From Chloroflexota bacterium (GTDB lineage: Bacteria > Chloroflexota > Limnocylindria > Limnocylindrales > CSP1-4): 32,701 bases of DNA. Position numbers and translations under genes: made by a program. The DNA is taken from positions 1 to 32,701 of the forward strand of contig PMYK01000054.1 in the NCBI GenBank assembly GCA_003171255.1, given 5' to 3'. A model generated the notes under the pieces. The model made no database searches, was not told the origin of the DNA, and saw only the letters and a program-made list of their open reading frames with translations. This document shows, piece by piece, positions 1-32,701 of the stretch (the stretch's first letter is position 1; each line of letters starts with the position of its first letter).

Positions 1-1
1 C

Positions 2-1120
2 GACGCCTTCGGGTTCGACTTCTACAAGAGCGACCTAACCTCGGGTGGCAACGCCGTCGTCTCGCCCGCCAGCATCGTCCTGGCACTCTCGATGGCGCAG
101 GCTGGAGCAAAGGGCGAGACGGCCGCCCAGATGGACTCCGTCCTTCACTCAGCGGCCGGCTCCGGCGGTGGCAATGGGATCAACTCCCTGGACCAGATCC
201 TTACCGGGTTCTCGGGCACCTTCAAGAACGCCAATGGCACGGCTCAGCAGCTGACCCTCCGCATCGCCAACGCACCGTTCGCCCAGCGCGGCCTGCAACT
301 GCAGGGGTCCTTCCTGGACGTGCTCGCGTCGAGGTACGGGGCCGGTCTGCGGCTGGTCGACTTCCAGAACAACCCGGTCGGCGCCTGCCAACTGATCGAT
401 GGTTGGGTCAGCGACCAGACCGAGGGAAGGATCCCGAAGCTGCTCGACAGCCTCGACTCGAACGTACGACTCGTCCTGGTGAACGCCATATACCTCAAGG
501 CCCCATGGCTGGAGCCCTTCGCCGAGAGCGACACGAAGACCGCACCGTTCACTCGGTCCGATGGCTCGCAGGTGAGCGTTCCGACCATGAGTCTCGGCCT
601 GTCGGAGGGGCGCTACGCCTCCGGCTCGGGCTGGCAAGCGGTCGAGCTTCCCTACGCCGGCGGCTCACTCGCCATGACCATCGTCGTCCCCGATGACCTC
701 GCCGCGTTCGAAAGCAGCCTCGACGGGGCTCGCTTCTCCCAGATAGCGGCGGCTCTCCAGCCCACCCATGTTGATCTAACGCTCCCTCGCTTCAAGATCG
801 AGACGAAGTCCGACCTCGCCTCCGCGCTGGCGGGCATGGGAATGCCGCTCGCGTTCGATCCCACCCGAGCCGACTTCTCAGGGATCACAACGCTGGAGCA
901 GCTGTACATCGCAAAGGTCGTCCACCAGGCCAACATCTCCATAGACGAGAACGGTACAGAAGCGACTGCGGCAACGGCGGTGGTGATGGCAGCAGCGAGT
1001 GCGGTGCCGATCCAACCACCAGTGACGCTGCACGTCGATCGGCCCTTCCTCTTCGCCTTGCGGGATACGAACACGGGGGCGATCCTCTTCCTCGGTCGGG
1101 TGGTCGATCCCTCCGTGTAG
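2..1120 (+). CDS. Serpin family serine/cysteine protease inhibitor, 5'-truncated by the window
   Basis: The frame is open from base 2, so the first ATG in view (92) is internal and the gene begins upstream; 372 residues are visible. The opening segment NAVVSPASIVLALSMAQAGA is the serpin helix-B region, and a mid-protein NAIYLKAPW is the usual strand-3A element. Near the C-terminus lies the hinge DENGTEATAATA, rich in small residues, followed by the reactive-centre loop and then DRPFLFALRDTNTGAILFLGRV, the closing serpin signature. The small-residue hinge is the feature of inhibitory serpins, which trap a protease by inserting the cleaved loop as a beta strand. The scissile bond cannot be assigned: the loop from hinge to DRPF is a few residues longer than in alpha-1-antitrypsin and holds mostly Ala, Val and Pro. 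Bacterial serpins are usually exported, but the signal peptide lies outside the window. Family is secure; target protease unknown. Confidence 0.93.
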   Translation, partial: DAFGFDFYKSDLTSGGNAVVSPASIVLALSMAQAGAKGETAAQMDSVLHSAAGSGGGNGINSLDQILTGFSGTFKNANGTAQQLTLRIANAPFAQRGLQLQGSFLDVLASRYGAGLRLVDFQNNPVGACQLIDGWVSDQTEGRIPKLLDSLDSNVRLVLVNAIYLKAPWLEPFAESDTKTAPFTRSDGSQVSVPTMSLGLSEGRYASGSGWQAVELPYAGGSLAMTIVVPDDLAAFESSLDGARFSQIAAALQPTHVDLTLPRFKIETKSDLASALAGMGMPLAFDPTRADFSGITTLEQLYIAKVVHQANISIDENGTEATAATAVVMAAASAVPIQPPVTLHVDRPFLFALRDTNTGAILFLGRVVDPSV

Positions 1121-1254
1121 CGGATCCCGTCTCTAATCAGCCATAGGGTCGTGGCCACCAACGCTTCGAGAGTTCCTTCTCGACCTGTTGAGCGTCAGCC
1201 TTTCAAGCTCGGTGCGGGTCGGAACGTGAGGGCAGCACGGCGTATCCTCGTGAT

Positions 1255-1295
1255 GACGGCGCACCACTAGCCGGCGCTAGCACCTATTCGCCGTC
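1255..1295. repeat. Nested hairpin (outer 7-bp stem around an inner 5-bp stem)
   Basis: GACGGCG at 1255-1261 pairs perfectly with CGCCGTC at 1289-1295. Inside it CTAGC (1267-1271) pairs with GCTAG (1276-1280) around a 4-nt loop. It lies between the serpin gene and the tRNA-like fragment. No T-run follows, so it is not a typical intrinsic terminator, though it could stop or protect the serpin transcript. Confidence 0.45.
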
Positions 1296-1301
1296 CAAGC
1301 A

Positions 1302-1336
1302 GAATGTCGCGGGTTCGAGACCCGTCTCCCGATCCA
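1302..1336 (+). pseudogene. tRNA 3'-end-like fragment (T-arm, acceptor 3' strand and CCA)
   Basis: Positions 1309-1325 form a T-arm: GCGGG, loop TTCGAGA, CCCGT, with four Watson-Crick pairs and one G-T pair and the invariant TTCGA loop. It is followed by a 7-nt acceptor-like strand CTCCCGA, one discriminator base and CCA at 1334-1336. I could not find a matching 5' acceptor strand, D-arm or anticodon arm upstream, so this is not a complete tRNA gene. Such 3' fragments are commonly left where an element integrated into a tRNA gene. A chance T-arm-like hairpin remains possible. Confidence 0.4.
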
Positions 1337-1358
1337 TTCCCTGTTGTATTTGCATGGG
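1331..1358 (+). repeat. Left copy of an imperfect inverted repeat
   Basis: This 28-bp stretch starts at the GATCCA of the tRNA-like fragment and ends in GTATTTGCATGGG. Its reverse complement recurs at 2038-2065 with about 21 of 28 identities, 12 of 13 in the inner core. The two copies bracket the small membrane protein gene. Confidence 0.45.
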
Positions 1359-1361
1359 ATA

Positions 1362-1378
1362 ACGCAGCGGCGCTGCGT
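1362..1378. repeat. Perfect 7-bp hairpin with 3-nt loop
   Basis: ACGCAGC (1362-1368), loop GGC, GCTGCGT (1372-1378). It lies just upstream of the -10 element proposed for the gene starting at 1401, roughly where a -35 element or an operator would be. Role unknown. Confidence 0.4.
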
Positions 1379-1388
1379 CTTGCCCGAC

Positions 1389-1394
1389 TACAGT
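1389..1394 (+). promoter_or_regulatory. -10 element TACAGT, predicted leaderless promoter
   Basis: TACAGT is followed by 6 nt and then GTG at 1401. The same geometry recurs before nine other starts in this window. It supports GTG 1401 over the upstream in-frame ATG at 1344. Confidence 0.45.
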
Positions 1395-1400
1395 TACAGC

Positions 1401-2015
1401 GTGAAAAGCAGGATCTTTGCTGCCCTCCTTATCACGCTTGGAGCCGCGCTCTTCGGCTACGTGATAGCGCGCCTCCCCCCTCCCGATGTCCCATCGGACT
1501 TCTGGATCGGCAACTTCTCCGCTCCCTGGGCCGTGCTCGCATTCATGGCCGGATGGTCGCAGCGGCGCGTGGTGCCGGCGATGCTGGTGGCGGTCCTGGC
1601 CGAGGTGGCTTGCGTCGTTGGCTTCTACGATCTACCGGGCATGCTCACCAGCTTCTGCAGGGGCATGCCCCTCGACTATTGCCTCGGCGCTCCGCAGGGA
1701 ACCTCTCCGATCTCGCTCGAGCTGACCCTGTTCCAGATGTGGCTGAGAGGATCCGCTGGCCAGTGGCTGATCGCCGGCGTTGGCGCGGGGGTCGTCTACG
1801 GCTACCTCGGGGCCTGGTGGGGCCGGACGCGATCGCTCGTCCCCGCCGCTTTGCTCGTGTTGCCGTTCTTCGTCGAGCCGTTGGCCTGGCAGGCCTACGA
1901 AGGCCATCTGCGAGGTCCGGCGTTCATCTGGGGCTGCGAGGCTCTCGTCGGGGCCGGCCTTCTCGCCGTGATGATTCTCGCGTCGCGTCGCCTGCCCCTG
2001 CGCGGAGCTGAGTAG
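1401..2015 (+). CDS. Small polytopic membrane protein of unknown function
   Basis: 204 residues, opening with VKSRIFAALLITLGAALFGY, a membrane segment right at the N-terminus. Further hydrophobic segments lie near residues 40-75 (WAVLAFMAGW and LVAVLAEVACVVGFY), 115-135 (QWLIAGVGAGVVYGYLGAW), 140-165 and 180-195, giving about five or six helices. The alternative start ATG 1344 would add a polar 19-residue leader encoded through a perfect hairpin, so GTG 1401 is preferred; it also lies 6 nt after a TACAGT -10 element. The layout resembles small DUF6518-type integral membrane proteins of high-GC bacteria, but I recognise no catalytic motif. The gene stands alone, bracketed by inverted repeats at 1331-1358 and 2038-2065. 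Function unknown. Confidence 0.75.
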   Translation: MKSRIFAALLITLGAALFGYVIARLPPPDVPSDFWIGNFSAPWAVLAFMAGWSQRRVVPAMLVAVLAEVACVVGFYDLPGMLTSFCRGMPLDYCLGAPQGTSPISLELTLFQMWLRGSAGQWLIAGVGAGVVYGYLGAWWGRTRSLVPAALLVLPFFVEPLAWQAYEGHLRGPAFIWGCEALVGAGLLAVMILASRRLPLRGAE

Positions 2016-2331
2016 CCCGCGCCAGCTATTCGGGCTCCCCACGCAAATACGATGGGGACCGGCTCCACTTGTGTGGGCTCTCGCGACGATGGTGTCATAG
2101 CGACGAAAGTTGCCCCGAGCTTCTCGGCCGCCAGATGCGCCAAGGTGGCCTCCGCTACCGCCACGCGCACGGTCGCGGCATCGTCACCCTGATTTCCGAT
2201 GGCCGCGTCCTGAGCCGGCTTGGTGGCTGTTGTCCGGCTGCTGTCGTCCCGGTTCAGACGGGCACCTGTCTGCGTGTTGCAACGGCTGCCGTGCGGAGGA
2301 GTTTCGGGGGTGAAGCGGCGATTCTCTACTC
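2016..2331 (-). pseudogene. Possible degraded gene remnant on the minus strand
   Basis: After a stop near 2334 the minus strand stays open through this interval and into the antisense of the neighbouring membrane gene. Its middle has GC-rich third positions and helix-like text, for example VAVAEATLAHLAAEKLGATF. The only usable start is GTG at 2170, with no good ribosome binding site or -10 element, and the 3' part becomes a shadow of the opposing gene. I recognise no family. It may be the tail of a decayed gene or chance. Confidence 0.2.
2038..2065 (-). repeat. Right copy of an imperfect inverted repeat
   Basis: Read on the minus strand this ends in GTATTTGCGTGGG, matching 12 of 13 bases of the left copy. 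The outer 15 bp match in about nine positions, with several transitions. A GTCGCG precedes both copies on their own strands, so the right copy may be a decayed inverted duplicate of the tRNA-end region. Confidence 0.4.
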
Positions 2332-2351
2332 AACAGGCCGCCCAGGGGCTT

Positions 2352-2357
2352 CATAAT
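2352..2357 (+). promoter_or_regulatory. -10-like element CATAAT for the lipoprotein gene
   Basis: CATAAT matches the bacterial -10 consensus in five of six positions. It would place the transcription start at about 2363-2365, on top of the dyad at 2362-2379, giving a leader of roughly 37 nt with a Shine-Dalgarno site. Confidence 0.35.
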
Positions 2358-2361
2358 CGCG

Positions 2362-2379
2362 TTGAGGTTGATACCTCAA
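2362..2379. promoter_or_regulatory. Perfect 7-4-7 dyad, candidate operator
   Basis: TTGAGGT (2362-2368), spacer TGAT, ACCTCAA (2373-2379). It starts at the expected transcription start and ends 21 bp before the lipoprotein ATG. The arms are AT-richer than the surroundings. It could be a repressor operator or a 5' hairpin in the mRNA. I cannot assign it to a regulator family. Confidence 0.45.
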
Positions 2380-2400
2380 TCACCCACTTTGGAGGTCGGC

Positions 2401-3087
2401 ATGATGACGGGGAGTCGTGTCATCTGGCTCGCTGCCGTGGCGTCCATCGCCCTGGGAGCTTGTGGTCAGTCAGGGGCATCGTCTGGTGGGAGCTCGACGA
2501 GCACCGCCGTCCATTCGGTGGCGACGCAAACGGACGTCTCCGCAAGAGCTTCCGCCACTTCCGCTTCTTCCGCCACTTCCGCAACCAACGCGGACGGCAC
2601 CGTCACCGACAGCGACGGGTTCGTGCGGTTCCCGGGCGAACCGACACGACCAGACCAAGAGCACTACTACGTGATCGAGGATATCTGCGGTCAGTTCACC
2701 AAACCGTTCATGGAACAACTCAGCGGAAAGACATTCAAGAGTGTCGAGCCCGCCACCTCTTCCACGACCTATGCGTGCACCTATTACACAGCGACCGAGG
2801 CCGCGGACGGCAGGGACGCCTTCATCTTGCTCGTGCTCGACTATCTCAATGCCGAACGTCAGAAGGCCGGCCAGCAGGTCCTCGGCCGCACCGTATCCAC
2901 GAATGCCAGCATCCCGATGGACAACTTCGTTGCGACCCAGGAGAACGGCACCATCAACAGCATCTTCTTCGTCCTCGGCCCAGACAAGTTCCTAAGCCTC
3001 GACCGCTCTTCCACGTCAGTTCTCTCGGATGCCGACCTGCTCGCACTGGCGGTCAAGCTGGGTACCAAGATCGGGGACTTCAAGTAG
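2401..3087 (+). CDS. Putative secreted lipoprotein, function unknown
   Basis: 228 residues from ATG 2401, which follows GGAGGT (2391-2396). A second ATG at 2404 is equally well spaced; the upstream in-frame start at 2362 lies inside the dyad and is rejected. Residues 6-21 are a hydrophobic signal ending in the lipobox LGAC, so Cys21 should be lipidated and the protein anchored outside the membrane. Residues about 22-75 are a Ser/Thr/Ala-rich linker containing a 16-bp direct DNA repeat (2549-2564 and 2567-2582). The folded part, about 80-228, contains two Cys (DICGQF and TYACTYY) that could form a disulfide. No catalytic motif or known domain is recognised. Its own promoter and operator-like dyad suggest regulated expression as a single gene. 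Confidence 0.78.
   Translation: MMTGSRVIWLAAVASIALGACGQSGASSGGSSTSTAVHSVATQTDVSARASATSASSATSATNADGTVTDSDGFVRFPGEPTRPDQEHYYVIEDICGQFTKPFMEQLSGKTFKSVEPATSSTTYACTYYTATEAADGRDAFILLVLDYLNAERQKAGQQVLGRTVSTNASIPMDNFVATQENGTINSIFFVLGPDKFLSLDRSSTSVLSDADLLALAVKLGTKIGDFK
2549..2582 (+). repeat. 16-bp direct repeat in the lipoprotein linker
   Basis: CTTCCGCCACTTCCGC occurs at 2549-2564 and again at 2567-2582, an 18-bp (six-codon) period. It encodes Ser/Ala/Thr linker residues next to the lipidation site, a place where repeat number is likely to vary. Confidence 0.6.
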
Positions 3088-3207
3088 CCCACCAGGCAAG
3101 AACGGAGCTGAGTTACTCCCGCTCGGAGCGGCGCCAGTTGTAGCAGATCGAGCTTGGCCAGCCGACTGCGATCCAGCGCGTACCCGTCGAGCATTCCGGC
3201 CCTGGGG

Positions 3208-3213
3208 TAGTCT
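3208..3213 (+). promoter_or_regulatory. -10-like element TAGTCT upstream of the glycosyltransferase
   Basis: TAGTCT differs by one base from the TAGACT seen before topA, rel and hisS. No start codon lies 6-7 nt downstream, so it would give a leader of about 50 nt containing the AGGAGG site. Confidence 0.3.
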
Positions 3214-3252
3214 CCACGCAATCACCTCTGCCGTACGGGGCAAGGGCGAACC

Positions 3253-3258
3253 AGGAGG
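3253..3258 (+). promoter_or_regulatory. Shine-Dalgarno AGGAGG, oddly far from the ATG
   Basis: AGGAGG ends 15 nt before ATG 3274, too far for normal use. An in-frame CTG at 3265 has ideal 6-nt spacing, so this gene may start at CTG three codons earlier. Confidence 0.4.
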
Positions 3259-3273
3259 CTCTGTCTGGCCACC

Positions 3274-4782
3274 ATGACTGTCCGCGAGGCCTTGCCCCTG
3301 ACGCCGCAGCCGGCGACGAAGCCGCATCGCTCGGTGATCCGATCACTTGAAGGGTGGAGCGATTGGGCTCGGCTTCTGCCTCTCATTGCCCTGGCGGTCT
3401 TGCTTGGGCTGATCGGCCTCGGCTCAAAGGGCCTCTGGCTCGATGAGGGTCTGAGCGCCGACATAGCGCGCACAAATCCACTGACCGCGCTATCGGCCGC
3501 CTGGAATACGCCGACCCCCGGCGCTATCGCGCTCTACTACGAAATCCTGCATTTTTGGATGATCCTGGGAAACAGCGAGTTCGTCTTGCGCTTGCTCTCG
3601 GTGCTCTGCACGGCGCTGGCGGTGCCGGTCGTCTATCTCCTGGGACGTCGGCTTGCGGGTAGCCGGGCGGCGTTGATCGCTGCGTTCCTGACCGCGGCGA
3701 GTCCTTTCGTCGTCGAGTACAGCCAGGAAGCCCGGCCATACGCAATGGTGCTGTTGCTGTCGGCGGCATCCTCGCTGGCTTTGCTAAGGGCCATCGAACG
3801 ACCGACTTGGCGTCGCTGGATCGGTTACGCGGTTCTGGCGGTCGCCTCCTTGTACGTCCACAACACAATGGTCTTTGTCTTTCTAGTGCACGGGATCTGG
3901 GTGTTGATCAATGTGCCCATTCGGGATCGTCAGTTCTGGCGCGTTGTGGTCGCCTTCGGTGCGCTTGGCGTGTCCGCCTTCCCCCTGGCCGGCTTGCTCA
4001 GCCAGCCAGTATTCACGTGGGTGCCGGCACTCACGCTCTCCCGGCTGGTCAGCGTCCTAAACGATGTGGCGGGAGGGACCGGCCTGCTGCTGGCCTTCTG
4101 GCTCGGCGCGGTAGGCCTTGGCACGGTCGCGGCCCTCGGTCGCCTCCGGCAGGGGCGAGTCGGGTGGTCTGCAGCCCTGGCAGTTGCGCTGGGTCTGGTT
4201 CCCATAGTCGTCGAGGTTGCGATCTCAATCCGACGGCCAATGCTCGAGCCGAGGTATCTCATGATGGCGCTCCCGGGTCTGGCCGTGTGCGGGGGCATGG
4301 GGATCGCGGCCATACCATGGCGCAAGGTCCGCGGACTGAGTCTCGCGCTGTTCGTCGCATTGGCCGTACCTGCCCTGATCCCGTGGTACACCGGCGATCC
4401 GAAGGAGGGCTGGCGCGAAGCCGAGCAAGTCATCTCGGCCGAATTCCGTCCCGGCGATGGGATCGCCGTCTACCCGGAGTATTGCCGTCTGCCCTTCGAC
4501 TTCTACGTCGTGCAGGACGCGTCCCTTAGCTCGCGCGCCGTTCCCGTGTACCCGCTGGCCGCGTGGGGAAGCTTCTTCCCGGTGCCTGACGGTGAGGCTC
4601 CAATCCCGAGCACGCTCGATGGCATACACGCCGGCAACCGCTTGTGGATCGTCAGCCGCTATGCGCTCCTGGACTCAACCACCGAAGACGGCAGAGCCTT
4701 GTGGTCTCGTTTGGCAGGCTACAAGACGGTGGAGACCATCCAATTCACAGGTGTGTACGTGCAGCTAGTGCAAGCTCCCTGA
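3274..4782 (+). CDS. GT39-type (GT-C fold) membrane glycosyltransferase
   Basis: 502 residues from ATG 3274 (or 505 from CTG 3265). After a cytoplasmic N-terminus of about 30 residues and a first helix comes GLWLDEGLSADIAR, the acidic first extracytoplasmic loop typical of dolichyl/undecaprenyl-phosphate-sugar mannosyltransferases and ArnT-like enzymes. Then follow a Pro-rich loop with an aromatic EILHFWM, FVLRLLSVL and the segment AASPFVVEYSQEARPYAMVL, which is diagnostic for the family (ARxY region). About ten to twelve helices are seen to residue 380, then a soluble C-terminal domain of about 110 residues. These enzymes move a sugar from a polyprenyl-phosphate carrier to a glycan, lipid or protein outside the membrane. 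Donor and acceptor are not predictable and no other glycan gene is adjacent. Confidence 0.85.
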   Translation: MTVREALPLTPQPATKPHRSVIRSLEGWSDWARLLPLIALAVLLGLIGLGSKGLWLDEGLSADIARTNPLTALSAAWNTPTPGAIALYYEILHFWMILGNSEFVLRLLSVLCTALAVPVVYLLGRRLAGSRAALIAAFLTAASPFVVEYSQEARPYAMVLLLSAASSLALLRAIERPTWRRWIGYAVLAVASLYVHNTMVFVFLVHGIWVLINVPIRDRQFWRVVVAFGALGVSAFPLAGLLSQPVFTWVPALTLSRLVSVLNDVAGGTGLLLAFWLGAVGLGTVAALGRLRQGRVGWSAALAVALGLVPIVVEVAISIRRPMLEPRYLMMALPGLAVCGGMGIAAIPWRKVRGLSLALFVALAVPALIPWYTGDPKEGWREAEQVISAEFRPGDGIAVYPEYCRLPFDFYVVQDASLSSRAVPVYPLAAWGSFFPVPDGEAPIPSTLDGIHAGNRLWIVSRYALLDSTTEDGRALWSRLAGYKTVETIQFTGVYVQLVQAP

Positions 4783-4848
4783 AGTTGGTCTGAGGCCCAT
4801 AAATCAGTCCACTCGATGGTCGGGGCCCCGCCCGGCACATCGCCTGCA

Positions 4849-4864
4849 GCCTCCTCGTGGAGGC
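4849..4864. terminator. GC hairpin after the glycosyltransferase
   Basis: GCCTCC (4849-4854), loop TCGT, GGAGGC (4859-4864). It lies 66 bp after the stop and before the next promoter. There is no T-run, so termination is only suggested. Confidence 0.3.
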
Positions 4865-4920
4865 CCGCGCGATCCCTGCGGAGGCTCCCGGCCGATTTGC
4901 CCGATGGTCGCGGGCGGTGT

Positions 4921-4926
4921 TACCCT
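4921..4926 (+). promoter_or_regulatory. -10-like element TACCCT for the CAP-domain gene
   Basis: TACCCT keeps the T-A-N-N-N-T pattern. It would give a leader of about 43 nt ending in AAGGAG, so this gene belongs to the leadered class. Confidence 0.3.
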
Positions 4927-4964
4927 GCCGCCAAGACGTCAACGGGACTGTGCTCCCACCGCAA

Positions 4965-4970
4965 AAGGAG
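4965..4970 (+). promoter_or_regulatory. Shine-Dalgarno AAGGAG that fixes a TTG start
   Basis: AAGGAG ends 6 nt before TTG 4977. The in-frame ATG at 4857 has no such site and would put 40 non-membrane residues ahead of the first helix, so TTG 4977 is the probable start. Confidence 0.7.
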
Positions 4971-4976
4971 ACAACT

Positions 4977-6611
4977 TTGCGGAAGATCGCGGCCGCTGCG
5001 CTCGCTCTCCCCTTCATCGCCCTCTTCTACGTTTCGTCGTCGATTCGGCGCACGTCTCCGGGTCGGGTGTTCCTGGCGGGACCCGTGCAGCTTCTTCTGG
5101 TCGTGACCGCGGTCATCGTTCTGGTGGCCGGCATGCTGGTGGGACTGCCCGCCAAGAAGGTCGCCGGAGGGGCCCCGCCAACGTTCGCACCCCTTGCTCC
5201 TCAGGCCGCTGCCCAACGCCCGGAGAGCAATCTGCCGCTCGACGTGCCGTTCGAGGTCCAGTTCACCAAGCCGATGAACGAGGCCACGGTCCAGAACGCC
5301 TTCACCATCACTCCGGCGATCAACATCCGGTTCTTGTGGGATGCGACCGGCCAGAGGCTGTCACTGGCGCCCGACCCGCACTGGCAGCCGTACACCAACT
5401 ACCAGATCGATATTACGAGCGCGGCAACCGACCAGGAGGGGTTGAGCCTGGCGACGGAGATCCACACCTCGTTCGAGTCCGGCTCGCCCACGTCGGGCAC
5501 GATCATTGCTACTCAAACGAGCGGTGACCTGGTTTCGCCCGCCACGGCATTCCAGATCACGTTCTCGCGGCCCGTGAAACTCGCGACCGTCGTGATGCGG
5601 TTTGGCCTCAACCCGCCGGTGCCGGTGGACATCGTTGGCGACGACCCCACGGATGTCGGCTCGGAGGTGTTCACGATGACGCCCCAGTCGCAGCTCGACT
5701 CCGATGCGACATACTCGGCCAGCTTGACCGACGGCGGGACGGACTCGGCCGGCGCGGCCTTGGAGCCGGTGCAGCCGGTTCAGGTCCACACGATGTCGGC
5801 CCCGACGGTTGTCCGGTTCCGCCCGCAGGCGGGCTCCATCACGTATGACACGAACCAACCGGTATCGGTCAGATTCACGATGGCGATGGATGAGAAGTCC
5901 ACGGCCGCGGCCTTCTCGGCTACGGTCAACGGCAAGGCCGTGTCGGGCAGCACCTATTGGGCCGAGGACGACACGGTTCTCGTTCTGACGCCGCGCTACT
6001 CGTTCAAGATAGGCGCGACGGTCGTGGCCAGCGTGAGCACGGCGGCTCGGTCCCAGGGCGGCCTGCACCTGGCCGCCGCGGCCAGTGCCACCTTCAAGGT
6101 CTCGAAGCCTCAGTCGACGGGCATCTCGTACGGCGGCGCTGCTTCTGCGAGCTCGCCCTACTACGCGTCCGAGGTCTACTACCTGGCCCTGATGAATTGC
6201 ACCCGTACTGGCGGTTGGGTGACAGACAGCGGCGCGTGCAGCAGCGAGACGCATCACACGCTGCCCGCCCAGAGTGCGCTCTACCTCGACGCCGGCATTT
6301 CCAACAAGGTGTCGCGGCCATACGCCAAGTACATGGCCGACAACAGGCTTCTCGACCACTACCTCAGAGGCACGACGCCGCACTCGCGCCTGGCCGCCGC
6401 GGGCTACCCCGGCGGGTCGTGGGGCGAGAACATCGCCTCGCCCTGCTGCTCCGGCAAGGGCGGGATGATCGACATCGAGATCTTCTATCAGAATGAGTAC
6501 TGGTGTCGCTGCGAGCACTACGGGAACATCATGAACCCGTACTTCCGACGCGCCGGTATCGGAGTTTGGGTGTCGAACAGCGTCCGGGTCTCCATCGACT
6601 TCTACGGCTGA
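4977..6611 (+). CDS. Membrane-anchored protein with Big_5 Ig-like repeats and a C-terminal CAP (SCP/PR-1) domain
   Basis: 544 residues from TTG 4977. Two hydrophobic segments near the N-terminus (ALALPFIALFYVSS and LLLVVTAVIVLVAGMLVGL) anchor it. About residues 65-170 form a Big_5-type Ig-like domain (LPLDVPFEVQFTKPMNEATV), with two further similar units at about 170-280 and 280-375 (VSVRFTMAMDEKSTAAAF). From about 400 comes a CAP domain: alpha-helical ALYLDAGISNKVSRPYAKYM, then HSRLAAAGYPG, WGENIA, EYW and HYGNIMNPYFRRAGIGV, the classic CAP motifs. The CAP part is unusually rich in Cys (GACSS, PCCSG, YWCRC), suggesting disulfides outside the cell. CAP proteins bind sterols or lipids or act on other proteins; bacterial roles are poorly known. 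The CAP His-Glu-Glu-His pattern looks largely preserved. Stands as a single gene with its own promoter. Confidence 0.88.
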   Translation: MRKIAAAALALPFIALFYVSSSIRRTSPGRVFLAGPVQLLLVVTAVIVLVAGMLVGLPAKKVAGGAPPTFAPLAPQAAAQRPESNLPLDVPFEVQFTKPMNEATVQNAFTITPAINIRFLWDATGQRLSLAPDPHWQPYTNYQIDITSAATDQEGLSLATEIHTSFESGSPTSGTIIATQTSGDLVSPATAFQITFSRPVKLATVVMRFGLNPPVPVDIVGDDPTDVGSEVFTMTPQSQLDSDATYSASLTDGGTDSAGAALEPVQPVQVHTMSAPTVVRFRPQAGSITYDTNQPVSVRFTMAMDEKSTAAAFSATVNGKAVSGSTYWAEDDTVLVLTPRYSFKIGATVVASVSTAARSQGGLHLAAAASATFKVSKPQSTGISYGGAASASSPYYASEVYYLALMNCTRTGGWVTDSGACSSETHHTLPAQSALYLDAGISNKVSRPYAKYMADNRLLDHYLRGTTPHSRLAAAGYPGGSWGENIASPCCSGKGGMIDIEIFYQNEYWCRCEHYGNIMNPYFRRAGIGVWVSNSVRVSIDFYG

Positions 6612-6665
6612 CGACACCCTCAGCCGATACGTCCCAGGCCAGCCCGATGTAGTGGGCAACCAGCC

Positions 6666-7166
6666 ATGCCGATCATCCGTAACGTCGTCGTCCACATCAA
6701 CAACGAGCAGCCGATAATCGTCGATCTCATGGCGGAGCCGACGCCCTCGGACGTCGCCCTGGTTTGCCGGAATGTGCGCTCGTTGGCCGGAAAGAAGCCC
6801 ATCTTCGTCAACGCGCCCGACTCGACGTTCGTCATTCCATTGGCGCACGTTCACGTCGTTGAGCTGCCGCAGGCGTCGCTGGAGGCCTTCGCGGCGGAAA
6901 GCGCTGCGCAGGCGGCCCAGGCAACGGAAGCTGCCGGGGCCGCCCGAACCGAGGCGGCCCGAACCGAGGCGGCCCGAACCGAGGCGGCCGGCGTCGAGTC
7001 GGAGTACTCGGGGTTTCCACTGGCCCGCCGGGCCTGGCCCACCGGCGACGGAGAGGATCCCTGGGTCGCGGCAGCGAAAACCCCGACGGGCGACGGGCCG
7101 GAGGGCGGACCGGCCAATCCGGACGGCCTCGACGACGACCTGATGCGCCGCATCCGAGAGGCTTGA
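6666..7166 (+). CDS. Hypothetical protein with an AARTE tandem repeat
   Basis: 166 residues from ATG 6666. No family is recognised. Residues 1-75 look folded: MPIIRNVVVHINNEQPIIVD followed by DVALVCRNVRSLAGKKPIFV and FVIPLAHVHVVEL alternate beta strands with short turns, like a small all-beta or alpha/beta domain. Residues about 78-110 are an Ala/Glu/Arg-rich helical stretch containing three exact copies of a 15-bp unit (6942-6986) that encode AARTE. The remaining 55 residues are Gly/Pro/Asp-rich and probably disordered, ending in a short charged helix. No signal peptide or membrane segment, so cytoplasmic. No clear ribosome binding site precedes the ATG and the gap to the CAP gene is 54 bp, so it could be read from the upstream transcript. 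A strong hairpin follows directly. Confidence 0.65.
   Translation: MPIIRNVVVHINNEQPIIVDLMAEPTPSDVALVCRNVRSLAGKKPIFVNAPDSTFVIPLAHVHVVELPQASLEAFAAESAAQAAQATEAAGAARTEAARTEAARTEAAGVESEYSGFPLARRAWPTGDGEDPWVAAAKTPTGDGPEGGPANPDGLDDDLMRRIREA
6942..6986 (+). repeat. Three perfect 15-bp tandem repeats
   Basis: The unit GCCCGAACCGAGGCG is repeated at 6942-6956, 6957-6971 and 6972-6986 without a mismatch. It is in frame with the hypothetical protein (five codons per unit), so copy-number change would keep the frame. Perfect identity indicates recent expansion or a collapse-prone assembly site. Confidence 0.85.
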
Positions 7167-7167
7167 C

Positions 7168-7189
7168 GTCAGGGCGGTGGCACCCTGAC
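7168..7189 (+). terminator. Hairpin terminator after the hypothetical gene
   Basis: GTCAGGG (7168-7174), 8-nt loop, CCCTGAC (7183-7189), a perfect 7-bp stem starting two bases after the stop codon. The downstream TCTCGTTCGTC is only weakly T-rich. Confidence 0.5.
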
Positions 7190-7267
7190 TCTCGTTCGTC
7201 CGGCGAGACGCGGCCCGTCTGAGGGAGCCCAGTTTGGCCATGAAACGGCCAGGTGATTGTCTGATGC

Positions 7268-7273
7268 TAGACT
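7268..7273 (+). promoter_or_regulatory. Extended -10 TGC-TAGACT, predicted leaderless topA promoter
   Basis: TAGACT with TG one base upstream (7265-7266), followed by 7 nt and ATG 7281. A TGGCC/GGCCA hairpin (7235-7239, 7247-7251) lies just upstream. Confidence 0.5.
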
Positions 7274-7280
7274 CCCGCCG

Positions 7281-9746
7281 ATGAGCGGCAACCTTGTGAT
7301 AGTCGAGTCGCCGGCGAAGGCGAAGACGATCGAGCGGTATCTGGGCCCGGGCTACACCGTGCTCGCCTCGTATGGCCATGTCCGGGATCTGCCCGAGAAC
7401 CCCGGCAAGAACCAGCTCGGCGTGGACGTGGACCACGACTTCGAGCCTGTTTACGAAGTTGTGGCCGACCGCAAGAAGCAGCTCTCGGCGATCCAGAAGG
7501 CGGCGGCAAAGGCCGATCTGGTCTACCTCGCCACCGACCTCGACCGCGAGGGAGAGGCCATTGCGTGGCACGTGGCCGAGGCCGCGAATCTCGCGCCCGA
7601 ACGAACTCGACGGGTCACTTTCTCCGAGATCACGGAGGCGGCAATCAAGCGCGCCTTCGCCGAACCTCGCTCGATAGACCGCAATCTGGTCGACGCCCAG
7701 CAGGCGCGCCGGGTAGTCGACCGACTCGTCGGCTACACCCTGAGCCCGCTGCTGTGGCGCAAGGTTCGGGCCGGGCTGTCGGCCGGGCGCGTCCAGTCGG
7801 TCGCGGTTCGCATCGTTGTCGACCGCGAACGCGAGATTCGCGCCTTCACCGCCCGCGAGTACTGGACGCTCAAGGCCGTCCTGATCGCCCCCAACGGCGA
7901 GACGTTCGAAGCGGATCTGGTCCGCATCGGCGGCAAGAAGCCCGAGGTCGGCGACGGCGAAACTGCCGAGCGCCACGCCGCGGCGATTCGGGCCAGCCGG
8001 CCGATCGTCACCGACGTCTCGGTCAAGAAGACGAACCGGACGCCCGCGCCGCCGTTCACGACATCGAGCCTGCAGCAGGAGGCTAGTCGCAAGCTCGGCT
8101 TCTCGCCAAAGCGGACGATGAGTGCCGCCCAGCGGTTGTACGAAGGCGTGGAAACAGACGAGGGCCAGGTTGGCCTGATCACATACATGCGAACCGATTC
8201 CGTGGCTCTGTCCAGCCAGGCCATGGCCGAGGCAGCCCGCGTCATCGAGTCTCGCTTCGGGCCGGAGTACACGACTCCCAAGGGCCGGGCCTTCAAGACC
8301 AAGACACGCAACGCCCAGGAGGCCCACGAGGCCATCAGGCCGACGTCGTTCCACCGCGATCCGGATGCCTTGTCGAAGCGCCTGGGCAGCGACGAGGCTC
8401 GTCTGTACCGCCTCATCTGGCAGCGAGCCCTGGCCAGTCAGATGGCGGCCAAGGAGCAGGAGACCACCAGCGTCGATCTCTCGGCCGACGGCTACGAGCT
8501 TCGAGCGAACGCGACACGGACCACGTTCGACGGCTTCTCGCGTGTCTATACCGAAGGCCACGACGACGTCGAGGAGGAGGCCGAGTGCCGCCTGCCGGTG
8601 CTGGCGAAGGGCGATGCCGCAGGCGTCGAATCGGTTGCACCGCTGCAGCACTTCACGGAGCCGCCGCCGCGATACACGGAGGCGACCCTGATCAAGGCCC
8701 TCGAAGAGCACGGCATCGGGCGACCGTCCACGTATGCGGCGACGATCTCGACCATCCTCGATCGAGGCTACGTCAAGGTCAAGGAGCGTCGACTCTATCC
8801 CGAGACCGTCGGCGAGGTCGTGACCGACCTGCTCGTCTGCCATTTCGGCGAGTTCGTCGACCTCGAGTTCACGGCCCGAATGGAAGACGAGCTGGACGCC
8901 GTGGCCGACGGCAAGCTGGCCTGGGTTCCCGTCGTCCGCGCCTTCTACACGCCGTTCCATGCGCGGATCGAAGAGAAGACCAAGGAGCTGCGCCGGGCGG
9001 ACTTCACCACCCGACCCTCGGACGAGGTCTGCTCGGAAGGCCATCCGATGGTCATCCGGCTGGGCCGGTATGGCGAGTTCCTGGCCTGCTCCATGTACCC
9101 GGAGCACAAGGAGACACGCGAGTTGCCCGGATCGGGCACCGATGGCAGCAAGGCTGCGGGCGATGGAGCGGCCGATGCCTCAGGCGAGCCCCTGGTTCCG
9201 GAGATCTGCCCGAAATGCGGCGCCGTGGATGCCGGCGTCCTGGTCCAGCGGCGCGGCCGGTTCGGGCCGTTCATGGGCTGCTCCCGCTACCCCGACTGCG
9301 ACTACATAAAGAAGGACGGGCCGCCGCCGCCCGAGCCGCTCGGCTTTGAGGTCGCCTGCCCGACGTGCCAGAAGGGCCACCTCGTGACCCGTCGGGCCCG
9401 CCGAACCGGTTCGCTGTTCTGGGGCTGCTCGCGCTACCCGAGCTGCCGCTTCACCACGTCGCATGAACCGGTTGGGGCCCTGCACGACATCGACGGTGGA
9501 CCCGTGGCACGGAACGGCGAGGCCGCGCTGTGCCTGGTTTGTGGCGCTCCGATCGAGCTGACGGGGATCGACGATCCGGTGGGCCGGCGCCTGGTAGGCG
9601 GAGAGGCAAACCCGGCCGCACTGGCGCGCCCGGCGTTGAGTCGACCGCGCCGCAGCAGCCGCGCCACGGGCGGTAGCGGCGCTCGAAGTTCAGCCGGTCG
9701 AAAGACAGCCGGCGCCCGCAGTGGCGGCGCACGCCGCCCGGAATGA
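7281..9746 (+). CDS. topA: DNA topoisomerase I (type IA)
   Basis: 821 residues. It relaxes negatively supercoiled DNA by cutting one strand through a phosphotyrosine. The TOPRIM domain opens the protein ([17 protein letters not shown], with the catalytic Glu) and contains [12 protein letters not shown] with the metal-binding acidic residues. The nucleophile is Tyr302 in LITYMRTDS. Conserved HEAIRPT and the GIGRPSTYA helix follow. The C-terminus has three zinc-ribbon modules from about 580: a degenerate one beginning CSEGHP, then CPKCG...GCSRYPDC and CPTC...GCSRYPSC, and a lone CLVCG near 755; the last 60 residues are basic and low complexity. ATG 7281 is chosen over TTG 7257 because it is where [10 protein letters not shown] starts and it lies 7 nt after TAGACT. 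The stop overlaps the recombinase start (ATGA), so the two are translated from one message. Confidence 0.97.
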
Positions 9747-10882
9747 CGGACCGGCCGGCAGCCGATCCTGCGCCGGCAACGGCAACGGCGATAGCGATAG
9801 CCACGGCGATGGCCACGGCCGAGCGCTTCCTTCAGGCGCTCGAGGCGCGCGGCTCTTCGCCGAACACGATCCGCTCCTACCGAACCGGCCTCAACAACTA
9901 CCTCGGCTGGGTTGGCGCAAATGGCCACGACTGGCGAGCCCCAGGTCGCGCCGCGCTTCGGGCCTACATGGCGGCCCTGGGGGAGGGGCGTGGCAAACGC
10001 ACCGTGGCCCAGAGACTGGCGGCGCTGCGCTCGTTCTACAGGTTCACGACACGACAGGGTTTGACGCCGGGCAATCCGTTGTCGGCCCTGGCCACTCCCC
10101 GTCAGCCGCGCCGCCTGCCCGAGGTGCTGACCGTGGCTCAGACCGAGCGGCTCATCCAGGCCGCCGCTGAGCAGGGGCCGGCCACGTCCGGGGTGTATGC
10201 CGCGCGCCAGGCCGGCTCCCGCCCGACGGCCCACGCCGATCTGGAGGCCGCCCTGGCCCTGCGCGACGTGGCGATCATCGAGACCGCGTATGCCGCCGGA
10301 CTGCGCATCAGCGAGCTCGCTTCATTGACGATAGGCTCCGTTGACCTCAAGCGAGGTGAGGTGCGCGTCACCGGAAAGGGCCGCAAGGAGCGGGCATCGC
10401 TGCTCGGACGCCCGTCGCGGGCCGCTCTGGCTCGATACCTCGAGGCCGCTCGCCCGTTCCTGGCGAGCCTGGCGATCTCGGGCCGGGCCGGCGAGGCCGA
10501 CCGCGGCGTCCTGTTCCTCAACCATCTCGGCATGCCCCTGGGCGTGAGAGGCATGCGCTATCGCCTAGAGCGGCTGCGGGTGGCCGCGGGTTTGCCGGTT
10601 GGCGTCTCGCCCCACACGCTGCGGCACAGTTTCGCCACTCATCTTCTGGATGGGGGAGCCGACCTGCGCGTGGTCCAGGAACTGCTTGGGCACGAGAGCC
10701 TCGCCACCACCCAGATCTACACGCATGTTTCGCCGGCTCGGCTGCGAGCCGCGTACACTGCTTCTCACCCCCGCGCGGTGCTTTCGACCGGGGCCGGGCA
10801 GTTCCGGTCCGCCGCCGAAACCGAGGTGGACCCGGGATCGGGAGCCGGTCGGGCCGCGCCCGAACTGGACGTCGACCCGTAG
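9743..10882 (+). CDS. XerC/XerD-like tyrosine recombinase
   Basis: 379 residues, overlapping the topA stop by ATGA. Core-binding domain: [25 protein letters not shown] to about residue 110. Catalytic domain: Arg188 ([11 protein letters not shown]), Lys212 (TGKGRKE), His291 and Arg294 ([12 protein letters not shown]), His317 ([12 protein letters not shown]) and nucleophile Tyr326; all present, so it should be active. Xer proteins resolve chromosome dimers at dif, and the topA-xer pairing is known in several phyla. Three oddities make it longer than the usual 300 residues: an Ala-Thr/Ile/Met leader from seven near-identical hexamers (9776-9817), an insert of about 25 residues before Arg188 ([20 protein letters not shown]), and a 40-residue acidic tail after the catalytic Tyr region. 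ATG 9809 is an alternative start that would drop the repetitive leader. Confidence 0.93.
9776..9817 (+). repeat. Run of seven related hexamers in the recombinase leader
   Basis: GCAACG twice, GCGATA twice, then GCCACG, GCGATG, GCCACG. The frame encodes alternating Ala with Thr, Ile or Met. This is a microsatellite-like expansion at the very start of the gene. Confidence 0.7.
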
Positions 10883-10929
10883 CCGTCGGCGGTCCTCGGT
10901 CGCCCGGTCTCATCAACGGAGGTCAGCAG

Positions 10930-12171
10930 ATGGCTGAGCAGTTCACGATGGATGCCACGAGGGGCCGCGGTGCCGCCCCGCAGCGAGCGTCCGTTGTGGA
11001 CATGGCTCCGGAGACTTCGACCTGGGACGGATTCGTCGCCCGCTCCAATCCGGGCTCGTATCTTCAGACGAGCGCGTGGGCAGAGGTAAAGGCGGCCAAT
11101 GGCTGGGTTCCGCTGCGCTTCATGGGTTCGTGCGTTGACGAGTCGAACCGGAGCGTCGAGCCAGGTGGGTCGATCGTGATCACACCCGGCCCAGTTGGCG
11201 CCGAAACGGCGGATGAGGACCAACCCGAGGCGGCCGGCGAAGAGACCACATTCGGAGTCCAACTCCTGATCCGCAAGCCCCGGCTGTTCCCCTGGGCCTT
11301 CGCCTACGCGCCCAGAGGCCCGGTCTTCGAGTTCTGGAACCCGGCCACGCTGGATGCCTTCACCGGAGCTCTGCGTCAGGCCGTGGCTTCCCGTCCGGAC
11401 CGGATCTCGCATGTTCGAATCGAGCCCGAGATCGAGATGAACGGCCCGTGGGACGTCGAGGGCGAGTTCCGCCATGCCCTGCGTCGCAACGGCTGGCGAG
11501 TCGGAACGCCAATTCAGCCGCCCCGGACCCGTCAGGTTGACCTTCGCGCAGACGAGGCGGCGTTGTGGGGCGACCTGCGCAAGAAGTGGCGCCAGTACGC
11601 GAACAAGGCCCGCAAGAGCGGCGTGCGAGTCGTCGACGCAACCGTCGATCGCCTGCCTGAGTTCTATTCGATCTACCGCGAGACGGCCAGGCGGGCCGGG
11701 TTCGTGATCCGAACATACGAGTCGTACCTGGGCGTCTGGAATGCCTTCGCGCGGCTGGGCATGGCTCGGCTGCTGATGGCGGAAGGCCCCGACGGTGTCG
11801 GCCTGGCCACGCTCTTCGTCCTGCGCGTCGGCGATCGCGTGATCGAGCCGTATGGCGGCATGACCGAGGCCGGCGCCGAATGCCGCGCCAACTACCTCCT
11901 GAAATGGGAGGCCATGCGGACGTCGCGCGACCAGGGCGCAACGAGCTACGACATGTGGGGCATTTCGCACGAGGGCATTGAGCACTTCAAGGCCGGCTTC
12001 GGCGGCCACGAGATCGACTATGTCGGGGCGTGGAACCTGGTCCTCGACCCGGCCGGCCGGCTCGCATTCGACAGCGCACAGGCGATGCAAGACCGCATCG
12101 GCGCCTGGCGCCACGGCATCCGCAAGGTCCGGGGTCGACCGCACGCCACGGCCGAAGAGACAGCCGAGTGA
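10930..12171 (+). CDS. FemAB/FemX-family peptidoglycan aminoacyltransferase
   Basis: 413 residues from ATG 10930, 6 nt after GGAGGT (10918-10923). Family members add amino acids from aminoacyl-tRNA to the third residue of lipid II, building the interpeptide bridge. Characteristic text: TWDGFVARSNPGSYLQTSAWAEVK at the start, FPWAFAYAPRGPVF, then TRQVDLRADEAALWGDLRKKWRQYANKARKSGV (the typical helical linker after the first GNAT-like half), FYSIYRETARRAGFVIRTYESYL in the second half, and ATSYDMWGISHEGIEHFKAGFGG near the end, a strong family signature. An acidic insertion of about 45 residues (70-115) interrupts the first domain. The stop overlaps the GTG of the MurE-like gene (GTGA), which places both in peptidoglycan precursor synthesis. 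Which amino acid is added cannot be read from sequence. Confidence 0.9.
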   Translation: MAEQFTMDATRGRGAAPQRASVVDMAPETSTWDGFVARSNPGSYLQTSAWAEVKAANGWVPLRFMGSCVDESNRSVEPGGSIVITPGPVGAETADEDQPEAAGEETTFGVQLLIRKPRLFPWAFAYAPRGPVFEFWNPATLDAFTGALRQAVASRPDRISHVRIEPEIEMNGPWDVEGEFRHALRRNGWRVGTPIQPPRTRQVDLRADEAALWGDLRKKWRQYANKARKSGVRVVDATVDRLPEFYSIYRETARRAGFVIRTYESYLGVWNAFARLGMARLLMAEGPDGVGLATLFVLRVGDRVIEPYGGMTEAGAECRANYLLKWEAMRTSRDQGATSYDMWGISHEGIEHFKAGFGGHEIDYVGAWNLVLDPAGRLAFDSAQAMQDRIGAWRHGIRKVRGRPHATAEETAE

Positions 12172-13841
12172 TCCCGACCGAGGGCGAGGCTGCGCCGGCC
12201 GACTCGATGGCGCAGCTGCTGGCAGCGGCCGAGCCATCCTCGAAGCGTCGAGTCGGTGAGCTGATCGAGCGACTCGAGGCTTCGGGCCGTCTGCGCACGG
12301 TCCGCCCGGCTCCGCCCACCGTCGCCGGTAGTAGCCGACCTGGGCCCGGATTGGGCGCCCTTCGGGTCGCCGGCGTTACATTCGACTCCCGGCACGTCCG
12401 CGCTGGGGCCGTGTTCGTGGCCGTGCGCGGCGCCCATGCGGACGGCCATGACTACGTGGCTGCGGCCGCCGCCCTGGGCGCATCGGCCGCAATCGTGGAG
12501 CGGCCCGTTGCCGGCGCCGCGTTGCCTCAGATAGTGGTCGACGACGCTCGGCGCGCCCTGGCCACGGCCGCGGCGTGGTGGTACGGCGACCCAAGCCGGG
12601 AGTTGGGCGTCGTGGGCATCACCGGCACCGACGGCAAGACCACGGTCTCATTTCTGGCGGCGGCAGTCATGGAGGCGGCGGGCATCTCCACGGGTTTCAT
12701 CACCACGGCGGCTGCCAGGGTGGGGACCCTCCGCACGGCCAACCCCGAACACGTCACTACCCCAGAGGCGCCGCAGCTGCAGCGACTGCTCCGAGCAATG
12801 GTCGTGGCCGGCAACGAAGCCGCCGTTGTCGAAACCACGTCGCACGGGCTGGCCCTCGATCGCGTCGCCGAGATCGCATACGACGTGGCCATCTTCACCA
12901 ACCTGAGTCACGAGCACCTCGAGCTCCACGGCACCTTCGAGGCCTATCGCGACGCCAAGCTGAGTCTCTTCCGACGGCTGGGCGGCCAGGTCCCGGAGAA
13001 GGCACTGGCGCGGGTCTGGCCGCGTGTCGCCATCGTGAATGCCGACGACTCGGCCGCGCCGCTCTTCATTGCTGCCGCCGGCGAGGCCGGAGCCCGAGCC
13101 CGAGTACTTGCATATGGCGTCGCTGCCTCGGCCGACGTCAGGGCAACGAATTTCGACGAAGGTGCCCGCTCAACGCGCTTCGACGTCGCCACTCCGCGCT
13201 GGGAGAGCCGGATGGAGGTGCAGCTCGTCGGGCGCTTCAACGTCAGCAACGCCCTGGCCGCGATCGCCCTCGGCGAAGCGCTGGAGCTCGATCCCGATGG
13301 GATTCGGCGAAGCCTTGCGTCCGCGGCGGGTGTGCCCGGCAGGATGGAGCGAGTGGATTGCGGGCAGCCCTTCGGCGTCGTCGTTGACTATGCTCACTCG
13401 CCTGCGTCGCTGGAGAATGTCCTCGAGGTACTCGGTCCTTTGGCGGCGGCGGGCGGGGGTGGTCTCATTGTGGTTTTCGGCTCCGCAGGCGAGCGTGACC
13501 TTTTGAAGCGGCCGATGATGGGCCGCATCGCCGGGGATCACTGTCGCCTGGTGGTGGTCACGGATGAGGATCCTCGAGGCGAGGAGAGCCAGGCGATCCT
13601 CGATGAAATCGCGGCGGGTGCGGAGGCCGCGGGAAGTCGGCCGGGGCGGGACCTGCTCTGCATCGCCGACCGGCGGGCCGCCATCGAGGCCGCCTTCGAG
13701 CGTGCCGGGCCCGGCGATGTTGTTCTTCTGGCAGGCAAAGGTCACGAGCAAACCATCATCATGAGCGACGGACCGAAGCCCTGGGACGAGCGGTCCGAAG
13801 CAGTTCGAGCGCTCGGCCAGCTTGGCTACCGACGGGCCTGA
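12168..13841 (+). CDS. murE: UDP-MurNAc-tripeptide synthetase (MurE-type Mur ligase)
   Basis: 557 residues from GTG 12168, which overlaps the previous stop as GTGA; ATG 12207 is a possible alternative (544 residues). The protein adds the third stem-peptide residue to UDP-MurNAc-L-Ala-D-Glu using ATP in the cytoplasm. N-terminal substrate domain: VAGVTFDSRHVRAGAVFVAV. ATP-binding loop: GITGTDGKTTVSFL, with Lys157. Central motifs: TTSHGLALDRV and FTNLSHEHLELHGTFEAYRDAKLSLF, which contains the conserved Lys that is carbamylated in Mur ligases. C-terminal domain: VDYAHSPASLENVL and the amino-acid recognition loop VTDEDPRGEE. The loop keeps the Arg of the meso-diaminopimelate motif DNPR but has Glu-Asp before Pro, so the added residue (diaminopimelate, ornithine or lysine) stays open. 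An N-terminal extension of about 60 residues is Pro-rich. Confidence 0.92.
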   Translation: MIPTEGEAAPADSMAQLLAAAEPSSKRRVGELIERLEASGRLRTVRPAPPTVAGSSRPGPGLGALRVAGVTFDSRHVRAGAVFVAVRGAHADGHDYVAAAAALGASAAIVERPVAGAALPQIVVDDARRALATAAAWWYGDPSRELGVVGITGTDGKTTVSFLAAAVMEAAGISTGFITTAAARVGTLRTANPEHVTTPEAPQLQRLLRAMVVAGNEAAVVETTSHGLALDRVAEIAYDVAIFTNLSHEHLELHGTFEAYRDAKLSLFRRLGGQVPEKALARVWPRVAIVNADDSAAPLFIAAAGEAGARARVLAYGVAASADVRATNFDEGARSTRFDVATPRWESRMEVQLVGRFNVSNALAAIALGEALELDPDGIRRSLASAAGVPGRMERVDCGQPFGVVVDYAHSPASLENVLEVLGPLAAAGGGGLIVVFGSAGERDLLKRPMMGRIAGDHCRLVVVTDEDPRGEESQAILDEIAAGAEAAGSRPGRDLLCIADRRAAIEAAFERAGPGDVVLLAGKGHEQTIIMSDGPKPWDERSEAVRALGQLGYRRA

Positions 13842-13874
13842 CGGCGCCGCGTCGCAATTGGAGGCGGAGAACAG

Positions 13875-14585
13875 ATGCGATCCTGCTTGATCCAGCTGCT
13901 GATAACGGCGGCCGTCATCTTCGCCCTGCTGTGGTTCGGCCTGCCGTTCGGCGCGAGCTGGCTGGCAACCAACGCCCTCGGTGCGTCAGGCTTCACCGGC
14001 ACGGACACCAAGGTGGAGGTTTCCGCGAACGTGCCGCCGCGCATCCTCCTGGGCCATGCCGACAGGATCACGCTTACCTCCAAGCAGGTTTTCGTGGGTG
14101 ATCTGCACGCCGCCGCGATCGACCTGACGCTCGGCAACGTCGACCTGTTGAATCGCACAGCCGGGACGGTTACGGGAACGCTGACGGGTGTCAGCGTTCC
14201 GGCTGCGAACGGCGAACCGGCGACCATCGACACAGCCGTGCTGGACGGATCGGGCACGTCTGCGACGGCCACGCTGTCGATCTCTGGCGCCGAGGTGCAG
14301 AGCCTGGCCGCGTCACAGCTCAAGGCCCAGACCGGGATGGTCGGCACGGTGAAGCTTGCCGCGCCTGACAACGTCACCGTCACGATCCACGGAACCTCGC
14401 AACCTGGCCACCTCGTCGTCAACGGCGGCGCCCTGCAGCTGGTTCCCGTGAGCGACGCTCTGCCGACGGTGAACCTGATCGATGCCGGTGGCGGCAACCC
14501 CTTCCAGCTCCAGAGCGTGGCTGTGAACGGCACCGGCGTCACGCTGGTCGGGACAATGGATCTGCAAGCGCTTCTCGGGCTGTAG
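13875..14585 (+). CDS. LmeA-like (DUF2993) membrane-anchored lipid-binding protein
   Basis: 236 residues. ATG 13875 follows a purine-rich GGAGGCGGAGA stretch (13860-13870). Residues 3-22 form a single hydrophobic N-terminal helix that is an anchor or signal peptide. The rest is beta-rich with repeated Thr/Val/Asp text (VEVSANVPPRILLGHADRIT, DLHAAAIDLTLGNVDLL, TATLSISGAEVQSLAASQLK, LQSVAVNGTGVTLVGTMDL), the pattern of DUF2993, whose mycobacterial member LmeA binds phosphoinositides in the envelope. It has no enzyme motif. It lies 33 bp after murE in the same direction and is probably co-transcribed with the cell-wall genes, which fits an envelope role. Assignment is by pattern, so moderate. 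Confidence 0.7.
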   Translation: MRSCLIQLLITAAVIFALLWFGLPFGASWLATNALGASGFTGTDTKVEVSANVPPRILLGHADRITLTSKQVFVGDLHAAAIDLTLGNVDLLNRTAGTVTGTLTGVSVPAANGEPATIDTAVLDGSGTSATATLSISGAEVQSLAASQLKAQTGMVGTVKLAAPDNVTVTIHGTSQPGHLVVNGGALQLVPVSDALPTVNLIDAGGGNPFQLQSVAVNGTGVTLVGTMDLQALLGL

Positions 14586-14625
14586 CGGGGACCTGCCCGG
14601 AGCCGGTCCGACGGGGATCGACTGT

Positions 14626-14631
14626 TAGACT
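14626..14631 (+). promoter_or_regulatory. Extended -10 TGT-TAGACT, predicted leaderless rel promoter
   Basis: TAGACT with TG at 14623-14624, followed by 7 nt and ATG 14639. Hexamer, TG extension and spacing are the same as at topA. Confidence 0.5.
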
Positions 14632-14638
14632 CATTTCG

Positions 14639-16894
14639 ATGTCGATTGAACCGCCGGTACCTCCCGCTCCGGCGGGGGGAACCGAACCGCGACCCAGGTC
14701 GGCGCGTTTGCCGCTGGCCGATCGACTGCGTCTGGGACTGGCCGTATTGCCGAGGCCCGACTCGCGGTTCAGACGCGTCCGCGACGCCGTAGCCCACCAC
14801 TATCCTCAGGCCGACCTCACATCGCTCCGGGCGGCCTACGAGCTGGCCGAGCAGGCCCATCACTCGCAGAGGCGGGTCACCGGCGAGCCGTACATCACCC
14901 ATCCAATTGCCGTTGCCCAGATCCTCGCCGACATCGGCATCGATCCCGTGGCTGTCGCGGCAGCCATCCTCCACGACGTTCCTGAAGACACCGACTTCAC
15001 CATCGCCGACATCGAGGAGAGGTTCGGCTCGGAGGTGGCTCAGCTCGTCGACGGCGTAACCAAGCTGTCGAAGTTCAGCACGCACAGCCACGAGGAGCAG
15101 CAGGCCGAGAACATCCGAAAGATGTTCCTGGCGATGGCGGATGACATCCGGGTCGTCCTGATCAAGCTGGCCGACCGGCTCCACAACATGCGGACCCTCT
15201 ACCCGCTGCCCTCGGACAAGCAGGCTCGCATCGCCCACCAGACACTCGAGATCTACGCGCCGCTGGCCGAGCGGCTCGGCATCTGGAGCGTCAAGTGGGA
15301 ACTCGAGGACCTCGCCTTCAAGACGCTCGAGCCCGTGGCGTACCGCGAGCTGGCTCGCATGCTCGACACCCGCCGGAAGGGCCGCGAGGCGTTCATCCGC
15401 CGCGCCATCGATACGCTGCGCCCGGAGCTCGCCGAAGCCGGCATCCAGGCGGAGCTGTCGGGTCGACCGAAGCACTTGTACAGCATCTGGAAGAAGATGC
15501 AGCGCAAGAGCGCCGAGATCGGCGAGATCTACGACGTCTACGCCATCCGCGTTCTTGTTGAGGAGGTAAAGGACTGTTACGCGGCGCTGGGCGTGGTGCA
15601 CTCGATGTGGCGGCCCATTCCCAATCAGTTCGACGACTACATAGCCGTCCCCAAGCCCAACCTCTATCAAAGCCTCCACACGGCCGTGATCGCCCTCGAC
15701 GGCCAGCCACTCGAGATCCAGATCAGGACCCAGTCGATGCACCGGGTCAGCGAGGTGGGCATCGCCGCTCACTGGCGGTACAAGGAAGGCTCGCGGGCCG
15801 ATAAGGAATACGACGCCAAGCTCGCCTGGCTGCGCCAGGTCATGGACTGGCAGCGCGACGTTTCGGACGCCACCGAATTCGTCGAAGGCGTGAAGCTCGA
15901 CGTCTTCCAGGATCAGGTCTTCGTCTTCACGCCGAAGGGCGAAGTCAAGGACCTACCCGCCGGCGCCACACCCCTCGACTTCGCGTATCGCATCCACACC
16001 GACATCGGCCATCGCTGCATCGGCGCCAAGATCAACAACCGCCTCGTGCCGCTCGACTACAGGCTCAAGAACGGCGACATCGTCGAGATCGTGACGACCA
16101 AGCAGAGCCACGGTCCGTCGCGCGACTGGATGAACCTGGTCCGAACCAACCACGCCCGCGAAAAGATCCGGCAGTGGTTCAAGCGCCAGGAGCGGGACGA
16201 GAACATCACCCACGGCCGCGAGTCGATCGAACGAGAGCTGCGGCGGTTGGCCCGGACGAGCCTGGGCGCCGTCGGTCAGGATCGGATACTCGAGATCGCC
16301 AAGACCTACAAGTTCGAGACCCTCGACGACTTCTACGCCGCGGTCGGATATGGCGCGGTCGGCGCGCAGCAGGTCGTCACGAAGCTTGGGGTCGTCGACG
16401 ATGCCCAGCTGGCGTTGCCGCCAACGGCTCCGCCTCCGAGCCCGGCCCGCCAGGGTGGCGTTCGGGTCAAGGGAGTGGGGGACCTTTTGATTCGATTCGG
16501 CAAGTGCTGCCACCCGATCCCCGGCGACCCGATCATCGGCTTCATAACCCGGGGCAAGGGTGTGACGGTCCATCTCAAGAACTGCCAGACCGTGCTCAAC
16601 GAGCGCGAGATCGCGCGCATGATCGAGGTCGAATGGGAGAGCGAAGTCCAGCAGACATACCCGATTTCGATCCGCATCGAGGCCTACGACCGGACCGGTC
16701 TCCTATCCGACATCAGCCAGGTCGTGGCCGACAACCGGGTCAACATCGTGGCGGCGAACGTGGCGGTCTCGCCCGACAGGACCGCAACGGTCCGGGCAAC
16801 CCTGGAGGTTGCCTCCGTGGCCCAGCTGGCCCGAGTGATGAGCAAGCTCGAGCAGCTCAAGGACCTGATCTCGGTCCAGCGCGACCTGGGGTGA
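14639..16894 (+). CDS. rel: Bifunctional (p)ppGpp synthetase/hydrolase, RSH family
   Basis: 751 residues, the usual length of long RSH enzymes that make and degrade the starvation alarmone (p)ppGpp. HD hydrolase domain, about 65-215: SQRRVTGEPYITHPIAVAQI and ILHDVPEDT with His112, Asp113, Glu116 and Asp117 all present, plus KLADRLHNMRTL, so hydrolase activity is expected. Synthetase domain, about 265-385: GRPKHLYSIWKKM, EIYDVYAIRVLV and DDYIAVPKPNLYQSLHTAVI. TGS domain, about 425-485: VFVFTPKGEVKDLPAGATPL. A Cys-His element occurs in RFGKCCHPIPGDPIIGFITR, and the C-terminus is an ACT domain (RIEAYDRTGLLSDISQVV). It is read from its own promoter 53 bp after the LmeA-like gene; the predicted message has no leader, so it does not depend on a Shine-Dalgarno site. 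Confidence 0.95.
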   Translation: MSIEPPVPPAPAGGTEPRPRSARLPLADRLRLGLAVLPRPDSRFRRVRDAVAHHYPQADLTSLRAAYELAEQAHHSQRRVTGEPYITHPIAVAQILADIGIDPVAVAAAILHDVPEDTDFTIADIEERFGSEVAQLVDGVTKLSKFSTHSHEEQQAENIRKMFLAMADDIRVVLIKLADRLHNMRTLYPLPSDKQARIAHQTLEIYAPLAERLGIWSVKWELEDLAFKTLEPVAYRELARMLDTRRKGREAFIRRAIDTLRPELAEAGIQAELSGRPKHLYSIWKKMQRKSAEIGEIYDVYAIRVLVEEVKDCYAALGVVHSMWRPIPNQFDDYIAVPKPNLYQSLHTAVIALDGQPLEIQIRTQSMHRVSEVGIAAHWRYKEGSRADKEYDAKLAWLRQVMDWQRDVSDATEFVEGVKLDVFQDQVFVFTPKGEVKDLPAGATPLDFAYRIHTDIGHRCIGAKINNRLVPLDYRLKNGDIVEIVTTKQSHGPSRDWMNLVRTNHAREKIRQWFKRQERDENITHGRESIERELRRLARTSLGAVGQDRILEIAKTYKFETLDDFYAAVGYGAVGAQQVVTKLGVVDDAQLALPPTAPPPSPARQGGVRVKGVGDLLIRFGKCCHPIPGDPIIGFITRGKGVTVHLKNCQTVLNEREIARMIEVEWESEVQQTYPISIRIEAYDRTGLLSDISQVVADNRVNIVAANVAVSPDRTATVRATLEVASVAQLARVMSKLEQLKDLISVQRDLG

Positions 16895-16919
16895 GGAGAT
16901 CGAGTAGCCGCCGGTCCGG

Positions 16920-16925
16920 TATAGT
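16920..16925 (+). promoter_or_regulatory. -10 element TATAGT for the YbjN gene
   Basis: TATAGT predicts a start near 16933 and a leader of about 85 nt ending in AAGGAGG (17007-17013). An eight-codon ORF, ATG 16941 to TAG 16967 (MFFAFPSA), lies in that leader and may be chance. Confidence 0.35.
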
Positions 16926-17018
16926 CAGCCGGTCGGTCTCATGTTCTTCGCATTTCCGTCCGCGTAGTTGCCGCTCGGTTAATCGAGGCCCGGGGGAGCC
17001 GGTCAGAAGGAGGTTCGG

Positions 17019-17429
17019 GTGCCTGACGATTTCATCTTTCCCGAGGGGATCAACGCGGAGTCGCTGAAGAAGCTCTTCGAAGAGGCCTACATGGAGGTCT
17101 CGGTCGACACGGACGGCGATCTCATCGTCAAGGACAACTACCGCTGCTATCTGCGGCCCGACCAGGACGGCCGGCTGATCTCGATATACGCGATCTTCGG
17201 CAGCGCCGCCGAGGCTGCGCAGGCCGACAAGCTGGCCTATATCAACCGCGTCAACGACCAGGTGAAGATGATCCGCGCCTCGGTCTCGGCCAACGGGAAG
17301 TTCTTCTTCGACTACTACTTCTCGGTCGAGGGCGGCGTCTCGAAGCGCGCCGTCGTGATGTCGGTGCGACGGTTCTTCTCCTGCCTCGGCTCGGCCCTGC
17401 GCGAGGACACCGGCAACGTAGTGGCATAG
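17019..17429 (+). CDS. YbjN domain-containing protein
   Basis: 136 residues from GTG 17019, 5 nt after a full AAGGAGG. It fits the YbjN family, which has a fold like type III secretion chaperones: INAESLKKLFEEAYMEVSVD, then alternating strands DGDLIVKDNYRCYLRPDQDG and SIYAIFGSAAEA, a helix KLAYINRVNDQVKMIRASV, and strands KFFFDYYFSVEGGVSKRAVV. Members are small cytoplasmic proteins linked to stress responses, with no known enzymatic activity. It has no signal peptide. It lies downstream of rel but has its own -10 element and long leader. A strong hairpin follows the stop. Confidence 0.82.
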   Translation: MPDDFIFPEGINAESLKKLFEEAYMEVSVDTDGDLIVKDNYRCYLRPDQDGRLISIYAIFGSAAEAAQADKLAYINRVNDQVKMIRASVSANGKFFFDYYFSVEGGVSKRAVVMSVRRFFSCLGSALREDTGNVVA

Positions 17430-17451
17430 GGCCCGTTCCACTCAACGAGAA

Positions 17452-17481
17452 AGCGGCGCCGTCCGAATGGGCGGCGCCGCT
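17452..17481. terminator. Strong hairpin between convergent genes
   Basis: AGCGGCGCCG (17452-17461), 10-nt loop, CGGCGCCGCT (17472-17481): a perfect 10-bp stem, AA before it and CTGATT after it. It sits between the YbjN stop (+) and the anti-sigma-like stop (-) and could serve both strands. Confidence 0.65.
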
Positions 17482-17496
17482 CTGATTCCCCCCAGG

Positions 17497-19020
17497 TCAA
17501 TGCTTGGATGCGGCCCAGACCGACACCGTCGGGATCACGTTCGGATAGCTGTCCGGCCCTGAGCCGGCGGGATAGGCGGCGATGAAGGCGAGCACTCGAG
17601 TGGGCGTTTCCACGATGGCGAGGGGATAGCCCTCGGGGCCAGCGATGATTCGCTGCCAGTAAGTACCTTCTTCCGACCAGTAGGTATGGGGTGCCTCCGA
17701 CGGAAGGTAGGGGAAGGTAGGCTCGGCATTCCCGCTCGACTCGGCCCCGCTTATGGCCCACAGGCCGCTGGCACCTTGTTGAGAGATGACCGAGTAGTAG
17801 GTTCCGTAGTCCGAGAAGGCGTTCTCCAGCCGGGTTGGATAGGACCGCTGCTGGATGGTCCAGTTCAATCCGTCGGCAGACAAGGCCTCGTAGTAGCCGG
17901 AGTCACTTGGCATCGTGCCGGTGCCACTGAAGTCCATGTGCGTCGCCATCGAAACAACCCATTTGCCGTCGAAGAAGGCCGGGTTGCCGCTGGCCTGGAG
18001 TCGATCGCCCAGGGCGGCTGTCGCGCCGCCGGCCGGATAGCTCGTGGTCCAGGTCTCGCCGTCGGGAGAGTGGGCGGCGCACAGCTGATTGCTCGAGCCT
18101 GTGGTCCCTGCGCAGGTGCCCACCGCCAGGTAGCCATCGGGCCCGGCAGCGAGGGTCGCGCTCGACATCGCCAGGGATCCGGCCGACAGCCTCGCGGGCT
18201 GCCAGGTCACTCCGTCGGTAGAGGTCATTAGGACGTTGGCCCCAGCCGCCGGAGTCCCCGTGGAGGTCGCGCCTCTGACGAAGCCGTGGCGAGTCGCGAG
18301 GAGGTCGGTCGGCGGAGCCGAGTAGATGTACTGGACGTCAGCCCCGACATAGTTGGGCAACCGCTGCGAAGGCTGTTCGGTCCAGGTCGTCCCGTCGCTC
18401 GACGTCCACGTCACCGACGTCGCCGGCGAGAGCGCGGGGCTGCCCCCCTGGTTCGGAACCAGACCGGTCGCGACCCAGGCGCCGTTTGAGACCGCAACCT
18501 CCAGGTTGGTGGCGCAGCTGTCGGTAGAGCAGATGTCCGCCGGCTTCGGCAGGTTCGCGCACGTCCAGTCTGTCCCATCCTTCGATTGAAGGACGCAGGA
18601 CTGGAAGAGATCGAAATTGTCGTGGCCGCTGGCCACCCCCACGATCTCGTCGTTCTGCCACGACAGCCACACCGTCTCGAACTGGTCGTACGGGCTGCCC
18701 GAGAACGTGTGTATCTGCTGCCACTGCCCGAGCGTGACAGGTGGAGTGGGCGACGGATTCGGCTTGTTCTGAGTGGCGACGGCATAGATCAGGCCGCCCG
18801 TCAGAGTGAGCGTTGCGGCGAGACCGAGGAGCATCAACCCTCGGACGCTGCGCTTCGATGCCCTTCGTTCGGCCGGCATTCGCTGGACGCGGAGCGGGGT
18901 CATGACGACATTCCCGGCCTCGAGCCGGGCCAGCTTGTCGAGGATTGCCGGCGGCAGATCCGGGTTGGCGCTGGCGGCGGCAAGAGCCTCGAGCCTGCGC
19001 TCCACATCATTGCTGTTCAT
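17497..19020 (-). CDS. Single-pass membrane protein with SxDGxxW repeats; candidate anti-sigma/sensor
   Basis: 507 residues, starting at an ATGA that overlaps the sigma-factor stop, so the two are co-translated. Residues 1-58 are charged and helical (DVERRLEALAAASANPDLPP), then one membrane helix at about 60-82 (GLMLLGLAATLTLTGGLIYA), then a Pro-rich linker and about 410 extracytoplasmic residues. That part carries six S-x-D/E-G-x-x-W motifs (SKDGTDW, SSDGTTW, STDGVTW, SPDGETW, SADGLNW, SEEGTYW), the pattern of sialidase-like/BNR Asp boxes and indicative of a beta-propeller. Paired Cys (QSCVLQ, TCANL, DICSTDSCA) may form disulfides. Position, topology and coupling suggest the N-terminal part holds the ECF sigma factor and the propeller senses something outside. 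No zinc HxxxCxxC anti-sigma motif is seen, so the function is inferred. Confidence 0.8.
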   Translation of the reverse strand: MNSNDVERRLEALAAASANPDLPPAILDKLARLEAGNVVMTPLRVQRMPAERRASKRSVRGLMLLGLAATLTLTGGLIYAVATQNKPNPSPTPPVTLGQWQQIHTFSGSPYDQFETVWLSWQNDEIVGVASGHDNFDLFQSCVLQSKDGTDWTCANLPKPADICSTDSCATNLEVAVSNGAWVATGLVPNQGGSPALSPATSVTWTSSDGTTWTEQPSQRLPNYVGADVQYIYSAPPTDLLATRHGFVRGATSTGTPAAGANVLMTSTDGVTWQPARLSAGSLAMSSATLAAGPDGYLAVGTCAGTTGSSNQLCAAHSPDGETWTTSYPAGGATAALGDRLQASGNPAFFDGKWVVSMATHMDFSGTGTMPSDSGYYEALSADGLNWTIQQRSYPTRLENAFSDYGTYYSVISQQGASGLWAISGAESSGNAEPTFPYLPSEAPHTYWSEEGTYWQRIIAGPEGYPLAIVETPTRVLAFIAAYPAGSGPDSYPNVIPTVSVWAASKH

Positions 19021-19556
19021 CGCGGGTCCTCCCCGTCGCGCTCCAGGGCTCGCCTGAGCGTTTCGAGTGCGTAGTGCTGGCGTGACTTGGCAGTCCCCTC
19101 CGGGATGCCCAGCCGCTCGCCGATCTCGGGCATCGATAGCCGGCCCCAGAAGCGCAGGACGATGACGATTCGCTGATCGTCAGTCAGCTCGGACAGCGCA
19201 CGACCCACTGCGTCGCGCAAAAGCGAGTCTCGGAACGCGTCGCCGGAGTCGGCGAGGTCCAGGTCCTCGTTGAGGTCGCGCACCGAGGCCCGGCGTCGCG
19301 CCGCCAGTCGGGTCTTGCAAACGTTGATCAGGATCCGGCCGAACCAGGCCTTCACCGCGTCAGGATTGCGCAGCTTCGGCCAGCCGTTCCAAGCCCGTTC
19401 GAGCGCTTCCTGCACGGCGTCTTGCGCTTCTACCGCGTCGCCCAGGATGTAGCCCGCGAGTCGGTATGCCGCTGCCAGCTCCCCCTCGATCTCTGTCGAG
19501 AAGCTGGCAGCGGTCGAAACGGTCGCCGGTTTGGGGGCCAGTTGTGCCTCCACCAT
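19017..19556 (-). CDS. ECF-type RNA polymerase sigma factor
   Basis: 179 residues from ATG at 19556, which follows AAGGGG with 6-nt spacing. A TTG at 19601 would add 15 residues and is the alternative. Region 2: AYRLAGYILGDAVEAQDAVQEALERAWNGW and AVKAWFGRILINVCKTRLAARRR, with the DA.Q.A helix and the basic aromatic -10 recognition part. Region 4: ALSELTDDQRIVIVLRFWGRLSMPEIGERLGIPEGTAKSRQHYALETL, a helix-turn-helix for the -35 element. Only regions 2 and 4 are present, as in ECF factors. The stop overlaps the next start (ATGA). The divergent region to hisS contains two inverted repeats. I could not find a convincing GGAAC-type self-promoter. Confidence 0.93.
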   Translation of the reverse strand: MVEAQLAPKPATVSTAASFSTEIEGELAAAYRLAGYILGDAVEAQDAVQEALERAWNGWPKLRNPDAVKAWFGRILINVCKTRLAARRRASVRDLNEDLDLADSGDAFRDSLLRDAVGRALSELTDDQRIVIVLRFWGRLSMPEIGERLGIPEGTAKSRQHYALETLRRALERDGEDPR

Positions 19557-19575
19557 TTGTATCCCCTTTGGGTCC

Positions 19576-19590
19576 ACCCATTGTGTGGGT
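19576..19590. promoter_or_regulatory. Inverted repeat upstream of the sigma gene
   Basis: ACCCA, spacer TTGTG, TGGGT. It lies 20 bp before the sigma ATG on its transcribed side. Candidate operator or mRNA hairpin. Confidence 0.3.
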
Positions 19591-19601
19591 TCGCAAGACA
19601 A

Positions 19602-19617
19602 GACCTGGAGTCAGGTC
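19602..19617. promoter_or_regulatory. Perfect 6-4-6 inverted repeat between sigma gene and hisS
   Basis: GACCTG, spacer GAGT, CAGGTC. It is located about 46 bp upstream of the sigma ATG and 58 bp upstream of the hisS -10 element, so it could control the sigma promoter. Confidence 0.35.
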
Positions 19618-19674
19618 GAATCGTTCATCCGCCCACCGCGAGCCGCCGAGGGGCGAGAAGGCCACTCGACTCGC

Positions 19675-19680
19675 TAGACT
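19675..19680 (+). promoter_or_regulatory. -10 element TAGACT, predicted leaderless hisS promoter
   Basis: TAGACT, 6 nt, ATG 19687. Same hexamer as topA and rel. Confidence 0.5.
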
Positions 19681-19686
19681 TCCCGC

Positions 19687-20973
19687 ATGCCGCCATTCCG
19701 CGCCCCCAGGGGCACCCGTGATCTGCTTCCCGACGTATGGGCGGGCTTCGCCCGGCTCGAGGGGATAGCGCGATCGCTGTCCATTCGGTACGGGTATCGG
19801 GAGATGGAGATCCCGCTCTTCGAGCAGACCTCCGTCTTCGAGCGCGGCATCGGCGAGGCCACCGACGTCGTCGAGAAGGAGCTCTTCCGGCTGGCGCCCC
19901 GAACCGAGGACTCGGAATCCTGGGCGCTGCGGCCCGAGGCGACGGCGGGCGTCGTTCGTGCCTATGTCCAGCACGGCATGCATACCTGGCCTCAGCCGGT
20001 GAAGCTGTGCGTCGTCGGGCCGATGTTCCGCTACGATCGACCCCAGGCCGGTCGCTACCGCCAGTTCTGGCAGTGGAATGCCGAGGCGATCGGCGATGCA
20101 GGCCCCGCAGTCGACGCCGAGGTCATCGAGATGGGGCGGCGCTTCTATGTCGAGGCGGGGGTGCCCGACGTCCAGTTGCTGATCAACTCGATCGGGGACT
20201 CGGCCTGCCGGCCCGCCTATCTGGTCACCCTGAAGGCGTACTTCGCCGGCCACGAGGCCGAGCTGCCGGAGCTGGAACGTCGCCGCCTCGAACTGAACCC
20301 CCTGCGGCTGCTCGACTCGAAAGACCCGGCCATGAAGGCCCTGGTGGTGGCGGCGCCCAAGATCTCCGAGTGCCTGTGCGACGGCTGCGAGGCGCATTTC
20401 GCGGCCGTCAGGGCACATCTCGACGCCGTCGGCGTGGAGTACCGAATCGAGCCGACGCTCGTCCGCGGCCTCGACTACTACGCCCGTACCGCGTTCGAGT
20501 TCTATCGTCGCGGCGCCGAGGGTCAGCAGCAGGCGCTAGGCGGCGGCGGCCGTTACGACGGCCTGGTGGAGCTGCTGGGCGGCCGGCCCACTCCGGCGAT
20601 CGGCTTCGCGCTGGGCCTGGACCGCGTCCTGCTCGCGCTCGAGGAAGTGGGTGCGGAGACGGCGCACGAGACACCGCCGCTGGCGGTTGTCGCCGGCGCG
20701 GACCCGGCCGACACCGTCTCGCGTCTGCGGGTGGCCTCACTGCTGCGCGCGGAGGGGCTTTCAGTGCGGGTCGAGCTGGCGCCGCGCAAGCTGGGCCGGC
20801 AGCTCGAAACGGCGTCCAAGGAGCACGCCCACTTCGCGGTGATCATCGGCGACGAGCTGGCCGAGGGCAACGTGCAGCTCAAGGACCTCGAGGCCGGCAC
20901 GCAGCGTCTCGTCCCTCTCGCGGATCTGGCGCGCGAGCTGGCCCGGGCGGCCAAGAGCCACCATCACGGGTAG
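19687..20973 (+). CDS. hisS: Histidyl-tRNA synthetase
   Basis: 428 residues, the normal bacterial length. It charges tRNA-His with histidine using ATP in the cytoplasm. Class II motif 1 region: FRAPRGTRDLLPD at the start and YGYREMEIPLFEQTSVFERGIG. Motif 2: VGPMFRYDRPQAGRYRQFWQWNAE. The histidine-specific HisA motif is LVRGLDYYARTAFEF, and motif 3 is PAIGFALGLDRVLL. The C-terminal anticodon-binding domain, about 320-425, includes LRAEGLSVRVELAPRKLGRQL. All catalytic motifs are intact. ATG 19687 is the first codon after the -10 element, and the text starts as usual for the family. It is a single-gene unit; aspS follows 163 bp later with its own promoter, and no T-box leader is possible if the message is leaderless. 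Confidence 0.97.
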   Translation: MPPFRAPRGTRDLLPDVWAGFARLEGIARSLSIRYGYREMEIPLFEQTSVFERGIGEATDVVEKELFRLAPRTEDSESWALRPEATAGVVRAYVQHGMHTWPQPVKLCVVGPMFRYDRPQAGRYRQFWQWNAEAIGDAGPAVDAEVIEMGRRFYVEAGVPDVQLLINSIGDSACRPAYLVTLKAYFAGHEAELPELERRRLELNPLRLLDSKDPAMKALVVAAPKISECLCDGCEAHFAAVRAHLDAVGVEYRIEPTLVRGLDYYARTAFEFYRRGAEGQQQALGGGGRYDGLVELLGGRPTPAIGFALGLDRVLLALEEVGAETAHETPPLAVVAGADPADTVSRLRVASLLRAEGLSVRVELAPRKLGRQLETASKEHAHFAVIIGDELAEGNVQLKDLEAGTQRLVPLADLARELARAAKSHHHG

Positions 20974-21025
20974 GTGATCGCCGGAACTGGCTGGTCCGCC
21001 GCTGGGTACCCGCGGGTGCCCGTCT

Positions 21026-21047
21026 AGCCCGCGACCGGGTCCGGGCT
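21026..21047. terminator. GC hairpin between hisS and aspS
   Basis: AGCCCG (21026-21031), 10-nt loop, CGGGCT (21042-21047). No T-run; weak candidate for hisS termination. Confidence 0.25.
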
Positions 21048-21123
21048 GCGTCGTCGACACGAGTTGATACACGCTCGGCCCGTCCCCGACGCACCTCCAT
21101 TGGGGCGCCGACGCGCATTCCGC

Positions 21124-21129
21124 TACGAT
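21124..21129 (+). promoter_or_regulatory. -10 element TACGAT, predicted leaderless aspS promoter
   Basis: TACGAT overlaps the first ATG (21128) and lies 7 nt before the second (21137). A TTGGGG about 18 bp upstream could be a -35 element. Confidence 0.5.
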
Positions 21130-21136
21130 GCGCGGC

Positions 21137-23059
21137 ATGAGTGAGCCCCGCCCGTCCTCGACCTCGCCGGAATTGGCCTTCGGCCTCGCCACGCCGCATC
21201 GCGACATCACGTGTGGCGAGTTGCGCGCGGCCGATGCCGGGCGGGAGGTCCGGATCGCCGGCTGGGTGCACCGACGCCGCGACTACGGCGGACTCATCTT
21301 CATCGACCTCCGCGACCGCTACGGTCTGACCCAGATCGTCGTCAACGAGGCCGAAGCGCCCGAGGCCAGCGAGGTGGCCAACGGTGTCCGAAACGAGTTC
21401 GTGCTGGAGGTTCGTGGCATCGTCGCCCGCAGGAAGGCCGGCACCGAGAACTCGAAGCTGGATACGGGCGACATCGAAGTCCAGGCCCGCTCGGTCGAGA
21501 TCCTGAGCGAGGCCCTGACGCCGCCCTTCTACATCAACGAGCCCGATGCCCCCGTAGACGAGAGCCTGCGGCTGCGCTACCGCTACCTCGACATCCGGCG
21601 CCGTCCGCTGCTCGATCGGCTGCTGCTGCGCTCCGAGCTGGTGCGCGCCATCCGAGAAACTCACCACCGGGCCGGGTTCGTGGAGATCGAGACGCCGATC
21701 CTTCTCAAGTCCACACCCGAGGGCGCGCGCGACTTCATCGTCCCCAGCCGGCTTCAGCCGGGCTCGGTCTACGCCCTGCCGCAGAGTCCCCAGCAGCTCA
21801 AGCAGCTGCTCATGGTCGCGGGCATGGATCGCTACTTCCAGATCGCGCGCTGCTTCCGCGACGAGGACCTGCGCGGCGACCGCCAGCCCGAGTTCACCCA
21901 GCTCGACCTGGAGATGAGCTTCGTGAACGAGCAGCGGGTCATGGACTTCGTCGAGGCGATGGTCGTCGAGGTCAGCCGGGCGGTGGTGCCCGACCGGCCG
22001 ATCCAGCAGCTGCCGTTCCCGCGAATCGACTATCACGACGCGATCGAGCGGTACGGCTCAGACAAGCCCGACCTGCGGTTCGGGATGGAATTGGTGGATT
22101 TGGCGGCGGCACTCGCGGGGCCGGGTGCGGACCCCGACAGCACCGGCTTCCGGGTCTTCGACGAGACGATCGCCGCGGGCGGGCGCATCAAGGCCATCGT
22201 CGCGCCTGGGATGGTCGACGCCAGCCGCTCCCAGATCGACGATCTCGTCGCGTTCGCCCGCCGCTACGGCGCCAAGGGCCTGGCCCACGTCTCCGTCGAT
22301 TCGGACGGCACGGGCCATTCGCCGATCGCCAAGTTCCTGGGAGAGGAGCGGATCGCCGCCATCGTCAAGGCAGCGGCCGCCGGCGCGGGCGACCTCGTCC
22401 TGATCGTGGCCGACGCGGCCGGTGAGGTCGTCGCGGACGTCCTGGGCCGGCTGCGCCAGGAGCTCGGTCTGCGTCTCGGCCTGGCCGACCTCAACGTGCT
22501 GGCCTACTGCTGGGTCTTCCACTTCCCGATGTACCAGTGGGACTCCGACCGTGGCCGTTGGGACGCTACTCACAACCCATTCAGCGGCGTCGTGCCCGAG
22601 GACGAGCAACTCCTGGTGACGGCCTCGGGCGACCCGTATCAGCCGACGCGGCAGGACCCCGCCGGTCGGGCGCGGGCAATGCAGTACGACATCGCCCTGA
22701 ACGGCTGGGAGCTGGGCGGCGGATCTGTTCGGATCCACAAGCGGGAGCTGCTGGAGCGGAGTTTCGCCCTTCAGGGCTATTCGCTCGAGAAGATGCATGA
22801 GCTGTTCGGCGGCATCCTCGAGGCCTTCGACTTCGGCGCTCCGCCGCACGGCGGCATCGCCATGGGCATCGACCGGTGGGCCGCGCTTTTCTCTCATCAG
22901 ACCAACATCCGCGAGGTCATGGCGTTTCCGAAGACCCAGTCCGGCACCGACTTGATGCTGGGGGCCCCATCCGAGCCGGAACCGGAGCAGTACTCTGAGT
23001 TGGGCCTCCGCTTCGTGGGTCTCGAGTCCGGCGGCGGCACGGCTGGGCGCTCCGAGTAG
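21137..23059 (+). CDS. aspS: Aspartyl-tRNA synthetase (bacterial type)
   Basis: 640 residues from ATG 21137. The earlier ATG 21128 is inside the -10 hexamer and is rejected. N-terminal OB fold for the anticodon: REVRIAGWVHRRRDYGGLIFIDLRDRYGLTQIVV. Class II motif 2: YFQIARCFRDEDLRGDRQPEFTQLD. The inserted bacterial GAD domain spans about 285-420 (GTGHSPIAKFLGEERIAAIV). Flipping-loop and ATP text: FHFPMYQWDSDRGRWDATHNPFSG. Motif 3: GIAMGIDRWAALF. It charges tRNA-Asp. The residue after RRRD, which is Leu in the discriminating E. coli enzyme and His in non-discriminating relatives, is Tyr here, so whether it also charges tRNA-Asn is open. The extension of about 25 residues before the OB fold is Pro/Ser-rich. 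Confidence 0.97.
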   Translation: MSEPRPSSTSPELAFGLATPHRDITCGELRAADAGREVRIAGWVHRRRDYGGLIFIDLRDRYGLTQIVVNEAEAPEASEVANGVRNEFVLEVRGIVARRKAGTENSKLDTGDIEVQARSVEILSEALTPPFYINEPDAPVDESLRLRYRYLDIRRRPLLDRLLLRSELVRAIRETHHRAGFVEIETPILLKSTPEGARDFIVPSRLQPGSVYALPQSPQQLKQLLMVAGMDRYFQIARCFRDEDLRGDRQPEFTQLDLEMSFVNEQRVMDFVEAMVVEVSRAVVPDRPIQQLPFPRIDYHDAIERYGSDKPDLRFGMELVDLAAALAGPGADPDSTGFRVFDETIAAGGRIKAIVAPGMVDASRSQIDDLVAFARRYGAKGLAHVSVDSDGTGHSPIAKFLGEERIAAIVKAAAAGAGDLVLIVADAAGEVVADVLGRLRQELGLRLGLADLNVLAYCWVFHFPMYQWDSDRGRWDATHNPFSGVVPEDEQLLVTASGDPYQPTRQDPAGRARAMQYDIALNGWELGGGSVRIHKRELLERSFALQGYSLEKMHELFGGILEAFDFGAPPHGGIAMGIDRWAALFSHQTNIREVMAFPKTQSGTDLMLGAPSEPEPEQYSELGLRFVGLESGGGTAGRSE

Positions 23060-23062
23060 GCT
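23057..23062 (+). promoter_or_regulatory. -10 element TAGGCT overlapping the aspS stop codon
   Basis: TAGGCT includes the aspS TAG stop and is followed by 7 nt and ATG 23070, the same geometry as the leaderless promoters. One mismatch from TAGACT. Confidence 0.35.
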
Positions 23063-23069
23063 CGGACTT

Positions 23070-23126
23070 ATGGACCGGGGAACCCAGGACGTCGAGGTCG
23101 GCTACAAGCAGATCAGCTCCGGCTAG
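23070..23126 (+). CDS. 18-codon ORF, possible leaderless small protein or leader peptide
   Basis: ATG 23070 to TAG 23126 encodes MDRGTQDVEVGYKQISSG, a short hydrophilic peptide. It starts 11 bp after the aspS stop, 7 nt after a TAGGCT -10 element, and ends 20 bp before the Shine-Dalgarno-led start of the zinc-ribbon gene. This layout is what a translated leader peptide upstream of a regulated gene would look like. It has no Cys, His run or repeated codon that would hint at attenuation. It could also be chance with the true transcript beginning here for the larger gene. Confidence 0.35.
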   Translation: MDRGTQDVEVGYKQISSG

Positions 23127-23146
23127 AACGGCTGCGGAGGCTGTGG

Positions 23147-24145
23147 ATGGCTGAGCTCATGGTTCGCTGCGTTCGGTGTCATGAGGTGTTCGACGCCGAA
23201 GTGGGCTCGTGCACCAAGTGCGGGACTCCGTACCGTCCGCCGGTGGCCCAACCAAGGGCACCCGAGGGGGCGTTCGTTGAACGCTATGCGGGCACGGACT
23301 TCGTGCCGCCCGGTCCGGAACCGGTTGTGCCGGTGGCTCCGCGACGCAATCACGCCGGATTGCTGATCGGTGGGGGCGCGGCCCTGATGATCAGCGCGCT
23401 CGTGGTTGCCAGCCTCTGGTCGTTCGGCGCATTGGGAGGCGCCGCTCCGACGGACCCGGTATATGCCATTCCGGTCGCGCCCCATCCGTCACCGACCCCC
23501 ACGCTGCCGCCGACCGTCTCGACGACCATCGAGCAGTTGAACGATCTCCAGCTGAGCGCCCATATCGCGATCGAGAGCCACGTCCAGCAGAACACGCTCG
23601 GCACGTCCCAGTCGATCGTCGTCAAGTTCGACGGCCAGGTCTCCAACGGAGACGAATGGGGAATCATCGAGTCCGCCGGCGTCACGCAGGCCATGAGGTT
23701 CATCAATGGCCGGGTCGACTACAAGCTCCTGCCCTCGGGGAGGTGGTCGCTGGCCGCCCAGATGCCCGCCTACGAGGTTATCTGTCCGGTGTTCGGCATC
23801 GAATCGACGCAAGACCTCCGACTCGTCGGGCGCGAAGTGCTCGACGGTCACCTCGTGAATCACCTCCAGTCGACGGACTGGTGGCGGCCCGACATCAGTC
23901 GACTGGCCCTGGTGGATCTGTCGGGTCTGCTCATCAAACCCGAAACGCTGCTCCTGGATCTGTACGCCAACGCAGACGGGACCCCGATCGCGGCCACGTT
24001 CTTGGGGACGAACTCGGCCACGAACGGCACCAAGCTTCTCGACATCAGGGTCACGTATACGTTCAGCGACGTCGGTGTGCAGGTGTCTCCGCCGAGCGAC
24101 ATACCGGAGCTATCGGTGCCGCCGTCGGCATCGCCGACCAAATAG
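23147..24145 (+). CDS. Zinc-ribbon, single-pass membrane protein with a large extracytoplasmic domain
   Basis: 332 residues from ATG 23147, 6 nt after GGAGG (23136-23140). Cys8, Cys11, Cys22 and Cys25 (CVRC and CTKC) form a rubredoxin-like zinc ribbon on the cytoplasmic side. A Pro-rich spacer leads to one membrane helix at about 68-95 (HAGLLIGGGAALMISALVVASLW), then a Pro/Thr linker. The external part, about 125-320, is beta-rich (IVVKFDGQVSNGDEWGIIE, MRFINGRVDYKLLPSGRWSL, LVGREVLDGHLVNHLQSTDWW), like the lipoprotein LppX/LprG fold that carries lipids, though this is pattern resemblance only. The function is unknown. It may be co-transcribed with the tiny ORF before it and ends 37 bp from the convergent MobA-like gene. 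Confidence 0.8.
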   Translation: MAELMVRCVRCHEVFDAEVGSCTKCGTPYRPPVAQPRAPEGAFVERYAGTDFVPPGPEPVVPVAPRRNHAGLLIGGGAALMISALVVASLWSFGALGGAAPTDPVYAIPVAPHPSPTPTLPPTVSTTIEQLNDLQLSAHIAIESHVQQNTLGTSQSIVVKFDGQVSNGDEWGIIESAGVTQAMRFINGRVDYKLLPSGRWSLAAQMPAYEVICPVFGIESTQDLRLVGREVLDGHLVNHLQSTDWWRPDISRLALVDLSGLLIKPETLLLDLYANADGTPIAATFLGTNSATNGTKLLDIRVTYTFSDVGVQVSPPSDIPELSVPPSASPTK

Positions 24146-24152
24146 GCCCATC

Positions 24153-24169
24153 GGCCGCGACCGGCGGCC
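24153..24169. terminator. Hairpin between convergent genes
   Basis: GGCCGC (24153-24158), loop GACCG, GCGGCC (24164-24169), between the two facing stop codons. It lacks a T-run but is well placed to serve both strands. Confidence 0.4.
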
Positions 24170-24182
24170 AACGTCGCGGCTC

Positions 24183-24848
24183 CTAGCGGGTCGATTCGCC
24201 GGAGCGCTGGGCTTCTGCGGCGAGCTCGGAGTTCCATTCGGGCGGCGGGCCCGCCACGGGCTGAGGTGGACCCTGATATGGCGGGAGTCCCGAACGTGGC
24301 GTGGCGATGTCGTTGACGATGCCCGGATCGCCGAGCTCCAGCACGCGAGTGGGTACGCCATCGGCGATCAGTGCGGCCACTGCCTCGGGCCCGTGGAGGT
24401 CCGACCACCCGGCCAGGCGATCGGCCAGGGTAGTCGGCACCAGGATCGGGAAGCCGGCCTGGCCCGCGTACGCCGGCTGGACGATCGCGTTCGGCGTGAC
24501 CCCGTGCGCCTCCACGAGCGATGTCACAGTCTCGGGATCGACCCAGGCGTGCCGGAACGGCCACAACAGGGCGGCCGTTGTCTCTGCCACGCCTGCTACA
24601 GCGGCCCCCAGGCCGCTGACGAACCAGCCGATGCCGGGCGACGTGCCGGCGTCCGGGAGTGCCAGCGCGACGGGCAGGTCCGCCACGGCGTTGGCGAGCG
24701 GTCCGCCCACTTCGCCGGAGACGATCACGATCGGCAGCGCGCCGCCGGCCCAGGCCGCGTGAGCCACGCGCCGAATGACCGGCTCGCCGTCGGCATCGGC
24801 GAGAGCGGCATCCGTGTCCGGAGCGAGGACGATAGCTGCGACCGTCAT
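24183..24848 (-). CDS. MobA-like nucleotidyltransferase-fold protein, N-terminal signature lost
   Basis: 221 residues from ATG 24848, preceded by TACACT and 6 nt. The fold order fits MobA/MocA-type NTP transferases: MTVAAIVLAP as the first strand, VIRRVAHAAWAGGALPIVIVSG as helix and second strand, PFRHAWVDPETVTSLVEAHG as the acceptor-region strand and helix, and NAIVQPAYAGQAGFPILVP, which matches the usual IVxPxYxGxxGHPVLF. However, the nucleotide-binding LAGGxSxRMGxxK loop is replaced by APDTDAALADADGEPV, and the GH before P is GF. An enzyme with this loop would not be expected to bind NTP normally, so it may be inactive, regulatory or altered in substrate. The last 40 residues are Pro-rich. 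It faces typA divergently. Confidence 0.68.
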   Translation of the reverse strand: MTVAAIVLAPDTDAALADADGEPVIRRVAHAAWAGGALPIVIVSGEVGGPLANAVADLPVALALPDAGTSPGIGWFVSGLGAAVAGVAETTAALLWPFRHAWVDPETVTSLVEAHGVTPNAIVQPAYAGQAGFPILVPTTLADRLAGWSDLHGPEAVAALIADGVPTRVLELGDPGIVNDIATPRSGLPPYQGPPQPVAGPPPEWNSELAAEAQRSGESTR

Positions 24849-24854
24849 TCGACG

Positions 24855-24860
24855 AGTGTA
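24855..24860 (-). promoter_or_regulatory. -10 element TACACT (minus strand), predicted leaderless promoter
   Basis: On the minus strand TACACT, 6 nt, ATG 24848. It shows the same pattern on the opposite strand. Confidence 0.45.
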
Positions 24861-24893
24861 GCGCCGACGAGGTGCCTGCCCGCGCCCCCTTCC

Positions 24894-24914
24894 GAACGGT
24901 CTCACGGGCCGTTC
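24894..24914. promoter_or_regulatory. Inverted repeat in the divergent MobA-like/typA region
   Basis: GAACGG (24894-24899), 9-nt spacer, CCGTTC (24909-24914). It overlaps the -35 region expected for the typA -10 element GACAAT (24929-24934) and could be an operator. Confidence 0.35.
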
Positions 24915-24928
24915 CGTTCTGCTTGTGC

Positions 24929-24934
24929 GACAAT
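24929..24934 (+). promoter_or_regulatory. -10 element GACAAT for typA
   Basis: GACAAT lies 10 nt before ATG 24945, giving a leader of only about 3-4 nt. Near-leaderless rather than strictly leaderless. Confidence 0.35.
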
Positions 24935-24944
24935 TCCGGCGCCC

Positions 24945-26912
24945 ATGAGTGACTCACCCCGTTCCACCACGCCCTTCGAATTCGACCACCCCGGACAGGT
25001 CCGTTCCGTCGAAGCCGCGACTGCGGTGCGCGCCGATGTCCGCAACGTCGCCATCGTTGCCCACGTCGACCACGGCAAAACCACGCTCGTCGACGCGATG
25101 CTGCGCCAGGCAGGGGCCTTTCGCGTCAATCAGATCGTGGTCGATCGGGTCATGGACTCGAACGACCTGGAGCGTGAGAAGGGGATCACGATCCTCGCCA
25201 AGCAGACCGCGGTCGACTACGACGGCATCCGCCTCAACATCGTCGACACGCCCGGTCACGCCGACTTCGGCGGCGAGGTCGAGCGCAGCCTGAACATGGT
25301 CGACTCGGTCCTGCTGCTGGTCGACGCGGCGGAGGGCCCGCTGCCGCAGACACGCTACGTCCTGCAGAAGGCGATGTCCCACCACCTGCCGGTGGTCGTG
25401 GCGATCAACAAGATCGATCGCTCTGACGCGCGCGCGCCGGAGGTCCTCGACCACGTGTACGAACTCTTCATGGACCTTGGCGCGGACGGGCATCAGATCG
25501 ACTTCCCGGTGGTCTATACGAACGCCAAGGCTGGGACGGCGACGATGGACCTGGCCAACCCCGGGACCGACCTGCGGCCGCTGTTCGAGTTGCTTATCGA
25601 GCACACTCCGGCGCCGCGCTACGTGCCCGACCACCCGCTCCAGCTGCTCGTGACCAACCTCTCGGCCAACGACTATGTCGGCCGGATGGCGGTCGGTCGG
25701 GTCTGGAACGGCACGATCAAGATGGGCGGGAAGATCGTGATCGTCCGCGAGGAGGAAGAGTCGACCGACGGCTCGATCGAGCCCGGTCGCACCGTAATGC
25801 TGACCGGCACGGTAACGAGCCTCACGACCGCTCACGGCATCGAGCGGGTCGATATCGACGAGGCTGGCCCCGGCGACATCGTGGCCCTGGCCGGCATCCC
25901 CGACGTGACGATCGGCGACACCATCACGGATCCTGCCGACCCCCGGCCGATGCAGCGCCTGGATCTGGACGCGCCGACGCTGAGCATGACCTTCGGGGCC
26001 AACACGTCGCCGCTATGCGGGCGCGAAGGCCGCTACGTCACCAGCCGCCACATCAAGGCGCGGCTGGAAAAGGAGACCCTCGGCAACGTCTCTATCGAGG
26101 TCACGGCAACGGAGTCCGCCGACACGTTCGAGGTTCTTGGGCGGGGCGAGCTCCAACTGGCGATCCTGATCGAGCAGATGCGCCGTGAGGGCTACGAGCT
26201 GCAGGTCAGCCGCCCCGAGGTCATTCTGCGCACCATCGGCGGCGAGACCCACGAACCGTACGAGCGGATCACCGTCGACATCCCGCCCGAGTTCATCGGC
26301 TCCGTACAGGCTGCGCTGGCCGACCGAAAGGGCCGCCTCGAGCAGATGAGCACCGACGCCGACGGTCGTGTACGGATGGAGTACGTCATTCCGGTCCGCG
26401 GTCTCATCGGCTTCCGCGGTCAGCTGCTCACCGACACGCGCGGCACGGCCCTGATGCACCAGATCGGCGAGGGCTACGGCCCCTGGGCCGGTGAGGTCAC
26501 GCATCGCACCAGCGGCGTGCTCGTGGCCGATCGGCAGGGCACCTCGAATGGCTACGCGCTGTATAGCCTCCAGGAGCGATCGGAGCTGTTGATCGGCAGC
26601 GGCGTGGATGTCTACGAGGGCATGGTCATCGGCGAGAACTCCCGATCCGAGGACATGGACGTCAACGCAACCAGAGAGAAGAAGCTGACGAACATGCGTA
26701 CCCACTCCCACGACGAGGCCATCCGTCTGACGCCGCCGCGCGAGCTGACACTCGAGTCCGCCATCGAGTTCATCGGCTCCGACGAGCTGGTCGAGGTGAC
26801 GCCGCGGTCGATCCGGTTGCGGAAGCGCCTGCTGTCGCAGCACGATCGGCGTCGGATGGCCGGCCGCGAGTACGAGCAGCGAGTTGTGCCGGAGCGGGAC
26901 GCGAGCCGCTGA
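24945..26912 (+). CDS. typA: Ribosome-associated GTPase TypA/BipA
   Basis: 655 residues from ATG 24945, about 40 longer than usual because of a 35-residue N-terminal extension. TypA is an EF-G-like GTPase that binds the ribosome and helps assembly at low temperature or under stress. GTP-binding motifs: AHVDHGKTT (Lys45), [31 protein letters not shown] and [18 protein letters not shown]-like domains follow: [21 protein letters not shown] for domain II, then [28 protein letters not shown], and the TypA-specific C-terminus [18 protein letters not shown] with [31 protein letters not shown]. The open frame extends far upstream without a stop, but that part is a shadow of the opposing gene. Single gene with its own promoter. 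Confidence 0.96.
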
Positions 26913-26982
26913 GGACGTCTTACTCGGAATCCGACCCGGGCGTTGGGGCCGGTCGGATAGGGGATCGTAAGGCGGGTCGGCG

Positions 26983-26988
26983 TACAAT
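26983..26988 (+). promoter_or_regulatory. -10 element TACAAT, predicted leaderless promoter of the desulfurase
   Basis: TACAAT, 7 nt, ATG 26996. This is the closest hexamer here to TATAAT. Confidence 0.5.
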
Positions 26989-26995
26989 CTGAGCG

Positions 26996-28255
26996 ATGCC
27001 GATCTACCTCGACAACGCCGCCACTACACCGTTGCGGCGCGAAGCCCTCGAGGCGATGCTGCCGTACCTGACCGAGCAGTTCGGCAATGCCTCGTCGTTG
27101 CATACCTTTGGGCGGCGCGCGCGCGCCGGTCTCGACGAGGCGCACGAGAGGGTGGCGCGCGCCCTCGGGGCAACCCCCCGTGAGATCGTCTTCACTTCCG
27201 GCGGCACCGAGGCGAACAACCTCGCCGTCAAGGGAGCCGCGTGGGCGGGCAAGGCCCGGGGGCATCGGATCATCACCACGGCCGTCGAGCACCACTCGGT
27301 CGGTCATACGGTCCGGTACCTCGAAAAGTTTGGGTTCGAGATCGTGGAACTGCCCGTGGACCGATACGGCCGCGTGGACCCCGACGACGTGGAGGCGGCA
27401 ATCACGCCCAAGACGATCCTCGTCAGCGTGATGCTCGCCAACAACGAGGTCGGCACGATTCAGCCGATCGCCGAGATCGCGGCACGGGTTCGGCGTTACA
27501 AGGGGATCGTTCTCCACACCGATGCGGTCCAGGCCGCTCCATATCTAGCGGTGGACGTCAACGCGCTGGACGTGGATCTGCTGACCGTGGCTGCCCACAA
27601 GTTCGAGGGCCCGAAGGGCGTGGGCGCGCTCTACGTGCGGCATGGCACGAACATGCTGGCTCAGCAGCAGGGCGGCGCCCAGGAGCGGTACCGCCGAGCC
27701 GGGACCGAGGACGTGGCCGGGGCAGTCGGCATGGCCGCGGCGCTCGAGCTCGCGGTCGCCGAGCAGGCCCAGACCGGGGCGCGCCTGCGCGAGTTGCGCG
27801 AGTTCCTGACTTCGGCCGTTCGCACGGTCGACGGAGTACAGGAAACCGGCCACCCAACTGATCGTCTGCCGGGGCTCGCCTCGTTCGTTGCGCCGGGTTT
27901 GCACGGCGGCGACCTGACGATGGCGCTCGATCTGGCGGGGCTGGCCTGCTCGACCGGATCGGCCTGCGTGAGCGGATCAAACGAGGTCAGCCACGTCCTC
28001 AGTGCGATGCGCTATCCGGATGAAGAGGCGAGGGGAGCGCTGCGCCTGTCACTGGGCCGCACCACGACCGCCGCGGAGATCGCCGAGGCAGCCGATCTGG
28101 TCGTACGAACGCTCACTCAGCAACGGGACTCCTCGGCCAGGCTCAAGGCTCAGCTGGCCGTGGCGCTGGGCCGGCCGGTGGCTCCGGCCGACGCATCCGC
28201 CACGGCATCGGTCGTGGCGACAGACACGGCAGTCGCGGAAGCATCAGCCGGGTGA
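26996..28255 (+). CDS. iscS: Cysteine desulfurase, class I (IscS/NifS type)
   Basis: 419 residues. It is a PLP enzyme that removes sulfur from L-cysteine and carries it as a persulfide. N-terminal YLDNAATTPLRREALEAMLPYL is a signature, followed by FTSGGTEANNLAVKGAAW, AVEHHSV (stacking His), ANNEVGTIQPI and HTDAVQAAPYL. Lys202 in AAHKFEGPKGVGALYVR binds PLP. Cys324 in STGSACVSGSNEVSHVL is the persulfide-carrying residue on the extended loop that marks class I. The last 40 residues are an Ala/Thr-rich tail. The TGA overlaps the mnmA GTG, so the likely partner is MnmA. No IscU or other Fe-S assembly gene lies nearby, which favours a tRNA-thiolation role, although a general sulfur role cannot be excluded. 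Confidence 0.95.
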   Translation: MPIYLDNAATTPLRREALEAMLPYLTEQFGNASSLHTFGRRARAGLDEAHERVARALGATPREIVFTSGGTEANNLAVKGAAWAGKARGHRIITTAVEHHSVGHTVRYLEKFGFEIVELPVDRYGRVDPDDVEAAITPKTILVSVMLANNEVGTIQPIAEIAARVRRYKGIVLHTDAVQAAPYLAVDVNALDVDLLTVAAHKFEGPKGVGALYVRHGTNMLAQQQGGAQERYRRAGTEDVAGAVGMAAALELAVAEQAQTGARLRELREFLTSAVRTVDGVQETGHPTDRLPGLASFVAPGLHGGDLTMALDLAGLACSTGSACVSGSNEVSHVLSAMRYPDEEARGALRLSLGRTTTAAEIAEAADLVVRTLTQQRDSSARLKAQLAVALGRPVAPADASATASVVATDTAVAEASAG

Positions 28256-29454
28256 CCGGTCGAACTCTGGCGAAGCCCCGAGTCCTCGTCGCGATGTCCG
28301 GAGGCGTCGACTCGTCCGTTGCCGCCGCGCTCGTCAAGGCCGCCGGCAACGAGGCCATCGGCGTGTGGATGCGCTTGAGCGACGCGGCGGACAGCTACTC
28401 GGAGTTCAAGCGCAGCTGCTGCTCACTCGATGCGGCCGAGGACGCGCGGCGAGTGGCGTCGCAGCTCGACATCCCGTTCTATGTCCTCAACCTGGAGCGC
28501 GAGTTCGACGAGGGCGTGTTGCAACCGTTCCTGCGGGCCTACATGGAGGGCCGCACTCCCAGCCCATGTGTCGACTGCAACAGCGTCGTCAAGTTCGGGG
28601 CTCTGCTTGGCCGGGCGAGGCTCATCTACGAGTGCGAGGCCGTGGCCACCGGCCACTACGCCAGGGTGTCGCCGCCCTCAGAGGGGGTGGCGGCCGGTCC
28701 CGCCCTGGCGGCCGGTCCCGCCCTCACGGCCGGTCCCGACGCCGCCGGTCGTGTCGATCGCGCAACCGGGTACCGGCTGCTTCGTGGCCGAGATCCGGCC
28801 AAGGACCAGAGCTACTTCCTGTATGGCCTGGGACAGACGGAGCTTGCCCACACCAGGTTTCCGCTGGGCGACATGACCAAGCCCCAGGTGCGCGATGCGG
28901 CCCGCGCGATGGGCCTGGCCACTGCCGAGAAGCGGGACAGCCAGGAGATCTGCTTCGTGCCGCGAGGCAACTACCGGGATGTCCTGCGCGAACGAGCAGG
29001 CTGGCAGGCCGAGCCCGGACCGCTGCTCGACGTCGACGGGCGTCAGGTCGGGGAGCACTTTGGGTCGGCCGCGTATACGGTGGGTCAGCGTCAGGGGACG
29101 GGCGTCGCGCTGGGAGAGCCGCGCTATGTCTGGAAGATCGATCCGGGCGCCAACGTGATCAAGCTGGGCCGGCGGCAGGATCTCGATATGCGCAGGTTCG
29201 AGGTGGAAGAAGTCCGGTTCGTGGCCGGTGAGCGCCCCATCGACTCCGGGGTCGGGTTTCGGGCGGAGGTCCAGATCAGGCACCGCGGGAAGGTTGTGGC
29301 CGCATCGGTCAGGTCGCAGAGTTCGGACCGCTGGCTGGTCGAGACCGACGAGCCAGTCTGGGCAGCGGCACCCGGCCAGGCCGCCGTCTTCTATCGCGAT
29401 GACGTCGTTCTGGGCGGCGGCAGGATCGTCCCATCGGACGAGTCCGCGACCTGA
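28252..29454 (+). CDS. mnmA: tRNA-specific 2-thiouridylase
   Basis: 400 residues from GTG 28252, overlapping the desulfurase stop as GTGA. MnmA makes the 2-thio group of U34 in tRNAs for Lys, Glu and Gln, using ATP and relayed sulfur. The PP-loop is VLVAMSGGVDSSVAAAL near the start. Catalytic Cys109 is in SPCVDCN and the second conserved Cys, Cys234, in DSQEICFVPRGNYRDVL. An extra Cys106 gives a Cys-x-x-Cys pair. KDQSYFLYGL and GQRQGTGVALGEPRYVW are further family signatures, and the C-terminal beta-barrel ends near 390. A Gly/Pro/Ala insert at about 145-165, encoded by a short repeat (28690-28740), separates GHYARV from YRLLRGRDPAKDQSY. Family certain; effect of the insert unknown. Confidence 0.95.
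   Translation: MTGRTLAKPRVLVAMSGGVDSSVAAALVKAAGNEAIGVWMRLSDAADSYSEFKRSCCSLDAAEDARRVASQLDIPFYVLNLEREFDEGVLQPFLRAYMEGRTPSPCVDCNSVVKFGALLGRARLIYECEAVATGHYARVSPPSEGVAAGPALAAGPALTAGPDAAGRVDRATGYRLLRGRDPAKDQSYFLYGLGQTELAHTRFPLGDMTKPQVRDAARAMGLATAEKRDSQEICFVPRGNYRDVLRERAGWQAEPGPLLDVDGRQVGEHFGSAAYTVGQRQGTGVALGEPRYVWKIDPGANVIKLGRRQDLDMRRFEVEEVRFVAGERPIDSGVGFRAEVQIRHRGKVVAASVRSQSSDRWLVETDEPVWAAAPGQAAVFYRDDVVLGGGRIVPSDESAT
28690..28740 (+). repeat. 18-bp direct repeat, two full copies and a partial third, inside mnmA
   Basis: GCGGCCGGTCCCGCCCTG at 28690-28707, a copy with one change at 28708-28725, and a partial copy at 28726-28740. It is in frame and encodes AAGPAL-type units, so length change keeps the frame. 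Confidence 0.75.
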
Positions 29455-29464
29455 CCGGCTTCCC

Positions 29465-29470
29465 TATACT
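29465..29470 (+). promoter_or_regulatory. -10 element TATACT, predicted leaderless promoter
   Basis: TATACT, 6 nt, GTG 29477, just 11 bp after the mnmA stop. Confidence 0.45.
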
Positions 29471-29476
29471 CGCTCC

Positions 29477-29764
29477 GTGGCCATCGGCACCGCTCCCGTC
29501 TTCGCACTCCTCGTAGGCGGCTTCCACACCGCTCTGTTCCTGTATCTGCGCGGCCACGGCGGCCCCGAGATCCTGATCGTTTTCGCTGCCGCGGTGCTGG
29601 GGGCATGGGCGGGCGACGCAACCGGCGGCCGACTGGGCATCGACCCAATCCGGATCGGCGACTTCCGCTTGGTCTCGGCATCGCTCGTGGCCTGGGCAGG
29701 GATCTTGTTCGTGGAGGTGCTGTCGATCCTCGGCCCGTCGCGAGCGTCGGATAGGCGACTGTGA
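29477..29764 (+). CDS. Small membrane protein, unknown function
   Basis: 95 residues from GTG 29477, which sits 6 nt after TATACT. The in-frame upstream sequence is mnmA shadow. Three hydrophobic segments are seen: VAIGTAPVFALLVGGFHTALFLYL, ILIVFAAAVLGAWAGDATGG and LVSASLVAWAGILFVEVLSIL. This looks like a small three-helix membrane protein with a charged C-terminus. No known family is recognised. It overlaps the next small ORF by GTGA. Neighbours (mnmA upstream, alaS downstream) suggest nothing firm about its role. Confidence 0.65.
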   Translation: MAIGTAPVFALLVGGFHTALFLYLRGHGGPEILIVFAAAVLGAWAGDATGGRLGIDPIRIGDFRLVSASLVAWAGILFVEVLSILGPSRASDRRL

Positions 29765-29919
29765 TCCTCCGGACCCTTCGCCGCAGGCTCCTCGGCCGGC
29801 GGGACTCCGCCGGTCCGGATCCCAGGCTGCTGGCCTTCGCGCGAGGTCTGGCCCTGGGCGCGCTGGTCGGTGCAGCGATCGCCGGTTCGAGCGTTTGGAA
29901 CCGGCGGCGCCGATCGTAG
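29761..29919 (+). CDS. 52-residue single-helix membrane protein
   Basis: GTG 29761 overlaps the preceding stop (GTGA). The frame is VILRTLRRRLLGRRDSAGPD followed by PRLLAFARGLALGALVGAAIAGSSVWNRRRRS: a very basic N-terminus, one moderately hydrophobic helix with a Gly/Ala face, and a basic tail. The arrangement is like small YtxH-type membrane proteins, but too short to assign. The overlap with the small membrane protein upstream argues that it is translated. Confidence 0.5.
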   Translation: MILRTLRRRLLGRRDSAGPDPRLLAFARGLALGALVGAAIAGSSVWNRRRRS

Positions 29920-30066
29920 CCCGGGCCTGGCCTCGTGAACCGCGAGAGAGCCCGTCGCCCGGCACCATCGAGCGCACTGCCGACCTTCGGGCGGGGACCG
30001 ACAATCGGAGCGCCCGCAGCAATCGAGTGTCCGTCCCGACGGCCGCCCTTGCGCCGCGCGGTTTGG

Positions 30067-30072
30067 TACCGT
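30067..30072 (+). promoter_or_regulatory. -10 element TACCGT, predicted leaderless alaS promoter
   Basis: TACCGT, 7 nt, ATG 30080. No other start codon fits better. Confidence 0.4.
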
Positions 30073-30079
30073 TAGCGGG

Positions 30080-32701
30080 ATGCCTGACTTGTCGATTCCT
30101 TATCTACCCGCGGCCGAGGTGCGCCGCCGATACGTCGAGTTCTTCACCCAGCGCGGCCACACCGAGGTGCCCAGTGCCTCGCTGGTGCCGGGGGGAGACC
30201 AGACGCTGCTCTTCACCAACTCGGGGATGGTCCAGTTCAAGGACGTCCTGACCGGGCGCGAGAAGCGCAGCTACCAGCGCGCCACGGACTACCAGCGCTG
30301 CCTGCGCGTCGCCGGCAAGCACAACGACTTCGAGGAGGTCGGGCGCACGACGCGCCACCACACCTTCTTCGAGATGCTCGGCAACTGGAGCTTCGGCGAC
30401 TACTTCAAGCGTGAGGCCATCCAGTGGGCTTGGGAGCTTTTGACCGAGGTCTTCAAGATCCCCGCCGAACGGATCGGCGTCACCGTCTACAAGGACGACG
30501 ACGAGGCCTACAACATCTGGCACGACGAGATCGGCGTCCCCGTGGAACGGATCGCCCGCTGGGGCAACGTCGAGGCGGGTGACGACGCCAACTTCTGGCG
30601 CATGGCCGAGACCGGCCCGTGCGGACCCTGCTCTGAGTTGCATTTCGATCGTGGCGCGGAGTTCAGCGAGGGACCGCACTGCGTACCAGACCACTCGGAG
30701 AACTGCCCGCGCTGGCTCGAGCTCTGGAACCTGGTTTTCATGGAGTTCGAGCAGCGTTCCGACGGGACGCGCGTGCCGCTGCCCATGAAGTCAGTCGACA
30801 CGGGAATGGGGCTGGAGCGCATGACGAGCGTCATCCAGCAGGTATCAACCAACTACGACACAGACCTGTTCACGCCGATTCATGCCGCGATGCGCGAACT
30901 GCTGGGTCACGATCCGGAGGCGTTCGAGGCGGAGCGCTTCAGCTACCAGGTCATCGCCGACCACTCTCGCGCCGTAGTCTTCCTGGTCGCCGACGGTGTC
31001 ACGCCGGCGAACGATGGCCGGGGCTATGTGCTTCGGCGGATCCTGCGGCGGGCCGTCCGCCACGGCCGTCTGCTGGGTCGCCGTGAGCCCTTTGTGGACG
31101 TCACCGCCGGTGTGGTGATCGACATCATGGGCGGCGCCTATCCCTATCTCGTCGAGCAACGCGACAAGATCCTCAAGGTGATCCACCAGGAAGAGACGCT
31201 GTTCGCGCGTACGCTCGAGGCGGGGACGGGCCATCTCGAAGCCGCCTTGAAGGGCCTGAGGACCAGCGAACGTACGATCGGGCGACTCCCCGACAGCCTG
31301 CCCGCGGAAGCCCCCGTGCTCCCCGGCGAGATCGCCTTCCGGCTCCACGACACGTACGGCTTTCCGGTCGATCTCACGGTCGATATGGCGGCCGAGTACG
31401 GCGTCCGGGTGGACCGCGAGGGCTTCGCCGCGGCGATGGCCGAGCAGAAGGAGCGCAGTCGAAAGGGCACGAAGGCCGATCTTGCGCGCAACGCCGAGCT
31501 CGGCGACCTCTACCAGGCCATTCAGCGGCGCGTCGGAGAGACGAAGTTCGTCGGCTACGACGGCACTCAGGCGGAGGCTCGGGTCGTCGCCATTCTGCGC
31601 GACGGCATGGAGTACGGCGAGCTGTCCGGCCAGGGCGAGGCCGAGGTGATCCTCGACGCCACTCCCTTCTACGGCGAGGGCGGCGGGCAGGTCGGCGACC
31701 ACGGCGAGCTGCTCGAGGCCGGTGGCGGCAGCGCCCTGTTCTCGGTCGAAGACACACAGAAGCCGATCGCGGGGCTGTTCGTCCATCGGGGCAAGATCCA
31801 CGGCAGGCTCAAGGTGGGGGAGACGGTCATCGCCCGGGTCGACGCCGAGCGGCGGGCCAGGACGATGCGCAACCACACGGCCACGCACCTGCTGCATCGT
31901 GCCCTGCGCAACGTCGTCGGGCCGCAGGCCCACCAGGCCGGGTCATTCGTCGCGCCGGACTACCTTCGTTTCGACTACCCGCTCGATCGCGCCCTGACGG
32001 CCGACGAGAAGCGAAGCATCGAGGACGAGGTCCGTCGGATCGTGCGCGAGGATCGCCGGGTCACGACCGTGGTTCAGTCCATGGCCGAGGCCATCGCCGC
32101 GGGCGCGGACGCCTTCTTCGACGAGAAGTATGGAGAGCGAGTCCGCACCGTCCGCGTCGAGGGCTACTCGCTCGAGCTGTGCGGCGGCACTCACTGCTCC
32201 GCCTCGGGCCAGATCGGCGGCTTCGTCATCACCGCCGACCGGAGCATCGGCTCGGGTATTCGCCGGGTCGAGGCCGTGACCGGCGACGGAGCGGACGCGC
32301 TGCTGCGTGAGCGGCTCGTGTTGCTCGATCGGATCGCCGCGGCCGTTGGCGCCACCTCCGTCGACGCCACCCCTGAGCGCGTGGCGGCTCTGCAGGAAGA
32401 GCTGCGCGAGACACGCCGGCGACTCCGGGCCGGTGGCAATGGGCTGCCCAAGGCCTCCGACCTGGCCGCGCAGGCCGAGGAGGTCGCGCCGGCAATGAAG
32501 CTCGTCGCCCACTCGGCCGCGTTCGAAACGCCGGAGCAATGGAAGGGCTTCGTCAAGGAGATTCGAGCCGCGCTAAGTTCGGGCGTCATCGCCGTCGCCT
32601 TTGATGCCGAAGCTCCGCAGATCTTCGTCACCGTAAGCCCTGATCTCGTCGAGCGTGGCATCTCGGCCGGCGAGCTCGTCAAGGTCGCCATGAAGTCGAT
32701 G
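30080..32701 (+). CDS. alaS: Alanyl-tRNA synthetase, 3' end cut by the window
   Basis: 874 codons are visible and the frame is open to the last base; about 20-40 residues are probably missing. The enzyme charges tRNA-Ala. Catalytic class II core: VRRRYVEFFTQRGHTEVPSASLVP, LFTNSGMVQFKDVLTG, RCLRVAGKHNDFEEVGRTTRHHTFFEMLGNWSFGDYFK and ETGPCGPCSELHFD. Zinc-binding editing domain: NHTATHLLH, with His599 and His603, and CGGTHCSASGQIGGF, with Cys701 and His705. The C-terminal oligomerisation domain is the last part in view. All catalytic and editing residues I can check are present. The start ATG 30080 is 7 nt after TACCGT. Confidence 0.96.
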   Translation, partial: MPDLSIPYLPAAEVRRRYVEFFTQRGHTEVPSASLVPGGDQTLLFTNSGMVQFKDVLTGREKRSYQRATDYQRCLRVAGKHNDFEEVGRTTRHHTFFEMLGNWSFGDYFKREAIQWAWELLTEVFKIPAERIGVTVYKDDDEAYNIWHDEIGVPVERIARWGNVEAGDDANFWRMAETGPCGPCSELHFDRGAEFSEGPHCVPDHSENCPRWLELWNLVFMEFEQRSDGTRVPLPMKSVDTGMGLERMTSVIQQVSTNYDTDLFTPIHAAMRELLGHDPEAFEAERFSYQVIADHSRAVVFLVADGVTPANDGRGYVLRRILRRAVRHGRLLGRREPFVDVTAGVVIDIMGGAYPYLVEQRDKILKVIHQEETLFARTLEAGTGHLEAALKGLRTSERTIGRLPDSLPAEAPVLPGEIAFRLHDTYGFPVDLTVDMAAEYGVRVDREGFAAAMAEQKERSRKGTKADLARNAELGDLYQAIQRRVGETKFVGYDGTQAEARVVAILRDGMEYGELSGQGEAEVILDATPFYGEGGGQVGDHGELLEAGGGSALFSVEDTQKPIAGLFVHRGKIHGRLKVGETVIARVDAERRARTMRNHTATHLLHRALRNVVGPQAHQAGSFVAPDYLRFDYPLDRALTADEKRSIEDEVRRIVREDRRVTTVVQSMAEAIAAGADAFFDEKYGERVRTVRVEGYSLELCGGTHCSASGQIGGFVITADRSIGSGIRRVEAVTGDGADALLRERLVLLDRIAAAVGATSVDATPERVAALQEELRETRRRLRAGGNGLPKASDLAAQAEEVAPAMKLVAHSAAFETPEQWKGFVKEIRAALSSGVIAVAFDAEAPQIFVTVSPDLVERGISAGELVKVAMKSM

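Follow-up and report, generated by a model that had tools for sequence, protein, structure and literature searches.

Pairs of a sigma factor and an anti-sigma factor are one main route by which bacteria sense what lies outside the cell, and the locus described here raises the question whether a membrane protein with a large, repeat-bearing outer part, encoded directly behind an ECF sigma factor, is a receptor of this kind. The locus lies in a window of 32,701 nucleotides, the whole stretch of DNA that was analyzed, which forms the start of contig C19 in a Chloroflexota genome of 2.56 Mb and 55 contigs. A sequence-only reading of the window had proposed a two-gene unit on the minus strand with an ATGA overlap, and its coordinates, strand and overlap are all correct (Table 1).

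Table 1. Features of the P0002/P0001 locus; positions are those of the window.
Feature	Position	Strand	Basis
Promoter of ECF type, TGAACG-N17-GTCTTGTCT	19596..19627	-	-35 TGAAC 19623-19627, -10 GTCT 19601-19604
P0002, ECF sigma factor, 179 aa; sigma2 ~28-89, sigma4 ~115-168	19017..19556	-	Pfam/NCBIfam matches
ATGA overlap, P0002 stop / P0001 start	19017..19020	-	sequence
P0001, 507 aa, membrane anti-sigma candidate	17497..19020	-	reading frame, orthologues, N-terminal profile
P0001 residues 1-58, putative anti-sigma domain, short and without zinc motif (LExxLR ... PxxP ... L)	18847..19020	-	N-terminal profiles
P0001 residues 61-82, single membrane helix after basic stretch, LAA in first third	18775..18840	-	hydropathy
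P0001 residues 99-507, Asp-box propeller-type outer domain	17500..18726	-	profile matches, motifs
s-Asp-box 1, SKDGTDW (residue 146)	18565..18585	-	motif
s-Asp-box 2, SSDGTTW (residue 207)	18382..18402	-	motif
s-Asp-box 3, STDGVTW (residue 267)	18202..18222	-	motif
s-Asp-box 4, SPDGETW (residue 318)	18049..18069	-	motif
s-Asp-box 5, SADGLNW (residue 381)	17860..17880	-	motif
s-Asp-box 6, degenerate, SEEGTYW (residue 449)	17656..17676	-	motif

The Locus and Its Orthologues

P0002 is an ECF sigma factor composed of sigma2 and sigma4 only: Pfam gave Sigma70_r2 (E 1.2e-12) and Sigma70_r4 (E 2.3e-15) and no other sigma region, and the protein passes the NCBIfam cut-off for TIGR02937 (sigma70-ECF), while its 104.2 bits against TIGR02983 (SigE family) fall below the cut-off of 141.55. 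P0001 by itself gave nothing above cut-off in Pfam or NCBIfam and matched no PDB sequence. Membrane anti-sigma factors are known to be encoded in this way, by a gene that overlaps the end of an ECF gene and whose product crosses the membrane once behind a short, basic N-terminus. The sequence-only reading had described P0001 as having a cytoplasmic part of about 58 residues, a single membrane helix and six outer motifs, all of which was borne out except that the sixth motif carries E in place of D; it had also noted that the classical zinc anti-sigma motif is absent, and residues 1-58 indeed contain no Cys and no His.

A search across the 107 genomes of the family, the window genome included, identified full-length relatives of P0001 in three further genomes, all of the same genus as the window genome (G039 at 92% identity, G050 and G053 at 39% each by BLASTP), and only partial matches in 12 other genomes at E <= 0.001. 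An ECF partner is present beside each orthologue, 88, 79 and 68% identical to P0002 in G039, G050 and G053, respectively, and relA, the ECF/P0001 pair and hisS occur together in all four orthologue loci. In the window, G039 and G050 a convergent YbjN-like gene separates relA/spoT from P0001 (window positions 17019-17429 on the plus strand, Pfam E 1.5e-6); it was not found in the G053 locus stretch.

The Outer Domain and the Membrane Helix

The six [ST]x[DE]GxxW motifs of P0001 are spaced 51-68 residues apart, and 20,000 shuffles of residues 84-507 produced a mean of 0.026 such motifs and a maximum of 2. In the literature the short s-Asp-box is given as S/T-x-D/N-x-x-x-W and the classical box as S-x-D-x-G-x-T-W (PMC2716378); by their sequence boxes 1 to 5 of P0001 are of the short and not the classical kind, and box 6, with its E, falls outside the short consensus. 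The 63 Asp-box proteins of the pair family described below contain 260 short boxes versus 175 classical ones. Within an alignment of 21 Asp-box members residues D209, W213, G270, D320, G321, W324, S381, D383, G384, W387 and W455 of P0001 are invariant, and a profile of these members found 37 PDB sequences at E <= 0.01. These include xyloglucan hydrolase (GH74), sialidases (some of them fusion constructs), sortilin and Ycf48, chains which we take to be propellers, together with one chain named "Cellulose-binding, family II" and two uncharacterised proteins; in Pfam some Asp-box relatives match BNR and Sortilin models. The reading of the outer part as a propeller rests on these profile matches, since the AlphaFold2 models of P0001 and of the outer part alone are both of low confidence (pLDDT 31.3 and 36.4).

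Sensing of xyloglucan by a GH74-like domain was considered, the best profile match being a xyloglucanase, and was set aside: that alignment rests on the Asp-box repeats, and a ligand is therefore not claimed. The outer part also holds six cysteines which are kept in all four orthologues and in none of the 17 other alignment rows at those columns, a pattern that would fit extracellular disulfides.

The hydrophobic stretch of P0001 starts at about residue 61-63. Across 108 N-termini of the family the 12 residues before the helix have a mean net charge of +2.6, which favours an N-inside orientation. Of 107 proteins, 90 have two adjacent alanines among the 14 positions that open the helix window, compared with a mean of 64 and a maximum of 76 in within-helix shuffles and with 133 of 373 other proteins of the loci in the same positions; the helices of the pair family are also richer in Ala than those of the other proteins. 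M50 proteases are encoded in the window genome, but their presence says little because all 14 control genomes also encode them.

A Family of Sigma Factor and Membrane Protein Pairs

Of the 107 family genomes, 53 contain close relatives of P0002 (E <= 1e-30), with up to 13 in a single genome. At E <= 1e-28, relatives occur in 58 of the 126 genomes searched in the order and in at least 14 of 301 genomes sampled across the phylum, where at most 11 candidates per genome were scored; 13 of these 14 genomes are of the same family and one is of the same class. For the analysis of pairs 100 regions were picked by hand, mostly by rank, from the ECF list of the family, and the loci of the window genome and of the orthologues were added. 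This yielded 111 ECF places with an open frame behind each, of which three were dropped, two with a downstream start judged to be mis-called (L165 and L127) and one without a membrane helix by our threshold (L138), leaving 108 pairs with seven from the window genome. One of the dropped proteins, L165, was later seen to have a matching N-terminus in the profile test. At 91 of the 111 places the sigma stop and the downstream start share 4 bases, a count to be read with the script's preference for such a start when in frame.

By simple rules the 108 outer parts were sorted into Asp-box (at least three boxes; n = 63), kelch (at least two motifs; n = 13), NfeD-like (at least five further hydrophobic stretches; n = 12), three-helix (three stretches; n = 7) and other (n = 13), counts which are not frequencies, as the picking passed over some high-ranking places and places with in-frame stops. 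A Pfam scan of 91 proteins without the NfeD-like ones gave 19 with matches to Sortilin/BNR_2 models and 15 to kelch models; among ten proteins, mostly of the class "other", individual ones matched PepSY, PD40, DUF4232 or DUF2826, and the remainder of the ten had no match above cut-off. The sole NfeD-like member scanned against Pfam, L032, matches the NfeD1b, NfeD membrane and NfeD models. It should be noted that the NfeD-like pairs (12/108; in the window genome L032 on contig C2 and L033 on C32) have an N-terminus of putative anti-sigma type and a helix, followed by several membrane stretches. A further ECF-linked membrane protein of the window genome, L043 (C32:116000-121500), has an outer part which by eye looks DsbA/thioredoxin-like.

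The Shared N-Terminal Segment

A profile built from the 63 Asp-box N-termini finds 44 of the 45 other members at E < 0.01 (NfeD-like 12/12, kelch 13/13, three-helix 7/7, other 12/13), a threshold at which it matches only 2 of 540 shuffled N-termini; at E < 1 it matches 114 of them. Searches in the opposite direction are weaker: the profile of 13 kelch N-termini finds 36/63 Asp-box, 12/13 other, 3/7 three-helix and 1/12 NfeD-like members, and that of the 12 NfeD-like N-termini finds 18/63 Asp-box members and 0/33 in the remaining classes. The consensus runs from LExxLR through PxxP and a Leu to basic residues, and at least 80% of the filled alignment rows agree at positions E7, L10, P23, R52 and R60 of P0001. 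In the AlphaFold2 model of P0001, which was made from an alignment with the 92% relative from L030 and is of the low confidence given above, helices are placed at residues 3-16 and 24-35, ahead of the membrane helix.

The sequence-only reading had named failure of the N-terminal segment to bind or co-occur with ECF factors in relatives as a ground for refutation; co-occurrence was found in both directions. For the converse test 21 genomes of the genus were searched with the N-terminal profile, and 20 matches away from listed ECF genes were taken by rank, after exclusion by eye of places beside family-listed ECFs and of two at contig ends. All 20 have an upstream ECF match on the same strand, which is strong in 19 cases (E 1.1e-32 or better, with match ends 2-95 bases apart) and weak in one (E 1.2e-6, 306 bases away). 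Among the N-termini of 70 other membrane proteins 21 match at E < 0.01, every one of them behind an ECF gene (three of these belong to our set but were translated from a later start, and another has a 25-residue stretch in common with a member), and a further 14 of the 70 score between E 0.01 and 1. The window genome also has seven ECF genes that are less related, and the N-termini encoded after these match weakly, with 3/7 at E < 0.01. The N-terminal segment is a module common to the family that goes with ECF genes.

The module has no counterpart among the anti-sigma families searched. The zinc anti-sigma (ZAS) motif HxxxCxxC is absent from all 108 N-termini, and in an HMM comparison of the kind suggested by the sequence-only reading none of 77 N-termini matched an anti-sigma family of Pfam with E of 1 or below. 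Searched against the PDB with a cut-off of E 10, a profile of these 77 rows gave seven matches, and no anti-sigma chain is among them. Mirror-tree correlation was considered as evidence of binding and dropped: among Asp-box members the sigma factor distances correlate with those of the N-terminus at r = 0.73, hardly above the r = 0.715 with the outer part, and across divergent pairs of all classes the correlation with the N-terminus is only 0.18.

Exchange of Outer Parts

When the 108 sigma factors are placed on a tree, the class of the outer part changes at least 18 times, compared with a possible minimum of 4 and a mean of 42.5 after shuffling, figures to be read with the quick kind of tree used, the simple class rules and the long branches of some rows. 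All 12 NfeD-like proteins fall with one clade of the sigma tree, the kelch class needs 6 changes of which 3 are forced by well-supported branches, and the Asp-box class needs 15 changes with 8 forced. This pattern suggests that the relatives keep an inner clamp and exchange the outer sensor, that is, a modular sensing of the outside. The principle described for RsgI, a common inner domain with exchangeable outer sensors, is found here at the level of predicted architecture.

A Conserved Promoter

The window contains a single site of the promoter form of Table 1. A perfect copy occurs once per genome in all four orthologue genomes, always before the P0002 orthologue, and the P0002/P0001 unit, having this conserved promoter, probably activates itself. 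The looser form GAAC-N16..18-[CG]GTC lies upstream of the ECF gene in 67 of the 108 pairs, with 0 on the reverse strand and a mean of 5.5 and maximum of 9 in shuffles; by class it is present in Asp-box 49/63, other 9/13, three-helix 7/7, kelch 2/13 and NfeD-like 0/12. When two mismatches were allowed 14 more sites were identified in G000, G039, G050 and G053 versus 2 in a backward control, and these are possible further targets of P0002.

Proposed Mechanism and Alternatives

From the gene structure, the co-occurring pair family, the conserved promoter and the repeat motifs we infer that P0001 is most likely a membrane anti-sigma factor which would sense the outside, bind and inhibit P0002, and be removed by regulated proteolysis. 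Residues 1-58, zinc-free and probably forming two helices, would tether P0002 at the membrane; the single helix would span the membrane and place outside an Asp-box-type beta-propeller, presumably closed, which would take an extracytoplasmic signal, possibly a ligand. The signal would then start a stepwise proteolysis, with a cut in the outer part, an RseP-type intramembrane cut and degradation of the N-terminal fragment by a Clp-type protease, and P0002 thus freed would transcribe its own operon. We give this explanation as a whole, from sigma factor and propeller sensor to proteolytic release and self-activation, a probability of about 0.78. The suggestion of the sequence-only reading, an anti-sigma type whose sensor could be a propeller, gains support from the co-occurrence in both directions and from the profile matches of the outer part.

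Co-occurrence and gene overlap cannot separate inhibition from activation, and P0001 could in principle be a co-expressed membrane partner, such as an activator, a chaperone or an output protein, with an N-terminus that merely docks to the ECF factor or to RNA polymerase. The enzyme-like character of some outer parts, such as L032 with its three NfeD models, and the lack of solved anti-sigma chains among the PDB matches of the N-terminus would fit such a role. We nevertheless consider it improbable, since one N-terminus is joined to very different outer parts, as expected for a regulator with exchangeable inputs, and since the layout is as in known membrane anti-sigma factors (PMC12203970). 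We see similarly little likelihood of an outer part built as a beta-domain of repeats that do not close into a propeller: the occurrence of six motifs 51-68 residues apart within one chain, the profile matches to GH74, sialidase, sortilin and Ycf48 and the BNR and Sortilin matches of relatives all speak against it, even though Asp-boxes are also found in non-propeller folds (PMC2716378), the AlphaFold2 models are of low confidence and P0001 alone has no domain match above cut-off. As to how an anti-sigma factor of this type would let go of P0002, a change in the inner segment on ligand binding could suffice, or release could be mediated by a partner protein, and the helices show no more than a moderate Ala-Ala signal; RsgI, the system with the best-matching layout, uses proteolysis (PMC12203970), and we regard release by other means as unlikely.

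Comparison with Known Systems

In the RsgI/SigI systems the sigma factor is bound by an inner domain and the signal is perceived by an outer one that varies, until RseP and ClpXP relieve the inhibition by proteolysis (PMC12203970). P0001 resembles RsgI of Clostridium thermocellum in its intracellular N-terminal domain, its one helix and in sensors that vary between paralogues of one genome (PMC12203970). It differs in that its partner is an ECF factor, in that the RsgI family is absent from the Pfam matches, and in that the sensors of the pair family are predicted propellers, NfeD-like proteins and others. With the ASDI anti-sigma factors (RseA, RsiW, RskA, ChrR) it shares a nearby ECF partner, a mostly membrane-bound state and an optional zinc motif (PMC7406223), but only about 58 residues precede the helix and no solved anti-sigma chain is among the seven PDB matches. 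A 2020 survey describes the domains that accompany ASDIs as typically well conserved within a group, unlike the outer domains here, which vary inside one ECF clade (PMC7406223). The N-terminus of P0001 is short and zinc-free, as is the two-helix ASDII domain of CnrY (PMC7406223). ASDII domains wrap the sigma factor with their two helices, and ASDI domains form a three-helix bundle to which a fourth helix is added; the model of P0001, of low confidence at pLDDT 31, puts two helices before the membrane helix. However, the PDB search with the N-terminal profile gave no sequence match to CnrY-like domains. The outer part of CnrY is not known to be related to that of P0001.

The repeated Asp-box-type motif and the profile matches liken the outer part to the Asp-box beta-propellers of sialidases, GH74, sortilin and Ycf48. 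Short Asp-boxes are reported to occur usually in 1-2 copies in the five-bladed GH32/GH43 propellers, whereas P0001 has five short boxes and a degenerate one (PMC2716378). Propeller-type repeats linked to an ECF factor are also found in ECF57 with its WD40-like C-terminal extensions, which unlike those of P0001 are fused to the sigma factor itself and not carried by a separate membrane protein (PMC8999054). Among the matches listed in a search of the open PMC literature there was no study of anti-sigma factors that bear a propeller of the Asp-box or kelch type. A 2026 paper on related Chloroflexota, whose CSP1-4 is inferred to be the family of the window, gives sigma factor counts, and the words "anti-sigma" and "ECF" are absent from the accessible part of its text (PMC13212565).

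A wider reading, which we put forward tentatively and at somewhat less than an even chance, is that the N-terminal segment represents a separate and so far unnamed class of anti-sigma domain, from which one Chloroflexota family may have built a large modular receptor system. Such a system would consist of one ECF clade and one short clamp, present in several copies per genome, with sensors exchanged many times (short-Asp-box propellers, kelch propellers, NfeD-type membrane proteases and others) and with many pairs activating themselves through a common promoter form. Our confidence was lowered slightly because ASDIs are reported to adjoin 72% of Chloroflexi ECFs, and the looser ASDI model of that survey may already count N-termini like that of P0001 (PMC7406223). 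If the reading is true, a constant clamp with a changing receptor would show how such receptors evolve, and with the promoter known each pair could serve as a testable sensor. It would also be a first functional lead for propeller proteins in uncultured members of the Chloroflexota which alone, as in the case of P0001, match no annotated family. Within the clade several ECF copies carry an in-frame stop inside the match (G042:C128, G044:C47, G051:C36, G051:C46 and G051:C3), as if copies were gained and lost.
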